The position numbers and the translations under genes are program-made. 64,000 nucleotides of DNA from Arthrobacter pascens. GTDB taxonomy: Bacteria; Actinomycetota; Actinomycetes; Actinomycetales; Micrococcaceae. Positions 1 through 64,000 of this stretch are shown in pieces. The stretch's first letter is position 1, and each line of letters starts with the position of its first letter. The stretch covers positions 7,048 through 71,047 of the forward strand of contig NZ_JAUSXF010000002.1 in NCBI RefSeq assembly GCF_030816475.1. The letters are read 5' to 3'. The notes beneath the pieces were generated by a model. It was not told where the DNA came from and did no database searches. It saw only the letters and a program-made list of their open reading frames with translations.

Positions 1-96
1 TTCGGATGGCTTCTGCTCCTCCGCCGGCTTTTCGGCAGATGACTCTGTCTCGCCCAGAGCGGGAGCTGTGCTGAATCGTCCGATATCGCTGTTCAT
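1..96 (-). CDS. Start of an unidentified protein (partial)
   Basis: Only the first 32 codons lie in the window; the gene runs off the left edge. It begins with ATG eleven bases after the stop of the coupling-protein gene, behind a good GTAGGAGG ribosome site, so it is the next gene of the conjugation operon. The visible part (MNSDIGRF...) is hydrophilic, acidic and rich in Ala, Glu and Ser, with no signal peptide or membrane segment. The function cannot be told from this fragment. Confidence 0.75.
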   Translation of the reverse strand, partial: MNSDIGRFSTAPALGETESSAEKPAEEQKPSE

Positions 97-107
97 CTCA
101 GCACCTC

Positions 108-1877
108 CTACGTCGTGACCCAGGGATTAGCCACCGGCTCAGCTGCCGCCGGGACGGCCGGTTCCTCGGGGCGGGGGCTGTAGGTCTTGATGGATGCCTC
201 TACGGCTTCCTTGTGGGGCCCGGTGTACCAGGGTAGGGTCCGGACCAGCGTGGCCGGTGCACCGGAGGCCAGAACGACAGCGCGGCCCCGGTCGAGCTCC
301 GCGAGGTTGGAGACATCGAAGATGCGTTCCTTGCCCTCCTGCCGGGAGCGGCTGGACCCGGATTTGCCGGAGGAGACGGAGACGTTGGTGTAGCTGTAGT
401 CCCCGATCAGGTCCGAGAGTGCCCGGAGGAAGCCTTCTTCGGCGACGCCGCCGCCGTAGACCTTGACGTTGGCGGCCGACCAGATTTTCCGCATGTTCGC
501 CTCACCCCACAGTTCGACGCCCTGGGACCAGGACTGCAGGATGCCCATGACGATCAGGCCCTTGGAGCCGTAGTGGCTGAACTGATCCGGCAGGCCGGCC
601 CAGCGGACGACGTTGGCCAACTCATCCAGGGCGAACAGCGCCGGCAGCGGCAGACGGCCGCCGCTGCGCTCGGCCCGTTCTTCCATGGCCTCAGCAATGG
701 CCACCGTCAGCGCTGTCGTGAGTGGGGCGGCAGAGCCGGCCCCTTCCTTGGAGAGGATGTAGACCGTCTCCTGTGAGGCGGCGAAATCGCGGGGATTGAA
801 CTGGCGGCGGGGATCCGTGGCCACGGACGCGCCACGGGCCGGGGCGACCCAGCGCAGCGTGTTCCTGCTCTTGAGGCACTGAATCATCTTCTCGGCGGTG
901 CCGAAAATACCGTCCCGCTGCTTGTCGGCCAGCTTCAGCGTGGACTCCAAGCCCTTGTACTGCAGCTCGTAGTCGTGCTCTTTCAGGATTTCGATGGGTT
1001 CCTGGCTGACCTGCTCCGTCACCCACAGATACACCTGGGTGATGGGCAGCTCCCCCAGCGCGGCCGCGAGGAAGTATGAGGAGAGAATGTCTTCGGCTTT
1101 CGGGTCGAAGTAGGCATCGGGTTTGGACCCCGGGAGGCGTGAACCGACCGCGAAGTGTTGGGTGAGCTTGTAGGCCTTCTCTTCGTCCGTGACGTAGGAC
1201 AGGGGGTTCCACCACCAGTCCGGTTCCTCCTGGGCGATCTTTTGCGGGTCAAACACCCACACCGGGGCGGTCAGGACGCGGACGCCACGGGTCCCGTCCA
1301 CGACGTCGCGCTTGTTGGAGGTCGAGACGACGGCGCCGGGTGCGTCCAGGATCGCGGGTATGACCCGGGAGGTCGACTTACCTGTCCGGGGTCCCCAGAT
1401 GTCGATGCTGAGGTCTTCCCAGGACTGAAGGAACTTCTGGCCGGTAGAGACCACCTTGCCGACCACAATGCCAGGAGTGTCCTTCACGCCCAGGCGCTCA
1501 GCCGTGGCCTTCGCTCCCTTCTCGGAGAACGCGGCCAGGGATTTTCCGCGCCCCAGGTATCGGGCGGCCTTATCGACCCGGGCACGCTTGGACGCACCCT
1601 GCCTCCAAGCCACCAACACCACGATGGCCAGGGCAACGACCACGCCGGCCATGACGCACGCGGCGACGGTGGACTGGACGGGCCAGGGCACGCGGCCCTT
1701 GACCAGGCCAGCGATCAGATCAATCGGGTGGGCCGGTGGTGCGTCGATGCCGGCCATCCAGGACCCGAGGTGGGCGGCCGCGTAGGTGCCGCCGCCAAAG
1801 ACGACGATGAAGCCGATACCCAACCAGACCAGCAGGGCGTCCCCCAGGCCCATTCCTTTACGGTTCGGTGCACTCAC
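108..1877 (-). CDS. VirD4/TraG-type type IV coupling protein
   Basis: This is a 589-residue inner-membrane ATPase that would link the relaxase-DNA complex to the secretion channel. Two membrane segments lie near residues 12-37 and 70-92. The ATPase follows with a Walker A GPRTGKST at about 162-169 and a Walker B LFALDEL at about 414-420, then a coupling-protein-like tail. The GTG start at 1877 is preferred over the longer open frame because GAAGGAGG sits just upstream and GTGA overlaps the VirB4 stop, the usual sign of translational coupling. The size and the neighbouring VirB4/SCO6880 genes fit actinobacterial conjugation loci. Confidence 0.93.
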   Translation of the reverse strand: MSAPNRKGMGLGDALLVWLGIGFIVVFGGGTYAAAHLGSWMAGIDAPPAHPIDLIAGLVKGRVPWPVQSTVAACVMAGVVVALAIVVLVAWRQGASKRARVDKAARYLGRGKSLAAFSEKGAKATAERLGVKDTPGIVVGKVVSTGQKFLQSWEDLSIDIWGPRTGKSTSRVIPAILDAPGAVVSTSNKRDVVDGTRGVRVLTAPVWVFDPQKIAQEEPDWWWNPLSYVTDEEKAYKLTQHFAVGSRLPGSKPDAYFDPKAEDILSSYFLAAALGELPITQVYLWVTEQVSQEPIEILKEHDYELQYKGLESTLKLADKQRDGIFGTAEKMIQCLKSRNTLRWVAPARGASVATDPRRQFNPRDFAASQETVYILSKEGAGSAAPLTTALTVAIAEAMEERAERSGGRLPLPALFALDELANVVRWAGLPDQFSHYGSKGLIVMGILQSWSQGVELWGEANMRKIWSAANVKVYGGGVAEEGFLRALSDLIGDYSYTNVSVSSGKSGSSRSRQEGKERIFDVSNLAELDRGRAVVLASGAPATLVRTLPWYTGPHKEAVEASIKTYSPRPEEPAVPAAAEPVANPWVTT

Positions 1878-3466
1878 GGTGTCCCTCCTTCGGTGGGCAG
1901 CTCGGGAGCCGCCGGGTCCATGAGCGTTTCGGCTGGTTCGTGCCAGCGGGTGTTGGTGTCGTTGAGGCCTTCGGCCTGCTCGATGGAGGTCAGGCCGATC
2001 TGTACGGGGATCCCCGGGCGGCCGCCGACCTTGATGAGGAACTTTCCCCGGCCCGGGGGTTCGACGTCGACGCCGCGTGAGTCCCACGCGGGCGGGTCCT
2101 GCCAGGAGATGAGCTTTTGCTGCTCCTGCCGGGACAGGGGAATTGCGGAGGTCAGCAGGGCCATCTCCGAGGCTGGCAGGCCACCGCAGATCACCATGCC
2201 GGAACGCTCCACGAATCCGCGGGCCTTCATCCGGTCCTCTTCTGCCGGCAGCGCCAGCAGGTCGGACATGGTGTGGGAGATCATGATCTGACCAACGCCT
2301 ACGGAGCGGTTCAGACGGGTCAGGGCGTCCACCCGGTCCACCATGCCTTTACCGGAGCGCAGCGCCCGCCACAGCTCATCAAGGACAACGAAGTAGTTCC
2401 GGCGGGGCTCCAGGCCAGCGTCCGCGAGGGCGTTGGCGACGTTGACGGTACCGAACCCGTAGGACCAGCACGCGAGCAGAATGGCGGCCTGCAGGTCGGT
2501 TTCTGTCTCGTCAATGGTGGAGACGTCGAAGACGACGGCGCGGTCCCGCTTCATGGGGCTGGTGGTCTGCCGGGAGAAGATTTCTCCCAGCTTCCCGCCG
2601 CCGGTCAGGCCCAGCAGGGTCGCTTCCAGTGCCCGCGTTTCCTGCAGGTAGACGGCCATGTCGCCACGGTCCAGAGCGACTTGGCGCAGTTCGTCCGGAG
2701 CGGAGACAATGACGTCCAGGAGGTCCTTCAACACCGGGATGCCCTCAAAACGGTCATCAAGGACCCGCAGCGCCCGGTCCAGGATCGTCTGTTCCTGATC
2801 GGTGGGCGGATTGTTCCGGCTGATGGTGATGAGTGAGACGACCATGTTCAGGCGGCGGCCGTGAGCGTCGGCCCGTACCCGGGTGGCGACCTCGTGGTGA
2901 CCGTGGGTTTCCAATAGCTGGGCGGCCTCGACGGCCTGGCCGGGATCGAGAATGTTCAGATACCCCACGCCACGGCCGAGCTTGATGACCTGGCCACCGA
3001 GGGCCTGGACCGCTTTGACGTGCTCGCCCTTCAGGTCCCCCAGGACCAGTGCGTGGACGCCCTGGGCAGACAGGCCCAGGAACATACGCCGCACCAGCGT
3101 GGACTTGCCCAATCCCGGCTTGCCCAGGATGAAGGCGGAAGGGTTGGAAATGAGCCGTGCCCGCTGGAACCAGCTGATCGGGTCGCAGCAGACCGTGGCC
3201 TGGGTTTCCTCGTGGCGTCCGAGCGGCACGCCGATCATGGGCGAGGACGCCCCGGAGGAGAACGGCCAGAGCCCGCAGACCTGGACCGTGGTTCCCCGGT
3301 ACTCAGTCACAGAGGGGACGAGTTGCGCCATGCCCCCGCCACGACCGGGCCAGCCACGGGAGCCCGGCCCGGCCTCGCGTGGTTGCCGCTCAGCCTTCTT
3401 GGGTGCGGCCGTTGCCGGCCCAGCGGCTTTCTTGGAGGAACGGGTGAACATCTTTAGGAGGCCCAT
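1874..3466 (-). CDS. VirB4-family conjugation ATPase
   Basis: This 530-residue ATPase would power assembly of the mating channel at the membrane. After a basic, Ala/Pro-rich head, Walker A GKPGLGKST is at 115-123 and Walker B YFVVLDELW at about 358-366, followed by an ISHTMSDL stretch typical of VirB4/TraC sensor regions. The N-terminal half found in classic VirB4 proteins is missing; in this gene order the preceding SCO6880-type protein seems to provide it. The start codon shares one base with the upstream stop (TAATG), with AAGGA ten bases before it. Confidence 0.92.
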   Translation of the reverse strand: MGLLKMFTRSSKKAAGPATAAPKKAERQPREAGPGSRGWPGRGGGMAQLVPSVTEYRGTTVQVCGLWPFSSGASSPMIGVPLGRHEETQATVCCDPISWFQRARLISNPSAFILGKPGLGKSTLVRRMFLGLSAQGVHALVLGDLKGEHVKAVQALGGQVIKLGRGVGYLNILDPGQAVEAAQLLETHGHHEVATRVRADAHGRRLNMVVSLITISRNNPPTDQEQTILDRALRVLDDRFEGIPVLKDLLDVIVSAPDELRQVALDRGDMAVYLQETRALEATLLGLTGGGKLGEIFSRQTTSPMKRDRAVVFDVSTIDETETDLQAAILLACWSYGFGTVNVANALADAGLEPRRNYFVVLDELWRALRSGKGMVDRVDALTRLNRSVGVGQIMISHTMSDLLALPAEEDRMKARGFVERSGMVICGGLPASEMALLTSAIPLSRQEQQKLISWQDPPAWDSRGVDVEPPGRGKFLIKVGGRPGIPVQIGLTSIEQAEGLNDTNTRWHEPAETLMDPAAPELPTEGGTP

Positions 3467-4974
3467 TACAGGGCATCCTTGATTTCGGTGGGCAGAAGGC
3501 TGTGCTTGGGAAGGACCAGCCCCAGCGGCAGTGAGGCGGCGAACGCGGTGTCCTGAGCGCCGTAAGCGCGGCGCAACAGCACCCGGGCAGTACCGGAGGT
3601 CTGTTCGATGGCAGCCACGGCATCAGGCAGCCGGTCCCTGTCCGTCACAGTGGCAGTGACGACCATCCCGAAGTTCACCAGGCCAGCGCCTTGGGCTTCC
3701 TCCTGCGCTGTCTGCACAGCGGAGCGGGCATCGACCAGGGCGCGTGCGGAAGGCCGGGTCCCGGAGGTGATGCGGACGTTGGCGTTGTTCTGGTCCCGCT
3801 CGACCACTGCAGCTGCCCGGGCAGAATCCATCGGGCGGTACAGCAGCGAAATCCGTTTACGGTCAACATCCCCGTGCGGGGCCAGCAGCCGCGACAGGAC
3901 CGAGGAGTTCACGGACCCCCGGGGTGCACCGGTCATGGTCCAGGAGGCCGAGAATGCGCTGTCGTGCCGGTAGCCGTCCCAGCTTGCCTGCGTCGCGGTC
4001 GGGCCGACCTCGCCCCAGCTCAGGGACACCGGGGAACCGGCGGCGTGGGCTTCATCAATGATCAGCGCTGCCGGCGGATCGTACGCGATCCGGACGACCT
4101 CGCAGAGTTCCTGCGCCGACATCGGACGGGCAATACCGGCGCCGGTGGACTGCAGCCGTGCCGAGAGGCCCGGGATGCGGGAGGCGAGGTCACGGGCAAC
4201 ATCTTCAGGTGTGCGCTTTTTCGATCCCGCCCGCAGGGAGGCGTTGAACGTCAGGGATACCCAGGCACGGACTGTGGCCGATCCTTCCGGGTAGGTTTCA
4301 ACGACCTCGCGCAGAATCGCCTGGGCAAATGCCGGCGCGTTCGGGTCGATGTTCATTTCGACTTCGTTTCGCAGCCGGTACCCGGAGTCCGGTGCGGTCT
4401 CGACAGTTACGGCTGCGGCGTCCAGGCCTGCCTCATCGGCAAGGCCGGCGAGCCAGCCGCCCCAGTTCGCCACCCATGCGTCGACCTGCTCTGGGTCCAC
4501 CAGTGAGGCTCCGTCAGGTTCGGTGGAGAAGATCACGGTGAAGTGGCTGGTGGTCGGCACATGCAGCAGCGCGAACGGGCGCTTGTAGGAGTCAGCGAAC
4601 TCGTACAGGGTCGACTTCGCTGCAAGCCCCGGCAGCTGGTACATGCCCCACTGCGTCACGCCCAGGGGACCGGAACGATAGAGATTCGTTCCCGAGGACT
4701 TGGACAGCCGGAAGCTCAAGCGGGTCCCGAAGCGGTCGACGACGGACTGGCCGTGCTTGTCCTTGACGGTCAGCAACAGGGCGCTGGCCCCGGCCACGGC
4801 CAAAACGCCCAGGCCAACGAAAAGGCCCCAGATGGCGAAGCTGATGATGCCCAGCAACAGGCCGATCATGACAATCCCGGTGCCAATAGCGCCGAGGTTG
4901 CCCAGTCCAGCGGAGCGCGGTACGCGCCAGTTGCCGTAGGACGGTTCCTTGTATTCGGTATTAATTGCTGCCAC
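3466..4974 (-). CDS. SCO6880-type conjugation membrane protein
   Basis: This 502-residue protein has two membrane helices at about residues 28-70 and then a large soluble part. Sequence and position match the SCO6880/PrgI-plus-VirB4-N-terminal proteins of actinobacterial type IV systems, where it pairs with the ATPase encoded next. Its GTG start at 4974 has GGGGAGGG nearby and overlaps the end of the TrbL-like gene by 14 bases. No Walker motif is present, so it is probably a structural partner rather than an ATPase. The family assignment is from memory of the conserved gene order. Confidence 0.82.
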   Translation of the reverse strand: MAAINTEYKEPSYGNWRVPRSAGLGNLGAIGTGIVMIGLLLGIISFAIWGLFVGLGVLAVAGASALLLTVKDKHGQSVVDRFGTRLSFRLSKSSGTNLYRSGPLGVTQWGMYQLPGLAAKSTLYEFADSYKRPFALLHVPTTSHFTVIFSTEPDGASLVDPEQVDAWVANWGGWLAGLADEAGLDAAAVTVETAPDSGYRLRNEVEMNIDPNAPAFAQAILREVVETYPEGSATVRAWVSLTFNASLRAGSKKRTPEDVARDLASRIPGLSARLQSTGAGIARPMSAQELCEVVRIAYDPPAALIIDEAHAAGSPVSLSWGEVGPTATQASWDGYRHDSAFSASWTMTGAPRGSVNSSVLSRLLAPHGDVDRKRISLLYRPMDSARAAAVVERDQNNANVRITSGTRPSARALVDARSAVQTAQEEAQGAGLVNFGMVVTATVTDRDRLPDAVAAIEQTSGTARVLLRRAYGAQDTAFAASLPLGLVLPKHSLLPTEIKDAL

Positions 4975-6220
4975 TGGGGCCCTCCCCGGTTGAATTCTGC
5001 GCGGTCTGCTGTGCGGCCTGAGAGGCCTTGGACGCTACTTGTACTCCTGCGGCGACGACGAGCCCGACCGGGCCGGCGGCTTTCGCCGCTCCCGACGCGG
5101 CACCGGCTCCTGCCGTGCCAGCAGTGGCCCCTGCCCCTGCTCCTGCGGTGCTGGTAGCTCCGCCTGGGCTTATTGGACCTGTTGACCCTGGCGTCGGCTG
5201 GCCGCCGTTTCCCTTCGGGCCAGGTGTTCCGTCACTGCCCTTGGGAGAAGTGCCTGGCTGGTTGTTCTGCGTGCTCGCCGGCGTTGGTGCGGCATTGCCT
5301 TTGCCGCTGCCACTGCGGCCCAGTGACACAGCACCTGTGGCCATCGCCCCGACGGCTGCTCCTGCCCCTGCGCCGCTGCCGGAAGCAACGGCTCCGACCA
5401 TCGGCGTCACGAATCGCATCAGAGCAGGCAAGGCGAACAGGGCAACGATCATCAACGTGAAGCCCGTGATGGACGTGATCAATGCGTCCTGCCCGCTGTT
5501 TTTGCCCATGAGCAGGAACGCGACCGAGTAGACGATGGCCGCCGCTGGTTTGTAGAGGATGAAGGCGATAGTCCAGCCGACCGCCTTCTGAAACCACTGC
5601 TTTCCCATCTCCGTGTTCGTGAAAGCGGCCGTGGTGGGCAAGATGCCCGCCAGGATCACCAACATGCCGCTGCGCACCACCATCAGGACGACCTGAACGA
5701 GGGAAGCAAGCAGCCCGATCAACCCCAGGACGATGAGGATAAACACCCCGACCGCCGTCTGGCCTGTCACGACGAGGATTTTCATTGACTCAGCGAAGCC
5801 CTTGCCGTCTGTGGAGCGCTGGATGATGGCGGCCGAAAAAACATCTGCCGCGATTACCAGAATCGAGATGACACCCAAGCCCAAGCCCGTTACCAGGGTG
5901 AGCGTGACCAGGGATCGCAGTAGCTCCTTCAGCGGTGCCCCGCGTTGTTCCCAGATCATTCGGATGCCACCAACGATGACGGCGAGGACCGCTAGCGTCA
6001 CCGTCCAGACCGTCAGCTCGCTGTTCACCATGGAGACTACGGGACTCGGCGTCGTCCCGTCCTCGCTGGCAAGGTTCACCGTGGGCATGGAAACCCAGAA
6101 GGTAGACAGTGTCGTCACCATCTGGCTCATGCCCTCCAAGATGGCTTTCGCCATGTTGCCCATAGCGTCATCAGCGAGCCCTGAAAACCAGTCCCCTACC
6201 GGGTTCCAAGTAGGCCTCAT
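4961..6220 (-). CDS. VirB6/TrbL-like polytopic membrane protein
   Basis: This 419-residue protein has about five or six hydrophobic helices between residues 60 and 280 (for example LAVLAVIVGGI and VGVFILIVLGLIGLLASL). A long Gly/Ala/Pro/Ser-rich tail without charged clusters follows. This is the profile of the VirB6/TrbL channel protein in Gram-positive conjugation. I chose the ATG at 6220 over the TTG at 6232 because it overlaps the upstream stop as ATGA and has GGAGTGGAGC just before it. The tail is low-complexity and probably flexible. Confidence 0.82.
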   Translation of the reverse strand: MRPTWNPVGDWFSGLADDAMGNMAKAILEGMSQMVTTLSTFWVSMPTVNLASEDGTTPSPVVSMVNSELTVWTVTLAVLAVIVGGIRMIWEQRGAPLKELLRSLVTLTLVTGLGLGVISILVIAADVFSAAIIQRSTDGKGFAESMKILVVTGQTAVGVFILIVLGLIGLLASLVQVVLMVVRSGMLVILAGILPTTAAFTNTEMGKQWFQKAVGWTIAFILYKPAAAIVYSVAFLLMGKNSGQDALITSITGFTLMIVALFALPALMRFVTPMVGAVASGSGAGAGAAVGAMATGAVSLGRSGSGKGNAAPTPASTQNNQPGTSPKGSDGTPGPKGNGGQPTPGSTGPISPGGATSTAGAGAGATAGTAGAGAASGAAKAAGPVGLVVAAGVQVASKASQAAQQTAQNSTGEGPSGSN

Positions 6221-6951
6221 GCTCCACTCCAAAGGATGAATCCTGAAAGGTCACGGATTTGCCGAGGCTCCTCCAAAGGTGCGCCGTTGTCGGCGACGAC
6301 ACCCTTCCAGTCCCCGTCTTGCCACAGAAGCGTTGTCCTCACCGAAGCAAGTCCTCCGTTGTCCGCCTTGAACGCAAGTTCCACAACGGCCTGGTTGGCC
6401 GTGTATGAGACGTTGAATCCCGCCACCTGGACCTTCACGGCCGACACTGGAGCCGAGGTCGGGAGTGCCTTCATCCCGGCATCCCGGCCGGGTCCCCTGG
6501 CTGCAAGCTGTTCAGCAATAGCTGGTTCTTTGGATGTGTCGCTGCCCAATGCCCAGAGGTTTACCGCTGCATACAACGCCCCTGTGGGTGTGTGGGCGAA
6601 GCAGGACCTAATGCCCTGATCGTCCGTCTTTCCTGGGCCGATTTTAGGATCGATTGGCGCGGCCATGGTCCCCACAAGTTCCCACTTCGTCTCCGGTGCC
6701 GCACCCAGCGCCGACTCCGATGAGGTGGGAAGTCCGCACACGCTCTCACCTGCGGCCTGCGGTGCGCTGGCTGAGGCTGAGCTGCCGGATTCGGACGGGG
6801 CAGGGCCCGGCTGCGCGTTGCCTTGTCCTTTGGGGAGCAGGAAGATGACGACGGCTGCTGCAATGAGCGCGACCACCAGCGCGGCAGCAATGATGAAACC
6901 GGGTTTGGTGAACGGATTGCTTTCGGTGGTGCTCTCTGTTGACTGGCTCAT
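6217..6951 (-). CDS. Single-helix membrane protein of the conjugation operon
   Basis: This 244-residue protein has a hydrophilic start and one strong helix at about 18-41 (IIAAALVVALIAAAVVIFLL). A Pro/Ser-rich linker follows, then a domain of about 170 residues that would face outward. Topology and position suggest a VirB8-like assembly component or a species-specific channel part, but the sequence alone does not prove a VirB8 fold. Start codon and GGGAGG site are clear. It is coupled to the downstream TrbL-like gene by an ATGA overlap. Confidence 0.72.
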   Translation of the reverse strand: MSQSTESTTESNPFTKPGFIIAAALVVALIAAAVVIFLLPKGQGNAQPGPAPSESGSSASASAPQAAGESVCGLPTSSESALGAAPETKWELVGTMAAPIDPKIGPGKTDDQGIRSCFAHTPTGALYAAVNLWALGSDTSKEPAIAEQLAARGPGRDAGMKALPTSAPVSAVKVQVAGFNVSYTANQAVVELAFKADNGGLASVRTTLLWQDGDWKGVVADNGAPLEEPRQIRDLSGFILWSGA

Positions 6952-6978
6952 GGTGAACCTCCCGTTGTTGGTGCTGGC

Positions 6979-7248
6979 TTAGACGAAGGCGCGGACGATG
7001 CCGGAGGCGCCGGTGATGATGATGCAGCCCATCAGGACCCAGCCGAGACTGGCGAGGGTCTGGCCGCCCTCGCCGCGCTGGAGCGAGATGACCAGCTTGA
7101 TACCGACGATGATGACGCCTAGGACTCCCAGGACCAGACCAATACCCGCCGCCCAGTTCAGGATCGTGAGCAGTCCGCCGGCCTGTGCAGGGACAGTCGG
7201 GGTGGGGTTGGGGATGACGCTGGCTGCAAGTGCGGAGAAGGAGTTCAT
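6979..7248 (-). CDS. VirB2/TrbC-like small membrane protein
   Basis: This 89-residue protein has two helices, at about 28-50 (LNWAAGIGLVLGVLGVIIVGIK is the core region) and 66-87, joined by a short polar loop (QRGEGGQ). Such small two-helix proteins occupy the pilin (VirB2/TrbC) position in type IV systems. It may form a pilus-like or channel subunit. AAAGG precedes the ATG. The N-terminal 25 residues could be a cleaved leader, but no clear cleavage motif is visible. Confidence 0.72.
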   Translation of the reverse strand: MNSFSALAASVIPNPTPTVPAQAGGLLTILNWAAGIGLVLGVLGVIIVGIKLVISLQRGEGGQTLASLGWVLMGCIIITGASGIVRAFV

Positions 7249-7259
7249 GGTGAGACCTT

Positions 7260-7868
7260 TCAGTTGCTGGTGCTTGGAGTGGTGTCGGTAGCCAAAGCGG
7301 CTACGTCAGTAATGAAGCGTTGGTACTCGCGGGCCGGCGGCGTCGTGGAGTCCCCGTGCCGCCAGGCCTCTACCCAGGGCAGAGTCCAGAAGCGGGGCGC
7401 TCCCCCGCCGACGAGCGCGGCGAAGTCACGGAGCGCTTTGGGGGTCTTGCCCGGGGCGTCCGCAAGGACAGCGAGGCCGAGCAGATCAAGCTCCGGCGCA
7501 GCGCCTGATACCCACTGGGTCAATGCGTTCCTGGCGGCTGTGAGGCCGCGCATGTCCGCCCGGCAGACCAGCAGTACCCGTGGTTTGTTTCCGTCCTGCA
7601 GGACGGGCCAGCAATGATCGGCGATGCGGGCCCCATCGAGGAGTTCAGCGATTCTGCTCTCGCCGGCTCCCCCGTGGGCTCCGGTAATCCACAGCGCTGC
7701 AGAACCTGACACGGTGCGGCGGCCCAGGCGGTCTGCTGCGTCCGGTTCAACCATTCCCCGCAGCGGTGCACTGATCACGGCCGCTGGTGGCACGTGCGTC
7801 TTCGGTACTTCCTCTGCCGCACTGTCGGCGGCTGGGCTGGTGATCCAGGGGTTCAGGGACTGTTGCAT
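7260..7868 (-). CDS. DUF6668 family protein
   Basis: This 202-residue soluble protein has a Pro/Ala-rich head followed by an ALWITGAHGGAGES stretch that resembles a degraded P-loop, then an alpha/beta fold. The pattern (GGAGESRIAELL, LLVCRADMRGL, LGLAVLADAPGKTPKALRDF, LPWVEAWRHG) matches my recollection of DUF6668, found beside actinobacterial conjugation genes. It looks like a ParA/MinD-type Rossmann relative without an intact lysine P-loop, so ATP hydrolysis is doubtful. It has a strong AAAGGAGG site and sits between the ParA-like ATPase and the pilin-like gene. Confidence 0.78.
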   Translation of the reverse strand: MQQSLNPWITSPAADSAAEEVPKTHVPPAAVISAPLRGMVEPDAADRLGRRTVSGSAALWITGAHGGAGESRIAELLDGARIADHCWPVLQDGNKPRVLLVCRADMRGLTAARNALTQWVSGAAPELDLLGLAVLADAPGKTPKALRDFAALVGGGAPRFWTLPWVEAWRHGDSTTPPAREYQRFITDVAALATDTTPSTSN

Positions 7869-7900
7869 GGTTCCTCCTTTCGAAGTCCGTTGGTGGGTGT

Positions 7901-9406
7901 TTAGAAGCCGTCAGCGACGCGGGCCGCTGCGGCCAGCCATGCCCGCTGTGTGGCGGGCTGGAGGGCTTCATAGCGGATGGGGCCGTTGACCAGGGCCGGA
8001 TCGTAGGGAATGCGGACGACTGCCCGGACGAACGGCTCAAAGCCGTCCGCGATCCGCTGTGCCTCGTCTTTGGCCCTCTTCAGGGCCTCTCCGGTCATGC
8101 TGCGCTTGGCGTCGGTGGATTCGGAGACGATGACGACCGCGTTGCGTGCCAGTTCGGCGTCGTGGCCACCACGGGATTCCAGTGTCTGCAGCGTCAGCCG
8201 GGCGGCTTCTGCGCGATCCTCGATGGCCGTAACTGGCACGACGAGCTGATTGGTGTGGTCAATCATCCTGCGCCAGTTTGCTGCCCGGGCCGTGTTGCCC
8301 GAATCCATGATCACCAGCCGGTAGTAGCGGGTGAGGACCTGGTGCGCGATATCGACTTCCTCAGCGGTGACTTCGTGGTCGCCTTCTTCGTTCTCGTCCG
8401 AGCGCAGGACGTCGAACTTGTCTCCGGTCTGGTGATGGACGAACTTGGCGATTTCGGCGGCGCTGGTTGACGGGGAGAGCAAGGACTGAGATGAATCAAT
8501 CAGGTCCAGAACGCTCCGGTTATGGACGCCCTTTTCTGTCCGCCACCCCAACGTTCCCTGCGACTCGTTGTTGTCCCACGCGACGGTGGCCGCGCCGCTG
8601 TAGCGGGCCAGGACTGCCGAAAGCATGACCACCGTGGGGGTCTTGTTCGCCCCGCCCTTCCGGTTCACGACAGCGACCGTGCGGGGGCCGGGCCAATGCT
8701 GACTGACCGTCCGAATGTCCTCCCGTTCGGAGAGTTCTTCCGCTGAGGGGTCCATCCGGAATCCCAGGCGCGTGAGGGTTCCGCGCCAGCCCTGTGTCGC
8801 CGGTTCCAAAACCGGTGCGCTGACCAGGAACGAGGTTTCCTTCAAGCTGCGCCGGGTTGGCGGGGCTTCCTCAGCGACTACAGCCGTCTGCGGTTCTTCT
8901 GCGGCGGCCGCGGGCTGTGGTTCCGGGTTGGCTGGCGCTGGCGTGGTGCTGGATGCGACCAGGTTAGGCGGCCACGGCTGGCGTTCCTCCGACGCGGCAG
9001 AGGCAGGAACCACCGTGGGCTCTGCGGGGGCGGCCACAGGCTCAGGAGCAGCAACCGGGACCGTATCAATGACGGTCGGAGCTGCAGTCTCGGGCGTGAT
9101 TTCCGGAGCTTCTGCCCGGCGGCGGGCAGGGCGCGGCTCGTAGGAGACAGATTCAATCTTGTTGTCCGGGTGCACGATCAGTTCACCGTGCCCTTCGGGA
9201 TCTTCGATCTGGACCCTGACGGGGCGTTGCAGCGTCTGCGCCTCCCCCACAACAAGAGCCAAGGCATTGTTGCGAAGATCCTGCAGGGACTCCCCGCCAG
9301 GAACGACGCGCGAGTTACCCGCGACGACGACCTCCGCGGTCCCGTTATCGCGGACGATGGCCCTGATCTTCGGAAAGGCCATGACCTCGGTTGGTGTAGT
9401 ACCCAT
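7901..9406 (-). CDS. ParA/MinD-like ATPase of the conjugation operon
   Basis: This 501-residue protein has a head of about 210 residues (including an Ala/Pro-rich stretch) and a C-terminal MinD/ParA domain. The deviant Walker A is NRKGGANKT, which fits KGGxxKT, and RLVIMDSGNT serves as the Walker B region. It is distinct from the true partition ParA at 14771. In conjugation loci such ATPases may position the machine or prime transfer, which is inference. The AAAGGAAG site and ATG are clear. It is probably co-transcribed with the DUF6668 gene 32 bases downstream. Confidence 0.82.
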   Translation of the reverse strand: MGTTPTEVMAFPKIRAIVRDNGTAEVVVAGNSRVVPGGESLQDLRNNALALVVGEAQTLQRPVRVQIEDPEGHGELIVHPDNKIESVSYEPRPARRRAEAPEITPETAAPTVIDTVPVAAPEPVAAPAEPTVVPASAASEERQPWPPNLVASSTTPAPANPEPQPAAAAEEPQTAVVAEEAPPTRRSLKETSFLVSAPVLEPATQGWRGTLTRLGFRMDPSAEELSEREDIRTVSQHWPGPRTVAVVNRKGGANKTPTVVMLSAVLARYSGAATVAWDNNESQGTLGWRTEKGVHNRSVLDLIDSSQSLLSPSTSAAEIAKFVHHQTGDKFDVLRSDENEEGDHEVTAEEVDIAHQVLTRYYRLVIMDSGNTARAANWRRMIDHTNQLVVPVTAIEDRAEAARLTLQTLESRGGHDAELARNAVVIVSESTDAKRSMTGEALKRAKDEAQRIADGFEPFVRAVVRIPYDPALVNGPIRYEALQPATQRAWLAAAARVADGF

Positions 9407-9448
9407 GAACTTCTTCCTTTACGTGTGTGAGATGGAGAGATGAGGCGC

Positions 9449-9961
9449 TTAGGACGTTGGTGGGGTGAGCCGGTCGACCTTCCACAGGGAGTCTTTGCCC
9501 GTGCGGAGCAGCTGCAACGTGTAGGTCCCGGCGTTGGTGGGGACCGCTGCCGTGACGCCGTAGCCGTTGGCTTCATCGACGGTCAGCGTTGCCGCCCCGG
9601 TGACGCGGTTGGCCGGAATGTTGGCCGGGTCCACTGCCGAGTAGTCGGCGGTGGCCTGTGGTGTCAGCCAGCGGGCAAGATCGTTCGCCCACTGCTTTTC
9701 CTCCACGGCCGGGCGGGCGAAGTCCGCCATTGCCTTCTCAGCGACTTCCACAGCTTTGTCCTTGCTGGTCTGATCCCAGGTGATGCCAAGGGTGGCCGGG
9801 GCTGTACCCCCAGGGGCCTGTGGCCCGCTGTTGGCGCTCAGAGAGACGGGCGCGGACGCCGTAGGGGTGCTGCTGGCTGATTCTGCCGGTGTCGTGCTCG
9901 CTGCCGGGGCGCACGACACGCACAGCAGGGCCACGGCGAGCAGGGTCAGGGGCTTTTTCAC
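9449..9961 (-). CDS. Putative lipoprotein with NTF2/VirB8-like domain
   Basis: This 170-residue protein begins with a lipoprotein-type signal (MKKPLTLLAVALLCVSC); the likely lipid-bearing cysteine is residue 17. A Ser/Thr/Pro linker precedes a domain of about 110 residues with WANDLARWLTP, VTGAATL and LWKVDRLTPP. That pattern resembles the NTF2-like fold of VirB8/TcpC-type transfer proteins. It would be anchored on the outer face of the membrane. The start overlaps the CHAP gene stop by 4 bases. The fold assignment is by eye only. Confidence 0.7.
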   Translation of the reverse strand: MKKPLTLLAVALLCVSCAPAASTTPAESASSTPTASAPVSLSANSGPQAPGGTAPATLGITWDQTSKDKAVEVAEKAMADFARPAVEEKQWANDLARWLTPQATADYSAVDPANIPANRVTGAATLTVDEANGYGVTAAVPTNAGTYTLQLLRTGKDSLWKVDRLTPPTS

Positions 9962-11037
9962 TTCTTCTCCTCTTGAGTGGGCAGATACAGGAACGCTGAG
10001 GGGACATTGCTGCTGACTGTCCGCGTGTAGTAGTTGTGGTCATCCGGTGGCGGGTTGCCGTTGTAACCTTCTTCGACGTAGGTCCCGTCGTCTTTGACTT
10101 CCTTGACCACGGCGACGTGGCCGTAGGTTGGGTCCGCTCCCCCGGCACCGGGTGCGTACCAGACGACCGCACCGACGCGGGGTGTCTTGCCGGTGGGCCA
10201 GCCCTTGGCGTCCCAGCCGGCCTTCCAGGTCAGGGCCGAGCCGAGGCCCTGCCCGTCCGGGCGGAAGTTACCATTGAGGAATTTGAACGGTGCACTGGTG
10301 GAACCCATCTGCTGGTTCACCCGCCACAGGGCGAAGTCCACGCATTCGCGGTAGAACATGCCCAGCGGCGACGCGGCGGCTGCCCCGTCTCCGACCTGCA
10401 TCCAGGTCGGAGAGTTTTTCCACGGGTAGTCATTCCCGGCACCGGACTGCCCCGGTATGGCGCAGTCGCTGCCCTTCAGCGAGAGCTTCCCGTCCGAGAG
10501 TTCCTGGACGAGTTTGACGGCCTCGGGCCAGTACTTCTGGTAGTGATACGGGTCCGCGTTGCGCTGAACCTTGTTGCCGGCGATGGTCGGCTCCAACAGC
10601 TCCCAGCCGGGAACGGCCTGCAGTGCTTTGATGAAGTTCTTTGCGCTGGCGGCGGGGTCCATGCGGTCTGCGTAGGAGCCCCATGCGCCGTTGTCGCGCT
10701 GCTGGAACAGGCCGCGGGAGTCGGGTCCGGGACCGTCGCCGTGGTCCAGCACCCGCAGCCCTGACTCCCCCAGGGAGACCATGACGCTGATCATCTGGCC
10801 CTTGACGGACAGGTTCACTGCCTTGCCGGCACCCATGATCGCCGCGGCGTTCTTCAGCTGCTCCTGGGTGTAACCCTCAACCTTGGTGTTGCCGTCGATG
10901 ACAACGGAAACAGCCGGGCCGCAGTTAGCGGCAGCCGGTTTCGCCGGGGCCAACAACAGCAGCATGGCGAAGATCAGGCTAAGGAACAGGCCAGGGAGGG
11001 CAATGAGTGCCACCATGCCAAGCGACTTACGCTGCAT
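9958..11037 (-). CDS. Bifunctional cell-wall hydrolase (lysozyme-like plus CHAP)
   Basis: This 359-residue enzyme would open peptidoglycan for the mating channel. One N-terminal helix (residues 8-31) anchors or exports it. The first domain has a lysozyme/transglycosylase pattern with a likely catalytic Glu in SLGESGL and the RGLFQQ signature. The C-terminal CHAP domain carries the Cys in RECVDFALW and the His in YGHVAVVKEV. I chose the ATG at 11037 over the longer open frame because it overlaps the upstream stop as ATGA. It corresponds to VirB1/PrgK-type hydrolases of Gram-positive conjugation. Confidence 0.88.
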   Translation of the reverse strand: MQRKSLGMVALIALPGLFLSLIFAMLLLLAPAKPAAANCGPAVSVVIDGNTKVEGYTQEQLKNAAAIMGAGKAVNLSVKGQMISVMVSLGESGLRVLDHGDGPGPDSRGLFQQRDNGAWGSYADRMDPAASAKNFIKALQAVPGWELLEPTIAGNKVQRNADPYHYQKYWPEAVKLVQELSDGKLSLKGSDCAIPGQSGAGNDYPWKNSPTWMQVGDGAAAASPLGMFYRECVDFALWRVNQQMGSTSAPFKFLNGNFRPDGQGLGSALTWKAGWDAKGWPTGKTPRVGAVVWYAPGAGGADPTYGHVAVVKEVKDDGTYVEEGYNGNPPPDDHNYYTRTVSSNVPSAFLYLPTQEEKK

Positions 11038-11462
11038 CAAGACAGTCCCTCTGCCCGTTTGCGGACCCAGGAATCCTTGATCCACAGAGGGCCGGCGGCT
11101 TCGACGGTCAGGACAACGCCAGGGCGGCGGATCCGCAGCACCACTCCCGGCCGATTGTCATTGAAGACTTCGGCCGCCCGATGGGAGGTCAGCAGGCCCG
11201 CGCCCTTCAGATCCGTAAGGGCATCCTGAAGGGAGTCCCCCAGTCCTGTGCGGCGGGCGAGCTCCGCCTCGTAAGTGACGCAGGCCGCGCGGCCCTCAAC
11301 GAACTCACGCTCATCCATCAGCTCCAGAAGCTCGTTGAGCACCCGCACGTGCCCGGCAGGAGCGTCCAGGTCAGTAACCCAGGATTGGAAGGCTATACGT
11401 TCCTGGGCAGCACGTTCGCGCAGCTCCCTGTGCATCGGCCAAGGTGTGCCGAACGGCAACAT
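11037..11462 (-). CDS. Small winged-helix-like protein, first gene of conjugation operon
   Basis: This protein is 141 residues from the ATG at 11462; an ATG at 11435 is an alternative. The first half is charged and helical (HRELRERAAQERIAF). The second half (SLQDALTDLKGAGLLTSHRAAEV, then two beta stretches) has a winged-helix look. It is the first gene of the minus-strand operon and may regulate it, but no family is recognised. The ribosome site is weak (ACAGGAT about 12 bases upstream). It is translationally coupled to the hydrolase gene by ATGA. Confidence 0.6.
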   Translation of the reverse strand: MLPFGTPWPMHRELRERAAQERIAFQSWVTDLDAPAGHVRVLNELLELMDEREFVEGRAACVTYEAELARRTGLGDSLQDALTDLKGAGLLTSHRAAEVFNDNRPGVVLRIRRPGVVLTVEAAGPLWIKDSWVRKRAEGLS

Positions 11463-11974
11463 ACTTTTCAAATCCTGTCCCTCCCCCGGGCATCGTCTCG
11501 ACGTCCACCGGCACCGCCGACAAATTTCATTCGCCGAACCAGCTGGCAATTCCCCACATGTTCCGCCGGAAGTGCTTGTCAATCACTACCGGTCAGAAGC
11601 GCATCTCGTAGGTGCCTGTGAGCGCGTGACAGACTTTGTCAAAGTCAATCTCTCCATCGAATGGAGGGGCGCCCCGGCAAATTGTTCCCCACTTTCATGA
11701 ATGACGCTTGTCAAGTGAAGGATTTGAGACGCAACTCTCGCTGCTCATGCAGACACTCGCAAGGAGCCTGCAGACGTAGGGCGGTGCGCTTCCTCGGCTG
11801 GCCAGCAAGAGAAAGGGCCGCCTGAAGTTCCTCGATTCCATTGGTCCCCCTCGATATCGAACTACCGCTCATGCGGATCAACTCGCGGCACATAGACGAG
11901 CATAGCGGCTAGTTTAATTATCCGCTATTCTCTAGTCATGCTTATAGACCTGTGGATACGGCAAGATTGTCCCT
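11463..11974. promoter_or_regulatory. Divergent promoter region of conjugation operon
   Basis: This is a non-coding gap of about 510 bases between the conjugation operon and the plus-strand regulators. It holds three TTGTCAA motifs at 11576-11582, 11636-11642 and 11708-11714. The second lies in the perfect palindrome ACTTTGTCAAAGT (11633-11645) and the third in CTTGTCAAG (11707-11715). These are likely operators for a dimeric regulator. The right part, towards 11940, is A/T-rich and fits a promoter for the gene at 11975. Confidence 0.5.
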
Positions 11975-12292
11975 ATGCCCCGATACGTTCGACCCAACAC
12001 AGCTGCTTCCTTGGAGCGGGTCATTAACGCCTTCGGCAATCTGACGAAGGTTGCAATCATTGGGCATCTGAGGGAACACGGACCCTCCACGCGAAGCGAT
12101 GTAGCAAAAGCCCTGGAGATTGGGGTGGCGACGGCCAAGCACAACCTGCAGTTGCTCGCGGATGAGGGTGTTGTGCTCGAGGATCCGCCAGCCACGGAAG
12201 AACGAAACGGCATGCGGGTCAGGTACACCCTGGTTGGTTCTGAAGTCGAACAGCGGTACGTGGAACTAGGCCGAGCGTTGGGTCTCAACTAA
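11975..12292 (+). CDS. ArsR-like winged-helix regulator
   Basis: This 105-residue protein has a clear winged helix-turn-helix: LTKVAIIGHLREHGPSTRSDVAKAL, then IGVATAKHNLQLLADEGVVLED and a beta wing ending in RVRYTLV. No metal-binding cysteines are present, so it is not a classical metal sensor. It lies divergent to the conjugation operon and could control it or the replication gene. The start has little Shine-Dalgarno sequence (GTCCCT precedes it), so it may be leaderless. Confidence 0.78.
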   Translation: MPRYVRPNTAASLERVINAFGNLTKVAIIGHLREHGPSTRSDVAKALEIGVATAKHNLQLLADEGVVLEDPPATEERNGMRVRYTLVGSEVEQRYVELGRALGLN

Positions 12293-12343
12293 GCGGTAAG
12301 TACAACTATCGACACGCCAGACGCTGCATCTCCCACTTAATCC

Positions 12344-12359
12344 TTAGCGTTAACGCTAA
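12344..12359. promoter_or_regulatory. Perfect 16-bp palindrome, probable operator
   Basis: TTAGCGTTAACGCTAA is a perfect palindrome ending ten bases before the ATG of the small gene at 12370. Binding there would block translation initiation or transcription, so self-regulation by that ribbon-helix-helix-like protein is the simplest guess. Confidence 0.55.
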
Positions 12360-12369
12360 TTTTGGCGCT

Positions 12370-12615
12370 ATGACTACTACACCCCTTCGTCGCAAGCGCG
12401 GGACAGGCTTGGACAATGTCCAGCTGGTGACAAGTGTTCCTAGCGAAGATAAGCAGCTCGTCGTCGCCTTGGGTAATCGCTTAGGGATGTCCCAGAGCGA
12501 AGTCATGGAAGTTGTACTGAAGCACCTGCGCGATGAAATCGCACAGGATGGCATCCCCACATGGTTTGACCGCGCTCAACTACCGGAGGACCTGTTCACT
12601 TCTAAGGCCAGTTAA
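12370..12615 (+). CDS. Small ribbon-helix-helix-like protein
   Basis: This 81-residue basic protein has a possible beta strand (NVQLVTSVP) followed by two helices (DKQLVVALGNRLGM and SQSEVMEVVLKHLRDEIA). That arrangement suits a CopG/Arc-type DNA-binding dimer. It lies between an operator-like palindrome and a strong terminator, as a single-gene unit upstream of the replication gene. It may be a copy-number or transfer regulator; no family is confirmed. Confidence 0.6.
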   Translation: MTTTPLRRKRGTGLDNVQLVTSVPSEDKQLVVALGNRLGMSQSEVMEVVLKHLRDEIAQDGIPTWFDRAQLPEDLFTSKAS

Positions 12616-12620
12616 AAACT

Positions 12621-12645
12621 GAAGGCCCGCACTAGGCGGGCCTTC
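12621..12645 (+). terminator. Intrinsic terminator
   Basis: A perfect 10-bp stem (GAAGGCCCGC / GCGGGCCTTC) closes a 5-base loop (ACTAG) six bases after the small gene's stop. The 3' side has no T-run, as is common in actinobacteria. Confidence 0.75.
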
Positions 12646-12703
12646 AAAAGTATGCGTTCAGATCCTGTTCTTGGCGGGATGAGATCTGAACTTTTTAGCC
12701 AAC

Positions 12704-12743
12704 ACCCACCCAGTGGGTGGATCTTGTCGTACCCATCCAGTGG
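12704..12743. repeat. Two direct repeats before the replication gene
   Basis: CCCACCCAGTGG (about 12707-12718) recurs as CCCATCCAGTGG about 25 bases downstream. The first copy extends to a near-palindrome (CCACCCAGTGGGTGG). These may be iteron-like sites or an operator for the replication protein. They overlap the most upstream possible start codon of that gene. Confidence 0.4.
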
Positions 12744-14588
12744 AGAGGAACTGGTCTCATCGTACCTGAACCCGATTCCGAGTCAATGCACGCTCTACCG
12801 AGTGTCGGCTGTCAAGTTACGCCCGAACAGGCGTGGATCCTAGCTCCGCTCATCGCCGGGCAGTCCACATACCGGCTGGGCCGGTGGATAGGTGACCGCT
12901 TCCAGTACCCCCGACCCAAGAACCATCCCAGAATCACCCGCCACCTGCCGCAAACGCCGGCAGCAGTCATGGTCCACGGCCCCGATGGCTCCGTGGCCAC
13001 GCTTTGCTTGGACCTCGATACCTCCAAGGCAGCTCCTGCTGTCGTGCGATCGGACGCTGCACGCCTCTCCGCGTTGCTGGAGAAATGCGGCCTGCGCTTC
13101 GTTGAGGACTTCTCCCCCAGCGGCGGCCGCCACCTTTATGTCCCGCTGTCTGAACGGCTCGACGGCGCCCAGGCGCGAGCACTAGTCGAAGCCCTGGCAC
13201 TGACGTGTCCCAGCCTGGACCCCGGTCCCCACCAGAACGTAACGGACGGCTGCATCCGCGTCCCTGGATCCACGCACAAAAGCGGGGGCCACCAAGTACT
13301 CGTGACTCCACTGACCGCGGCTTATGACATTCTGCGTCGCCGCAACCCGGGTACGGTCGTAGCCCGGCTGCGGCACGCACTCGCTCCGGAGCTCCGGCGC
13401 CTCCAGGAGAACCGTCGCCGGAGCCGGCTTGCGGCAACGCCGGCCGGCCTCACCTTTCCCGCTCCAGCGAGAGAGACTGCCGTCCGCAGGATGGCCCGTA
13501 CTGGCCTCTATGACTCCGGAAGCTATGCCAGCCCTTCAGAGGCACGCATGGCCATCCTCTGCTCCATGGCGGCCTCGGGACACACCGCCCAGGACGTACG
13601 TGCTGCCATGACAGACCGCTACCCCGGCCTCGCTGCACTGTACGGATCAAAAGCCGACCGACTACTGGAGAAAGAGTTCTCCCGGGCAGTCACCTTCACC
13701 GCAAAAAGCACAGCAGCGGGAAGGGGTTCACAAAGTGCCCACATTAACGACACAAGCCACCCTGAATACTCACAGGGGGGGCTATCCGAGCGCTCTAGCA
13801 CTGCTGCTGTCCAGCAGCTTGCCAATGACGTAGAGAACGTCCTCTACGCTGTCTTGGACCAGAAGCTCATCAAGAACTACGGCCGCGAGAGTACCGGGCT
13901 AAGGCTCCTGTTCCGGTCAGTGTTGGGTTACGTACGGACGACTGGCCGCGACGTCCTTGACGTCGGCTGCAGGACGTTCGCTGCGGCGAACGGCAAACAC
14001 CATGCGACAATCGCCAGGCTGTTACCAGTTCTCGCTGCAGCGTCCGATGGGATTCTGACGAAAGTCGCAGATGCGCGCGGGCGAAACGCGGACGTCTACC
14101 TCATCCAGCTGCCCGAGTCCTACCGCAAGCTGGCTAAAGACCTGTCTTGGCGCCAGGGAAAGATCTACGGCGTCAGACCAGTATTTCGTAGCCTCGGTGA
14201 CACTGCGGCTCTGGTGTACGAAGCAATCGAACGCTCACGCCTCTCCCCCACTACCGCCGGCATCACCAGAGCCACCGGATACTCCCGAACCGCGGTAGAC
14301 AATGCCCTGGCGGCATTGCTCGCCGTCCGCATGATCCACCGGGCCGGCCGTGAATGGAGAGTTACGGCCGGCGCCAACCTTAAAGCACTGGCCCGCCGAT
14401 TGGGCGCACTGGAGGACTTCGAAGAGCAGGTCTCGCGTCACCGCAGAGAACGTGCTGCATGGCAGGCATGGTTGGACCGGCACAGCACCCGAATAGATGA
14501 GAATGACGTCCACGACCCCGAGCAAGACGAGTACTGGGCCTTGACGGAGCAGGACGTGGGCTGGGCGCAACTGCTAGGAGTGTCCTAG
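12717..14588 (+). CDS. Primase-like plasmid replication protein
   Basis: This protein has up to 623 residues. The N-terminal part resembles an archaeo-eukaryotic-type primase: an acidic LCLDLDTSKAAP motif, then SPSGGRHLYVPL with the conserved His, and GCIRVPGSTHKSGG. The C-terminal third has a helix-turn-helix (TTAGITRATGYSRTAVDNALAALL), suitable for origin binding. It probably starts plasmid replication, and it is followed by an AT-rich palindrome region and parA. The start is uncertain: GTG at 12717 gives the longest product, and ATG at 12786 (residue 24) is an alternative. Neither has a strong ribosome site. Confidence 0.75.
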   Translation: MDLVVPIQWRGTGLIVPEPDSESMHALPSVGCQVTPEQAWILAPLIAGQSTYRLGRWIGDRFQYPRPKNHPRITRHLPQTPAAVMVHGPDGSVATLCLDLDTSKAAPAVVRSDAARLSALLEKCGLRFVEDFSPSGGRHLYVPLSERLDGAQARALVEALALTCPSLDPGPHQNVTDGCIRVPGSTHKSGGHQVLVTPLTAAYDILRRRNPGTVVARLRHALAPELRRLQENRRRSRLAATPAGLTFPAPARETAVRRMARTGLYDSGSYASPSEARMAILCSMAASGHTAQDVRAAMTDRYPGLAALYGSKADRLLEKEFSRAVTFTAKSTAAGRGSQSAHINDTSHPEYSQGGLSERSSTAAVQQLANDVENVLYAVLDQKLIKNYGRESTGLRLLFRSVLGYVRTTGRDVLDVGCRTFAAANGKHHATIARLLPVLAAASDGILTKVADARGRNADVYLIQLPESYRKLAKDLSWRQGKIYGVRPVFRSLGDTAALVYEAIERSRLSPTTAGITRATGYSRTAVDNALAALLAVRMIHRAGREWRVTAGANLKALARRLGALEDFEEQVSRHRRERAAWQAWLDRHSTRIDENDVHDPEQDEYWALTEQDVGWAQLLGVS

Positions 14589-14770
14589 CAGCCCTGTGAA
14601 CGTGCTGTCATTCTGTCATGACAGAATTATTTCAAACGAGAATAAATATGTCATGACAGATTGATTGTTAGATTGACTGATTGATAGCATGATGGATGTA
14701 TTGACAGATAGATTGATTGACGAACATCTATCAATCTGTCAGTCTGTATTTAATTGAGAGGGGATCGACC
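14589..14770. other. AT-rich palindrome region, probable origin or centromere
   Basis: This stretch has a very different base composition from its surroundings. It contains a perfect 18-bp palindrome (14610-14627), whose central TGTCATGACA recurs at 14649-14658. Many GATTGATT/GATAGATT-type direct repeats follow, plus a long imperfect inverted repeat (GACAGATAGATTGAT facing ATCTATCAATCTGTC). Its position between the replication gene and parA suits oriV and/or the parS/operator bound by the partition proteins. Confidence 0.6.
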
Positions 14771-15541
14771 ATGAGAGTGACCGCCATAGGAAACCGAAAG
14801 GGCGGGGTGGGCAAGACGTCCGTAACCCTGGGCCTTGCCACAGGACTGAGGCTTATCGGGAAAAAGGTCCTGGTCATCGACCTGGACCCCCAAGCCAACG
14901 TCACCGATGCGCTGGAAGGGGCCGGGGAGTTTGACATCTTTGATGTCCTCTACGGGGGAGAAGCAGGCACCCTCGGCCAGGCGATCACTACAACCTCGTG
15001 GGCGGGTATTGACCTCATCCCCAGCTCCGAGTCGTTGGCTCGGCTGGAATCAGAAAGCATCATGACACCAGAGATGCGACTCAAGGCAGCAGCCTGGGGA
15101 GCGGAGGAGCTGGAAGCATACGACCATATCCTCATTGATTTGCCGCCGGCCTTGGGAAGGCTGACCCTGAATGGATTGATCTGGGCTGACCGAGTTCTGG
15201 TGGTCACGGAACCGGCCGCCTTCTCCGTGAAGGGTGTGACGGAGTTCTTGGAAACTGTCAAGAAGGTGCAGTCGCTGCCCCATCTGAACCCAGCCTTGGA
15301 ATTCATAGGCATCATCATCAACAAAACCAGCTCGCCGCTAACCGGCGAGCACGCATTCCAGATAGGCGAACTGGAGGCCGAATATGGCCGTGACGTGAAG
15401 GCGCCGCACCTGCCACTGAGGACAGCGATGCAGGACTCGATCAGCAGCAGAGCGCCGCTGACAAAACTGAACAGCAGGGGAGCGGTCATCATGACTGAGA
15501 AGTTCGTCGCTCATGCACGTTACCTGGATGGGGTGAACTAA
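14771..15541 (+). CDS. parA: ParA plasmid partition ATPase
   Basis: This 256-residue protein has a canonical deviant Walker A (NRKGGVGKTS, residues 8-17), Walker A' (VLVIDLDPQANVTDAL) and Walker B (YDHILIDLPPALG). It has no N-terminal helix-turn-helix, so it is the short (type Ib-like) ParA. It would move plasmid copies apart together with the small protein encoded immediately after. The ATG at 14771 has GAGAGGGG upstream. An in-frame start at 14717 would lie inside the repeat region and is unlikely. Confidence 0.93.
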   Translation: MRVTAIGNRKGGVGKTSVTLGLATGLRLIGKKVLVIDLDPQANVTDALEGAGEFDIFDVLYGGEAGTLGQAITTTSWAGIDLIPSSESLARLESESIMTPEMRLKAAAWGAEELEAYDHILIDLPPALGRLTLNGLIWADRVLVVTEPAAFSVKGVTEFLETVKKVQSLPHLNPALEFIGIIINKTSSPLTGEHAFQIGELEAEYGRDVKAPHLPLRTAMQDSISSRAPLTKLNSRGAVIMTEKFVAHARYLDGVN

Positions 15542-15865
15542 ATGGCTGTGGAAAGGAAATCATCCATTCGTAAGGCCCCGGCAGCAGATGTCGTTGATGT
15601 CCTTACTTCCACCAAGGCGGAAACAGCGGATCCGAAGCCCGATGCGGAGCCGGCCACCGAAGCGCGGGCGGTCAAGGCGCCACCTGCTTCCGCTGTTACG
15701 AAAGGGCCCGGACCGGGGCGCCCAAGGAGTAAGAGAAGGATGGAGCCATTTTCATCCAAGATTGAGATCGAACTCCGCGATGAAATGGACGCCTACATCG
15801 AGGCCGCCGGACTAACGATCACAGACTTCCTTGATGAAGCGATAAGAGACCGCCTAAATAAATAA
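15542..15865 (+). CDS. Ribbon-helix-helix partition partner
   Basis: This 107-residue protein starts directly after the parA stop (TAA then ATG). A disordered, charged head of about 65 residues with basic GPGRPRSKRR precedes a C-terminal ribbon-helix-helix (SSKIEIELRDEMDAYIEAAGLTITDFLDEAIRDRL). This is the expected build of a small centromere-binding ParB/ParG-like protein paired with a short ParA. It probably binds the repeats at 14589-14770 and represses its own operon. Confidence 0.82.
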   Translation: MAVERKSSIRKAPAADVVDVLTSTKAETADPKPDAEPATEARAVKAPPASAVTKGPGPGRPRSKRRMEPFSSKIEIELRDEMDAYIEAAGLTITDFLDEAIRDRLNK

Positions 15866-15986
15866 TTATGCCCAGACGGAATTATTTAACGTCTCCCCAA
15901 ATCCGCCGGTAACTCATCGCAGGCTTGACAGGTGATGCGGCGCCAATCGAGCTAGCGTGGCCCTGAACCATTCTGGGTAAGGGGAC

Positions 15987-18900
15987 ATGTCGATGGCAGG
16001 GCGAAAGAAGCAAGTAGATGGCCAGCTGAGCTTTGAGGCTCTGTGGGCGGCACCAGAGGAGGACCGAAATGAACAAGTACGGCATGCAGGCACAGAAGGC
16101 GTGGCAGCAAGCCAGTCCGACACACTATTCTCAGATCCCGGACCAGGACGAGTTCTTCACCCAGCTGGGGGAGCAGGCAGCGGAGCAGATCGCGGAACTG
16201 CAAACGAAGCTGGCGGGCCCGGACCCGGCAGGGGAGAGCTACTTCGAGAAAGTCGGCCGGTTGAACGCAGCCAAGAACCAAGCCGAGGAAATAGTCAGCC
16301 ACGACCTCCTGGCACCACCGGCGACGGAAGAGGACGAGGAGAACGTGAATCCGGAGCTGCAGCAGTACCTGGATTGGAAGGCCGAAGCGGAGGACCTGCG
16401 CCGGCAACTGTAACCGGCCTGTCGGACCGCTTCCGTCCGGCCTCCCAGGACGACATGGCGCCGTCCGGGGCACGATCACGTATCCGGGCCAATCTTGAAG
16501 CGCTGGAAATCCTGCGCACTCTCGAATCCGAGGGCCGGCCAGCGACGGACATCGAGCGAAGTTCGCTTGCTCGGTGGGGGAGCTGGGGCGCCCAGGGCGT
16601 CTTCCAAATCTTCGACGAGGGTCGGGGAGAGTACGAGCCTGACCGCCAGCACCTTCGCAGCCTGCTCTCTGTCTCCGAGTACGACGCTGCCCGCCGGACC
16701 ACAATCAATGCCCACTACACCGACGCCGCCTACGTGCAGTCCATCTGGGCAGCAGTGCGGCAGTTGGGCTTCGACGGCGGTAGTGTCCTGGAACCGGGCT
16801 CAGGCGTTGGGACATTCGTAGGATTTGCACCCGACAACGCCGCCATGACCGGTGTCGAGCTGGACCCGATCACCGCAAAGATTTCCCAGGCCCTTTACCC
16901 CGAGGCCAGTATCCGGTCTGAATCCTTTGCGGACACCAGGCTGCCCTCCGGCCACTTTGACATGGCAATAGGCAACGTGCCCTTCGCCAACGTCACCCTG
17001 CACGACCCCCGGCACAACGCTGCCGGCCATTCGATCCATAACCACTTCATCCTCAAGTCCCTGGCGCTCACACGCCCTGGTGGCATGGTGGCCGTGCTGA
17101 CCTCCAGCTTCACCCTCGACGCGACCAACCCCGCCGCGCGTCGGGAAATGAACCAGCTCGCGGATCTCGTCGGCGCCGTCAGGCTGCCCACCGGCTCACA
17201 CCGCAAAGCCGCAGGCACCGACGCCATGACAGACCTGCTGATCTTCCGGCGGAGGGAATCCGCCCAGGAGCCGGCCTCCACGCTCTGGGAAACCGTCAGT
17301 GCCCGCAGGATCGATGGAACGATCACGCGCCTGAACTCCTACTTCGACGAGCACCCGGACCGGCTGTTGGGTGAGCTGCACGTCTCCCACGGCATGTACG
17401 GGGCCGAAACCCTCCAACTCACCGCCGATGACCTCACCGCCGTCCCGGCCCAGCTGGACGCCGCCCTGGCCAGCATCGTGGCCGAAGCACGCCGGGACGG
17501 CATGATCTTCTCCGAACGGACCACCGACCAGGAACAGCAACGCGCCGCCTACATCCCCGCAGCGAGCCACGAGTGGGAAGGCCACATCGCGGCCGCCGAG
17601 ACCGGCTTCACCGTTGTCCAAAACGGCCAGCACATCGACCTGGCCGTCCCCAAGACCCAGACCCGTGAACTGAGCCTGCTGCTGGAACTGCGCGACCAGG
17701 CCCGGCAGCTCCTGGGAGCCGAAGCCGAAAACCGGGACGACACCGCAGAGATCGACGCGATGCGCCAGGGGTTGAAGTCCTCCTACGAGGGCTACCTTGG
17801 CACCTACGGCCCGATCAACCGCTTCACGCTCCGGAACACCGGGCGCGTGGATGAAGCCACTGGAGAAGCCATCCAGTCCCGGGTCACGCCCCGGGCCGTT
17901 GCGACCCTCCGCCAAGACCCCTTCGGACCGCTGGTGATGGCCCTGGAGAACTTCGACGACGGAACCCAGAAGGCCACACCGGCCGCCCTGCTCTCCACAC
18001 GCCAAGTCCAGCCCCGCAGACCAGTCCTCGGTGTAGACACGGCCGAGGAAGCCCTCGCCGTCACCCTCGACACCGTAGGAAGCGTGGACCTCGACTACGC
18101 CGCCAGCCTCCTGGGCCTCGGCCCGGAAGAAACCCGGCAAGCGCTGGGAGAGAGCATCTACGAAATCCCCGGCAACGAAACCACGTATCAGACGAGGGCC
18201 GAATACCTGTCCGGAAACGTCCGCGAGAAGCTGGACGTGGCCCGGGCAGCAGCACTGACCGATGAACGGTTCACCACCAACGTCCGCGCCCTCACCGAGG
18301 CAATCCCGCAGCCGCTGGGCATGGACGAAGTGGAAGCCCGCCTCGGAGCCGTGTGGATCGACGCCCCAACGCACCAGGCATTCGTCCAGGAAATCCTGAA
18401 CGACCCCTACGCCACCGTCTCCAACGCCGCCGGCTCCATGTGGGAAGTCAAAGCCAACCGGCACACGCTGGCTGCCACCAGCACCTGGGGCACCCAAAGG
18501 ATGCCGGCCTCGGACATCATCAAGCAGGCCCTGGAACAGCGCCCCGTCCGCGTCACGGACGAAGGCGAGGACAACCGCCGCATCCTGAACCCCACCGAAA
18601 CCGCCGCCGCCCAAGAAAAAGCGCAACTGCTCCAGGAACGCTTCAGCGAGTGGGTCTGGGAGGAACCAGAACGCGCAACACGGCTGATCGATGAGTACAA
18701 CCGCCGCTTCAACTCCATCGTCCTGCGCGACTACAGCACCGAAGGGGACCGACTGACCCTGCCGGGCATGGCCAAGGACTTCGCGCCCCGGCCGCACCAG
18801 CGCGCTGCCGTGGCCCGGATGCTGTCAGAACCGGCCGTCGGCCTGTTCCACCAAGTCGGTGCCGGAAAGACGGCCGAAATGGTCATCGGCGCGATGGAGC

Positions 18901-21476
18901 TGCGTCGCCTGGGCATGGTTAACAAGCCCGCGGTGGTCATTCCCAACCACATGCTTGAACAGTTCGCCCGCGAATGGCTCCAGATCTACCCGCAGGCCCG
19001 GATCCTGGCCGCATCATCAAACGATCTGGTCAAGGACAAGCGCCGGGAGTTCGTGGCCCGCGCAGCGGCGAACGAATGGGATGCGGTCATCATGACCCGC
19101 TCCGCCTTTCAACGGATCAGCCTCAGCCCCGAGGCCGAGACCGCCTACATGCAGACCGAAGTCGCCCAGATGCGGGCGGAACTGGAAGCGGCAAAGGAGA
19201 ACGGCCAGGAAAACGGCAAAGCCAACGCCAGCATCGTCAAACGCCTGGAAAAACTCGTCCTGACTCAGGAAGAACGGTTCAAAGCCAAGCTCGACACCCC
19301 CGCCGACCCCGGCATCAGCTTCGAGGAAACCGGCATCGACTACCTCGTCGTGGACGAACTCCACGACTACAAGAACCTCGAAACCCCCAGCAACATCCCG
19401 GGCGCCGCGATCCAGGGATCCCAGCGCGCCACCGACCTGCATATGAAGGTCGAGTTCCTGCGGGAACGGGAAGGCCGCAGAGTCATTACCGGCGCCACCG
19501 CCACGCCCATCGCCAACTCCGTGACGGAAATGTACGTGATGCAGCGCTACCTGCGCCCTGACCTCCTCAAAAGCGCCGGCATCCACGACTTCAACACCTG
19601 GGCAGCCACCTTCGGGCAGGTCGTGGAAGAGATGGAACTGTCCGTGGCCGGCGGCGACAGGTTCAAGCTCAAGAGCCGCTTCGCAAAGTTCCAGAACGTT
19701 CCGGAACTCTTGAAGATGTTCCACACATTCGCGGACGTGAAGACCGCTGAAGACCTGAAACTGCCAACCCCAGACCTTGCACCCCGGCCCGGTGACGGGC
19801 CGCGCCAGCCCCACATGCTCGCCGTGGACCCCAGCCCGGAACTGAAGGCCTACATCCAGGACATCGGGGAACGCGTGGATCGAATCCAGGGCCGTCTCGT
19901 GCCCTCAGAGGAAGACAACATGCTCAAGGTGTCCTCCGACGGCCGCAAAGCCGCCCTGGACATGCGCCTGGTGGACCCCGCCATGATCCAGACGGGCCCG
20001 ACCAAGGTCAGCGCCACGGCTGACCTGCTGGCCAGCGTCTATCAGGAGAACAAGGACCGCATCTACACCGACCCTTCCACTGGGGAGCCGGACCCGGTGC
20101 CCGGTGCCCTGCAGATCGTGTTCTGCGACCTCGGAACCCCCTCCGAACGCTGGAACGTCTACGGCGAACTGAAGGACCAGCTGCGCCGCAGGGGAGTGCC
20201 CGAACACATGGTGAAGTTCATGCACGACGCCAAAAACGACACCGAAAAAGGCCGGCTGTTCGCCGCCGCCCGTTCCGGCCAAATAGCCGTCCTCGTAGGA
20301 TCAACGCTGAAAATGGGGGTCGGCACCAACATCCAGAAGCGCGCCATCCACCTTGTCGACATGGACGCACCTTGGCGTCCGGCCGACGTCGAACAACGCC
20401 ACGGCCGCATCGTCCGCCAAGGAAACCAGAACCCCGAGGTCCGCATCACCCAGGTCGTGGCCAAGGGATCCTTCGACTCCTTCATGTGGCAAGGACTCGA
20501 GCGCAAATCCCGCTTCATCAACCAGATCATGAAGGGCCGGCTGGACGTCCGCGAAATCGAGGACATCGGCGACAACACCCTGAACTTCGCCCAGGCAAAA
20601 GCCATCACCAGCGGAAACCCGCTGGTACTGGAAAAGGCCGTAGCAGACCAGGAACTCGCCCGGCTCAGCAGACTGGACCGCGCCTATAACCGCAACCTCG
20701 TCGCCGTCTCCCACACCAAGCGCGGAGAACAGAACGCCGTCGACGCAGCCGACGCCGACCTGCCACTGATCCGCCAGGGAATCGAACGTATCCAGTCAAC
20801 AGCCCGCGAAGCCTTCACCATCCAGGTCGACGGGAAAACCCTCGACACCAGAAACGACGCGGCCGAAGCACTGCAGGCCTGGGCGGGGCGCAACAGCCAC
20901 CGCCTGGTCAACCTGTACGGCTACGACGAACTGGGCGTCATAGCAACAGTCGGGGGTCACGACCTCCGCGCCAAGCTGATGCCAGCCATGGACCTGGACC
21001 GCGCCACGGTAGAAGTCCGCGTCCATGGCGTGCCCCGAGCCACCACACAGATCGGCCGAAGAAGCATACTTTCCGCCGACGTCGGTACCATCCGCCAGCT
21101 TGAAAACAGGATTTCTTCCCTGCCGAAACTGGCAGCCGACGTCGAAGAACGCAGAAGCGAAGCTCTCGCCAGGATCGAGCAAGCCGATAAGGCCCTCACC
21201 GAACCGTTCAAGCACGCCGCCGCCCTGAAAAACGCAAGAACCGAGACAGCCCGCATAGACCAGCTGATGGCCGAAGCCTCCAAACCGGCGGGACAACCTA
21301 CGCAGGCGATGACGGCAGAGCCTGAGGTCCAGGTAGACCCGGAGCTCCAGCGGATGCAGAAGCTCCACCGCGCCTCGTTCCCTCAACGCCCAGGGACTTC
21401 ACCGGGCCCAGCCGAGCCCGTTCACAGTCGCCCGCATCAACCTCAACCAAAGAGGGACCGCGACCTCGAACGGTGA
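15987..21476 (+). CDS. Giant DNA methylase-helicase (DarB-like)
   Basis: This protein has up to 1829 residues. A methylase core carries the SAM motif VLEPGSGVGTF (~266-276) and a GNVPF motif (~328-332) replacing NPPY. A superfamily 2 helicase follows, with QVGAGKT (~952-958), VVDELHDY (~1120) and RHGRIVRQG (~1470), then a coiled C-terminus. Family members occur on plasmids and phages and are linked to antirestriction or DNA modification (DarB of phage P1 is the best-known relative). GGGGAC precedes ATG 15987, and ATG 15993 is also possible. A shorter form from ATG 16455 cannot be excluded, since bases 16069-16413 also encode another protein. Confidence 0.87.
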   Translation: MSMAGRKKQVDGQLSFEALWAAPEEDRNEQVRHAGTEGVAASQSDTLFSDPGPGRVLHPAGGAGSGADRGTANEAGGPGPGRGELLRESRPVERSQEPSRGNSQPRPPGTTGDGRGRGERESGAAAVPGLEGRSGGPAPATVTGLSDRFRPASQDDMAPSGARSRIRANLEALEILRTLESEGRPATDIERSSLARWGSWGAQGVFQIFDEGRGEYEPDRQHLRSLLSVSEYDAARRTTINAHYTDAAYVQSIWAAVRQLGFDGGSVLEPGSGVGTFVGFAPDNAAMTGVELDPITAKISQALYPEASIRSESFADTRLPSGHFDMAIGNVPFANVTLHDPRHNAAGHSIHNHFILKSLALTRPGGMVAVLTSSFTLDATNPAARREMNQLADLVGAVRLPTGSHRKAAGTDAMTDLLIFRRRESAQEPASTLWETVSARRIDGTITRLNSYFDEHPDRLLGELHVSHGMYGAETLQLTADDLTAVPAQLDAALASIVAEARRDGMIFSERTTDQEQQRAAYIPAASHEWEGHIAAAETGFTVVQNGQHIDLAVPKTQTRELSLLLELRDQARQLLGAEAENRDDTAEIDAMRQGLKSSYEGYLGTYGPINRFTLRNTGRVDEATGEAIQSRVTPRAVATLRQDPFGPLVMALENFDDGTQKATPAALLSTRQVQPRRPVLGVDTAEEALAVTLDTVGSVDLDYAASLLGLGPEETRQALGESIYEIPGNETTYQTRAEYLSGNVREKLDVARAAALTDERFTTNVRALTEAIPQPLGMDEVEARLGAVWIDAPTHQAFVQEILNDPYATVSNAAGSMWEVKANRHTLAATSTWGTQRMPASDIIKQALEQRPVRVTDEGEDNRRILNPTETAAAQEKAQLLQERFSEWVWEEPERATRLIDEYNRRFNSIVLRDYSTEGDRLTLPGMAKDFAPRPHQRAAVARMLSEPAVGLFHQVGAGKTAEMVIGAMELRRLGMVNKPAVVIPNHMLEQFAREWLQIYPQARILAASSNDLVKDKRREFVARAAANEWDAVIMTRSAFQRISLSPEAETAYMQTEVAQMRAELEAAKENGQENGKANASIVKRLEKLVLTQEERFKAKLDTPADPGISFEETGIDYLVVDELHDYKNLETPSNIPGAAIQGSQRATDLHMKVEFLREREGRRVITGATATPIANSVTEMYVMQRYLRPDLLKSAGIHDFNTWAATFGQVVEEMELSVAGGDRFKLKSRFAKFQNVPELLKMFHTFADVKTAEDLKLPTPDLAPRPGDGPRQPHMLAVDPSPELKAYIQDIGERVDRIQGRLVPSEEDNMLKVSSDGRKAALDMRLVDPAMIQTGPTKVSATADLLASVYQENKDRIYTDPSTGEPDPVPGALQIVFCDLGTPSERWNVYGELKDQLRRRGVPEHMVKFMHDAKNDTEKGRLFAAARSGQIAVLVGSTLKMGVGTNIQKRAIHLVDMDAPWRPADVEQRHGRIVRQGNQNPEVRITQVVAKGSFDSFMWQGLERKSRFINQIMKGRLDVREIEDIGDNTLNFAQAKAITSGNPLVLEKAVADQELARLSRLDRAYNRNLVAVSHTKRGEQNAVDAADADLPLIRQGIERIQSTAREAFTIQVDGKTLDTRNDAAEALQAWAGRNSHRLVNLYGYDELGVIATVGGHDLRAKLMPAMDLDRATVEVRVHGVPRATTQIGRRSILSADVGTIRQLENRISSLPKLAADVEERRSEALARIEQADKALTEPFKHAAALKNARTETARIDQLMAEASKPAGQPTQAMTAEPEVQVDPELQRMQKLHRASFPQRPGTSPGPAEPVHSRPHQPQPKRDRDLER
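16069..16413 (+). CDS. Small acidic protein nested inside the methylase-helicase frame
   Basis: This 114-residue protein (MNKYGMQAQ...) lies wholly inside the 5' part of the methylase-helicase frame, shifted by one base. A textbook site (AGAGGAGG) lies seven bases before the ATG. The product is well structured: helices rich in Glu, Gln and Ala (DEFFTQLGEQAAEQIAELQTKL, GESYFEKVGRLNAAKNQAEE). The larger frame here encodes Gly/Pro/Arg-rich filler, so in this stretch the small frame is the one under coding constraint. The function is unknown. Confidence 0.75.
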   Translation: MNKYGMQAQKAWQQASPTHYSQIPDQDEFFTQLGEQAAEQIAELQTKLAGPDPAGESYFEKVGRLNAAKNQAEEIVSHDLLAPPATEEDEENVNPELQQYLDWKAEAEDLRRQL

Positions 21477-21499
21477 AAAGTCCTCGCGCAGCTGGGGCG

Positions 21500-22177
21500 C
21501 TAGTGGTAGGGGTTAATAGGATTTTTGCGCGGGGCTTTGCGCCCGCGCACCCTCCCGGCCCGCCATCCGGGAAGATCCGTATTCAGTTGCGTTTCCTTGT
21601 CCGGATCCAGTTCGCGTCTTCGGTGCTTCATCCGTTGGCTGTGTAGCCACACGCCCAGGGTCCGCTCTTGATCGGTCTCGGTCCCTTTGTGCCGGGGCCA
21701 GTCGTTGCCGGCTGCTATGTAGTCCATCAACTCGGCCAGGCGCTGGTGCCAGCGTGCTTCATCCTTGGCTTTACGGCTCGGCTGTTGATCCCAGCCGGGA
21801 ATTGCCTTCAGGCCGTCCCTGTAGATGGGGGAGAGGGCGCCCCGGATGGCGTCCTGCCGCCGTCGCTGCAGCCATACCGCCAGTGCCCGTTCCCCGGGTG
21901 CTGTGCCCTTGAATGAGGGGAGTCTGCCCTCCGTTGTGTAGAGGTCGATGAGGTCTTCCATGTTCCGCAGACCCGCGCCGGTAGGTTGGACCGGTGTGCC
22001 GGCCGCTGCCCGATGCTCATTCCGAATGGATGGGTCGGCCTGGGCTGCGATGTGGAGGTGGTAGCGGACGGTGCTTTTCCCTACACCTGCTGCGGCAGCG
22101 ATCGCCGGCGAAGGGATGCCTTGCCGGTACATCTGCACCCATTCCGGATTCGGGGCTGCCCGCCTAGTTTCCGTCAT
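21500..22177 (-). CDS. Helicase-associated (HA) domain protein with N-terminal HTH
   Basis: This 225-residue protein starts with a helix-turn-helix (GIPSPAIAAAAGVGKSTVRYHLHIA). Repeated modules of the helicase-associated type follow: LPSFKGTAPGERALAVWLQRRR and WPRHKGTETDQERTLGVWLHSQR, each with the W-L-x-x-x-R signature. HA repeats are thought to bind nucleic acid and are common in actinobacterial plasmids. It is convergent with the methylase-helicase, the two stops being about 25 bases apart. A basic tail (RGRKAPRKNP) fits DNA binding. Confidence 0.8.
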   Translation of the reverse strand: MTETRRAAPNPEWVQMYRQGIPSPAIAAAAGVGKSTVRYHLHIAAQADPSIRNEHRAAAGTPVQPTGAGLRNMEDLIDLYTTEGRLPSFKGTAPGERALAVWLQRRRQDAIRGALSPIYRDGLKAIPGWDQQPSRKAKDEARWHQRLAELMDYIAAGNDWPRHKGTETDQERTLGVWLHSQRMKHRRRELDPDKETQLNTDLPGWRAGRVRGRKAPRKNPINPYH

Positions 22178-22364
22178 TGAGGCTTTCCGTCAACTCAACT
22201 TCCAAGGGCATCCGAGACATTCACCTGTCCGGCCAGGGTGTCCAGGGTGACAGATAGTCGGCCGGGGCCATTACTCGGTCGCCAGGTGTGTAGGCGCTCA
22301 TTTTTTGACTATGTCGGAAGCAGGACGACTCACCAGAGCGGGCCCGGATCGCCTGGCGCCTCTG

Positions 22365-22769
22365 CTAGGTCCGTTCCTCTCTCAGGTCGACCCCTGTTCT
22401 GCCGCGCACGAAGGACGTCCAGTCGGTATGCCTGATCCAGTTCTTGGTGTCCATGAAATGCAGTGTCCAGGCCAGTATCCGGGAAACAGCTGCTACGTCT
22501 GCCACGTCGATGCTGTAGCTCATGCTGGCCGAGTCAGGGTCACAGGCGCTGTGGTACACCCGCCACTGAACCTTTTGGGGCTGCCCTGTCGTATCCGGTG
22601 TGAGCTCGAGTCCGCGCGGTCCAGGCGTGTCCGGATGGATCTCCCGCTCCTGCCGGGCCCGCTCAGCCAGATTGACGGCCGGCATGTCAACGGAAAGGTA
22701 GCCTTCCGAGCCTGCAACATCCTCGCCACACTTATCGCACTGCCATTTCACGATCTGATCATTTGTCAT
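22365..22769 (-). CDS. Putative zinc-binding protein
   Basis: This 134-residue protein starts at ATG 22769 behind AGGGGGA. A C-x2-C knuckle (WQCDKCGED) near the start may pair with the His and Cys of VYHSACDPD (~80-90) to hold one metal ion. The C-terminal part is helical with several Trp residues (LAWTLHFMDTKNWIRHTDW). No known family is recognised, and it stands alone between intergenic stretches. Confidence 0.6.
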   Translation of the reverse strand: MTNDQIVKWQCDKCGEDVAGSEGYLSVDMPAVNLAERARQEREIHPDTPGPRGLELTPDTTGQPQKVQWRVYHSACDPDSASMSYSIDVADVAAVSRILAWTLHFMDTKNWIRHTDWTSFVRGRTGVDLREERT

Positions 22770-23141
22770 AGCGGTTCCCCCTGGACGGCTGTGCATCACA
22801 GACTACCTTCGGAGTCGAACAACATCGACGCCAGCGGGCCTGTGCGGCATGCTCACCGCGTGCAAGATTCCTAGCCATTGGTTGACGGATCGAATGGTGA
22901 GACCGGGTGTCGGGTTCATGACTCAGCGTTTACCAGCTCGGTCAGGCTCGGGCGGGGCAGTGTCAGATCACCTGCGGTAGCGGTAGATAACGTTTCCTTT
23001 CGGACGATGAAGGTCTCACACCGTTGCGGTTCCAGTCCGATTCGACCATGGGCGAGCTTCCCCCATCAAGGAAACCCCAAGCTTTACGCAATATCCTCCG
23101 ATGTCAGGCCCTGCAGTGAAATGTGCACGTAGCGTTAACGG
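22770..23141. other. Intergenic stretch
   Basis: About 370 bases without a convincing gene on either strand. A TAGCGTTAACGG segment (about 23130) matches eleven of twelve bases of the palindrome at 12344, just before the ATG at 23142. It could be a half operator, or chance. Confidence 0.3.
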
Positions 23142-23606
23142 ATGGCCCATTCAGCAGCAGCCGGCTCCGGCGACACCGGCACGTACATCTTCGGTGCAGC
23201 GGCACATTCCAATGAACTCGAGAGCGGCGTCCTGACTCTAGATGATCAGGAGCTGCCGTTGGTGGACGCGGCGGTCCTTCAGGACCTGGAAGACGAGCTT
23301 GGGCAGCCGGAGATGGCCTGGAGTTTTGCCAATGACTATGCCGTCATGTGGAGGCTGCGGGAGCGCTGCCTCCTCGATTCACTCGAGCGGGAGGATCATT
23401 CCGCAGCCCTTGATGCGGTGATCAGCCTGAAAGTATCATCCGCCATGGTCGGCGGACTGCGCCTGGCGCGTCTCGCGGGGGCACTGGAAATTACCCTACG
23501 TAAAGGCGATCTGCGTGCTGGACTGTCATTCCTGGCCTTCATTTCAGTCCTCGGCCAAGCGACGGTAAAAGAACTTCAGTCGCGGTACGTTCAGGCGGGC
23601 GGATAG
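23142..23606 (+). CDS. HPt-like protein lacking the phospho-histidine
   Basis: This 154-residue helical protein resembles a histidine phosphotransfer module. Its ISLKVSSAMVGGLRLARLAGALE matches the HPt core H-x-L-K-G-S-S-x2-x-G with Ile in place of the phosphorylated His and Val for Gly. It is probably a pseudo-HPt that binds a response regulator without passing phosphate. The convergent OmpR-type regulator next door is a natural partner. The start has a poor ribosome site. The assignment is by pattern only. Confidence 0.55.
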   Translation: MAHSAAAGSGDTGTYIFGAAAHSNELESGVLTLDDQELPLVDAAVLQDLEDELGQPEMAWSFANDYAVMWRLRERCLLDSLEREDHSAALDAVISLKVSSAMVGGLRLARLAGALEITLRKGDLRAGLSFLAFISVLGQATVKELQSRYVQAGG

Positions 23607-23648
23607 CCGCGGAAGGCCCATGTTCCCCGTTCAGTTCGGGCTGCCCCT

Positions 23649-24416
23649 TCAGCGGGGCTTGGCCAACCGGTATCCCACTCCCCGGACCGTCAGCAGCCAG
23701 CGCGGCGAATCCGGGTCATCGCGGAGCTTGCGGCGGATATTCGCGACATGCACCTCCACGGCCCGTTCATCGGAGTCACCGATGAAGGCATCCTGGTCGT
23801 AGTAGCTGCCTCGGACGGCACGGACGAGCTCGGCTTTCGTCACGACCGCTCCTGCCCCACGAAGCAGCTCCTGCATCAGGTCGAACTCGCTTCGCGTCAG
23901 TTCCAAGGCCGCCCCACTGACGGAGGCTGTCCGGCTCCTGCTGTCCAGAGCCAAGCCGTTGTGCCGCAGCACCGACTCGCTGCCACCCTCCTTCGCCGGC
24001 GAGGACTCCGACTGCGCTTCTGAAGGGGCTCCTACCGGTGTCTGCGGCTGCTGCCGGCGCATCATCGCCGAGATTCTCGCCCGCATTTCCCGCGGCCGGA
24101 ACGGTTTGGTGATGTAATCATCGGCTCCGCCGTGAAGGGCAGTGAGCAGATCGGTCTCCTCGGTCCTCCCGGTGAGCATGACCACATAAGCGCTGCTGAA
24201 GCCGCGGATGCGGCGCAGGACCTCAAACCCGTCGATGTCCGGCAGACCCACATCCAGAGTCACGACATCGGGACTCTGGTCCCGAACCATTTCAACGCCA
24301 TCGCGCCCGCAGGTCGCTGTGTGGACTTCAAAACCTGACTGCAGGAGCACACCCTCGATCAGGTTCCGCATATCGGCGTCGTCTTCAATAACTACAGCCA
24401 CGCCTAAGTCACTCAT
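23649..24416 (-). CDS. OmpR/PhoB-family response regulator
   Basis: This 255-residue protein has a receiver domain with the acidic pair (VVIEDD, ~9-14), the phospho-acceptor Asp in VVTLDVGLPDIDG (~56) and the conserved Lys in YITKPF. A Ser/Glu-rich linker (~125-145) joins it to a winged-helix output domain ending in VEVHVANIRRKL and LLTVRGVGYRL. It is a complete DNA-binding response regulator. No sensor kinase is encoded nearby, so it may be driven by a kinase elsewhere or by the HPt-like neighbour. Confidence 0.93.
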   Translation of the reverse strand: MSDLGVAVVIEDDADMRNLIEGVLLQSGFEVHTATCGRDGVEMVRDQSPDVVTLDVGLPDIDGFEVLRRIRGFSSAYVVMLTGRTEETDLLTALHGGADDYITKPFRPREMRARISAMMRRQQPQTPVGAPSEAQSESSPAKEGGSESVLRHNGLALDSRSRTASVSGAALELTRSEFDLMQELLRGAGAVVTKAELVRAVRGSYYDQDAFIGDSDERAVEVHVANIRRKLRDDPDSPRWLLTVRGVGYRLAKPR

Positions 24417-24736
24417 GGACCCCCACGGTCACCCGTGAATCCACGTCAGCCCAGCGCGGACCCGATATTCACAGCACACTCCCTAAGTTACAAGGAACAA
24501 CGGGCCTTTGGGTGAACTGTTTTTCTGTCCCGGAAGAAGGCCCGAACTGGCGTGCACTCGGGTCTGGGCATATTGAGCTGAGCCCAGGATTTTCAGCACG
24601 CGGAACGGACCGGCAAAGTCCCGAACCGCCTCCGGACGATATCAGGATTCCGGACCATTCGATCATGGCATGCCATCCCTGTCCGACTACCCGGCAACGA
24701 CTTCAGACAGCGACCTTTCGGAACATGTTCCCCTGG
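24417..24736. other. Intergenic stretch
   Basis: About 320 bases between the response regulator and the STAS-like gene. I see no coding, repeat or hairpin signal worth naming. It should hold the response-regulator promoter at its left end. Confidence 0.4.
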
Positions 24737-25384
24737 TCAGCTGGAGATCTCTGCCGCCCAGGCCCTGATGTCCTGGGCGGTGAAACGGACTCCCGGGAGG
24801 ACAGCCTGGAGTCTTTGGGTTAGTTCTGCTTCCACCACGAAGAGCGGCATCCCGTTCGCCACCGCTTGGGTGTCGCTGATGATCCCTTCGGTCCGTTTCA
24901 GCAGAACAGTCAGCATCATGTCCGCGTCCCGGTCGCCCCGTGAGCCGCCACGGACGGGCTGATGCCTGGTGTCCCAGGCCGTCAGGAGCCCGCTCTGCGG
25001 CGTCTTCACCTGGCCGGCGTGAACGCCCAGCCATTTCATGGCATCTGCGAAGGAGGCGAAGAACTTGGTGGGGCAGACCGGGGAATGCCTGGCCACGTAG
25101 AAGTCCACGATGACCCGGTCCACAGGCGAAGCCCCTACCACCGCCACGCGGGTCAGTGGCCAGGCGCCAGCAAACACGGTCCGGGCCCTATGCTCCAGCC
25201 CTCCAATCCGGGTCACGTCGACGAGCATGGGGCGAGGACGGCTCGAACAAAGAGCGCTGACCTTCGACGTCACGGCACGGGCATCCTCTTCCGTCACAAC
25301 AGCCCCACTGCTCCACCGCAGGTACAGCACGCCGCCGGAAAGTTCGACGGCGCCGTCGTCGCCAGCCAGTGTTTGATGCGTCAT
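24737..25384 (-). CDS. STAS/SpoIIAA-like protein
   Basis: This 215-residue protein starts at ATG 25384 behind TTGGGGGACC. The longer open frame upstream has no coding character. The first 120 residues (GGVLYLRWSSGAVVTEEDARAV, PMLVDVTRIGGLEHRAR, VAVVGASPVDRVIVDFYVAR, FADAMKWLG) match the alpha/beta pattern of SpoIIAA/STAS-like domains seen in Arthrobacter signalling proteins. The C-terminal 80 residues are helical with no recognised fold. It sits among other signalling-type genes. Confidence 0.65.
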   Translation of the reverse strand: MTHQTLAGDDGAVELSGGVLYLRWSSGAVVTEEDARAVTSKVSALCSSRPRPMLVDVTRIGGLEHRARTVFAGAWPLTRVAVVGASPVDRVIVDFYVARHSPVCPTKFFASFADAMKWLGVHAGQVKTPQSGLLTAWDTRHQPVRGGSRGDRDADMMLTVLLKRTEGIISDTQAVANGMPLFVVEAELTQRLQAVLPGVRFTAQDIRAWAAEISS

Positions 25385-25665
25385 AAGGTCCCCCAAGAAC
25401 CGACCTGGCTGCGGCAGTTGGCCGCCACAGTTACTCCGTAAGGTGTGAATCCCAAGGAGTGATTCGACTCTAATCCTTCTGGCACCAAATGATGTGAAAC
25501 ACGCTGTTTCTGAATGCTTCGGCAATCCCTGATGCCCGGCGGTACCCTCGCCTGGAGGCCCGCTGCAGTGTGCGTGAGAGCATTGGACTGGCTGGACCAA
25601 ACGTCCGTCGGGCCCGCCGCGCCACCGGCAGGTCCTTAAATCGAGTCGGGGAGGTCGCGTGTTCG

Positions 25666-26142
25666 GTGGGCGGTGAAGCGGAGATTTGGCGTACTGATCC
25701 TGCCACTCTGCGCGATGTGCTCCTGGACCGCGCCGCTGTGGAAAGCAGACTCGAAGGATGTCCGCCACTTGAGCGCGTATGGATCCTTTCCCTGCTCGGC
25801 CGGGACGAGGAAGCCGTGGCCGAAGGACGACGCCTGCTGGGGGAAGCACAGGACCGGTTCCGGCCCCTGCTCGTTCTTGCCCAGGCCTATCAGCGACAGT
25901 ACAGGTGGCATGAAGCGGCCAAATTGCACGAGGAAGCCCTCCGCTTGGCAAACACCCGCGCACGCGAAGCGCTGGTGCGGCACCAGATCGGGCGACGCCT
26001 CTTCGACGAGGCGCTATACCGCGACGCCGCAGCAGAATTCGAGTGGGCCTATGACCTATACAGAACTACCGGCCGGGACAGGCTCGCGAAAATCTCCAGG
26101 CAGGCCATGAAGCGTGCCCGCGAGATCTACGACCAGTCCTGA
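25666..26142 (+). CDS. TPR-like repeat protein
   Basis: This 158-residue all-helical protein shows tetratricopeptide-like repeats: LLVLAQAYQRQYRWHEAAKLHEEALRLA and VRHQIGRRLFDEALYRDAAAEFEWAYDLYR. The GTG at 25666 lies ten bases after GGGGAGG and is preferred. The open frame extends upstream to 25570 without a ribosome site. TPR proteins act as binding scaffolds, and a partner cannot be named. Confidence 0.65.
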   Translation: MGGEAEIWRTDPATLRDVLLDRAAVESRLEGCPPLERVWILSLLGRDEEAVAEGRRLLGEAQDRFRPLLVLAQAYQRQYRWHEAAKLHEEALRLANTRAREALVRHQIGRRLFDEALYRDAAAEFEWAYDLYRTTGRDRLAKISRQAMKRAREIYDQS

Positions 26143-26360
26143 GCGCCTCCGTCCGCGGCGGCCCATTACCTCCCCCCTAGCCATATACCGAAGGCCTGGC
26201 ACCGACGAGGCCATAGGTGCGCAGACTCCGACACATCGCCTTTCAAAGGCATTGTTGAGCAAATCTTGAGCCTCTCTACGGGTCATCTTGAGCTTGACTG
26301 TGTATTGGGGTTCTCTCCGGTTAGGATCGGCGGGTTGGCCTACTGAAAGGCGCCTTTGTG

Positions 26361-26495
26361 ATGGATTTCCTCCGCTATGTCACCGGTCTCGCCGTCTTCC
26401 TCAGCGCCTCTTTTGTGCTGGCGTTCTCCGCCCACCTGGTCCTGATGCGACATACGAAGCGGAAGCACGCGGCCCTCTCGAGCCAAGAGCAGTAG
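26361..26495 (+). CDS. Small membrane protein
   Basis: A 44-residue peptide with one helix (YVTGLAVFLSASFVLAFSAHLVL) and a basic tail (RHTKRKH). It is read together with a second tiny membrane gene nine bases downstream. The ribosome site is AAAGGCG about ten bases upstream. The function is unknown. Confidence 0.55.
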   Translation: MDFLRYVTGLAVFLSASFVLAFSAHLVLMRHTKRKHAALSSQEQ

Positions 26496-26504
26496 CCGCC
26501 GACC

Positions 26505-26624
26505 ATGCCCTACATCGACATCAACCCCCATCGACAGCGCCCCAAATGGCTCGGATACCTCGTGCTGGCCATACTGGCGGCCCTTACCGTCATTGTCGTC
26601 ATCGCCGCTCTTGCCGGCACCTAA
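26505..26624 (+). CDS. Small membrane protein
   Basis: A 39-residue peptide: a polar, basic start (MPYIDINPHRQRPK) followed by one hydrophobic helix (YLVLAILAALTVIVVIAAL). It lies nine bases after the preceding small membrane gene, so the two probably form one transcript and perhaps one complex. The function is unknown. Confidence 0.5.
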   Translation: MPYIDINPHRQRPKWLGYLVLAILAALTVIVVIAALAGT

Positions 26625-26802
26625 GCGTTTCCGGCCAAATATAGAGTTATCCGCGACGTAAGGAAATCCATATATCGGCTCAATACCTGAACTGGTAAGC
26701 CGGTCGTCGGAGGCACGTGATCCGCGGCGGCTACCTCGTTGCGAGGTTGTGCTGGCTGACGAAATGCGGGGGCGCAATTTCCCGAGGTCGAGGTGGGCGG
26801 CG

Positions 26803-27981
26803 CTAATCCCTGAGGCGCTTGACGTAATCAGCCATCCCGGGGACTGTGAAGGCGACCGTACCCAGCGCGGGTGAGTAGATGATGCCCTTTTCAATCAGTG
26901 AAGCTCGGGTCATGGTCATGGAGCTTTGCTTCTTCTGAGCTCTGAGGGCGAGTTCAGCTGTGCTGGATCCGGCGTCTCCGTCGTCGGCCATTAGTCGGAG
27001 GAAGGTCTTCTCTGCCTTCGAGGCCCGTTTCCACCGGGAGGGGAAGAAACCCTGATCCAGCTGTGCGCGTCCTATTTCGACAGCAATTTCAGCGTCGCCC
27101 AGGGTCACGAGTTTTTCTGGGGCGGTTTCCCAGGCCGCGTAGCCGTACTCCTGGAGGAAATAGGGGTACCCGCCGGAGGCGGTGAGCAGTAGCTCTTTTG
27201 CCTCGGGGGCGAAAGATGCCCCGTACCGCGATGCAGGTACCACGAGGGCGGATTCGGCGGCCTCTCGGGTCAGGGCGCCGATGCTGCGGTAGTTGAAGAT
27301 CCGCTCTGCATAGGAGCGCGCTTCGCTCAGGACGGAAGGGAGGTTGGGCAGTCCTGCCCCGGCAATGTAGAAGGGCCATTCACGCTGGTTTGCCAGGTGT
27401 TGGGCGCTGAGTAGTGCGGTGATCAGCCCGTCATCGAGGTCCTGCATCTCGTCAATGATGAAGACCAGGCCGGTCCTGTTTTCCGCCAGCGCTCCGCAGA
27501 GGTCCTCGACGAGTTCCTCCAGGTCTACTTCGATGGACCCGGAGTCGGCACGTCCCTGGTTGAGGTTCACGCCAATGTCGATTCCGCTGACCCCGAGTTT
27601 GGCTGAAAACGAAGCGACGCTCCCAAGTGCAGCAATGAGCCTGGCGCCGGCCCCGCGTCGGTTGAGTTTGCGGCCGGCCTGAAGCAGGTTCCGTGCGAGC
27701 TTGGCACGCACGGCTTCCGGACCGCCCTCGGCGTCGCGCCCTTCCAGGGACACCACCATGAATTCGGCATGTTCTGCCTGCCTCCGGAACTCATTCAAGA
27801 GCACGGTCTTGCCCACCCCGCGCAGTCCATGAAGCACGATTCCGCGGTCAGGGCGACGCTGACGGGTCTTTGCAAGGAGGAGATCGAACGCGTCGATCTC
27901 GCCTTCCCTGCCCGCGAGTTCAAAAGGACGTCGGCCTGATCCGGGAGAATACGGGTTGAGTGCGCTTTCCATATCAGTCAC
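26803..27981 (-). CDS. ORC/STAND-like AAA ATPase
   Basis: This 392-residue ATPase has Walker A HGLRGVGKT (~47-55), Walker B GLVFIIDEMQDL (~165-176) and a sensor region FYIAGAGLPNLP. A C-terminal winged-helix-like domain (FLRLMADDGDAGSSTAELALR, SLIEKGIIYSP) follows. The family resembles stand-alone Orc1/Cdc6-like ATPases of unknown role, some linked to toxin or stress systems. The start is GTG 27981, with ATG 27972 as an alternative. A palindrome directly upstream suggests tight control. Confidence 0.82.
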   Translation of the reverse strand: MTDMESALNPYSPGSGRRPFELAGREGEIDAFDLLLAKTRQRRPDRGIVLHGLRGVGKTVLLNEFRRQAEHAEFMVVSLEGRDAEGGPEAVRAKLARNLLQAGRKLNRRGAGARLIAALGSVASFSAKLGVSGIDIGVNLNQGRADSGSIEVDLEELVEDLCGALAENRTGLVFIIDEMQDLDDGLITALLSAQHLANQREWPFYIAGAGLPNLPSVLSEARSYAERIFNYRSIGALTREAAESALVVPASRYGASFAPEAKELLLTASGGYPYFLQEYGYAAWETAPEKLVTLGDAEIAVEIGRAQLDQGFFPSRWKRASKAEKTFLRLMADDGDAGSSTAELALRAQKKQSSMTMTRASLIEKGIIYSPALGTVAFTVPGMADYVKRLRD

Positions 27982-27989
27982 TATAAACG

Positions 27990-28010
27990 CGTATCCATAT
28001 TTTTGGATAC
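27990..28010. promoter_or_regulatory. Inverted repeat upstream of the ATPase gene
   Basis: GTATCCA and TGGATAC flank an AT-rich centre within about 20 bases, ending about ten bases before the ATPase start. It probably overlaps the promoter and serves as an operator. Confidence 0.5.
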
Positions 28011-28086
28011 ACCTTTATGCACCTTTATGGGGCTGCGCTGGGATTCAGGGAGAGCCGTGGGACTGCCCCTATGAGAAACTCTCGTC

Positions 28087-28212
28087 ATGAGCCCATGGTT
28101 CGAACGCCCGGCGGCGGACCTGCCCCAGGGAAGGCAGGGTAAATTCCGCCCTGATGGCCCCCCATGTGTGATTGCTGATTGGTTCGCGGCCCGGTTTCAC
28201 CGTTGCCTATAG
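28087..28212 (+). CDS. Possible 41-residue protein
   Basis: A short frame (MSPWFERPAADLPQG...) with actinobacterial codon use. It ends 15 bases inside the 3' end of the opposite-strand gene. The ribosome site is weak, so it is only a candidate. Confidence 0.25.
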   Translation: MSPWFERPAADLPQGRQGKFRPDGPPCVIADWFAARFHRCL

Positions 28213-28520
28213 CCGTCGGTGATGGACTCCAGGTGCCACTGGCTGGAGAGCGGATCACGGCGCAGCCTGAACGTACGTAAGGCCGAGTTCGACGCCAGGC
28301 CGACCTGAACCCTCCAGTATTCGACGCTCACCAGGTCACCGCTGCCCACGGCCGCGGTGCGCCGTGTGTCCCACCATGCGTCTCTGGTAAACCAGTGCAC
28401 GGGTTCGGCCATGACGGCCCATATGCGGCCGTTGTACCGGACAGCCAGCGGGTTGCCGGCCGGGGTGAACCGGACGTCCACCGGGACGTCCAGGGTTGTT
28501 TCACTTGCTGTTGCTGTCAC
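28197..28520 (-). CDS. DUF6504-like protein
   Basis: This 107-residue beta-rich protein has a string of Trp residues (NGRIWAVMAEPVHWFTRDAWWD, VEYWRVQVGL). The layout of a short barrel with 'V.W......WW' resembles DUF6504, a small family often found with the actinobacterial mutasome genes (imuA/imuB/dnaE2). None of those genes is present here. It overlaps the upstream gene's end by 20 bases and is probably co-translated with it. Confidence 0.6.
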   Translation of the reverse strand: MTATASETTLDVPVDVRFTPAGNPLAVRYNGRIWAVMAEPVHWFTRDAWWDTRRTAAVGSGDLVSVEYWRVQVGLASNSALRTFRLRRDPLSSQWHLESITDGYRQR

Positions 28521-28833
28521 GGTCTGCCCGTTCTCCCAAGTTCGCTCTGTTCAAATCTTCGCGGCGGGTCACCGCCGAACTCCACACCCACGTCCGGTAG
28601 GTCACCGGCCCGTCCTTCCATGTCACTTCGGCCGCCTTCGAGGTCCAGGCGTACACCTCGCCGTCTACCAGCTCCGCGCAGTTCGGGAACCGGATCCACG
28701 CCTTCACGGGGATTCCGGGGAAGCCGTTCTTGGACGGGAAGTGCTCGAAATCGAGCTCTTCCACCGTCAAACCAATCGGGCCGGCACGCCGCGCATACTG
28801 CGCCTGCAGCTGGCTCGCTTGTTCGGGTCCCAT
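28501..28833 (-). CDS. Unknown protein coupled to the DUF6504-like gene
   Basis: This 110-residue soluble protein has beta segments (VKAWIRFPNCAELVDGEVYAWTSKAAEVTWKDG). No family is recognised. The centre, with several Trp and Val-x-Val stretches, looks like a small barrel. Its 3' end overlaps the DUF6504-like start by 20 bases, so the two are likely made in fixed ratio. Confidence 0.6.
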   Translation of the reverse strand: MGPEQASQLQAQYARRAGPIGLTVEELDFEHFPSKNGFPGIPVKAWIRFPNCAELVDGEVYAWTSKAAEVTWKDGPVTYRTWVWSSAVTRREDLNRANLGERADRDSNSK

Positions 28834-29023
28834 ACCACAACCTTAGAACACATATTCGAATCGACACCCCACTAAAATGCGGCCACTCGGCCGCAGGTGT
28901 TCAGGATAGGGGAGGGCACCGACAGGAACGGGTTGCACGCCAATGGGGACAGCTTTGAGCTGTGCGGAGGGCTCCACCTGTCCACAGTGGGCACAACCCG
29001 TTCTTGGCCTGGCTTCCGCTGCG

Positions 29024-29044
29024 CTGCAACCAGGCCCGCTGGCC
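29024..29044 (+). repeat. 21-bp fragment shared with leader copy 2
   Basis: These 21 bases (TTCCGCTGCGC... through CAACCAGG) are identical to 32070-32090, which lies just upstream of the second leader repeat. It looks like a remnant of the same repeated sequence family. Confidence 0.5.
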
Positions 29045-29054
29045 GCTATGTCGT

Positions 29055-29333
29055 TTACTGGCCGTCCGAGACCGGGAATTCACGGAGTGCGGCTGCGACA
29101 GCCCTGACGGCTGCCGGGTCTTCCGTCCAAGGCCGGCCAGTCCGTGTGCAGGCGTAGAAGCTGGTCACCTTTGAGCGTCCGGCTGCCGCAGTCAGTTCAA
29201 CCCAGGCAGCCTGGAGCTCCTCCTCCGGGCGTTCCGGCGGCAAGGGCTCGTCCTGGCCGGCGGTGGCCGCCTGAACAGGGATCACACGTGCGGTGGTTAC
29301 GGCTTTTCGCTTAAAGAGACTTCTGAGGCCCAT
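29055..29333 (-). CDS. Small unknown protein
   Basis: This 92-residue protein starts at ATG 29333 behind GGGGGAC. It has a basic start (MGLRSLFKRK), a Pro/Glu-rich middle and a helical end (EELQAAWVELTAAAGRSKV, AVRAVAAALREF). No membrane segment and no recognised domain. It faces away from the leader-repeat block. Confidence 0.5.
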   Translation of the reverse strand: MGLRSLFKRKAVTTARVIPVQAATAGQDEPLPPERPEEELQAAWVELTAAAGRSKVTSFYACTRTGRPWTEDPAAVRAVAAALREFPVSDGQ

Positions 29334-29375
29334 CTGTGTCCCCCTGACACTAAGAGCGCCAAGCAACTGATGATC

Positions 29376-29732
29376 GGGCGTCCGCTGGGGCGGCCGGCTG
29401 TTGGGCCCGGCCCCGACGTCGCAGAGCTCCGCCGTGTCCGGTCCTTTGTGTCTACGACGTTTTTTGGCTGCTGTCCTTCGGATTGTACGTGTCCGCTCCA
29501 GCCTGTCTAGCCCCTCCGTTCCTCCGGGTCCTGCGGCCCGCGGAATCGGCTACGGCGCTCCTTCGTCGCTGATTTCCTCGCAGATTCCACGGTCCTTGCC
29601 AAGGGTAGACAGGCCTCCGTCGGCCACAGCTCCGCAAGCTTCGCCAGCAGCCAAAAAACAACGGGGGAGGAAAGGAAGTAGCTGGCCGGGTAACGCCGCT
29701 CCCTCACCGAATCCTCAGCAAAGGAAAAAACC
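29376..29732 (+). repeat. Leader repeat, copy 1
   Basis: This is the first of three related non-coding leaders of about 360 bases, each ending at a start codon. It contains the inverted arms GTTTTTTGGCTGCTG (29459-29473) and CAGCAGCCAAAAAAC (29645-29659), a perfect 15-bp pair 171 bases apart. Shared blocks include GTCTACGACG, GTCCTTCGGATT, GTCTAGCCCC, GTCGCTGATTTCCTC and AAGGGTAGACAGG. It is the most diverged copy. It probably acts as a structured 5' untranslated region or promoter module. Confidence 0.8.
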
Positions 29733-30095
29733 ATGATTCACAAATGCATTGCGCTGATCATCCCCGCGCGGCTTAGCGGGGCGGTCACCGTTACAAACCT
29801 CGACGCACGGCACGGCAGCCTGGAAGTCCTCCTTGGGGGCGGGCTGGAATGCGTCGCCCGGGGCGACTGGCACGTGTACCTGAACGCCGACCAGCACACC
29901 GCTGGGCTGGGGCCGAACGTCCGGGCCGCGCAGCTGCTCCACGACACCGGGCTCGACCTGCCCGACGTCGCCGGAACCGCCGTGTTCCTCGGACGGGCCG
30001 AGCACGACTACGACACCGATGTCCCCGAGCACCTGATCCACCGCGCCGAAGCACTCTTCGACACCCGCCTCGGAGCAATCCAACCGGCGGCCTGA
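29733..30095 (+). CDS. DUF3846-like protein
   Basis: This 120-residue protein has the DUF3846 pattern: an opening IALIIPA strand, SLEVLLGGGLECVARGDWHVYLNADQHT, then LGPNVRAAQLL and a C-terminal strand AGTAVFLGRAEHD. DUF3846 proteins occur on plasmids and phages with unknown function. It is the first gene behind leader copy 1, with AAAGGA upstream. The DUF4192 gene follows 80 bases downstream. Confidence 0.72.
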   Translation: MIHKCIALIIPARLSGAVTVTNLDARHGSLEVLLGGGLECVARGDWHVYLNADQHTAGLGPNVRAAQLLHDTGLDLPDVAGTAVFLGRAEHDYDTDVPEHLIHRAEALFDTRLGAIQPAA

Positions 30096-30175
30096 CACCC
30101 CACAACGGTGGCCGGGTACCTACTGGGACCCGGCCACCACCCACCAAAAACTCCTCAGCAAAGGACAACAAAGCC

Positions 30176-31134
30176 ATGAACGAACAGCTCAAAGCCACCA
30201 GCACCGCCGACATTCTCAGCTTCATCCCGCACGCCCTGGGCTTTACACCCCGGAACGCCTTCGTCCTGCTGACCCTGCAGGGCAAGCGGCTGGGAGCGAC
30301 CCTGCGCGTGGACGCACCCACCACCGGGGAGCCGTCGGACTACGCCCGCCGCGTCGTCACCTACCTCGCGGCCGACGAGAAAGCCACCGCCGCCCTGCTC
30401 GCCGTCTACACAGACACCGACGAGCACCCGAACCCGTACCTCGCCCACCTTGAGGCGATCATCCGCGAACTGACACTGGCGCAAATGCCCCTGAAAGACG
30501 CCTGGCTTGTCACGCCCACGCACTGGCGCGGTCTGCTGACCGACACCGGCAACCAGCCTGTCGAGGCCATCACCGACAGCCAGCTCAACGCCGAACTGAT
30601 TTACACCGGCAGCAACCACCACGACGCCGCTGCACACTACGGCCCGTTCACCGGTGACCCGGGCACCGCAACCCGTATCCAGGCTGCGATCCCCAGCGTC
30701 TCGCTGGAGGACATCACCGCCGCCCGCAGCCTCTGGACCCGGACGCTGCACGAGGCAGGCAAGCACCCGGACGCGGACACGGCCGTGCAGCTCGTCGGGG
30801 CGCTCCACAACCCCATCATTCGCGACCTGATGATGTGTGATGTCGTCACCGACAGCCTGCCCGCCCCGACTGGTCGCGCGTGGACACCGCGCAGGCCACC
30901 GCCCGTGCACTGATCGCAGCGGCCCCGGTAGGAGCCCGGGCGCCGCTGCTGTGCCTGATCGGCTGGCTTGAGTACCTCAAAGGCCGGGCCTCCGTCGCTA
31001 TGGAACACTTCGAACTTGCCGCGGCCGACACACCGGGCTACCGGATGGCCCAGCTGCTGACCGAGCTCGTCCGCCGCGGGAACGTCGCCGGAACAGCACA
31101 GAACCCGGACACCGCCTACCAACGCCTGCGCTAA
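30176..31134 (+). pseudogene. DUF4192 protein interrupted by a frameshift
   Basis: The N-terminal frame (30176-30913) begins MNEQLKATSTADILSFIPHALGF and follows DUF4192 well, then turns to nonsense after DSLPAP. The rest of the domain (WSRVDTAQATARALIAAAP... to NPDTAYQRLR) continues in another frame up to 31134. One missing base in the C-run at 30864-30867 would explain the switch. It could be a true inactivating mutation, a sequencing slip, or a programmed -1 shift. The 3' part could also be translated from the GTG at 30880. DUF4192 function is unknown. Confidence 0.75.
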
Positions 31135-31320
31135 CCCCACCTGCTGGCAGGGACGGAGACCCACCGTTCCTGCCAGCAACCGGTCCGGCGGCCTCCCCCG
31201 CTCCGCTCCGCCGGCCGCCGGCAACGCTGCGCGGACGCACCACCGCCTCAAGTCCATACCAAAGATCCCCGGCTACAGTGGAAGGACGACCCCGCCACGA
31301 CCAGCCAGGAGACGCGCCGC

Positions 31321-31467
31321 ATGGGCACAGAGTTCATCATGACCGAGGACGACGCCCTGCCCGAGAACGCCAGCGTCCTCGAAGACGTGCTGGAACTGTC
31401 CCTACTCACCATCGAGCCCGGACACGGACCCGCCGACATGTCCCAAGACAGCTACCCCGAAGACTAA
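31321..31467 (+). CDS. Small acidic protein
   Basis: A 48-residue peptide (MGTEFIMTEDDALPENA...) with a strong AGGAG site ten bases upstream. It is very acidic and shows no domain. It lies directly before a strong hairpin terminator, as a single-gene unit. Confidence 0.45.
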   Translation: MGTEFIMTEDDALPENASVLEDVLELSLLTIEPGHGPADMSQDSYPED

Positions 31468-31492
31468 GACCACTAAGTCAGGCAGCAACGAC

Positions 31493-31558
31493 GCTGCACC
31501 ACAGATTTCCTTTTGCTGAGGGAAAACAGAAGGAGCCGGCACATGTGCCGGCTCCTTC
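31493..31558 (+). terminator. Double-hairpin terminator, copy 1
   Basis: A short stem (TTTCC...GGGAAA) is followed by a perfect 30-bp palindrome at 31529-31558 (GAAGGAGCCGGCACA and its complement). The same two-hairpin design, preceded by ACAGATTTCCTTT, recurs at 35462-35522. It should stop transcription in both directions. Confidence 0.75.
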
Positions 31559-31681
31559 GCCCCAAAACCGGCCGGGGAACCACGATCACTAACTGGCCCA
31601 TCGCCATCCTGTCGGTGGTCTCAAGTAGTTTGGCCATGAGCGGGAAACCCTGAGCGTCGATCTGAAAAAGGAGCAACAGCA

Positions 31682-31957
31682 ATGTTTACAACGGTCTTTC
31701 TGATCGGCATAAGCGCCTACCTTGTGGCAGCCCTGGCGAGCCGGGTGCGCAACGCCGACCTGATGTTTGGACGGTCACCGGCCATCATGGGACTCGTGGC
31801 CGCGGCCGTGGCGTTCTTCTGCGCAGTAGGCAACGTTTTCCACTACCTCACGGTAGGAGATCTTGGATATGCCCTGGCATTCCTCTTCGCAGTAGTCGCC
31901 ATGGTTCTTGCCTTCATAATCCTTCGGACCCGCGAAACCCTAACTCGAACGAGTTAG
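31682..31957 (+). CDS. Small membrane protein with three helices
   Basis: This 91-residue protein has three hydrophobic stretches (VFLIGISAYLVAALASRV, PAIMGLVAAAVAFFCAVGNVF, YALAFLFAVVAMVLAFIIL) and short loops. AAAAAGGAG precedes the ATG at good spacing. A terminator follows at once. No family is recognised; the protein would sit in the cytoplasmic membrane. Confidence 0.65.
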   Translation: MFTTVFLIGISAYLVAALASRVRNADLMFGRSPAIMGLVAAAVAFFCAVGNVFHYLTVGDLGYALAFLFAVVAMVLAFIILRTRETLTRTS

Positions 31958-31982
31958 GGCGGCCCATTCCAGAACGGCCCCA

Positions 31983-32016
31983 AAAGGGCGGCAGGAGAAC
32001 TCTCCTGTCGCCCTTT
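31983..32016 (+). terminator. Intrinsic terminator
   Basis: A 15-bp stem with one mismatch (AAAGGGCGGCAGGAG / CTCCTGTCGCCCTTT) and a 4-base loop, 25 bases after the membrane gene. It separates that gene from leader copy 2. Confidence 0.75.
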
Positions 32017-32095
32017 CCCTTTGTCCGGGCGGTCCTGGTCAAAGGGCATGCTCGCAGGGCTCGCACCGTTTCCGCTGCGCTGCAACCAGGTAAAT

Positions 32096-32466
32096 GGGCG
32101 TCCGCTCCGCGGCCGGCTGTTGGGCCCAGGGCGCGCCGTCGCAGAGCTCCGGACACCCTGGCCCTGCATGTCTACGACGTCTTTTGGTTGCTGTCCTTCG
32201 GATTCTAGGCGTCCGCTCCACCCCGTCTAGCCCCGGTTCCGCAAGCTCCATCGGGGCCTGCGGCGGGTGAATTTCCCTCCGGCGCTCCTGCGTCGCTGAT
32301 TTCCTCCGGGGAATTTCCCCCACCTTGCCCAAGGGTAGACAGGCCTCCGTCGGCCGCCGAGCAAGCGAGCTTGCCAGCAACCAAAAAACAACGGGGGGAG
32401 AGGGGAAGCTGGCCGGTCACCTGGGCCGCCCCTCCCACCCCATCCTTGGGCAAAAAGGAGCCAGAA
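32096..32466 (+). repeat. Leader repeat, copy 2
   Basis: This 371-bp leader is very similar to copy 3. Similarity to copy 3 begins farther upstream, at about 32045 (CATGCTCGCAG). The inverted arms are 32179-32193 and 32375-32389, with one mismatch. It ends in AAAAAGGAGCC just before the ATG at 32467. The start of the leader probably holds the promoter, and the hairpin would lie in the 5' untranslated RNA. Confidence 0.82.
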
Positions 32467-32895
32467 ATGAATGCAGTAGCCACCGCAACGGTGACCACCA
32501 AAGACACCAACGAGGTCATCCATGACGCCCCGGTTCTCCGGGATTACCACATGAACGACGGGTACGACTGGATGGAACTCATCGGCGAACACGGCTGGGC
32601 CGTGATTCCCAGCTGGGGCTGTGACGGCTGGGACCTGGGCCAATGGCCCTACGTCATGCTCGCGGGCATCCGCACCGCTGACAGCATCGGGAACCTCTTC
32701 GGCATCGCGACGTACTGCGAGGGCGACGTGACCACGAGCTACTACCGGACACAGGCACGGCAGTGGGACGCGATCACCGAGTACGCATTCTTCCAATGGA
32801 AGAGCGGGCAGGCCCAAGGCCCCGATGACCTACCCGAAGCCGCCGCCGAACTGCCCAGCCGCTACCGGATGCCCTACACCGTCAACGCCGCCTAA
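32467..32895 (+). CDS. Unknown plasmid protein behind leader copy 2
   Basis: This 142-residue protein is rich in aromatic residues (YDWMELIGEHGWAVIPSWGCDGWDLGQWPYVML). A possible beta-rich core is followed by a helical end. AAAAAGGAG lies at ideal spacing before the ATG. No family is recognised. The strong leader and terminator suggest high or tightly set expression. Confidence 0.68.
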   Translation: MNAVATATVTTKDTNEVIHDAPVLRDYHMNDGYDWMELIGEHGWAVIPSWGCDGWDLGQWPYVMLAGIRTADSIGNLFGIATYCEGDVTTSYYRTQARQWDAITEYAFFQWKSGQAQGPDDLPEAAAELPSRYRMPYTVNAA

Positions 32896-32912
32896 CCAGC
32901 ACTGAAACCCCT

Positions 32913-32943
32913 GTGCTGCCCGGCCAACCCGGCCGGGCAGCAC
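32913..32943 (+). terminator. Intrinsic terminator
   Basis: A perfect 13-bp stem (GTGCTGCCCGGCC / GGCCGGGCAGCAC) around the loop AACCC, 18 bases after the preceding stop codon. Confidence 0.8.
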
Positions 32944-32970
32944 CGCCCACCGACTTTTAGGAGCAAGCAC

Positions 32971-33318
32971 ATGAGCAACGACACCACACCGCGCAAAGGC
33001 ATCCACGCCCTGATCTACCGCGACGCCCTCGGCATCGACTTCTCCAACCGGGGAATCTCCGCCAGAGTCACAGAAGTGACCGTCGTCGGCCCGGGAATCG
33101 ACCCCATCTTCCCACCCACGGAGGAACGGCCAGCCGTCCGCATCGTCAAGCGCGAAAACCCCGGCGGCACGGTCTACCACGCCGAACCCCTGCCCACCGA
33201 GGACGAACCCGCCCCGTGGTACATGTTCGTCGGCGCGTTCATCTTCAGCAGTGACAGCAGGTTCCGTGAGTCCATCGACTTCTACGGCGCCGTGCCGTTG
33301 CACGACCGCCGAGAATAG
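32971..33318 (+). CDS. Unknown plasmid protein
   Basis: This 115-residue protein has a likely beta-rich fold (ARVTEVTVVGPGIDPIFPP, PAVRIVKRENPGGTVYHAEPL, PWYMFVGAFIFSSDSRF). TTTTAGGAGC lies before the ATG. It lies between a terminator upstream and GC-rich hairpins downstream. No family is recognised. Confidence 0.65.
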   Translation: MSNDTTPRKGIHALIYRDALGIDFSNRGISARVTEVTVVGPGIDPIFPPTEERPAVRIVKRENPGGTVYHAEPLPTEDEPAPWYMFVGAFIFSSDSRFRESIDFYGAVPLHDRRE

Positions 33319-33326
33319 ACCCGCAG

Positions 33327-33410
33327 GGTGGCCGGTCTTTCGGGGCCGGTCACCTCGGGCGGTCCGCCGCACGGGGCCGCCGGCGCTGTGGTCACCGGCG
33401 ACGGACCGCC
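33327..33410 (+). terminator. GC-rich hairpin pair
   Basis: A first stem (GGTGGCCGG / CCGGTCACC, 33327-33354) acts as a likely terminator. A second long-range stem pairs GGCGGTCCG (33358-33366) with CGGACCGCC (33402-33410). The second design recurs at 35337-35391, again just after a gene of this block. Confidence 0.65.
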
Positions 33411-33531
33411 GCTACCGATCAGTTCTGCTGTGCCCACCTGGTGCGCCGGCCCCGCCCAGGATCCGGGAAACCACGCGCGGATCCGTCGGAACCATGGGGG
33501 AAAGACATGCTCGCAGAACTCGCACCCCTTC

Positions 33532-33896
33532 GGGCGTCCGCTTCGCGGCCGGCTGTTGGGTCCAGTGCGCGCCGTCGCAGAGCTCCGGACACCCTGGCCC
33601 TGCTTGTTGTCTACGACGTTTTTTGGTTGCTGTCCTTCGGATTCTAGGCGTCCGCTCCACCCCGTCTAGCCCCTCCTTCGTCGGGGCCTGCAGTGTAAGA
33701 ATTTCCCTCCGGCGCTCCTGCGTCGCTGATTTCCTCCGGGAATTTCCCCCACCTTGCCCAAGGGTAGACAGGGCTCCGTCGGCCGCCGAGCAAGCGAGCT
33801 TGCCAGCAACCAAAAAACAACGGGGGGAGAGGGGAAGCTGGCCGGTCACCTGAGCCGCCCCTCCCACCCCATCCTTGGGCAAAAAGGAGCCACACC
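33532..33896 (+). repeat. Leader repeat, copy 3
   Basis: This 365-bp leader is nearly the same as copy 2. Perfect 15-bp inverted arms lie at 33618-33632 (GTTTTTTGGTTGCTG) and 33804-33818. Relative to copy 1, one base pair differs on both arms at once (C-G versus T-A), a compensatory change that supports pairing in RNA or cruciform DNA. It ends in AAAAAGGAGCC before the ParB-like gene. Confidence 0.85.
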
Positions 33897-35252
33897 ATGA
33901 ACGCAACACCCACGCTTGAAATGATCGACCCGGCAACGCTGAGCGTTGAGACCAACGTGCGCAAAGACGCCGGACTCACCAAGGAGTTCATAGCCAGCAT
34001 TAAAGAGCACGGCGTGCTCGTCCCCGTCGTCGCCCACCGCAAGGAGGACGGCACCGTGCATGTCCTGATGGGACAGCGCCGCACCCTTGGTTCCATCGAA
34101 GCCGGACGGACGTCCATCCCTGTTCTCGTCGCGGGCTCACCCGAGGAAGCCGAACGCATCGTCACGCAGGTCGTGGAGAACATCCAGCGCGCCGAACTCA
34201 CCGAAGCGGACGAGGCCGACGCCTACCACCAGCTCTCCCTGATCGGTGTCTCCGCGGCCGCGATCGCCAAGAAGACCGGACGCACCAAGACCACAGTCGA
34301 AAGCGCACTGAAGGCCAAAGCCTCTGACGCCGGAGCCGCCGCTCTGGGCAAGGGCTACACCATCGAGGAAGCCCTGATCATGGCCGAGTTCGAAGGGGAC
34401 GAGGACGCCACGGAGGAATTGGAATCGGTCATCATGGACGAACCCGATCAGCTCCTGCACGTCGCGCAGCAGCTGCGCGACCGCCGTGAAAGCGCTGCCG
34501 CACTCGCCGCGCTGATCGCGGAACTGGAAGCCAAGGGCAAGGCCGTCGTTGAGGACGCCGGACACTACGCCGACGAGGAGAACCTGTATGTCTCAGCGGC
34601 CAAGCGGGCAGACGGTGAACCGGCCGCCGAGGAGGACGCCAACGCCTACGTGATCAGCACCGACTACCGGGGCCAGCACAACGCCAAGCCCGTCATCACC
34701 GGATGGAAGGAAATGGGCTTCACACCGAAGTACGAACGCTACGACGGCGGCAGCCAAGCAAAAAAAGGACCGATGACCGACGAGCAGAAATCCGAACGCA
34801 AAACCCTGATCGCGAACAACAAAGCCATGGAATCCGCGACGAAGGTCCGCCGCGAATTCGTCAAGACCCTGCTCGCCCGGAAGCAGGCACCGAAGGGCTG
34901 GCAGTACTTCACCGTCCACGCCATCACCCACCACTCCGAAACGGCCAGCGGCTACGAGGGCAAGGTAGCCGCTGAGATGGTCGGGGCGAAGTTCGAAGAA
35001 TCCAACGCGTGGGCATGGAACCCGCTCCGTGAGCACGTCGCGAAGACAACGGCACGGCCCGAGTTTCCCCTGATCGCGCTGGTGTGTGCAGGGTATGAAA
35101 AGACAATCGCCAAGGACTCATGGCGTTCCCCGGGCCAGACCCACCGGGACTACCTGACACAACTGGTCACATGGGGCTACACCCCCAGCGAAGTCGAACA
35201 GATCATCCTCGACAGCGCCAAGCCCGCCACCGAGGACGAGACGGCAGCATAA
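33897..35252 (+). CDS. ParB/Spo0J-like protein
   Basis: This 451-residue protein has an N-terminal ParB domain (LSVETNVRKDAGLTKEFIASIKEHGVLVPVVAHRKE, then VLMGQRRTLGSIEAG and ENIQRAELTEADEADAYHQL). A helix-turn-helix (VSAAAIAKKTGRTKTTVESALKAK) comes next. The C-terminal 250 residues are unlike chromosomal ParB. No parA is adjacent and the short ParA at 14771 already has a partner, so this may be a plasmid regulator or nuclease-type ParB. It is expressed behind leader copy 3 and closed by a terminator at 35257. Confidence 0.82.
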   Translation: MNATPTLEMIDPATLSVETNVRKDAGLTKEFIASIKEHGVLVPVVAHRKEDGTVHVLMGQRRTLGSIEAGRTSIPVLVAGSPEEAERIVTQVVENIQRAELTEADEADAYHQLSLIGVSAAAIAKKTGRTKTTVESALKAKASDAGAAALGKGYTIEEALIMAEFEGDEDATEELESVIMDEPDQLLHVAQQLRDRRESAAALAALIAELEAKGKAVVEDAGHYADEENLYVSAAKRADGEPAAEEDANAYVISTDYRGQHNAKPVITGWKEMGFTPKYERYDGGSQAKKGPMTDEQKSERKTLIANNKAMESATKVRREFVKTLLARKQAPKGWQYFTVHAITHHSETASGYEGKVAAEMVGAKFEESNAWAWNPLREHVAKTTARPEFPLIALVCAGYEKTIAKDSWRSPGQTHRDYLTQLVTWGYTPSEVEQIILDSAKPATEDETAA

Positions 35253-35256
35253 GACC

Positions 35257-35290
35257 CCTTGCCGGGCGGAACCCCCACCGCCCGGCAAGG
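35257..35290 (+). terminator. Intrinsic terminator
   Basis: A perfect 13-bp stem (CCTTGCCGGGCGG / CCGCCCGGCAAGG) with an 8-base loop, five bases after the ParB-like stop. Confidence 0.85.
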
Positions 35291-35336
35291 CCCCGCCCAC
35301 TCACCACGGGCAGGGCCGGGAACCTTCCAAAAGTCG

Positions 35337-35391
35337 GGCGGTCCGCCGCCCAGGGGGAACCACAGCAGCCACTCACCAGCGGCGGACCGCC
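35337..35391 (+). repeat. GC-rich long hairpin, second copy
   Basis: GGCGGTCCG (35337-35345) pairs with CGGACCGCC (35383-35391). It has the same arms and the same flanking (G)CTTACCG/GCTACCG as the hairpin at 33358-33410. The function is unknown. Confidence 0.6.
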
Positions 35392-35461
35392 GCTTACCGC
35401 GACAACGCAGGATCCACACCACGTGCCGCGGGCACCGGCAGCAGGACTGCTAGAGTCGTCT

Positions 35462-35522
35462 ACAGATTTCCTTTGCCCAAGGGAAACCCAGGAAAGGCCG
35501 GCACACATGTGCCGGCCTTTCC
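35462..35522 (+). terminator. Double-hairpin terminator, copy 2
   Basis: TTTCCTTTGCCCAAGGGAAA forms a first hairpin, then GGAAAGGCCGGCACA / TGTGCCGGCCTTTCC (35491-35522) forms a 15-bp stem with a 2-base loop. It parallels the unit at 31493-31558 and ends the leader-repeat gene block. Confidence 0.75.
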
Positions 35523-35613
35523 ACCGTTAACCACCAGGTGTCTTCCGTCCAGTGGGCGGGCGGCGACGTGCCCTGGCTAGCTCTCCGCCCTTTGACTCAC
35601 ATTTCGCGGCTGC

Positions 35614-35958
35614 CTACTGGCATATCATCAGCAGATTTCCGTCAGGGTCCTTGAAGTTGAACCATTTATCGAACTGAACGTCCATTACTTCAGCGCTCCG
35701 GCTTTGCATGAACTTGTGGGCAGCGTGGATGTCGGCAGTGTTGAGTGCGACGGCGGGAACCTGGAAGACGGCATCCTCGGAGTAGATCTTGCTGTCGAGA
35801 ATGAGTGATGTGCCTTCCATGGGCAGGACGTACAGGTGGTCGTGGAGGATCTCCCCATCGGAAGGAACCCCCAGCACGTCGCAATACCAGTCACGGGATT
35901 TCTGAAGGTCGCTGACGGGGACGAAAACGATGCCTATTTGGGGTGCTATGGGGTTCAT
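35614..35958 (-). CDS. VOC (glyoxalase/bleomycin-resistance) family protein
   Basis: This 114-residue single-module protein has the usual pattern: IGIVFVPVSDLQKSRDWYCDVLGVP, HLYVLPMEGTSLILDS, FKDPDGNLLMICQ. The FKDPDGN motif carries the C-terminal metal-ligand region. The ATG at 35958 (M-N-P) has AAAGGATGG at proper spacing and is preferred to upstream in-frame starts. It is probably an isomerase, dioxygenase-like or drug-binding protein; the substrate is unknown. Confidence 0.82.
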   Translation of the reverse strand: MNPIAPQIGIVFVPVSDLQKSRDWYCDVLGVPSDGEILHDHLYVLPMEGTSLILDSKIYSEDAVFQVPAVALNTADIHAAHKFMQSRSAEVMDVQFDKWFNFKDPDGNLLMICQ

Positions 35959-36029
35959 AACCATCCTTTGTGTTGGAGTAACCGCTGACTCCCGCTGCCG
36001 TTCGCTAAAGCAGATCTCGCTCACTATCG

Positions 36030-36262
36030 CAGACCCGAAGCGTCAGGACCAGCATCCAAGGGAAAACGATTGCCTCTGGTGCCAGATGACGACGTAAGCC
36101 CTTCGGATCCAACTACGCCACACCAGCCCCAACCCTGTTGCCTGTCGTCACTATCGCACGCCAGGGCACCTCCCGCAGGTAACGCAGCGAATGCCTGAAA
36201 GACTGCCCGGACCAGGGCGACGTCAGCCGAAACTTCCACGACCACCGGCTCAACCAACGTCA
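36030..36262 (-). pseudogene. Remnant of a second ligase 3' end
   Basis: Downstream of the ligase stop, the minus strand repeats the ligase C-terminal coding sequence in another frame. TLVEPVVVEVSADVA here corresponds to TLVDPIVVEVSADVA inside the intact gene (DNA copies at about 36208-36262 and 36365-36424). The fragment has no start of its own. It looks like the tail of a second, diverged ligase gene left by recombination. Confidence 0.65.
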
Positions 36263-37287
36263 AAGCGACCGGACCCCCTACCCAGATGGCCGGGGAGTTG
36301 CACGTCGTCGGGATCCAGCTCCGGGCGCACCCGGACCAGGCGGACCGAATGCCGGAATGCACGCCCGGACCAGGCGACGTCGGCCGAGACCTCCACGACG
36401 ATGGGATCAACCAAAGTCAGGCGTATGGTCCCGCTTTCCTTGTTGAACCTGTCCAGCATCCTGTTACTGATTTCCTCCGGCCATGGGTGCTTTCCCCTCG
36501 GCGGGTGCAGATACCTGGCCAGATCCCGGCCGGCCCGGCCGGACAGGGGAGCGGACCGGCCAACAATCCGCAACCGCCCATGCATCGGCAGGCCAACGAC
36601 CAATGCCCGTGGCTGAACCACAGGGCCGATCACAGCAGCGCACACCACATCCGTGACGTTCCTGCTCTTGACCTTCAGCCAGATCCTCCGAGGCTCATAG
36701 GGCTGGGAATCACCCTTAATCAGAATCCCTTCCACCTTCATGGCCGGCATTTCCTTGAACCAAGTCTCCGCAACCGCCCGGTCCCGGGTCACCGGGGACA
36801 AGTTCAACGGCGGAACCCACGCCCCCGCCAGCTCCTCCAGCAACGCGCGCCGATCCCGGAACGGCAGACCCCGGGCATCTTGTCCGGCCACCGCCAGAAC
36901 ATCAAACGCCACAAACGAGGCAGGACGCTCCCGCACCAACGCCGGCAGCACCGCCCTGGCAGTCACCAGGCGCAGCTGCAACGCATCAAAATCCAGCTGG
37001 TCCCCAGACCACACGACAAGCTCACCATCGACCACACAACCAGTCGGAATTTGCTCACCCGCGGCCGCCAAAACATCCGGGAAATAGCTGCTCAGGTCCT
37101 TCCGCTGCCTCGACCACAACGACACCGCATCGACGTCGACCACACAAACCGCCCGGAAGCCGTCCCACTTCATCTCATAAACATTTCCGCCGGGCAGCGC
37201 ACCAGCGTCCGGGAACGACTCCACCGCCTTCGCCAGAGCAAGGTCCACGGGAGGCCTCAGAGCCGCCGGCACCCGAACACCGTTCAT
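36250..37287 (-). CDS. ATP-dependent DNA ligase (LigD/LigC-type)
   Basis: This 345-residue enzyme seals DNA nicks through a covalent lysine-AMP. The nucleophile is Lys40 in YEMKWDGFRA (motif I). The other nucleotidyltransferase motifs are present: VVDGELVVW (III), VEGILIKG (IV) and WLKVKSR (V). An OB-fold follows, with a tail VVVEVSADVAWSG...HSVRLVRVRPEL typical of this group. No Ku, polymerase or phosphoesterase domain is attached or adjacent. The last dozen residues may be altered by the recombination that created the downstream tail remnant. Confidence 0.9.
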   Translation of the reverse strand: MNGVRVPAALRPPVDLALAKAVESFPDAGALPGGNVYEMKWDGFRAVCVVDVDAVSLWSRQRKDLSSYFPDVLAAAGEQIPTGCVVDGELVVWSGDQLDFDALQLRLVTARAVLPALVRERPASFVAFDVLAVAGQDARGLPFRDRRALLEELAGAWVPPLNLSPVTRDRAVAETWFKEMPAMKVEGILIKGDSQPYEPRRIWLKVKSRNVTDVVCAAVIGPVVQPRALVVGLPMHGRLRIVGRSAPLSGRAGRDLARYLHPPRGKHPWPEEISNRMLDRFNKESGTIRLTLVDPIVVEVSADVAWSGRAFRHSVRLVRVRPELDPDDVQLPGHLGRGSGRFDVG

Positions 37288-37440
37288 GAAGGCTCAGCTG
37301 CCTTTAGCGAACTCGTTGAAAGCATCCCGCTCAGCTACTAACCCAACCTGCTCACTCATTCTTGAAGCCTTCCACCAACCACGGAACTCTCCCATGGACC
37401 AAGACTTCCACTCCGGACGCACCAGGATCAGGGGGCTGGC

Positions 37441-37602
37441 GTTTTTTCAGCCGGGACGACACACACCCATCGAGCGGGGCATCCCACGCCGGCACAAGAA
37501 CCGTCAGCGGGAGACAGCTCCTAAGGCGCTCAGGGGGCTTTTCCCTGGGATAAGGGCGGGGACAGCCACAAGCTGCAGGGCGGCGGTCAGTCACCCACAC
37601 AA
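37441..37602 (+). repeat. Dispersed ~160-bp element, copy A
   Basis: From TTTTTTCAGCCGGGACGACA to CACAAGCTGCAGGGCGGCGG this stretch matches the reverse strand of 54820-54975. Shared blocks in the same order are TTTCAGCCGGGACGACACACA, GGCACA-GAACC, CTAAGGC, GGGGGCT, CCACAAGCTGCAGGGCGGCG and CAATCACC/CAGTCACC. No reading frame is preserved, so it is non-coding. It lies between the divergent ligase and redoxin genes. Confidence 0.7.
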
Positions 37603-37708
37603 CCACAGCGGGACCACCCTACCGCTATGCACGGCACGACCCGTAAGTCGAACCACGATACCTCTGACAATGTTAGCAAAAAGGCCTATATCTAGGGTCA
37701 GAACCCTT

Positions 37709-37728
37709 GTTTATTCAGTTGAATAAAC
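37709..37728. promoter_or_regulatory. Palindromic operator before the redoxin/SSB genes
   Basis: GTTTATTCA and TGAATAAAC flank GT to form a perfect 20-bp palindrome, followed by a possible -10 element (TAGAAT) at about 37731. It probably binds a repressor of the redoxin-ssb transcript. Confidence 0.6.
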
Positions 37729-37796
37729 GTTAGAATGGAGGTAGCAAGTCAGCCAGACGAACGAAACTAGAACCCATACGAAACCAGGTGCTGAAC

Positions 37797-38081
37797 ATGA
37801 CTTCCTCAACAACCACCGACTACACGGTCTACACCAAGCCGGCCTGCCCGCAGTGTGACCGGACGAAGGAATACTTCGAGTCCAAGGGCATCACCTACAC
37901 GGCCGTGGACATCACCGAAGTGCCGGCGGCCCTCATGTACATCACGGAGGAACTGGGCTACTCCCAAGCGCCCGTCGTGGTGAACAACTCCGATGACCAG
38001 GACCACTGGTCAGGGCTGCGCAGGGACAAGCTCGTCCAGGCCTCCATGAACCACGCTGCCGCCCTTACCCGCAGCTGCTAG
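37797..38081 (+). CDS. NrdH-like glutaredoxin
   Basis: This 94-residue thioredoxin-fold protein has the active-site motif [16 protein letters not shown]. The cis-Pro region YSQAPVVV and the WSGLRRDKL end of NrdH-type redoxins are also present. It would reduce ribonucleotide reductase or other disulfides in the cytoplasm, though no nrd genes are near. The ATG at 37797 follows CCAGGTG at good spacing. It leads into the ssb gene, so a nucleotide-supply role in replication or transfer is plausible. Confidence 0.85.
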
Positions 38082-38260
38082 TCCACATGGACACTCTGAC
38101 TCCGCGGGACTTCACCATCAGCTCCCGCCAGTTCGATGAGGATCAGGACTGGTTCGGACTCGATGCGAACCCCTCCGGCGCCATCAACGTCCCCGTCGCC
38201 GATCCCTATCAGCCCGCAGAACCGCAGAACGTAACCAGCACACTACGAAAGGTCATGAAC

Positions 38261-38785
38261 ATGTCAGGCGAAACCACCATCACAGTAATTGGAAACTTAA
38301 CCTCTGATCCGGAGCTGCGCTTCACACCCTCGGGATCTGCGGTGGCAAACTTCACCATCGCCTCAACGCCCAGGACCTTCGACCGGCAAAGCAGCGAATG
38401 GAAAGACGGGGAGACCCTGTTCCTCCGGGCCAGCGTGTGGCGCGAGGCGGCCGAGAACGTGGCCGAGTCCCTGACCAAGGGCATGCGCGTCATCGTCTCC
38501 GGCCGGCTTAAGAGCAGGTCCTACGAGACCAAGGAAGGCGAGAAGCGCACAGTGATCGAGCTGGAGGTGGATGAGATCGGCCCCTCCCTCCGGTACGCGA
38601 ACGCCAAGGTCAATCGCACCCAACGCAGCGGCGGCCAGGGCGGGCAAGGGGCCGGCGGCTTCGGCAACCAAGGCAACACTGGGCCATCCGGCCAGGCCGC
38701 ACAGCAGGAGGACCCCTGGGCGACACCGCAGACCAGCAGCGCCGGCGGCTGGGGCAACGGCCCCGATTCCGAACCGCCGTTCTAA
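38261..38785 (+). CDS. ssb: Single-stranded DNA-binding protein
   Basis: This 174-residue OB-fold protein ([32 protein letters not shown], then [30 protein letters not shown]) has a Gly/Gln-rich linker and an acidic tip ending EPPF, the usual SSB partner-binding tail. The start at ATG 38261 has GAAAGG upstream. The frame stays open back to ATG 38087 (58 extra residues, MDTLTPRDF...), which lacks a ribosome site. It would coat plasmid single strands during replication or entry after conjugation. Confidence 0.92.
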
Positions 38786-38801
38786 ACCTTCTAAACCTTG
38801 A

Positions 38802-38847
38802 AAAGTAGTAGTAGGAGTAGTATCGTTACTACTCCTACTACTTTTTT
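38802..38847. promoter_or_regulatory. Long AGTAGT hairpin: terminator and possible KfrA operator
   Basis: AAGTAGTAG...GAGTAGTA pairs with TACTACTCCTACTACTT around TCGT, giving about 17 bp of stem followed by TTTTTT. It should terminate ssb transcription. It also lies only about 12 bases before the KfrA-like start. KfrA proteins bind repeats at their own promoters, so an operator role is likely as well. Confidence 0.65.
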
Positions 38848-38859
38848 GGAGAAGCCGCC

Positions 38860-39465
38860 ATGACGTCGAGTGTGAAAGACCGTGTGTTTACCGCCGCCGA
38901 GCAGATCAGCGCCGAACGCCGCCCGACCGTCTCCACCGTCCGCGCCGCCGCGGGCGTCAGCAACGCGGACGCTACCCGGTACCTGAAGGAATGGAACGAG
39001 GAGAAGCTCGCCGCTGGCGGTCAGGTGGCCGCGACACCGCCGACCCTGCTTGAACAGGCCACCCGGCTTGCCGCGGCCTGCTGGGCCGAGGCCTCCACCC
39101 AGGCCGCCGAACGGCACACCGCTGTCGAGACGGCCTGGGCGCAGGAACGCAAGGATAAAGACCAGGAAATCGCCGAACTGGTGGCGGACCTGGATAAAGC
39201 TGCCGCGGAGAAGGAATCCGCGGCTGCCGAATTTCAAGCCCGGATCACCGCCCTGGAGTCCGGGGCGAAGGCTTTGGAGCAGCAGCTGGCCGCCCTGGGC
39301 TCCGAGCTCCAAGAAGCACGTGCAGCAGAACGCGCTGCCGCCGGCGCGACAGCGGAGGCGGAGAAGAAGCTCGCCAGCGCCGAGGCGCGCAGCGCCACCC
39401 TGGAGAAGGTACACAACGCATTGCTGCAACGCGTCGCCCCGGAAGCAAAGGCCCCAGGTGCCTAA
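38860..39465 (+). CDS. KfrA-like coiled-coil DNA-binding protein
   Basis: This 201-residue protein has an N-terminal helix-turn-helix of the KfrA/plasmid replication-region type (VKDRVFTAAEQISAERRPTVSTVRAAAGVSNADATRYLKEW). A long coiled coil of Ala, Glu and Lys heptads fills about residues 65-195. KfrA proteins repress their own genes and help organise plasmid DNA. TGGAG precedes the ATG. It overlaps the next gene by 8 bases. Confidence 0.85.
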   Translation: MTSSVKDRVFTAAEQISAERRPTVSTVRAAAGVSNADATRYLKEWNEEKLAAGGQVAATPPTLLEQATRLAAACWAEASTQAAERHTAVETAWAQERKDKDQEIAELVADLDKAAAEKESAAAEFQARITALESGAKALEQQLAALGSELQEARAAERAAAGATAEAEKKLASAEARSATLEKVHNALLQRVAPEAKAPGA

Positions 39466-39718
39466 GAAGAACAAATCCTTCTCGCCCTACTTCACAGAAT
39501 CCGACGCCGACCAAGTCCGCGCGGCCGTCCAGGAAGCCGGCCACCTCGAGGGATACGCATCCATCACCGACCTCATCGAAGCGGCGACGCTGCGGGAAGT
39601 CAAGCGGCTGCAACGCAAATACAACGGCGGCAAAAAATGGCCCGGCGTCCCCGCCGGCGCCCTCCGCCCTGGCCGGCGCACCCGCGAAGAACTCCAACAC
39701 CGCAACGAGGACAAATAG
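39458..39718 (+). CDS. ParB C-terminal-type centromere-binding protein
   Basis: This 86-residue basic protein starts at GTG 39458 behind AAAGG, overlapping the KfrA-like gene. The stretch YASITDLIEAATLREVKRLQRKYNGGKKWPGVPAGALRPGR matches the ribbon-helix-helix ParB C-terminal family of small actinobacterial partition proteins. Together with KfrA-like it may form a second stabilisation pair next to the parA operon. Confidence 0.75.
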   Translation: MPKKNKSFSPYFTESDADQVRAAVQEAGHLEGYASITDLIEAATLREVKRLQRKYNGGKKWPGVPAGALRPGRRTREELQHRNEDK

Positions 39719-39720
39719 CC

Positions 39721-39896
39721 ATGCCCCAGTGGAGCAAGGACCTAGAGCAGATGCCATCAACGCAACCGGAAAAGCCGAAGTTCCCGCAGTTTCTGACGCT
39801 CTCCCAGGTCAGGGAGATTCTGAACGTGGGCATGCCAACGATCTACGCCTTGCTTTCATCGGGGGAGCTGCGCGGCCTGCAGCTCGGCGGCCGGGG
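39721..39896 (+). pseudogene. Helix-turn-helix (excisionase-type) gene, 5' part
   Basis: The frame starts MPQWSKDLEQMP and runs through the helix-turn-helix FLTLSQVREILNVGMPTIYALLSSGELRGLQLGGRG. It should continue with MWR..., as in the paralogue at 40201, but after 39896 the sequence changes to unrelated DNA beginning TTATCTTGCC. The missing C-terminal half is found at about 41853-41972. The gene was split by an insert. Confidence 0.8.
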
Positions 39897-40200
39897 TTAT
39901 CTTGCCAGTCTCTTGCGGTTGTTGAGGATTGTTCCTGAGATTCGGGGCGAGGAACATCCTGTGCAGTGCAGGGTCTTTGCGAGGTTTGTAAGGATCGCTG
40001 GCCTCAGATGTGTGGCCCACAGGGCCTGATGTCTTGTGGGTGTTAAGTGCTGGTGTACTCCGTCGACGGCAGAGGACGCCGACGACAATTGAAGCCAGCG
40101 TGATGACGATCAACAACGCAATGCCAAGGATCCCCGACCGGCTCTCATGCGACCGAGCCTATGACGGCTCCCGGGATCGCCCCTCACATAGGATGGCCCG
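39897..40200. other. Left part of the insert
   Basis: About 300 bases without a firm gene. On the minus strand a stretch coding GIALLIVITLASIVVGVLCRRRSTP looks like a membrane helix with a basic end. It lacks a good start and runs into the insert end, so it may be a decayed small membrane gene. Confidence 0.3.
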
Positions 40201-40455
40201 GTGACTGACGAACCGAACCAGCCCCGTTTCCTGACCTTGGCCCAGGTCGCCGACGAGTTGAACGTGAAGCAAAGCCTCGTTCAAGGTCTCATCAAGACGG
40301 GGGAGTTGCGTGCTTTTCAGGTCGGTGGCCGGGGCATGTGGCGCATTGGCCGCCAGGATGTCGAGGGCTACATCGCCGAAGCCTACCGGCGCACCGCTGA
40401 ACGCATTGCCGCCGGCGAGCTCGAAGATGGCACGGAGACCGGCGATCAGGAGTAG
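40201..40455 (+). CDS. Helix-turn-helix protein, excisionase/MerR-like
   Basis: This 84-residue DNA-binding protein (FLTLAQVADELNVKQSLVQGLIKTGELRAFQVGGRGMWRIGRQDVEGYIAEAYRRTAERIAAGE) is an intact paralogue of the split gene that surrounds it. Such proteins act as excisionases or small regulators. The GTG start lies behind AGGAT. The C-terminal tail is acidic. Confidence 0.78.
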   Translation: MTDEPNQPRFLTLAQVADELNVKQSLVQGLIKTGELRAFQVGGRGMWRIGRQDVEGYIAEAYRRTAERIAAGELEDGTETGDQE

Positions 40456-40604
40456 CTAATCCGGCACATAGCGAGGCCGGACGTTCAGGATCGCGCGCTG
40501 GGGTTCCCCTGGCGCACGGCTGAAATCGGTGAACAAATAATCGAACTCTCCGTCGGTGCCCCTTGAGATGCAGACAGGGGTGTCGCTCCTGTTGCGCCCA
40601 GCCT
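40456..40604 (-). pseudogene. C-terminal fragment of an unknown protein
   Basis: The minus strand encodes SDTPVCISRGTDGEFDYLFTDFSRAPGEPQRAILNVRPRYVPD followed by a stop. The composition is typical of real protein, but a stop (TAG) lies just upstream and there is no start codon. It is the tail of a broken gene. Confidence 0.45.
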
Positions 40605-40681
40605 AACCTTGCGGGTCCCCTCTAGGGCAGACACGCCCACTGGCTTCCGAATACTGTCAGTGCCCGGAGGACCATGGAGTC

Positions 40682-40966
40682 ATGACGGCTCCAACGGTGG
40701 AGGGGGCCATCCATGAGCTCATAGATCTCGCCTGGAATCTTGTCTACGACCTGCTCGATCAGTGGGGACTGCTCGGCGACGGGTTGTTCGTCGAGGAGTA
40801 CACCGGCGTCCACTCCTGGCTGGACGGGCCCACCCGGCGCACCGTCGTCCACTCGCGCGAGGTGGCGGTCCTGTTCGTGGACACCCGGCCAGTGGACGCC
40901 ATCGTCTTCCACCACGACCTACTCGGGGCCAACGACCCGACGAGCTTCTTTACGCTTCCTGGCTGA
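40682..40966 (+). CDS. Unknown small protein
   Basis: This 94-residue acidic protein (TVEGAIHELIDLAWNLVYDLLDQWGLLGDGLFVEEYTG, then RTVVHSREVAVLFVDTRPVDAIVFHHDLLG) has a helix followed by beta stretches. No family is recognised. It is part of the insert's cargo. The ribosome site is weak (GGAGTC). Confidence 0.45.
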   Translation: MTAPTVEGAIHELIDLAWNLVYDLLDQWGLLGDGLFVEEYTGVHSWLDGPTRRTVVHSREVAVLFVDTRPVDAIVFHHDLLGANDPTSFFTLPG

Positions 40967-41084
40967 GGCTTACTCTTGCTGGTCCTGCCACCGATGAAGG
41001 GCCAGTATTTGCTGGTACCGGCCGGGCTAAACGAGGGTCATCATTAGATTGCAAAGGCAGCTGACTCACGGATCGGAGAAGGCC

Positions 41085-41243
41085 ATGTTTGGGGCCCTGT
41101 TGTGCAAGCTGAATATCAGCCATAAGTGGCATGTCGAACATTCCGAAGACGGCCGGTTGTTCAAGCGCTGTATGCGGTGTGGCAAAGACGACGATGAACG
41201 CGCCGTAGGCGGGGGAAATTTTAGCCATTGGGCCGGTGGCTAA
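41085..41243 (+). CDS. Small zinc-knuckle protein
   Basis: This 52-residue protein starts at ATG 41085 behind CGGAGAAGG. A CMRCGK knuckle preceded by the HKWHVEH and CKLNISH histidines/cysteine suggests one bound metal. Similar small 'H-W-H...C-x2-C-G-K-D' proteins occur in Arthrobacter; the function is unknown. Confidence 0.6.
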   Translation: MFGALLCKLNISHKWHVEHSEDGRLFKRCMRCGKDDDERAVGGGNFSHWAGG

Positions 41244-41804
41244 ACGCCCTCCCAGATAGGATCCTGTTGCAGATGTGCTGAGCCCGGTTCCACTCTAGGC
41301 CCCGTCGTCGAATGGAATCACGCGCCTCGATGCCAGCCTCTGCCATGTTCAAAAGAACGAAGACGGGAGGTGGTTCGTCAGCTGGATCGCTGGCAGAGGC
41401 GATCCAAGGACTCGTTGAGGGTCGACTCCATCCGGCCGTTCCTGAAACTACGCTTCTCCTCGCTGGCTGGGTCCTCGAGTCCAGTCGGCAGCGGTAGCAC
41501 TGTCACGGTCATTGTTGCCTGGTACCGCCCATCTGCGCTGCTGACGGCTGCGGTTTGATGGCCCCAGAGCGAGCCTGGGCCTTCGTGTCTCGACTCTTTC
41601 GAGCATCCGTCCGGATGCTCCCATATTCCCAAGCCTTAGGGGACGAAGCCGGGGCTGGTCTTCATTTCCTTCAGTGACGCGGACGAGACCGCCCAAGCGG
41701 TGTTGTCTGTGACGTCTTCCATGTCTCACACGAAGATTTCGATCGCATTTACGAAAGCCCCACCCTCACGTCGGCGATGAAATTTGTAAGGAACGGTGAG
41801 CGGG
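41244..41804. other. Right part of the insert, no clear gene
   Basis: About 560 bases with only short, compositionally poor frames on both strands. One inverted repeat (GCATCCG/CGGATGC at about 41604-41620) is visible. It may include decayed cargo. Confidence 0.35.
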
Positions 41805-41972
41805 ATGCCAAAACAAACAACGCCTACAGCTGAATCAAGGCAAGATAAAAGGCGAATGTGGCGCGTCAGCGAGGATGACCTGGCGGACTACCTTGAGCGC
41901 GCCTACCAGGAGACCCAGGACCGAATCGCTGCCGGAACCATCAAGGCTGAAACACTCGAAGGCGAGGACTAA
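41805..41972 (+). pseudogene. Helix-turn-helix gene, 3' part with a new start
   Basis: From about 41853 the frame MWRVSEDDLADYLERAYQETQDRIAAGTIKAETLEGED completes the gene cut at 39896. The insert's right end supplies an in-frame ATG (41805, ribosome site GTAAGGAACG) with 16 new residues. A 55-residue chimeric peptide lacking the DNA-recognition helix could therefore be made. Confidence 0.7.
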
Positions 41973-42246
41973 AGCAATGGTCATCGTCGTGCTGTCAGTG
42001 CCAGGTGAAAGCGGAGCGAGTTCTGCAACTGGTCTTAGGGGGGGGTCCCCGGGTTCAGTCCCGGCTTGTTCCCTGGCGGCTACATGTATGGAGAGCTTCT
42101 TCCAGCGCGCCTCCAGTCCCTCTGCACACAGAGGACGCACAGCGGTGAATGGCTGCTCAGAAGTGACAGGAACCTACGCGGCCGGCCCATTCATCCCCCT
42201 TCGCTGTCCGTGAATCCTAAAGTCGGCGCAGTTCAACACGCCGGGG

Positions 42247-43266
42247 TTAACGTGCGGGAACGGTCTCCGGATCGCGGGCCGAGCGTTCACTTTCGTTGAC
42301 CTGAGCGATGGCTCGGCGGGCGCGGCGGACAAAAAGGGCTGTGCGCCAGGCACCGTAGACGGCGGCAAGGAAAAGGAGCAGTCCGATGATTATGAGGGGC
42401 CAGGGTGCGTAGACAACGCTGGTCTCGGTGTGGCCGGTGCCAGCCTCGGAGGTGATGGTGGTCCGGGCGGTACCCGACTGAATCGCGGGCGCCTGTGTCA
42501 GACGGGCGTGAAGGTCCAGGGTGGATCCGGGCAGCATGCTTTCGGGGGTGTCGAATTTGAGTTGGGTGTTTGCTCCGAGCCAGCTGCTGACATCGAGGAT
42601 GGCGGACGGGTGCAGGATGGTGTTGCCGGTGTTGATCAAGGGAATCGTGAAGGTGAGCGTATCCCCGGTCTGCCGCCAGCTCAGGTCACCGTAGTCGAGG
42701 GTGCTGACGGCTGTGCCTGCGACATTGAGATAAATACGGACGCCTTGACGCTGGATGACGTCCAGGCGGACGGCGGTGTCTCCGTTGACGTTGGAGGTTT
42801 GGCCCTGGACCGGGGGGCTCTGGATGATCAGGCCGCCGGCGTAGTCGCCCGGTGGCGTGCCCGCGGGGACGGACACCCGGAACGGGACTTTCATTTCCGA
42901 GTTCGCTGCGACGGTGATGTGGTCCCCGTTCAGGTGTACCCAGCCGCCGACGCCGGCGCGGGGCTCGGACTGGTTGGCCAGGGCGAAAGCCCCCTGCGGG
43001 GTGCTGATGGCGTCCACGGGATAGTTGAGCAGTGTTACCTGGGACTGCGTGTGGTTGGTTACGATCGCGGTCGCTTCGAGGGCTGCTCCCGGGTAAAGGG
43101 AGAGGTGGAAGAAGTCCGATTCGTTCGATGGCCGGATTCCCAGTGCCCCGTTGTCGACGGCCGCCGCCGGTCCCGAGCCAGCGAGCAGGCCAAGGGCCAG
43201 CGCCGCCATCATCAGGACGGTACGCAGAGGCTTACGCTGCAGGGGACGCAGTAATGGAATCGTCAC
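42247..43266 (-). CDS. DUF916/WxL-interacting-type surface protein
   Basis: This 339-residue secreted protein has a signal peptide (TVLMMAALALGLLAGSGPAAA). A DUF916-like beta domain (LGIRPSNESDFFHLSLYPGAALEATAIVTNHTQSQVTLLNYPVDA, PFRVSVPAGTPPGDYAGGLIIQ) comes next, then a second beta domain and a C-terminal membrane helix (PLIIIGLLLFLAAVYGAW) with a basic cytoplasmic tail. It pairs with the WxL-like gene upstream. Such pairs attach to peptidoglycan and may mediate surface binding. The GTG at 43266 has AAGGAC upstream. Confidence 0.82.
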   Translation of the reverse strand: MTIPLLRPLQRKPLRTVLMMAALALGLLAGSGPAAAVDNGALGIRPSNESDFFHLSLYPGAALEATAIVTNHTQSQVTLLNYPVDAISTPQGAFALANQSEPRAGVGGWVHLNGDHITVAANSEMKVPFRVSVPAGTPPGDYAGGLIIQSPPVQGQTSNVNGDTAVRLDVIQRQGVRIYLNVAGTAVSTLDYGDLSWRQTGDTLTFTIPLINTGNTILHPSAILDVSSWLGANTQLKFDTPESMLPGSTLDLHARLTQAPAIQSGTARTTITSEAGTGHTETSVVYAPWPLIIIGLLLFLAAVYGAWRTALFVRRARRAIAQVNESERSARDPETVPAR

Positions 43267-43444
43267 GGGGAAGTCCTTGGTAGCAAAACGGATTGTTGGG
43301 TTAGCGCGTGATGGGCGCCGACCCGGGGGCAGCAGCGATACGCAGAGAGCCGCAGCCTCAGGACGCCAACCAGTCCAGTGCACGATAAGGACGAGGAACG
43401 TGGCGACGGCTGAGCGTTTCGTTCTTCTGATTCATCCGGCCGGT

Positions 43445-43496
43445 CGTGCAGCCCGCCCCCCGCCCTCCTCCCGGGAGGGACAAACGGCGGGCCGCA
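43445..43496 (-). terminator. GC-rich hairpin between the surface-protein genes
   Basis: AGCCCGCC...GGCGGGCC encloses CCTCCCGGGAGG. It lies just after the WxL-like gene and may attenuate transcription into the DUF916 gene. Confidence 0.5.
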
Positions 43497-43506
43497 TGTT
43501 CAGCTG

Positions 43507-44085
43507 TTAGGAGATGGTGTAGGTAAGGGTCGAGACGTAGGGCAGGAGCGCCGTGGACCCGACCGCGCCGAAATAGTTGGACCGGTACGTACTGGCGGGA
43601 ACGGCCAGGCTGTAGGAGGGCGTCAGCGCGTACGTTCCTTTGTTGGTACCCGCCGACGAAACGAGGACCTGTGCGGATCCGGACATTGCCAGGACAGGTG
43701 CGCTAACACCGGCAGCAGCATCGGCGCCGGTCCCGGCAGTGATCGTTCCCGGAGTGATGGTCAGGTTGCCGATCGGAATAGTGCGGGCCGTTGTTTCAAC
43801 GGTGCCGGCAGCACTGGTAGGGACAGTGGCAGTGACCGACAGCGCCCAGGCCGCGCCTGTACCGCGGGTGTCGGAAATACTCCACGGCGAAGACGAAGTG
43901 CCGGTCGCGGCCTGGTCGGTTCCATTCAGCAGTACTCCAGACAGGGCAGCGCCGGACGTGGTTGCGGCCAGAGCGCCACCGGAAATGGTGGAGTCCACCG
44001 TGTCTGCCGTTGCAGCCGGGAGTGCGGATGTAAGCAGGATTCCGGCGGCGGCCAGAACGCCTGCGGCCTTGATTATTTTGCGCAT
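43507..44085 (-). CDS. WxL-domain-like secreted surface protein
   Basis: This 192-residue protein has a signal peptide (MRKIIKAAGVLAAAGILLTSALPAATA). A Ser/Thr/Ala-rich beta domain follows, containing WSISDTRGTGAAWALSVTAT, the WxL-type strand pair, and ending YVSTLTYTIS. It would be exported and bind the cell wall, working with the DUF916 protein encoded next. The start at 44085 follows GGAGAG and is preferred over the upstream in-frame ATG. Confidence 0.78.
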   Translation of the reverse strand: MRKIIKAAGVLAAAGILLTSALPAATADTVDSTISGGALAATTSGAALSGVLLNGTDQAATGTSSSPWSISDTRGTGAAWALSVTATVPTSAAGTVETTARTIPIGNLTITPGTITAGTGADAAAGVSAPVLAMSGSAQVLVSSAGTNKGTYALTPSYSLAVPASTYRSNYFGAVGSTALLPYVSTLTYTIS

Positions 44086-44190
44086 GGGATCTCTCCAGTT
44101 ATTGGCGGGCACGCCAAAGAATCGCGTGCGCGGAGTTGGCGTTGAAATGAGTGGTTGAGATCCGCAAGAACGTGCCCGGTCGATGATCAG

Positions 44191-44544
44191 CTATAAAAAG
44201 CGTGGACCCGGCCGCGGTTTGAACAACCCGCCACCCACATCCGGCCTGCGATCGGTACCGGCTACTTGCGTGAGAGCAATAAGGAATTCGTTCTGTAGCC
44301 CCCACCATGAACGAACGCCACCATCGATGTGGTGTGTATGCGTCACTGTACGCGCCATCACTTTGATAAGCCATACGACCGGTATGCGTTCGCTGACGGC
44401 CAGGTGGGAACCTGAAGGGCTGCTTGTGATCGCTGAATCAAGCGTTACCTCTGCGCCCTGATAGTCCGCACTGAGCAACCATTGCAGCAGAGATTTCTCT
44501 GCCGCGGCCGGCGGACGAAGACCGTCACCCTCGTTAGGGCACAT
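44191..44544 (-). CDS. Possible small unknown protein
   Basis: This 117-residue frame begins MCPNEGDGLRPPAAAEKSLLQWLLSADYQGAEVTL. It is reminiscent of a small actinobacterial family with 'LL..LL..DFPGA..L' followed by a beta domain. The second half has normal composition but no certain match. The ribosome site is weak. The remaining gap up to 44721 shows nothing. Confidence 0.4.
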   Translation of the reverse strand: MCPNEGDGLRPPAAAEKSLLQWLLSADYQGAEVTLDSAITSSPSGSHLAVSERIPVVWLIKVMARTVTHTHHIDGGVRSWWGLQNEFLIALTQVAGTDRRPDVGGGLFKPRPGPRFL

Positions 44545-44721
44545 AGTAGGTCTCAGCCACCAAATTCATGTGCTCCAGCTTAGACATCCCTGGCCCGACG
44601 TGAGCCCGTCCGAAGCGCCAGCAGCTCATGACCAGGCGACGGTAGCGTGTCCGGTGAAGGATCGACTAACGGGCGATTGCTCAGAGCCGGTGCGATTTCG
44701 CTTAAATGGTGCATACCGCTT

Positions 44722-45222
44722 TTACGATGTCTTCCGCCGGCGGCGTGTAGCTGAGCGTGGCGGAGCGGCCCGGAGATGGGCGGCTGCCTGACCAAGGATG
44801 CGCGCGAGATCGTCGACGTCACCGTCGGAAAGAGCCGCGAACAGCAAGCTGTGAACGGCGTTGATATGGCCGGGGAACACTGTCGCGAGTACGGTGCGGC
44901 CAGCCTCGGTGAGTGCCAGGACGGTGCTGCGTTCGTCATCGGGCGAGGGCGAGCGGGCAACGAGCCCACGGTGTTCCAGCAATTGCGCTTGGTACGTCAG
45001 TCCGCTGCGGCTATAGACCACGCCGTCGGCGAGATCCGTCATGCGCCGTTGCCCATCCGGAGCGTCACCCAGGCGAGCGAGGAGCTGGAACTGGACGTAG
45101 CTGAGGTCCCCGGCATCGCGGAGCTGTTTCTCAACTGCGTGGCGCAACAAGCTACTCACCTCCGTGAAAGCGAAGTACGCCCCGAGCTGCGTAAGGGTCA
45201 GGGCCGCAGGCGTTTCGTTCAT
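44722..45222 (-). CDS. MarR-family repressor
   Basis: This 166-residue winged-helix protein has the MarR core: LSYVQFQLLARLGDAPDGQRRMTDLADGVVYSRSGLTYQAQLLEHRGLVARSPSPDDERSTVLALTEAGR. The ATG at 45222 is preferred over the longer open frame. It is divergent from the quinone oxidoreductase gene and almost certainly represses it, and itself, through the inverted repeat between them. The effector is unknown. Confidence 0.9.
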   Translation of the reverse strand: MNETPAALTLTQLGAYFAFTEVSSLLRHAVEKQLRDAGDLSYVQFQLLARLGDAPDGQRRMTDLADGVVYSRSGLTYQAQLLEHRGLVARSPSPDDERSTVLALTEAGRTVLATVFPGHINAVHSLLFAALSDGDVDDLARILGQAAAHLRAAPPRSATRRRRKTS

Positions 45223-45249
45223 GCTCTCATCATAGATGGTTGATTCGAG

Positions 45250-45285
45250 TTCGAAGCAATGATACAGTCTCCGTATTGCTTCGAA
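45250..45285. promoter_or_regulatory. MarR operator between divergent genes
   Basis: TTCGAAGCAAT and ATTGCTTCGAA form perfect 11-bp arms with a 14-base spacer. Further TTCGA half-sites flank them. It lies between the MarR gene and the oxidoreductase start. Confidence 0.75.
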
Positions 45286-45313
45286 TTCGAAGCATTCGAT
45301 GAAAGGGAGAATC

Positions 45314-46246
45314 ATGAAAGCAGTACAGTTCCACGAGGTGGGCGGACCCGACGTGCTCCAGTACGGGGAGACCGAGCAGCCGGTGCCGACCGCTGGGCAG
45401 GTTCGGCTGCGTGTTGCGGCGTCCGCGTTCAACGCGGCTGACAACGGAATGCGGGCCGGGTTCTTGCCGATCCCGGTGGTGCTGCCGCATGTGCCCGGCT
45501 TCGACGTCTCCGGCACCATCGACGCGGTCGGTCAGGGTGTCGAGGGCGTTGCGGTCGGTGATAGGGTGATCGGCTTCCTGCCCATGGAGCGGGATGGCGG
45601 CGCGGCGGAGTATGTGATCGCCCCTGCGGATGCGGTTGTGGCGGCCCCGACGAACATCTCGCTGGCCGATGCCGCAGCACTGCCCTCTGTGGCGTTGACC
45701 GCCTGGCAGGCGCTTTTCGATGACGGCCGGCTCGAGGCAGGGCAGCGCCTGCTCATCGTCGGTGCGGGCGGTGTCGTGGGCAAGTACGCCATCCAGCTTG
45801 CGAAACGTGCCGGCGTGCACGTCGTGGCGACCGCGAGCCCGCGCAGCATCGACGCTGTCCGCGCGGCCGGCGCGGACGAGATCATCGACCACACCGACGC
45901 CGACTTGATCAGCGCCGTAAATGGGCAGGTCGACGTGCTGCTCAACCTCGCTCCGATCGATCCGGAGCAATTCATCGCGCTTGTCGCACTCGTGCGCGAT
46001 GGCGGCATAGTGGTCAGCACCACTGCATTCATGCCGACTCCAGGAGACGAGAGGCGTGGCGTGCGCGCCACCACCGTATACGTCCGCCCAAACCGTGAAC
46101 GCCTCACCGAACTGGCGTCCCTCGTCGATGACGGGAAACTAACCGTAGAAGTCACCCGCCGCATCCCACTCACCGAGCTGCCTGCCCTCCACGCCGAGGC
46201 CAGCGCCGGCCGCGTGCCCGGAAAGGTCATCATCCTTCCCGCCTGA
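45314..46246 (+). CDS. Quinone oxidoreductase-like NADPH dehydrogenase
   Basis: This 310-residue medium-chain dehydrogenase/reductase has a GroES-like N-domain (MKAVQFHEVGGPDVLQYGE, PGFDVSGTIDAVGQGV). A Rossmann NADP-binding motif (LLIVGAGGVVGKYAIQLAKRAG) and the closing ELPALHAEASAGRVPGKVIIL follow. Zinc ligands of alcohol dehydrogenases are absent. It probably reduces quinones or enones in detoxification. It is induced when the MarR repressor releases the shared operator. GGGAG lies before the ATG. Confidence 0.9.
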   Translation: MKAVQFHEVGGPDVLQYGETEQPVPTAGQVRLRVAASAFNAADNGMRAGFLPIPVVLPHVPGFDVSGTIDAVGQGVEGVAVGDRVIGFLPMERDGGAAEYVIAPADAVVAAPTNISLADAAALPSVALTAWQALFDDGRLEAGQRLLIVGAGGVVGKYAIQLAKRAGVHVVATASPRSIDAVRAAGADEIIDHTDADLISAVNGQVDVLLNLAPIDPEQFIALVALVRDGGIVVSTTAFMPTPGDERRGVRATTVYVRPNRERLTELASLVDDGKLTVEVTRRIPLTELPALHAEASAGRVPGKVIILPA

Positions 46247-46632
46247 TCCATGCAGCAAGAACCGGTGACCCCCGAATGATGCCAAACGCACCAGCGGGGG
46301 TCACTCCGTGTCAGAACCTTCACTTGGACGTCGCCAGGGCCGGGAACTCCCATCACCCACGCTCACCAATAGTGCCCACCGGTGCCCGCAAGCCGGTCGA
46401 TCAGCGTGCCGCGGAAAGCCGCTGACGCGGTCAGCGTGACGACGGGTCTTGGCGATGTACGTATGACCCGCACGGTGAAATGCACGATGAGGGGGGCGCT
46501 AACAGCAACTGCCGGCCGGGACTATGGGGCATGCCCGTATCTCGGAAGCATGTTTCATCAAGCGCAAACGCTGCCGACGTCAAAAACGACCGGTTGTGAC
46601 GCCTGATATCACAGCAGGTGGCACCGGACAGC
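46247..46632. other. Intergenic stretch with a recombinase-like site
   Basis: No gene is seen. At 46579-46600 an imperfect palindrome GTCAAAAACGAC/CGGTTGTGAC resembles the site at 47124-47145 upstream of the serine recombinase gene. Confidence 0.4.
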
Positions 46633-47049
46633 CTAGGTGGGCTCCACCAGCCGGAACATGCCGGTCATATCTCCCGCGGTAAATCCTCGGCTGGCATAGA
46701 CCTCCGTCGCCTGCTCTGTGCTGAATAGCCCGACGAAGGCAGTCGACGGCGCAGTTTGTGCGACGTGCAGCAGGAGTCGGTCGATGATCGCCTTCCCCAC
46801 TCCTTGGCCCTGGTACTCAGGAAGCACGGCCACGTCCTGGATGTAGAAGTACTTCACCCCGTCACCTACAAGGCGACCCATGCCCACAACCCGCTCACCA
46901 ACAACTGCTACGACGCCGGACACGGAGGCCTCCAAGGACAAAGGTACGGTCTGCCAGTCAAACGATCCCGACCACCCAACGGCTTCTGCTATCCGACGGT
47001 GTTCGCTGATCGTGGCAATCCGGTGTTCGATGATGATGTCGTCCGCCAT
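46633..47049 (-). CDS. GNAT N-acetyltransferase
   Basis: This 138-residue protein has the GNAT fold. The acetyl-CoA loop is VLPEYQGQGVGKAIIDRLL, preceded by FYIQDVAVL and followed by FVGLFSTEQATEVYASRGF. It transfers acetyl groups to an unknown amine. It is flanked on both sides by similar palindromes related to the recombinase site and may be part of a mobile unit. Confidence 0.88.
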   Translation of the reverse strand: MADDIIIEHRIATISEHRRIAEAVGWSGSFDWQTVPLSLEASVSGVVAVVGERVVGMGRLVGDGVKYFYIQDVAVLPEYQGQGVGKAIIDRLLLHVAQTAPSTAFVGLFSTEQATEVYASRGFTAGDMTGMFRLVEPT

Positions 47050-47123
47050 GCCGAAAGCATACCCATGGGTCTGCCCCCGCCCGGTCGTTCCGGAGCAGCT
47101 GGACGCCTTCTGTCGGTTAGGTA

Positions 47124-47220
47124 TTCAAAAACGACCGTTTCTGACCAATGCCCGGCGAGTCCTCGAAATCCTAGCTATGGCGATCAATATCGTTAGTCAG
47201 AACTCGTTGTCGAAAAGAAG
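47124..47220. promoter_or_regulatory. Probable resolution site of the serine recombinase
   Basis: TTCAAAAACGACCGTTTCTGAC is an imperfect palindrome, followed by two GTCAGAAC copies around 47195-47230, immediately upstream of the recombinase gene. Serine resolvase genes usually have their res site here. Confidence 0.5.
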
Positions 47221-47232
47221 ATAGGTCAGAAC

Positions 47233-47841
47233 GTGGAGCAGAGGGTTTTTGACGTGCCGAGGGGCTTGTCTGGGAATGTTGTCGGGTATGCGCGGGTCAG
47301 CACCCGGGGCCAGTCATTGGACTTGCAGGTGGATGCGCTGGTGGCGGCTGGTGCGGTGAGGGTCTTCCAGGAATACGCATCCGGCGCGACACAGGCCCGC
47401 ACGAGGTGGAAGGAGTGCCTCGACTACCTCCAACCAGGAAACATTCTGGTCGTGAACGATCTGACCAGGCTGGGCCGTAGCACGGCAGATCTGTCGGACA
47501 TCGTGACGGTCCTTGGGCAGCGCGGGATAGGCTTCCGTTCTCTGGCGGAACCGTGGCTGGATACCACTAGCGCCCACGGCAAGCTGATCTTCGACATGTT
47601 TGCTTCCCTCGCAGAGTATGAACGGTCCAGGCTTTCAGAACGCACACGGGCCGGACTGGCGGCCGCCAAGGCCAGAGGCCGGCTGGGCGGCAGGCCCCGG
47701 AGCATGACCCCACAGAAACTTGAAGCTGCCCACCAGCTGCGGAGCCAGGGCAAGACACTGAAGGAGACAGCAGGCACCCTCAGTGTCAGCGTTTCATCGC
47801 TGACCCGCGCTCTCAGCTCAAAACAAACAGTTACCGTTTAG
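47233..47841 (+). CDS. Serine recombinase (resolvase/invertase family)
   Basis: This 202-residue small serine recombinase has its catalytic Ser in VVGYARVSTRGQS (Ser23). Conserved stretches VNDLTRLGRSTADL and FDMFASLAEYERSRLSERTRAGL follow, then a C-terminal helix-turn-helix (MTPQKLEAAHQLRSQGKTLKETAGTLSVSVSSLTRAL). It would resolve cointegrates or excise a cassette. No transposase gene is adjacent. The GTG start lies behind AGGT, and later in-frame starts are possible. Confidence 0.9.
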   Translation: MEQRVFDVPRGLSGNVVGYARVSTRGQSLDLQVDALVAAGAVRVFQEYASGATQARTRWKECLDYLQPGNILVVNDLTRLGRSTADLSDIVTVLGQRGIGFRSLAEPWLDTTSAHGKLIFDMFASLAEYERSRLSERTRAGLAAAKARGRLGGRPRSMTPQKLEAAHQLRSQGKTLKETAGTLSVSVSSLTRALSSKQTVTV

Positions 47842-47983
47842 ACGCCAGCCAGGGGATCTCTAAAGTCCGTTCCGTCCGCAGTTTTGAGATGCGATTTTTG
47901 GAACAACTTTTGGAACGCGAAGATTACGCGCAGCGGAGCGCGGCGGAGAAGCAACACGTTGCGGGTCGTCCACGGCAGCGTCA

Positions 47984-48124
47984 TCACAGCCGTCGGATTT
48001 CCCCCATTGGGAGCTGGACATGAAGGGGCAGCGCCATCTGGATGTGTTTAACGCCGACGGGCTCGTCGAGCAGTTCGTTGATCGAGGTCTGCCCTTCCAG
48101 CTCGTCGTAATGTTCCCTATCCAT
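47984..48124 (-). CDS. Short antitoxin-like protein, perhaps truncated
   Basis: A 46-residue peptide (MDREHYDELEGQTSINELLDEPVGVKHIQMALPLHVQL...). Its DEPVGVKHIQMALP stretch resembles the beginning of ribbon-helix-helix antitoxins that normally run about 30 residues further. It stops early (RRL then TGA), so it may be the remnant of such a gene. No toxin gene is adjacent. Confidence 0.4.
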   Translation of the reverse strand: MDREHYDELEGQTSINELLDEPVGVKHIQMALPLHVQLPMGEIRRL

Positions 48125-48484
48125 TGAATGACCATATGTGCGCTTGTTTGCCGGGAATCCTACGACACGCGTTAGGCCTAGGAGGCTTCGTCAGGCCTGC
48201 ACTGTGTCATTTTGTGCAGCGTCCCCGAACCAAGGAATTGGGACGTCCGCTCCATTTGATTTGAGCTGGGCGGCCCCCAAGCGGACCCTTTCCATCCCGA
48301 CGCCGCTGATCAACGTCGGCCGCAACGAGTTGGCCGACATGGAACTCCTCGGCAGCGCCACGGGGAAGGTGCAGCTAGTTTCCAGATTGGGTGCGAGGAC
48401 GCTGTTCTTCTCCAGGGGTGAGGCGTACTCTGGGCGGAATCCTGCCCCGGACTTGGGTTCCAGGAGCAAATGGGGAAGGGTGGC
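48125..48484. other. Intergenic stretch
   Basis: About 360 bases with no convincing gene or repeat on either strand. The last 30 bases contain the ribosome site of the next gene. Confidence 0.35.
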
Positions 48485-48763
48485 ATGAGCGAGATGACAC
48501 TCAAAGAAGAGTGGGACCGGCTTGATTCTGAGACGCGCCAGTGGCTCCTAGCCAATCCGGGATGCGTGTTGGTGCCACGCACCGTCACCGCCCGGATAAA
48601 ACAGGAGTCCGTCAGGCGCATCGAAGTCGACGACCACGGCCAGATGATGCTTTCCCGTGAGGATCTCGATTTCATCCGCGAAAAAGGAGCTGACGCGGAC
48701 GCGGGCCAAGGCAGTGTGGATTTCCGGTTCTTCGATGCAACACAGCCCCGAACGCCCGACTAA
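48485..48763 (+). CDS. Unknown small protein
   Basis: This 92-residue protein (MSEMTLKEEWDRLDSETRQWLLANPGCVLVPRTVTARIKQES) has an amphipathic helical start and an acidic end. An upstream in-frame ATG at 48470 has an equally good AGGAG, so the product may be five residues longer. No domain is recognised. Confidence 0.6.
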   Translation: MSEMTLKEEWDRLDSETRQWLLANPGCVLVPRTVTARIKQESVRRIEVDDHGQMMLSREDLDFIREKGADADAGQGSVDFRFFDATQPRTPD

Positions 48764-48827
48764 AACCTGTGCTTATACGAGGCGAGGCAGAGGTCGGTGC
48801 GCGCTGCAGTTGAAGGAAAGAGGCGTG

Positions 48828-49244
48828 ATGACGGAGATTTCCAAGGAGGCCCATCCTTTGACAGGTGACAGCGTCCTGTCGCTGGGGCTTCATCCGAGCG
48901 CCGTCGACCTCACTCAGCATCCAGAGCTCACACAGGAGATGCTGGAGGCTCGGATCGAGGCGGGCGAGGCAGCCATCCGTCAGGCGGGATTCGATATCGT
49001 GCCTTGCCTAGTCACCGCCGACCTCGACCAAGCCGAAAAGAGGGTCCGGGAGTGCCTCGCCGTCCGTCCGGTCCAGGTTGTGATGATCGGGGCCGGCCTG
49101 CGAATGGCAGCGGAGCACACCTTGCTGTTCGAGCGCATTCTCAACTTACTGAATGAGCTGGTACCCGGCGTGGTGTTTTGTTTCAACACCTCACCAGAGA
49201 CCACCCTCGATGCATTGCGCCGGTGGGCGCGCCCTAGCCACTGA
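48828..49244 (+). CDS. Unknown Rossmann-like protein
   Basis: This 138-residue protein has alternating strands and helices (FDIVPCLVTADLDQAEKRVRECL, PVQVVMIGAGLRMAAEHTLLFERILNLLNELVPGVVFCFNTSPETTLDALRRW). It looks like a small alpha/beta regulator or hydrolase fold. No catalytic motif is evident. AGGAAAGAGG precedes the ATG. Confidence 0.6.
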   Translation: MTEISKEAHPLTGDSVLSLGLHPSAVDLTQHPELTQEMLEARIEAGEAAIRQAGFDIVPCLVTADLDQAEKRVRECLAVRPVQVVMIGAGLRMAAEHTLLFERILNLLNELVPGVVFCFNTSPETTLDALRRWARPSH

Positions 49245-49380
49245 GACGGCCTCAGGGCTCAACCTCGGGAATCTCACCCTCGGGTGTGTTCCATTACCAA
49301 GGAAGTGGGATACCTAGCCTGGATCTCCCAACCTCCGGCCGTTAGCGGATTGATGGCGAATCACGGCTCTGGATGACGCC

Positions 49381-50247
49381 TTACTTTGCTGGGTACTGCC
49401 ACTCCCAGCTCGCGTCCGCGAACGTTGGTGCGAAGACCAGCGTTCCCTCGGTGGCGGGGACATCCAGGATGAGGGTGCCGGTGACCTTCTCTCCGGTTCC
49501 TACCCGATCGGGGAGCTTCTCGGCATCTGCAAGACATCCGCTTGCTGGACCAGAACTAAGACTGCCGTTGTATGTTGTGCCGTTTGCCGCGATCAGCTTC
49601 CAGTTGAACGCGCTGAAATCGAACTGCCCTGATCCGAAGAGGTCCTTCAGAGGCGGGTAGGTCTGTGCCGAGATATCCAAGGCCAGAAAGTGCCCGTTCT
49701 GCGGAGGTCGGGCAAACTGCGCAGTACATGGAGGGTCGATGGTGATCTTATTCAACACAAAGGAGACTGCCTGGTTTCCGGACTTGTCGGACAGACCCGC
49801 TCCCTGGCCTAAAGTGCGGATAATATTCCCGCGGTCGCTTTTAGTCTCGCCTGGGTTATCCGTCGCCCGCGCCGATGACGGGGCTGAGGACGGCGCTGCC
49901 GGCGGGATGGTCGGCGCAGGGGAATTCGTCGTGGATTTCAGGCCGGCAGAGATCGAGGACGTGATGATGCTTGCAATGATCACCGCGACCACTCCCAGAA
50001 TCAACCCGGCGATGGCAGTCCCACGCTTTCTGAACTTGAGCAGAACTCCGATGATCCCGAGGACTATGGCAGCAGGACCCAGCAGGAACGCCACAACCCC
50101 GAGAAACGGGACTATGGCCAGAACGACCGCGAGGATGCCGATGACGAGGGCCGCTATGCCCAGACCATTGGACCGATTGGGGACAGCCGGATCAGAACTA
50201 TTTTGGGGAGAGGGAGGTTGGGCCGGAAGGGGTGATTGAGTTGACAT
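49381..50247 (-). CDS. DUF4190-type membrane protein with extracellular domain
   Basis: This 288-residue protein has a Pro/Ser-rich cytoplasmic head and a DUF4190-like pair of helices (GIAALVIGILAVVLAIVPFLGVVAFLLGPAAIVLGIIGVLLKF). A third helix (GTAIAGLILGVVAVIIASIIT) and a Ser/Pro/Ala linker follow. An outer beta domain of about 140 residues ending in LVFAPTFADASWEWQYPAK resembles DUF4352-type domains. It is probably a stress- or envelope-related surface protein. Confidence 0.72.
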   Translation of the reverse strand: MSTQSPLPAQPPSPQNSSDPAVPNRSNGLGIAALVIGILAVVLAIVPFLGVVAFLLGPAAIVLGIIGVLLKFRKRGTAIAGLILGVVAVIIASIITSSISAGLKSTTNSPAPTIPPAAPSSAPSSARATDNPGETKSDRGNIIRTLGQGAGLSDKSGNQAVSFVLNKITIDPPCTAQFARPPQNGHFLALDISAQTYPPLKDLFGSGQFDFSAFNWKLIAANGTTYNGSLSSGPASGCLADAEKLPDRVGTGEKVTGTLILDVPATEGTLVFAPTFADASWEWQYPAK

Positions 50248-50405
50248 GGCAGGACCTCACAATCATCGAGCACGGCCCCCACCTGTTACTCGAATGCGGG
50301 TTGTTGCTACCTTTTGTGGAGACCTAGGAATGTCCTCTGTAAATGAGAATATGCTCCATTCCATGAAGAAGTACAAGGAGTCCAGGTCCAAGGATCTGCC
50401 TCTTA

Positions 50406-51014
50406 TCAGCGGGCAGGCTCTGCGGGAACCGGAGTGAATGTTCCACTCAGGGAAAACGTGATGCCGGTAATTTGGGAGGGCACCTCCGGACCAGCAAGGA
50501 CGAAGTCTTTGACCGCCAAGGGCGGTATGGGGTCAAGATAGGAGTTTGCCACGTCACTGAACTTGCCCCGTTGCTGGAAGGGTGTGTCTTTGGGTACTTT
50601 ATCCAGTAGTTCACCGATGTACTTAAAGGCCTCCTCGTACTTCACTTCCCTTCCTTCCGGGGTGAATATGCTCATCGCAGCCACGCGGATGGTTTTAGCC
50701 CCCTCGCGGTTGTCCACTGTTCCAGTGATATAGGTGACAGGGGGCGCGTTCACAAATGTCCGAATTTCCTCGATTTCCGGAACCGGACTCCCGGGAACCT
50801 GCAACATCCCGGTGCCACCAGTAGGGGCCTTGAATGTGTACGCACCAGGGCCAGTTGTCCGGTGTGGCGCGGGTGAGGACGCCGTGGCTGGCGGTCCGGA
50901 GGCATTGTCGTTTTGCGGCGACTGCTGGCTGGGACTTCCCGCTGGGCTTCCGGCACTACATCCGACAAGTGCCAGGGCAAGCGCCCATGCCGTCAGTGTA
51001 AGTTGAGCGTTCAT
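50406..51014 (-). CDS. Lipoprotein
   Basis: This 202-residue protein has a clear lipobox (LALALVGCSAG, Cys19), a Ser/Pro/Gln-rich linker and a beta domain (VTYITGTVDNREGAKTIRVAAMSIFTPEGREV) of the type found in envelope lipoproteins. It starts at ATG 51014 behind AAAGG. It may work with the neighbouring DUF4190-type protein, since both have outward beta domains and the same orientation. Confidence 0.75.
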   Translation of the reverse strand: MNAQLTLTAWALALALVGCSAGSPAGSPSQQSPQNDNASGPPATASSPAPHRTTGPGAYTFKAPTGGTGMLQVPGSPVPEIEEIRTFVNAPPVTYITGTVDNREGAKTIRVAAMSIFTPEGREVKYEEAFKYIGELLDKVPKDTPFQQRGKFSDVANSYLDPIPPLAVKDFVLAGPEVPSQITGITFSLSGTFTPVPAEPAR

Positions 51015-51291
51015 TGGATCGCCTTTCGACTCACCATGTCGAGTTCTTTCCGGCAACTGCCGGCCGCGCACCCAGATACCTAAAGTCTAGATCTATCGCC
51101 ACGGCGACCGTATATGGCACATCCCCTGGAGACCCTCCCGCCTCCAAGCACTGAGAATCGTTGGTCAAGGAAGTGGGACGGATTCACGCCAGCTCTTCGA
51201 AAGTCCCCCTAGAGGGCTCCGCATTTGTCTGACCCCTCATCTACGCTCCTTCAAACAGGGACTATGCGAGAACTTCAAATGGGGGGCCGTT

Positions 51292-52761
51292 GTGAAGGCA
51301 CTTGAGGATTGGCCGGTACTTACGCCGGAAGAGCGGACAAGGTTGGGCCTTGCTCGACGGGCACCTAAACCCGAGACAACGGTCGCAGCAAGGCATGAGG
51401 AAGTTCTGGATATGTGGGATGACGAAAATCCATTCGGCCCAAACGACATTCCAGCCTCATCGCCAGTGAAGGTGCGTTGGATTTGCGATCAGGGGCACAA
51501 TCTTATTGAGTCAGCAGTGGTTCAGTGTGGAGCGGCATCAGGTTGGCGCCGACAGGGCGGTGGCTCACGGGCATGCCTTACCTGCTTGGGTGAGCAAATG
51601 CACGGTTGGGTGCGCCTGGAGTGCGGACACGAAGTCATTGCCAAACCCGGCGCCGAAAACATGGCCATGTGTCGCCCATGCCGGAGTGCTTCCTTTGCTG
51701 CGAGGAAAACGGTAACCACTCCTAAACATCCAATTGGCACGGTAATCCAGTCACGGAATCTCACGACTTCTCAGACTGAGCAGCGAGTGAGAGAGAAACT
51801 CGTCGCCGCTGGATTCACCGTTCACAAGGGGCGGAGTGCGATTCAGTGCGGCCATGAGCCACAGCGCAACAATTTTCCCATCCTTACCCCGGACATCCTG
51901 ATCTCCAAGACCAAGGTATGTGTGGAAGTCGATCCCGCGCACACCCATGCAGGTAAGGAAAAGGATGACAACACGCGTAACCAACTGCTCGCCGGCGCCG
52001 GATGGCAGGTGGTGCGTCTGCGGCTCGGTGGGCTTGGCTCCATTGGAAAGCATGATGTCCTAGCCGAATCTGAAAGCGTTACGAACGAAGCAATCGAAGC
52101 CCTCGCATCAGCTGTTTCTGACGCAGCAGAAGGCCGTCCTGGCATTATTCGAAGGATCAGGAAGAAAGCCCCAACCGTGGTTCGGCAGAAGTCTCGATTG
52201 GGTGCCATTGCTGAACACAAGTACTACGAAAACGGCTTCTACGTCTCGTGGAAGCTGGACTCTGGGCGCGTGGAGCGCATGGTAGCGATGGAGCACGGGA
52301 GTTACTTGGCTATCGCCGAAGGCTGGGAAGCACCAAGGTTCATCTGTCCGCTGGGTTTGGATGAGCTGCCAAGAAGACAATGGCGCACTGCGCTACAGGA
52401 CATTTTGGGAGAAATGTCAGACGCAGATTTTGTGCCCAAGTCTAGGTTTCCCTGGGGTGACGAGCTGTTCATTGGAGAACAGGCATCAACTATCCGAGTT
52501 CACCCCAAGTTCCATCTCGGTGCCTCGGCGGGGGAGTTCACTGGCAACATAGTCGGCGTAGACGCCTTTACAGAGACTGCAATATGCGCGGGCAGGGATG
52601 TTCAGACTGAGCTGCACCCAGAGGCCGTCGAACGTGGCTGGCAAATTGCTGCCGTTGGACAACGGACAGGAAAGCATGGCGCGTACCAGGAAATCCAACT
52701 ACTGCGTCGATCGCCGGTGAATCCCCCGGACGAACTCGACAAATCTGGAACGCCTGCTTAA
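51292..52761 (+). CDS. Zinc-ribbon protein with nuclease-like domain
   Basis: This 489-residue protein has a zinc-ribbon module of the DUF4379/homing-endonuclease type (VRWICDQGHNLIESAV, then CLTCLGEQ and a second CGHEV...CRPC ribbon). A PD-(D/E)xK or Vsr-like region follows: TPDILISKTKVCVEVDPAHTHAGKEKDDNTRNQLLAGAGWQVVRLRLG, with the acidic residues and the GWQVVRLR strand seen in Vsr/EDxHD nucleases. The C-terminal 200 residues are unknown. It could be a homing or defence nuclease. The GTG start has GGGGGG upstream. Confidence 0.7.
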   Translation: MKALEDWPVLTPEERTRLGLARRAPKPETTVAARHEEVLDMWDDENPFGPNDIPASSPVKVRWICDQGHNLIESAVVQCGAASGWRRQGGGSRACLTCLGEQMHGWVRLECGHEVIAKPGAENMAMCRPCRSASFAARKTVTTPKHPIGTVIQSRNLTTSQTEQRVREKLVAAGFTVHKGRSAIQCGHEPQRNNFPILTPDILISKTKVCVEVDPAHTHAGKEKDDNTRNQLLAGAGWQVVRLRLGGLGSIGKHDVLAESESVTNEAIEALASAVSDAAEGRPGIIRRIRKKAPTVVRQKSRLGAIAEHKYYENGFYVSWKLDSGRVERMVAMEHGSYLAIAEGWEAPRFICPLGLDELPRRQWRTALQDILGEMSDADFVPKSRFPWGDELFIGEQASTIRVHPKFHLGASAGEFTGNIVGVDAFTETAICAGRDVQTELHPEAVERGWQIAAVGQRTGKHGAYQEIQLLRRSPVNPPDELDKSGTPA

Positions 52762-52797
52762 AGCACTTCTGCCACGGCTGCAGGGCAGAATGGCCTC

Positions 52798-53514
52798 ATG
52801 TGCGGTAGATATGTGATGTCCAAGGCCACCGGCGACCTTTTGAGCCACTTTGAGGCTAAAGAGATTGAGGGGAGTCCGCCCCCGCCGAGCTGGAATGTGG
52901 CACCCACTCAAAGTGTGCCGATTGTTGCCGAACGTTTGGATGAGGGCACCATCGACCGGCATCTGCTTATTGCCCGCTGGGGCCTGGTGCCGTCATGGGC
53001 GAAGGACATCAAGATCGGCTCCAAGCTTATTAACGCCCGCAGCGAGAGCATTTTGGAGAAGCCGTCCTTCCGGAAGGCCGCGGTGAAGCGGCGTGCGATC
53101 GTCCCTGCGGAGGGTTATTACGAGTGGCAGAAGACTGAGGACGGGAAAAAGATCCCGAACTATCTGTACTCCGAGAACGAGCCTTTGCTGGGTTTCGCCG
53201 GCCTGTACGAGTGGTGGGCTGATCCGTCGCTGCCCGAGGACGACCCTGGTCGCTGGCTGCTCACCTGCACCGTTCTTACCACCACAACGCAGGACGCCTT
53301 GGGGCACGTCCATGACCGTTCCCCAGTGATCATCCCGCGGGACCGGTTTGCTGAATGGCTGGACCCGGACCTGACCGACAAGGACGGCATCCAGCACCTG
53401 CTGGACTCTTTGCCGGAACCGACCCTGACACCGCGGATCGTCAGCCCCCGGGTGAACAGCGTGCGTAACAATGGCCCAGAGCTCATTGAGCCCGCCGAGC
53501 CTGCTGCCCCATAG
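52798..53514 (+). CDS. SOS response-associated HMCES/YedK protein
   Basis: This 238-residue enzyme crosslinks to abasic sites in single-stranded DNA through Cys2. The start MCGRYV is diagnostic. Further signature parts are WNVAPTQSVPIV, ARWGLVPSWA, LINARSES, PAEGYYEWQ (catalytic Glu) and HVHDRSPVII (catalytic His). It protects single strands during repair and could guard plasmid DNA during transfer. The 47-codon gene after it may be coupled. Confidence 0.95.
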   Translation: MCGRYVMSKATGDLLSHFEAKEIEGSPPPPSWNVAPTQSVPIVAERLDEGTIDRHLLIARWGLVPSWAKDIKIGSKLINARSESILEKPSFRKAAVKRRAIVPAEGYYEWQKTEDGKKIPNYLYSENEPLLGFAGLYEWWADPSLPEDDPGRWLLTCTVLTTTTQDALGHVHDRSPVIIPRDRFAEWLDPDLTDKDGIQHLLDSLPEPTLTPRIVSPRVNSVRNNGPELIEPAEPAAP

Positions 53515-53523
53515 GCCCAGGCG

Positions 53524-53667
53524 GTGATACTCATCGGGACCATCACTAACCCGGACGGCAGTTACGGACACATTGAGGCCGAAGGCAACACCTATGAGGA
53601 AGCGCGGGAAAACCTATACGCGCTTCTGGAAGACGGCAAAAACCTCATAGCCATCCGCAAGGACTAG
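53524..53667 (+). CDS. Small unknown protein
   Basis: A 47-residue peptide (VILIGTITNPDGSYGHIEAEGNTYEEARENLYALLEDGKNLIAIRKD) with a beta-alpha-beta pattern similar to small 'HicB-like' folds. The GTG start lies ten bases after the HMCES stop, with a weak AGGCCCAGG site. It was found by reading the frame directly. Confidence 0.55.
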   Translation: MILIGTITNPDGSYGHIEAEGNTYEEARENLYALLEDGKNLIAIRKD

Positions 53668-53821
53668 CCTGGCTGAAGCCTCTCCGGCAGGCGCCCTGGC
53701 TCCGAGTGCTCGTAAGGGATGCCGGCGGGCAGGCCAAGCCCTGACGCACCTGTCACCTGTCTATTCGCAGCCGTCACGACGTCGTTTTGGCTTCCCGTCC
53801 TCTAGAAAGAGGGGAAGCCTG

Positions 53822-54760
53822 CTAGAGGCTTTCAAGTGCTTTCTCCGCCAAGCCGTTCAGGGCTTCTACGGCGTTCTCAGCGGTGCCGAGAGCGAGCACT
53901 TCCATCATCCGGGCAAGGAGCGACTTCAGCCGACTCGGTGCTGGTGCAGGAGCGTTCGTTTCCTGTTCGAGTTCAGTGGCAACTTCCACGACTTCTGCCT
54001 GACGTTCGGCGGGGATACCAAGGATGGGGAGCATCTCCCTGAGTGCCGCGGCGACCTTGCGAACATCATCAACTTGATTAGACGTCAGTGTGATCGACTG
54101 AGAGACGTTGCTGCCCCCAGTGGTGAGGTTCATGCTGCCCGAATTGGTGATGTGGATCACTGGTGCCCTTTCGCTTGCTGCCACAGCTGGCGGCATGTCT
54201 TGGTCTTCGATCTTCTGTATGCCCAACGCTGTGATTTCGGGCCGAATGACGGCACCGCCCATGGCAGCTTTACCCCGGATGAACTGCCGTTCCCGGAGGA
54301 AACGGGTCGCTTGGCTTATCTCAGTCTCGGTGAAGTCATCACCATAGAACTTGCCGTACTTACTGATAGTAAATCTGGCGATGTTGGGCGATGACTGCCC
54401 GTGCAGGTGCTCATCGTAGAGCCATTGGAGCACCGCATCGCGAGCGGCTATATTGCGTTTCCGAGGGTCAGTTATGAAGGACCGGAAATCGTCGGCGGCA
54501 TCGACGCCCTGTTGAGTGATGGTGACATCGTTTGTTCGTCCGGAGGCCTTCTCGTAGAAGATCCAATCCTTGTCCAGGAGCTCCTCAAGATCGCTGTCAA
54601 AAGCGCGCCAATCGAGGCCAAACTTCTGCGCTTCCTCGTACAGCCCTGTTATGTCCGCTGAACGGTGCCGGTTCTCGTCCGCCAACTGCTTGATGTTCAG
54701 TAGAAGAAGAAACTGCCGCAGCGCCGACGGAGACCTAAGCTCCGCCTCAAAATTGACCAT
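53822..54760 (-). CDS. Unknown protein with winged-helix and beta-strand motifs
   Basis: This 312-residue protein has two segments that look like winged helices (LGLYEEAQ-type start through ITQQGVDAADDF, and ISKYGKFYGDDFTETEISQATRFLRERQFI). A central beta stretch VIHITNSGSMNLTTGGSNVSQSITL is of the kind seen in proteins with a short parallel-beta motif, and a helical C-terminus follows. No family is recognised. It lies about 60 bases downstream of dispersed element copy B, which may control it. Confidence 0.6.
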   Translation of the reverse strand: MVNFEAELRSPSALRQFLLLLNIKQLADENRHRSADITGLYEEAQKFGLDWRAFDSDLEELLDKDWIFYEKASGRTNDVTITQQGVDAADDFRSFITDPRKRNIAARDAVLQWLYDEHLHGQSSPNIARFTISKYGKFYGDDFTETEISQATRFLRERQFIRGKAAMGGAVIRPEITALGIQKIEDQDMPPAVAASERAPVIHITNSGSMNLTTGGSNVSQSITLTSNQVDDVRKVAAALREMLPILGIPAERQAEVVEVATELEQETNAPAPAPSRLKSLLARMMEVLALGTAENAVEALNGLAEKALESL

Positions 54761-54819
54761 TTCATGATGCTAACAGCGCGGGTTGTCCTGCCTGGTGTTG
54801 TCTTTGGGTGTCGCTTCTT

Positions 54820-54975
54820 GTGTGGTGATTGGTCGCCGCCCTGCAGCTTGTGGTTGTCATCGCCCGTAACCGGCTGGGAGCCCCCAGGTGCCTTAGAACC
54901 TCCCCACTGGCTCAGGGTTCCTGTGCCTGCCAGACTCGGCTCCCATAGTAGATGTGTGTCGTCCCGGCTGAAAGA
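54820..54975 (-). repeat. Dispersed ~160-bp element, copy B
   Basis: The reverse strand matches copy A at 37441-37602 in block order: TTTCAGCCGGGACGACACACA, GGCACAGGAACC, CTAAGGC, GGGGGCT, CCACAAGCTGCAGGGCGGCG. In its own orientation it ends about 60 bases before the start of the gene at 54760. A GC-rich hairpin (CCGCCCACGACGGCGGGG) adjoins its 5' side. Confidence 0.7.
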
Positions 54976-55215
54976 AACCCGCCCACGACGGCGGGGGGAG
55001 ACGGCAACGCCACGGATTGGACCATGGGAAACCCACCCGGTTACCGACGCCCATGGAATACGAGGCTGTGCACAGCGACCGCTCGCGCTGGGCGAGTCTT
55101 GAGCGTGTCGTGACGTGGTGGTTGTGTGCAGGCGGTCGGCTGGGTCCCGTCGTCCATGTGTGTGCGGGAAAAGCCCGAAGGATTTAGCTTTTGCCGTGCA
55201 CATGTGGGCGAGGGG
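54976..55215. other. Intergenic stretch
   Basis: About 240 bases between copy B and the next gene, with one GC-rich hairpin at its left end and otherwise nothing I can assign. Confidence 0.35.
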
Positions 55216-55518
55216 TTACTCCTGGACCCCGCCAGCTGACGGGGTTGTTTCGCGGACAGGTTTCCTGCCGCGCGGACGGCCGCCGGCTTTCTTCGCCGGA
55301 GCGTCGAGACCGAACCCTCGCAGGTCAGATTCGGTCCAATCCGAGCGAAGGGCGTTTTGGTAGTCCTTGGCGTATTTCTGTTCGGCGGCAGCAAGCAGCT
55401 GAGCCGCCTCCTGGAGTTCGACGCCGCTGGCGGCGGCTGCCTTCACAGCGTTCACTTTCGCGTCCCTGGCAGCGTCAATCTTTGCAGCCGCTTTAGCGGC
55501 TATGTCGTTGATGTCCAT
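55216..55518 (-). CDS. Small helical basic-tail protein, divergent from mobC
   Basis: This 100-residue protein has a long Ala/Lys/Gln helix (IAAKAAAKIDAARDAKVNAVKAAAASGVELQEAAQLLAAAEQKYAKDYQ). A basic AT-hook-like end (PAKKAGGRPRGRKPV) suggests DNA binding. The ribosome site TAGGATCGGGG precedes the ATG. It is divergent from mobC across the oriT-like hairpins and may regulate mobilisation. Confidence 0.65.
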   Translation of the reverse strand: MDINDIAAKAAAKIDAARDAKVNAVKAAAASGVELQEAAQLLAAAEQKYAKDYQNALRSDWTESDLRGFGLDAPAKKAGGRPRGRKPVRETTPSAGGVQE

Positions 55519-55621
55519 GCCCCGATCCTAACGGAACCATCCACCATGGGTCGGGAGGTTTTGCGAACGAGAACCGAAAACTGAAAAAACCTCCAAAGCC
55601 AACCATCCGGAGCAAGTTATA

Positions 55622-55707
55622 CACTTACACGGGTGTAAGTGGCTTGTCGCGCTCGACACTGGCGGTCGAGTGCGGCACACTGGTCAGTGTGGTCCCCGGG
55701 TTCGGGG
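55622..55707. other. oriT-like hairpin cluster
   Basis: Four inverted repeats stand in a row: CACTTACAC/GTGTAAGTG (55622-55641), CTCGAC/GTCGAG (55652-55670), CACACTG/CAGTGTG (55676-55691) and CCCCG/CGGGG (55694-55707). They lie directly upstream of mobC and the relaxase gene, where oriT of MOBP plasmids is usually found. The nick site cannot be fixed by eye. Confidence 0.6.
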
Positions 55708-55743
55708 TCGCTGCGCTGGGCTTTTTGAGGGATTGGGGAACGA

Positions 55744-56133
55744 GTGAGTGAAGAGAATGCCGCCCGTTCCCGGTTCTCCCGGCGTCGCCGTGAGAACAAG
55801 CCCGCAGGGTCCAAGAAGCGCCGTGACGTGTGGGTCACTGTGGAGGAAGAAGCGGCCCTCGTCGCCAGGGCTGAGCGTGAGAGGGTCACCGTCCCGAACC
55901 TGCTGATTTCGTCAGCCTTGTCGGAGCATTCCGATTCGCCGACGGAACGCCGCGCCATCGCTGCAGAGCTGATGTCGCTGCATAACCTTCTGGCCCGTTC
56001 CTCCAACAACATCAACCAGCTCGCGCGGCAGGCGAACGCCACGAGCGAGTTCCCTGTTGAAGCCCGCGAAGCGCTTAAGCACATCCGCTCTGTGGCCATG
56101 CGGATCGACGACGCCATTGACGGGCTGATGTAG
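55744..56133 (+). CDS. mobC: MobC relaxosome accessory protein
   Basis: This 129-residue protein has a ribbon-helix-helix start (RDVWVTVEEEAALVARAERERVTVPNLLISSAL) and the MobC signature LARSSNNINQLARQANAT. It binds oriT and helps the relaxase open the strands. The GTG start at 55744 and a stop two bases before the relaxase gene indicate one transcript with translational coupling. Confidence 0.92.
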   Translation: MSEENAARSRFSRRRRENKPAGSKKRRDVWVTVEEEAALVARAERERVTVPNLLISSALSEHSDSPTERRAIAAELMSLHNLLARSSNNINQLARQANATSEFPVEAREALKHIRSVAMRIDDAIDGLM

Positions 56134-56135
56134 GC

Positions 56136-57776
56136 ATGATTCCGAACATCACTCGCGGTTCGCGCATGGCCGGCCTCATGGTTTACCTCACGTCGACTGA
56201 CGTCAACAAGACGAAGAACGCCCATCAGGATCCGCACCTGGTTGCGGGAGACGCTGCCATCATGGCGTGGTACGACGACGGCGTACTGGACCACAACGAC
56301 GCGATGGCTATCGCCAAACACTTGGACCGTCCACGCAAGGCATTTGGCGTCTCGGTGCAGATCAAAGACATGCAGTGGGACGCCGCGAAGAAGGAGCGCG
56401 TCCATGTCGGGTACAAGGACGCCAGCGTGTGGCACTGTTCCTTGAGCCTGCGCGCGGAAGAGGGCGCACTGACGGACCAGCAGTGGGGCGATATCGCCAA
56501 CGATTTCGTGGACTCCATGAGCTTCACCGAAGCGAGCGGCAAGGCCCCCTGCCGGTGGGCCGCGGTGAACCACGGCACGTCCGAGAACGGCAATCACCAC
56601 ATCCACCTGGCAGTGTCTCTCGTCCGCGAGGACGGCACCAAAGCCTCCACCCATGGGGATTACAAGCGGGCACAGCAGACCTGCCGCGAGCTGGAGGTCA
56701 AGTACGGTCTGGAACAGCTGTCCACGGTGCACGCTACCCGTGGATACGACCGGGCCGAGAAGGCCACCGCCATCAGGGATGACCGCGAGATGCACCGGTC
56801 ATCACTGGCCCGGAAGGTACGGGCCAGCGCGAGTGCCTCAGCGACCGAAGCGGAGTTCGTCCGCCGGGCCCGGGACACCGGCCTGCTGGTCCGGCCGCGC
56901 TACGCGAAGAACACGACCGACGTCATTGTTGGGTACTCCGTGGCTGAACGTCCCGCCCGGGGAGAGCGGCCGATCTGGTTCGGCGGCGGGACGCTCGCTT
57001 CTGACATGAAGCTCGGAGCCCTGCGTGAAGAATGGCTCGACTCACCGCGCCTTGCCACGGAAGCTGCAGCGGAGTGGAACGCAGCGGCACGGAACAAGCG
57101 CACGGTCTCCAAGACCGGCCCGGAGAATGCAACGCCGCCGGCAGAAGCGTGGGTGGAGTACACGCGCAACGCGACTGCACTGGCTGATCAGCTGCGCACG
57201 ATTCCGCGTGATGATCACGCGACCTGGGCGAAGGCCGCACGGGAAGTTTCCGGTGCGTTCGCGGCATGGTCGTACCGTCTTGAACCGACGCCCGGGCCGT
57301 TGGCGGCTACCGCCGCGGAACTGTCCCGCACTGCACAGCTCCGCGCGCCACGACAGCACAGCAAACCCGTCGCGCTTCCGTCGATTGCCGGTACTGCCAT
57401 GTTGTTCATGGCAGCGTCGAGCAAGAGCAAGACGGCAGCACAGACGGCACTTATGGTGCAGCTGATCAACACCGCCTTTGCGGTGTACGAGATGCACGCT
57501 CAGTCCGGGCGGACCCGTGAGGCTCAGCGCATTCGGTCGGTGGTTGAGGAGCAGTTGGCCCCGTTCACAGCGACCATGCCCAAGGCGGTTTTGGTTGGTG
57601 CCGAGCAGCAGCCTGCAGCTGAGGCTGCAGTGGCGCCCAGCGCGATCGACATTGCCCGGCGCGGAATGGTACCCATCCGTCCGGGATCGGTAGTGCCAAC
57701 GACGCCGACGCCGACAACGCCGGCCAAGACCCATCAGCCCAGCCGACGCGATTCCGGGTCGGGCCTCGACCGATAA
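56136..57776 (+). CDS. mobA: MOBP-type relaxase
   Basis: This 546-residue relaxase nicks oriT and leads the transferred strand. The likely catalytic Tyr is in AGLMVYLTS (Tyr17). Metal ligands are the histidines of VNHGTSENGNHHIHLAVSL (His146, His154, His155, His157). The GDAAIM and DPHLVAG stretches fit actinobacterial VirD2-like (MOBP) enzymes. The C-terminal 200 residues are helical and Ala-rich and may bind the coupling protein. It is two bases after mobC. Confidence 0.92.
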   Translation: MIPNITRGSRMAGLMVYLTSTDVNKTKNAHQDPHLVAGDAAIMAWYDDGVLDHNDAMAIAKHLDRPRKAFGVSVQIKDMQWDAAKKERVHVGYKDASVWHCSLSLRAEEGALTDQQWGDIANDFVDSMSFTEASGKAPCRWAAVNHGTSENGNHHIHLAVSLVREDGTKASTHGDYKRAQQTCRELEVKYGLEQLSTVHATRGYDRAEKATAIRDDREMHRSSLARKVRASASASATEAEFVRRARDTGLLVRPRYAKNTTDVIVGYSVAERPARGERPIWFGGGTLASDMKLGALREEWLDSPRLATEAAAEWNAAARNKRTVSKTGPENATPPAEAWVEYTRNATALADQLRTIPRDDHATWAKAAREVSGAFAAWSYRLEPTPGPLAATAAELSRTAQLRAPRQHSKPVALPSIAGTAMLFMAASSKSKTAAQTALMVQLINTAFAVYEMHAQSGRTREAQRIRSVVEEQLAPFTATMPKAVLVGAEQQPAAEAAVAPSAIDIARRGMVPIRPGSVVPTTPTPTTPAKTHQPSRRDSGSGLDR

Positions 57777-57804
57777 ATCACCACCCAACTGCAAGGGGAG
57801 CACG

Positions 57805-59037
57805 ATGAGTGAATCAGATGGAATGGATGACGTCCTGGACGGCGGGCTGCGGCAGTCGTTGATGATCGCATCACGCATTGCCGAGACATTGGCACGCCGA
57901 CGCCAGGAGAGCCAGCGGCAACAGGAACACCAGGACGCCCAGATAGCGCACGAAGCGAGGGCACGCCTCGCCGCTGGACGCAGCGCAGCGCACGCAGCCC
58001 TGGCACCCGTGGAGAAGGACCAGTGGTGGGACAAGGCACAGCCGAACGACATCGCCACGGCACACGCCGTCGCGGAGGGCTGGAAGGACCACGACCCGGC
58101 CGCCCTGGCAGCCTCTGAGAGAATCCGTCAGGAAGTTCTCACGCGCTACGGCATCGACACCCACGACGTGGGCGCTGACGCCGCCTATCTGGAGTCAGGG
58201 ATCCAGAGCATCACCACCGAGAAAGCCCGGCAAGACGCGCTGGGGCGTAGCCAGGAAGAAACGCGCAAAGCAGCCGCCGAACACGAGAAGGCAATGCAGA
58301 TGCTTGCAGTAGCCCGGGCTGAAGACCTCCGCGCCCTGGCCGCGAAACTGGCCCCGGAAATGGAGCGCCACCAGGTGCCTGCAGAGTACCTGGCCAATCC
58401 CGAACTGGCACAGGCGCTGCAGACAGCTCACAGCGCAAAGACCGTCAAGGCACTGGAAGCCGCAGACGCGACCGTGCAGGAACGCATGTTCCTCATCGGC
58501 AAGGACGGGATCAACGGTCCCGACATTGACCAGCTGCGGAAGGAAACCACTGCGAACGTCAATGGTGCCGGCGACTCCCACTTCGAGGATCCCGCGTTCG
58601 TGAAAGCAGCCAAAGACATGCATGAGGCCAAACTCCTGGCAGAGGGCGGCTTCAAAGGCTCCGAGCGGACGCCCGTGGAGCAACGGTACGAACGCGCCGA
58701 GAAGGACCTCTTCGCACGCATGGAAGGACTCGGCCGCGAGATCGAGAACCGCGTCACCGGAAACGACAGCAGCCGTTTGAAAGACCAGGGTCTCAAAGCC
58801 GAGAGCACGTCGGCCGCCGACTATGGTTCGGCCGAACACCACGAGAAGTTCGCTGAGTCCCTGGAAAAGACCGGCGCGAATGAAACGCAGATTCGCGGCC
58901 GCCTCGCCGCAGCCCGGAGCGAGGGCACCCACCCCAGCGCAGCGGTGACCATGGGCAAGGGCGCCGCCAAGGCCAGAAAATCGCGCACAGGGGCAGCAAT
59001 GGGCTCCGAGCGGGGTAAGAACGGCTTAGCCCGATAG
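57805..59037 (+). CDS. Coiled-coil protein of the mobilisation operon
   Basis: This 410-residue, highly charged helical protein (RRRQESQRQQEHQDAQIAHEARARL, RSQEETRKAAAEHEKAMQMLAVARAEDLRALAAKL) has a basic C-terminus (AAKARKSRTGAAM). It lies 28 bases after the relaxase gene with AAGGGGAG before its ATG, and a strong terminator closes the operon. Such proteins often accompany MOBP relaxases. It may be a transferred effector or a relaxosome scaffold, which is inference. Confidence 0.75.
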   Translation: MSESDGMDDVLDGGLRQSLMIASRIAETLARRRQESQRQQEHQDAQIAHEARARLAAGRSAAHAALAPVEKDQWWDKAQPNDIATAHAVAEGWKDHDPAALAASERIRQEVLTRYGIDTHDVGADAAYLESGIQSITTEKARQDALGRSQEETRKAAAEHEKAMQMLAVARAEDLRALAAKLAPEMERHQVPAEYLANPELAQALQTAHSAKTVKALEAADATVQERMFLIGKDGINGPDIDQLRKETTANVNGAGDSHFEDPAFVKAAKDMHEAKLLAEGGFKGSERTPVEQRYERAEKDLFARMEGLGREIENRVTGNDSSRLKDQGLKAESTSAADYGSAEHHEKFAESLEKTGANETQIRGRLAAARSEGTHPSAAVTMGKGAAKARKSRTGAAMGSERGKNGLAR

Positions 59038-59052
59038 CTGGCCATCGCGTAC

Positions 59053-59088
59053 AAAGGGAGGGGCTGCTGGAAAGCAGCCCCTCCCTTT
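59053..59088 (+). terminator. Intrinsic terminator of the mobilisation operon
   Basis: A perfect 16-bp stem (AAAGGGAGGGGCTGCT and its complement) with loop GGAA, 15 bases after the stop codon. It is the strongest terminator in the window. Confidence 0.9.
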
Positions 59089-59215
59089 ATACGCGGTCCG
59101 AGGCGCGTGAGTTGCGGGCAGGGTCATCGATAACTTGTGCGCCACAACCGTCGGGCCTCGCCACGGGTCTTGCAATTACCTGTAACAGTTGCAGAAGGAC
59201 CGGACAGGTATAGGT

Positions 59216-59330
59216 ATGAGGACACAGCAAACAGGAGAGAACTGCGAGGGCCGTTTCGCGGCCCTCTATAACGATGCGTACGCAGATGTGCTGCGGTTCG
59301 TGCAGAGACGGGCCGGGCCACACCGCGCCG
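59216..59330 (+). pseudogene. Truncated ECF-type sigma factor fragment
   Basis: ATG 59216 opens MRTQQTGENCEGRFAALYNDAYADVLRFVQRRAGPHRAE, the start of the region-2 helices of extracytoplasmic-function sigma factors. The next expected residues (D-V-V-A-E-T-F) are replaced by an unrelated short tail. The rest of the gene is missing, so this is a fragment cut at about 59330, probably where the neighbouring cargo joined. Confidence 0.6.
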
Positions 59331-59574
59331 AGCTTTGGTGGCCGGCCGCCTCTCTCTATTCCTCTAAGCGGGACGCAAACGCCACTCTGAGCTGCGATCA
59401 AACCGCCGTTCTCGGTTAACAGTCACAGGTAACGACTGACCGTGGCGTCTCAGCTATGTTGCCTGAATCCGTACGTCGGGGAACCAGCCCTCCTAGGCCT
59501 TCTTCGGTTCCAAGTGTCGAGATCTCAAGAGCCTTCGCGTAGCACTTGTGAAACGGACCGCGCGGGTCAAGGAC

Positions 59575-61125
59575 TCAAATAGGGGGCGCGAGCTGTGCCA
59601 GTGCATACCTGATTGGGCGAAAGTTCTCTTTCTTGTAGTCAACATAGCGTTGCTCCCGAGGGAGCTTGACTAGATAAGGGGAAACTTCGTCCCAGTCGCG
59701 CGCCGGCGTTGCGGGAAGAGCTTCAGTTACGCCCTTTACCACGACCGCTTTCAACACTGGGCGCCCGCTTTGGATAGCCGAATAGGCTCGGTGGGTTCCA
59801 TCCATCACAACCGGCCCGGATGGTGTTATCTCAATTACAGGGGGAGTAATCGGCCACGGGCTGCCCTTAATCGCAGCGGCCTCGGTCCCGAGCAACTGTA
59901 CGAGGCCTTCGAGTGGTCTGAGGCGGGCGAGCTTGAATCTTTCGAGGCTCCTCGTCATAGGACGAGCCGTCGTCATATCGAAATCCTGGACTTCGATTTC
60001 GGCGTGACGATACTGGGAAACTCCATGTAGTGCCCTGATCAAGTCTTCGCGAGGGATAGGAACGATCTCAACTTCGCCACTGATGCCGCTTCCCTCCAAT
60101 GATCGATCCCACTCCATTTCGAAGCGTTCGTTCAGGACGGCTAGAAGCCCACGATCGTCGGGCTCAGTGAGAAGGGAGGAGCTTCCCTGATCGATCACAA
60201 CAGCACACCGGGCGCCTTCTGATCCGACGACGGTCATTTTCAGTAGGCCAGCACTCGCTGCCTTTCGGACTTGGCCTATCGCGCTGGCAGCTGCAAATGC
60301 GTCCCAGTATTTTTGCTCGCCGTCGTAGTCCGGGGGAGTCGTCAGGAATTTGAACTGACAGCCAGCTGCGGCGGCGGCAAGCAGTGGTATGTAGGCTTCT
60401 CGCAACCAAGAAAGATCACCGGCCCAGACACGAACATCTTCGCCGCATGCGGCAATCATGTCGAGAGTCGACTGCAGTAGGCGATTTCGGTCGGATCCTT
60501 TGCGTGCCGAGGCGACCGCATGCTTCGACGGCATAAGGGCGCCCGCATCTATGGACGGAACCATGTGATTGTGCTTGAAGGATTCGAAGAATCCAGCGTT
60601 CAACTCCCGCAGCTGTTTTTGCAGCGACAGCGGGTACCGTCCAACATCCTGACCGTAAACGAGCTTCATCTCGCCGTAGCCCGTGATGCTGGGGTTGGGA
60701 TCCAACGTCCCGATATATACGCGTTCAAAATTGGCGGTCTCTACTCGCTCCACGCACGGGATCTTGCCGCTCCCGCGTTGTACGCACGGCTCAAGCGTTG
60801 TAAAGAGAATCTTGCCTCGCGGGTCAACACCTTGCTCGCGAGCCTTCTCAAGCAATGTGTACTCCGCATGAGCACCGGGACGCTCGCCTCTGTAAGACCG
60901 AACAAGCACTTCCCCTGATTTGTCATCTACCAAGAGAGCGCCGACTTTAGGACGCGGAGAGTCATCTTCCGCGACAGAGCGACGGGCCTCGTCGATTGAC
61001 TCCCGCATGAGCGAGTCAAGTTGCGTCTCAGTGAGCAACGACGTCTCCAATTCTGTAGCTATCCGTCCGAATACTTTAGTCAAGCGGATCACGGCAAGAG
61101 GGCCTTGCCTTTGCTCGCGGCTCAT
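59575..61125 (-). CDS. Deaminase - PLD-like - ParB-like fusion protein
   Basis: This 516-residue protein has three parts. Residues ~40-160 match the RibD-type cytidine deaminase fold, with zinc ligands and catalytic Glu in GAHAEYTLL (His86, Glu88), LFTTLEPC (Cys114) and KIPCVERV (Cys124), and LDPNPSITGYG as in RibD. Residues ~215-345 look like a phospholipase-D-type domain without HKD residues. Residues ~425-465 contain VVMDGTHRAYSAI, a ParB/Srx-like motif. It is second in an operon, six bases after the helicase-nuclease gene. No riboflavin genes are near, so nucleotide or nucleic-acid deamination in defence is a reasonable guess. Confidence 0.78.
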   Translation of the reverse strand: MSREQRQGPLAVIRLTKVFGRIATELETSLLTETQLDSLMRESIDEARRSVAEDDSPRPKVGALLVDDKSGEVLVRSYRGERPGAHAEYTLLEKAREQGVDPRGKILFTTLEPCVQRGSGKIPCVERVETANFERVYIGTLDPNPSITGYGEMKLVYGQDVGRYPLSLQKQLRELNAGFFESFKHNHMVPSIDAGALMPSKHAVASARKGSDRNRLLQSTLDMIAACGEDVRVWAGDLSWLREAYIPLLAAAAAGCQFKFLTTPPDYDGEQKYWDAFAAASAIGQVRKAASAGLLKMTVVGSEGARCAVVIDQGSSSLLTEPDDRGLLAVLNERFEMEWDRSLEGSGISGEVEIVPIPREDLIRALHGVSQYRHAEIEVQDFDMTTARPMTRSLERFKLARLRPLEGLVQLLGTEAAAIKGSPWPITPPVIEITPSGPVVMDGTHRAYSAIQSGRPVLKAVVVKGVTEALPATPARDWDEVSPYLVKLPREQRYVDYKKENFRPIRYALAQLAPPI

Positions 61126-61131
61126 TCCTGG

Positions 61132-63660
61132 TCATCGGATCCTCTTGCTATGGCCGGGCACAATCTGCGCAGCGGTCAACTGGTTGCGCTCCAATCCTGT
61201 CGCAACAGCCTTCGGGTCGGCCCATGAAGCGGAAGAGGCGAGTTCTTTAACGAATGCCTCAACATCTGACCTTAGGTCCTGAAGATGTGACTTTGTCATC
61301 ACCCGAGTTCCCCCAGGCACGTGTGCTGCAGAATCGAGCAGTTCTGAAGGGTGGAGCAGCACAGGCGTAGGCTCACCTGCGTCTGGATACTGTTTGCCGA
61401 ACCAGGTCATCGAATGGACCAACTGCGCGGCTTCGCTCTTGATGATTACTGGTTTGCTGCGCGAGACATCCGTCTTCAGCTCGATGACGGCATGCTGTTG
61501 GGGAGTAAGAGCCCAAAGATTGTCCGGTCCACCATCCCGGTCCTCCTTTTCAGGGCGGATCGAGCCGAACCCAAGATGGAGGCCCAGAAGCCGAATTTGT
61601 TCCTCCGCAAGATCGGCACCGTGCTCCACGCCCCACGCGATGTTGTCAAACAACGAAGCCACGGCAAGTTCCATGGTGCGAGCATCCTGGTATCGATCAC
61701 CGAGGTACTCGGCAGCTGCCTTACCTTGCGCAGCGGGACCCACAACCTTTTTTCGGGAAGGCGCTACTGAGGGTTTCAATACCCCAGAATTGAGTTTTCG
61801 CGCCGCGGCTTGGGTCTTTTGTGCTGCGGTTGGATCCACAAAATGCTCGTAAGTGGCGAGTTCTTCCAAATGCCAACCTTTGAGCAACGGATCAGTGATG
61901 GTGTCGATTGCTTTCCTAAGGACTTGCACTGCGCCGTCGGCATCCCCTGCCATAGCCAAGTTGAATGCCTTCCGCCGACCTTCAGCAAGAGGCGTAACGG
62001 TGCCGGCGCTGTCGTAAGTCACGTCTGCGGTTGCTTCCAAACTCTTGCTCACCCATTGGGTCTTGCGCTCTAAGAAAGTATCAAGCAGGTCTGCGATGAC
62101 ATCGGCGCCTTCGCCGTCGATCTGTTCAGCAATCTGCAGACTAAGTTCTACCTGCGCGCGAGTCGCCGGTGAGTAAAACTGTCGGAGTTGCGGATCTCGC
62201 AGGGTCAAGGCTGCTTCGTTAGTAAGAATGAGAACTGCACAGTAGTCGCTTACATCTCTGATCCCTCGCCCCATGCCTTGCTCGATCCGCTGTACTTCCC
62301 GGGCTCTGAAGTACATAGACCCCGTCAGAGCAGCTGAAGCTCTCTGCTCATTAGGGGTCAGAGGGGTCGGAATCCCGTCGATGATAAGTAGGCGACAGGC
62401 ATCACCTGGTAGGTCCACGCCGTCGTACTTGTTCACCAAGACAACAAGACCAATATGTTCGCCCTTCTTCATGCGCTCGATAACTGGCCCCATATCAGCG
62501 ACGTGAAGTGTCGCATTGGCTATTTCGCTCCAACGACTGGCAGCATAATCTCCCGGGACGAGAACCACGACGTTGACTGGCGTGGCGTCCGTCTTCCCAT
62601 CTCCATCACGATCGCCGTCCGCGAAGTTTCGAGCGAGCTTCAATATTGCACTGTCTGCCAGTCGCGGGTTGATGGAAAGTGGGGCCAAGACGATTCGGTC
62701 GCCCAAATCCGAGGCTTGGTTCGGGGTGATCGGCTTACGCACCGCTCCGGGATCCGCGTCAAGCTCCGTTACCAGTACGCCCTCGTCTTCAAGCGTGGCT
62801 GTGAGATACACGCGGCGCTTGGCTTGCCGGAAAGCAGGTATCAGAGCTACTTCAGGACAGGGGGTCTTAATCTCTACAACCCGTGAAGTGAAAGTAACCG
62901 TGGCAAACTTCAAAGAATCTGCCACGAAGGGCCAGGAGAAGTACAGGGACTTAATCTTGTCATCATTTGCATGCGGCCTGACAATGTTCATGATTTCGTT
63001 GGTACGAGCTGCAACGGCTTTAGTAGGTACACGGATAGGAGCGCCGTGGTCCCCAGCCTCCATCTCGGCAAACGCTTTCGGACTTTGCTCGCGTAGCTCT
63101 GCTGAAAAAAGTTTCAGCAACTGCTCAAAGGCCTTGCACGATGCTGGAACTGTGGCCGCAAATAAACCGTTGGTCGCTGCCAGAGCGGCATGAGCGTCGT
63201 CAACAATAACAACTCCGAGCGGGATCACCTTCTTCACTCCACGCACACCAAAAGCGCTGCGCCCGTTGACGAGCTTGTGGAAGGTGGTGACTAGGATCGC
63301 CTGGGAAGACCGGAACTGTTCGGCATCCGGATCTCGCGTTACCGGAATCTTGGCATCATTCGCTTCATCCACCACTTGCTGGATGAGAAAGCTGTCGGGC
63401 ACAAGGAACACTGCGGGCCCGATACCTTCGTGCAAGCTCGATTGGGCAATCAGGAGGCCCGTAAGCGTCTTGCCGCCGCCAGTATTCTGCTTAAGGACAA
63501 GGTCAGACTCCCGGCGTCGGTCATACCACGCTTCCAGAACTTCATTCTGTTCTGGGCGGAGGCGAGGCCACTTACGCCCCTGCAAAGAAGCATAAATTTC
63601 CCGCGGCCGAGTGAGCTTCGCACCTTTATTTGGATTTATTTCATCCCAACGGATCGCCAT
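61132..63660 (-). CDS. SF2 helicase with C-terminal PD-(D/E)xK-like nuclease
   Basis: This 842-residue protein starts at ATG 63660; ATG 63681 is possible but has no ribosome site. Walker A is LKQNTGGGKTLTG (GGGKT ~61-65), motif II is VVIVDDAHAAL (~152-162), and motif VI is VQRIEQGMGRGIRD. The C-terminal region has GGPDNLWALTPQQHAVIELKTD, fitting the PD...ExK nuclease signature, then a helical end. The architecture is that of helicase-nuclease effectors in anti-phage or anti-plasmid systems. It is probably co-translated with the deaminase fusion downstream. Confidence 0.82.
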   Translation of the reverse strand: MAIRWDEINPNKGAKLTRPREIYASLQGRKWPRLRPEQNEVLEAWYDRRRESDLVLKQNTGGGKTLTGLLIAQSSLHEGIGPAVFLVPDSFLIQQVVDEANDAKIPVTRDPDAEQFRSSQAILVTTFHKLVNGRSAFGVRGVKKVIPLGVVIVDDAHAALAATNGLFAATVPASCKAFEQLLKLFSAELREQSPKAFAEMEAGDHGAPIRVPTKAVAARTNEIMNIVRPHANDDKIKSLYFSWPFVADSLKFATVTFTSRVVEIKTPCPEVALIPAFRQAKRRVYLTATLEDEGVLVTELDADPGAVRKPITPNQASDLGDRIVLAPLSINPRLADSAILKLARNFADGDRDGDGKTDATPVNVVVLVPGDYAASRWSEIANATLHVADMGPVIERMKKGEHIGLVVLVNKYDGVDLPGDACRLLIIDGIPTPLTPNEQRASAALTGSMYFRAREVQRIEQGMGRGIRDVSDYCAVLILTNEAALTLRDPQLRQFYSPATRAQVELSLQIAEQIDGEGADVIADLLDTFLERKTQWVSKSLEATADVTYDSAGTVTPLAEGRRKAFNLAMAGDADGAVQVLRKAIDTITDPLLKGWHLEELATYEHFVDPTAAQKTQAAARKLNSGVLKPSVAPSRKKVVGPAAQGKAAAEYLGDRYQDARTMELAVASLFDNIAWGVEHGADLAEEQIRLLGLHLGFGSIRPEKEDRDGGPDNLWALTPQQHAVIELKTDVSRSKPVIIKSEAAQLVHSMTWFGKQYPDAGEPTPVLLHPSELLDSAAHVPGGTRVMTKSHLQDLRSDVEAFVKELASSASWADPKAVATGLERNQLTAAQIVPGHSKRIR

Positions 63661-63679
63661 TAGTGCCGCTTTCAAAGTC

Positions 63680-63931
63680 ATGCGTGCTTGGCACGCGAAA
63701 CAAATAGAGCATCACGAATGGCTTGCCCCCTGGGTTGAGTGTACTAAGTGCCATCTCCGGAGCCACCGCTCAGCAGCGCGGAACGCCGGCAACGGAACAA
63801 GCGGATCCGTGCTCTCGGCATTGGCAGGCAATGATCATTTCGACGCGGAAGCACCGTTTGCCAGCCTCCGCGCCAAGCAAGCAGAATTCAAAGCATGGCG
63901 CGAAGACAACGAACGGAAGAACCTCAGCTAA
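63680..63931 (+). CDS. Possible small protein divergent from the helicase gene
   Basis: An 83-residue frame (MRAWHAKQIEHHEWLAPWVECTKCHLRSHRSAARN...) with one C-x2-C pair and a charged helical end (ASLRAKQAEFKAWREDNERKN). It overlaps the upstream start region of the helicase gene. The ribosome site is poor. It may be a real small gene or a remnant at the cargo border. Confidence 0.3.
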   Translation: MRAWHAKQIEHHEWLAPWVECTKCHLRSHRSAARNAGNGTSGSVLSALAGNDHFDAEAPFASLRAKQAEFKAWREDNERKNLS

Positions 63932-64000
63932 CCGGACATCATTGACGGTCCGTTAGGACACTACTGCCCTGCTGGACCCGAAGGTTACCTTGCCACCAAT

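Follow-up and report, generated by a model that had tools for sequence, protein, structure and literature searches.

Hna is described in PMC13381803 as a single-effector system that occurs in about 2% of sequenced bacterial genomes. According to the same paper, the protein from S. meliloti is a 3'-5' ssDNA exonuclease that is kept inactive by ATP-driven dimerisation and is released by the phage SSB, leading to abortive infection; the K729A substitution abolishes its exonuclease activity. The data-availability statement of that paper assigns the PDB entries 10UJ and 9YKJ to the Hna monomer and dimer, respectively. In the literature searched, PDC-S28 occurs in one paper, PMC11811056, where it stands among the PADLOC candidate names that DefenseFinder calls otherwise, the other name not being stated in that passage.

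The locus considered here is located in a 64,000-nucleotide stretch of Arthrobacter pascens DNA, analysed as a whole (hereinafter, the window). The source genome has a size of 4.68 Mb and consists of two contigs; the window corresponds to C2:7048-71047, and since contig C2 has a length of 71,047 bases, the window reaches its end. A profile search of the window revealed MobC and a MobA/VirD2-type relaxase at 55744-57776, and the contig appears plasmid-like because it carries them. Ahead of the window, C2:819-5652 holds a gene for a type III methylase and another of restriction type; if contig C2 is circular, these genes adjoin the helicase gene and are divergent from it. The features of the locus are as follows:

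61132-63681, minus strand: Hna-family helicase-nuclease gene, 849 aa
61126-61131, minus strand: gap of six bases between the helicase stop and the deaminase ATG
59575-61125, minus strand: RibD-like deaminase/iHKD/ParB-like gene (gene 2), 516 aa, proposed stand-alone effector protein
60568-61023, minus strand: deaminase domain of gene 2, residues 35-186, with H86-A-E88, P113-C114, P123-C124 and a DPNP motif
60103-60489, minus strand: putative iHKD/PLD-like region without HKD, about residues 213-341, with a GDLSW motif
59578-60087, minus strand: putative ParB/Srx-like region and tail, about residues 347-516, with D442-G-T-H445-R446

Elsewhere in the window, the gene at 51292-52761 encodes a DUF559/REase-like protein; it is followed by 52798-53514, whose product, judging by its MCGRY start, looks like an SOS-response-associated peptidase. 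The 312-aa protein encoded at 53822-54760 resembles PADLOC PDC-M14B in its C-terminal part (3.1e-6).

The 849-aa helicase is almost certainly Hna, a known phage-defence protein. Its residues 20-814 align to residues 13-806 of PDB 10uj_A with an E-value of 9.4e-96 (phmmer), and the entries 10uj, 9yhn and 9ykj represent one close relative among solved structures (E 6.7e-210 with the helicase family profile). The PADLOC PDC-S28 model matches the protein at 1.4e-265. ResIII, DEAD and Helicase_C_2 domain matches were found, together with the SF2 motifs: Walker A (GGGKT, with K71), DDAH at 161-164 and motif VI (QGMGRGIR). In an alignment of 42 sequences, query included, the residues K71, D161, D162, H164, Q468, G469, G471, R472 and R475 are invariant, and A163, M470 and G473 are kept in at least 90% of the sequences. 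The residues D720, E734 and K736 of the C-terminal PD-(D/E)XK nuclease are also invariant in this alignment, and E734-L-K736 aligns on E727-C-K729 of Hna in the phmmer alignment. The dimer-loop residues T30/D31/P34 of Hna align with a gap, K37 and R40 of the window protein, respectively, beside an alignment gap. Since they are unmatched in the pairwise alignment, the self-inhibition of the window protein may differ from that of the published Hna.

The association of Hna with the deaminase gene was followed from both sides. The deaminase-family profile, at E 1e-3, detected the gene at 0 of 46 other Hna-family loci. Of these, 27 come from viral contigs, 11 from annotated records, 5 from genomes of the class and 3 from related genomes; many of the viral ones seem to be nearly the same sequence, and at some loci the contig stops within the flank. 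All 46 are matched by the helicase profile, several of them distantly (134-229 bits); of the 182 plasmid records in which Hna matched, 10 were used, as was the single record from the phage collection, and the deaminase-family gene was the sole candidate partner counted. From the side of the deaminase, Hna was found at 0 of 27 other loci. In this set the same place is counted twice as L010 and L095, and probably also as L043 and L097; many loci hold RibD-type or short relatives, and only L039 and L040 have the full-length fusion, L041 being truncated close to the end of its contig. The loci read with neighbours do not include those of P0002 and P0003, the deaminase proteins closest to gene 2. 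The PDC-S28 model matched none of the five genomes behind L039-L043, and the same model does match the window's own genome.

When the last 14 kb of the window were compared with the Hna locus of a genome of the same genus (G100), a single block of DNA homology was found at 61166-63688, with 74% identity. It lacks the last 34 bases of the Hna gene and extends to 7 bases upstream of the start codon. The next gene downstream of Hna in this genome matches DolA (PADLOC 1.4e-74, DUF6414). Overall, the neighbours of Hna vary, and those of the defence type include LmuB of Lamassu (L106, L115), DolA (L092), PDC-M30A (L116) and, as annotated, ABC-three-component genes (L111); many other flanking genes in the records taken are hypothetical or not defence-related. 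The Lactococcus plasmid pMRC01 also carries an Hna-family helicase (L112, 5983-8517); phage resistance is a known trait of pMRC01, and Hna may account for some of it.

The GC3 values of both genes are low (0.60 and 0.57), while those of the relaxase gene and the type III restriction-modification genes are 0.77 and 0.75-0.77, respectively. The two genes may have arrived at the locus jointly; however, their GC3 does not prove this, because the Hna gene of G100 (0.58) and the gene at 51292-52761 (0.57) are likewise low, and low GC3 is thus not confined to the pair.

The original prediction interpreted the locus as a new two-gene defence system. Its observations are borne out, among them an SF2 helicase with a C-terminal nuclease motif (D720, E734 and K736 invariant in 42 sequences, K736 aligned with K729 of Hna) and the six-base spacing at 61126-61131. 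Its interpretation is supported in part: a helicase-nuclease of a phage-defence family does lie beside a protein that joins a deaminase to an inactive PLD-like and a ParB-like part, and the plasmid-like contig also has type III restriction genes. The new two-gene system is not supported, as the helicase is the named Hna and the pairing, whose lack of conservation the prediction itself gave as a refutation, was seen at none of the 46 and 27 other loci. The helicase calls for no new system, Hna being already characterised, and a false lead is thereby removed. These are more likely two separate defence-type genes than one system; each occurs separately elsewhere, so neither gene would need the other.

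The order deaminase, iHKD, ParB-like is collinear in 35 full-length proteins (alignment, query included). The zinc site, HAE and PC-x(n)-PC, is present in all 35, and all of them are matched by PF00383. The structure of the window protein was predicted with a pLDDT of 87.4, and a structure search assigned the deaminase domain of the model to the fold of the zinc cytidine/deoxycytidylate-type deaminase superfamily. This search lists deaminases and RibD-type chains because the deaminase domain fills the list; the iHKD-ParB module alone gave no match to solved structures at E 10. The sole PADLOC match of gene 2 is to dCTPase (E 0.022, covering 29 residues), and its relative P0024 had no match.

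The C-terminal half of gene 2 appears to consist of a putative PLD-like region lacking HKD and a putative ParB/Srx-like region. PF24402 (iHKD) was found after the deaminase in 4 of the 35 members at E 0.1. All scores seen for it, in these members and in other relatives, are below the Pfam cut-off (the best, in the patatin-type relative P0197, is 24.6 vs 27); the database lists this family for P0184. PLDc_2 matches P0196 at 0.014, and a strand-helix order is visible in this region of the predicted structure. HKD is not a conserved motif, as the pattern is found in 1 of the 35 full-length members. PF24392 (Parb-CE) was found in 11 of the 35 members at E 0.1; it is above its cut-off in P0016, P0024, P0030 and P0190, and not in the window protein. 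The DG.HR motif is present in all 35 proteins, and a motif of the DGxHR type is a mark of the ParB/Srx superfamily.

The assignment of gene 2 to metabolic RibD was considered and rejected because its score with the NCBIfam RibD equivalog is low (52.8 bits vs the cut-off of 156.35), because PF01872, the reductase domain of RibD, is missing from the families that the 35 members match, and because it has a separate position in the tree. In the tree of 52 deaminase domains, 13 RibD rows are on one side of a branch (100/99), and a single clade (100/100) unites 20 iHKD-ParB fusions and two partial ones. The 20 fusions are taken from the 35 full-length members; the methyltransferase fusions P0038-P0040 and L042 were left out by the motif cut. 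Near relatives are fused to a methyltransferase (L042) or to PF13749 (P0045 and others). In the region 5470-11311 of L042, some 1.9 kb separate the methyltransferase-fused deaminase from an NB-ARC/AAA-TPR protein upstream of it; this deaminase is possibly another that acts in conflict. Short deaminases (about 290-310 aa) of the same group, with no recognised iHKD-ParB part, were found at L043, L059, L097 and L098; the surroundings of L043 look by eye like a trp locus, which tells against the conflict reading. The original prediction, which described intact HAE, PC and PC ligands in gene 2, was right about the zinc site. Its statement that no described system has this fusion holds for gene 2, for which none was found in our searches.

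When residues 195-470 of P0024 served as the query, 30 proteins were retrieved, P0024 itself among them. In two of them, P0196 and P0197, both complete, a patatin phospholipase replaces the deaminase (E 2.1e-24 and 2e-29, respectively); the patatin motifs GGGxRG/K, GxSxG and DGG are present in both. P0198, a 5'-truncated copy, is of the patatin type as well; starting at residue 235 of P0198, it is 39% identical to P0196. The other 27 proteins are deaminase types or their fragments, P0193 being placed here by eye from the linker alone. The alignment of the window protein with P0196 is confined to the module, with 35% identity over 309 residues. A divergent patatin version was found on plasmid pA of the cyanobacterium Kovacikia minuta (26% identity to P0197, module profile E 3e-22); this copy has no DGxHR motif. 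In L149 (6904-9695), its gene is directly downstream of a gene for a 262-aa protein, with a four-base overlap; the latter is nucleotidyltransferase-like by eye and has no PADLOC match. WYL, cas6d, cas4d and cas1 genes are nearby, with cas6/cas4/cas1 located downstream. PADLOC scores the patatin parts as 'Effector, Phospholipase', and none of the six neighbours scanned at L149 matched a PADLOC cyclase model. Given that patatin or deaminase fills one slot on a conserved module, the N-terminus of the gene 2 family may be an exchangeable effector. One regulatory module with different effectors is a pattern of other modular immune systems.

The gene 2 family is rare and patchy in what was surveyed. 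A pattern scan of limited sensitivity, with one genome per species for 84,980 species, revealed the full-length fusion at 2 of 20 loci. In the phylum sample, 3 of 396 genomes match at E 1e-30, namely that of the window and two with short matches, and in the order sample, the only one of 396 that matches at E 1e-40 is the window's own. A deaminase match was found in 167 of 199 relatives; these were rejected as family members, since the matches listed cover the deaminase part only, mostly about 90-165 residues, with low scores. G048 has a partial match (48% identity, residues 18-183) with two stops in the matched stretch. The phage records contained no deaminase match, and the viral contigs contained three deaminase-domain loci and no relative of the iHKD-ParB module. 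The Pfam iHKD model matched 0 of 149 phylum genomes, a search in which no control matched either. The tblastn search with the C-terminal module of the window protein matched 0 of 72,556 plasmid records; with P0197 as the query, the module was covered in one of 14 matched plasmid records, namely Kovacikia pA.

Full-length fusion loci could be read with neighbours at L039, at L040 and in the window. The Mesorhizobium copy (L040, 1443-17536) has two DNA methylase genes, a TIR-like gene (weak, below the Pfam cut-off) and an HATPase gene within about 8.6 kb. L039 has a length of 5,952 bases, and its two upstream genes that were scanned have no Pfam or PADLOC match.

We consider it probable, at about 0.6, that the locus carries two independent defence-type genes, Hna and a modular deaminase conflict protein. 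By analogy with the S. meliloti protein, Hna would act here as an ATP-restrained 3'-5' ssDNA exonuclease that is released by a phage SSB and causes abortive infection. The best reading of gene 2 is a rare stand-alone conflict protein beside Hna. Its iHKD-ParB half would be a sensing or regulatory module, probably binding nucleic acid or NTP. A signal on this half, either invader nucleic acid or a changed NTP pool, would free the RibD-like deaminase, which would consume a pyrimidine-type nucleotide, precursor or base, or deaminate bases, and this activity would damage the cell under infection or invasion. Co-transcription of the two genes is possible, yet their separate occurrence elsewhere suggests that neither depends on the other.

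The deaminase and the patatin on one module are expected of a design with an effector and a sensor or regulator, hence this reading. We propose tentatively, and at less than even odds, that iHKD-ParB proteins are undescribed single-protein immune sensors of invader nucleic acid or an altered NTP pool that release an exchangeable effector, and that the deaminase version is a nucleotide-depleting or base-editing abortive-infection protein derived from a vitamin-B2-type enzyme. If so, a single small regulatory module governs two killing enzymes of different chemistry, and deaminases would have a new way into phage defence that can be tested. No description of the deaminase/patatin-iHKD-ParB family was found in PADLOC, NCBIfam or the literature searched; the same literature yielded neither a combination of iHKD or Parb-CE with a deaminase or patatin nor a source paper for these Pfam names.

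Other explanations concern either the pair or gene 2 itself. The six-base spacing on the same strand, as well as the similarly low GC3 of both genes, unlike that of the relaxase and type III genes, would suit a two-component system in this lineage, in which Hna turns invader DNA into ssDNA for editing or tagging by the deaminase protein, or in which the latter regulates Hna. This appears quite unlikely: the pair was seen at none of the 46 and 27 other loci, the Hna of the same genus has DolA downstream, and PMC13381803 presents Hna as a single-effector system. It is also possible, though unlikely, that gene 2 edits the bases of an invader's DNA or RNA, as C-to-U or A-to-I changes, and is directed there by the ParB/iHKD half, rather than acting on small nucleotides; the deaminase fold is common to the TadA and AID-like families, and ParB-like and PLD-like folds often bind DNA.

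A purely metabolic role of gene 2, as a deaminase of the riboflavin type fused to its regulator and not engaged in conflict, is very improbable; RibD is indeed the best domain match, but the RibD score is far below the cut-off, the reductase domain is missing in the 35 members, the deaminase clade is separate, the effector is swapped for patatin and the distribution is patchy and rare. Osa, a ParB/Srx protein, is a model for the idea that gene 2 acts on competing plasmids or conjugation rather than on phage. The nearby MobC and relaxase genes are consistent with this idea, as are the nicking of ssDNA ascribed to ParB/Srx superfamily members in PMC12839542 and a title cited there that links ParB/Srx to conflict among conjugative plasmids. 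We regard it as distinctly unlikely, since among the plasmid records the module was met only on Kovacikia pA, with P0197 as the query.

Hna is already known, and the deaminase/patatin-iHKD-ParB family is apparently undescribed. The Pfam models iHKD (PF24402) and Parb-CE (PF24392) give weak but ordered matches in gene 2 relatives; that these models exist means that parts of gene 2 have already been seen by someone. Compared with RibD, the gene 2 deaminase has no reductase domain, is fused to iHKD-ParB and forms a separate clade; compared with 2hxv, it has one residue more between the zinc cysteines (alignment). Patatin phospholipase effectors are of the CBASS type, and the same enzyme, scored as 'Effector, Phospholipase', stands in the deaminase's place before the module in P0196, P0197 and Kovacikia; none of the six scanned neighbours of the one copy with readable context matches a PADLOC cyclase model. 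Hachiman, Gabija, Nhi and Druantia III combine helicase and nuclease on the same principle as the window helicase, but none of them is among its nine PADLOC matches. Hna of S. meliloti (845 aa) is collinear with the window homologue over nearly the full length and shares with it the SF2 motifs, the PD-(D/E)XK nuclease, the aligned catalytic lysine and variable neighbours, several of them of the defence type. The window homologue differs from it in the dimer-loop residues, unmatched in the pairwise alignment, and in the deaminase gene located six bases downstream.
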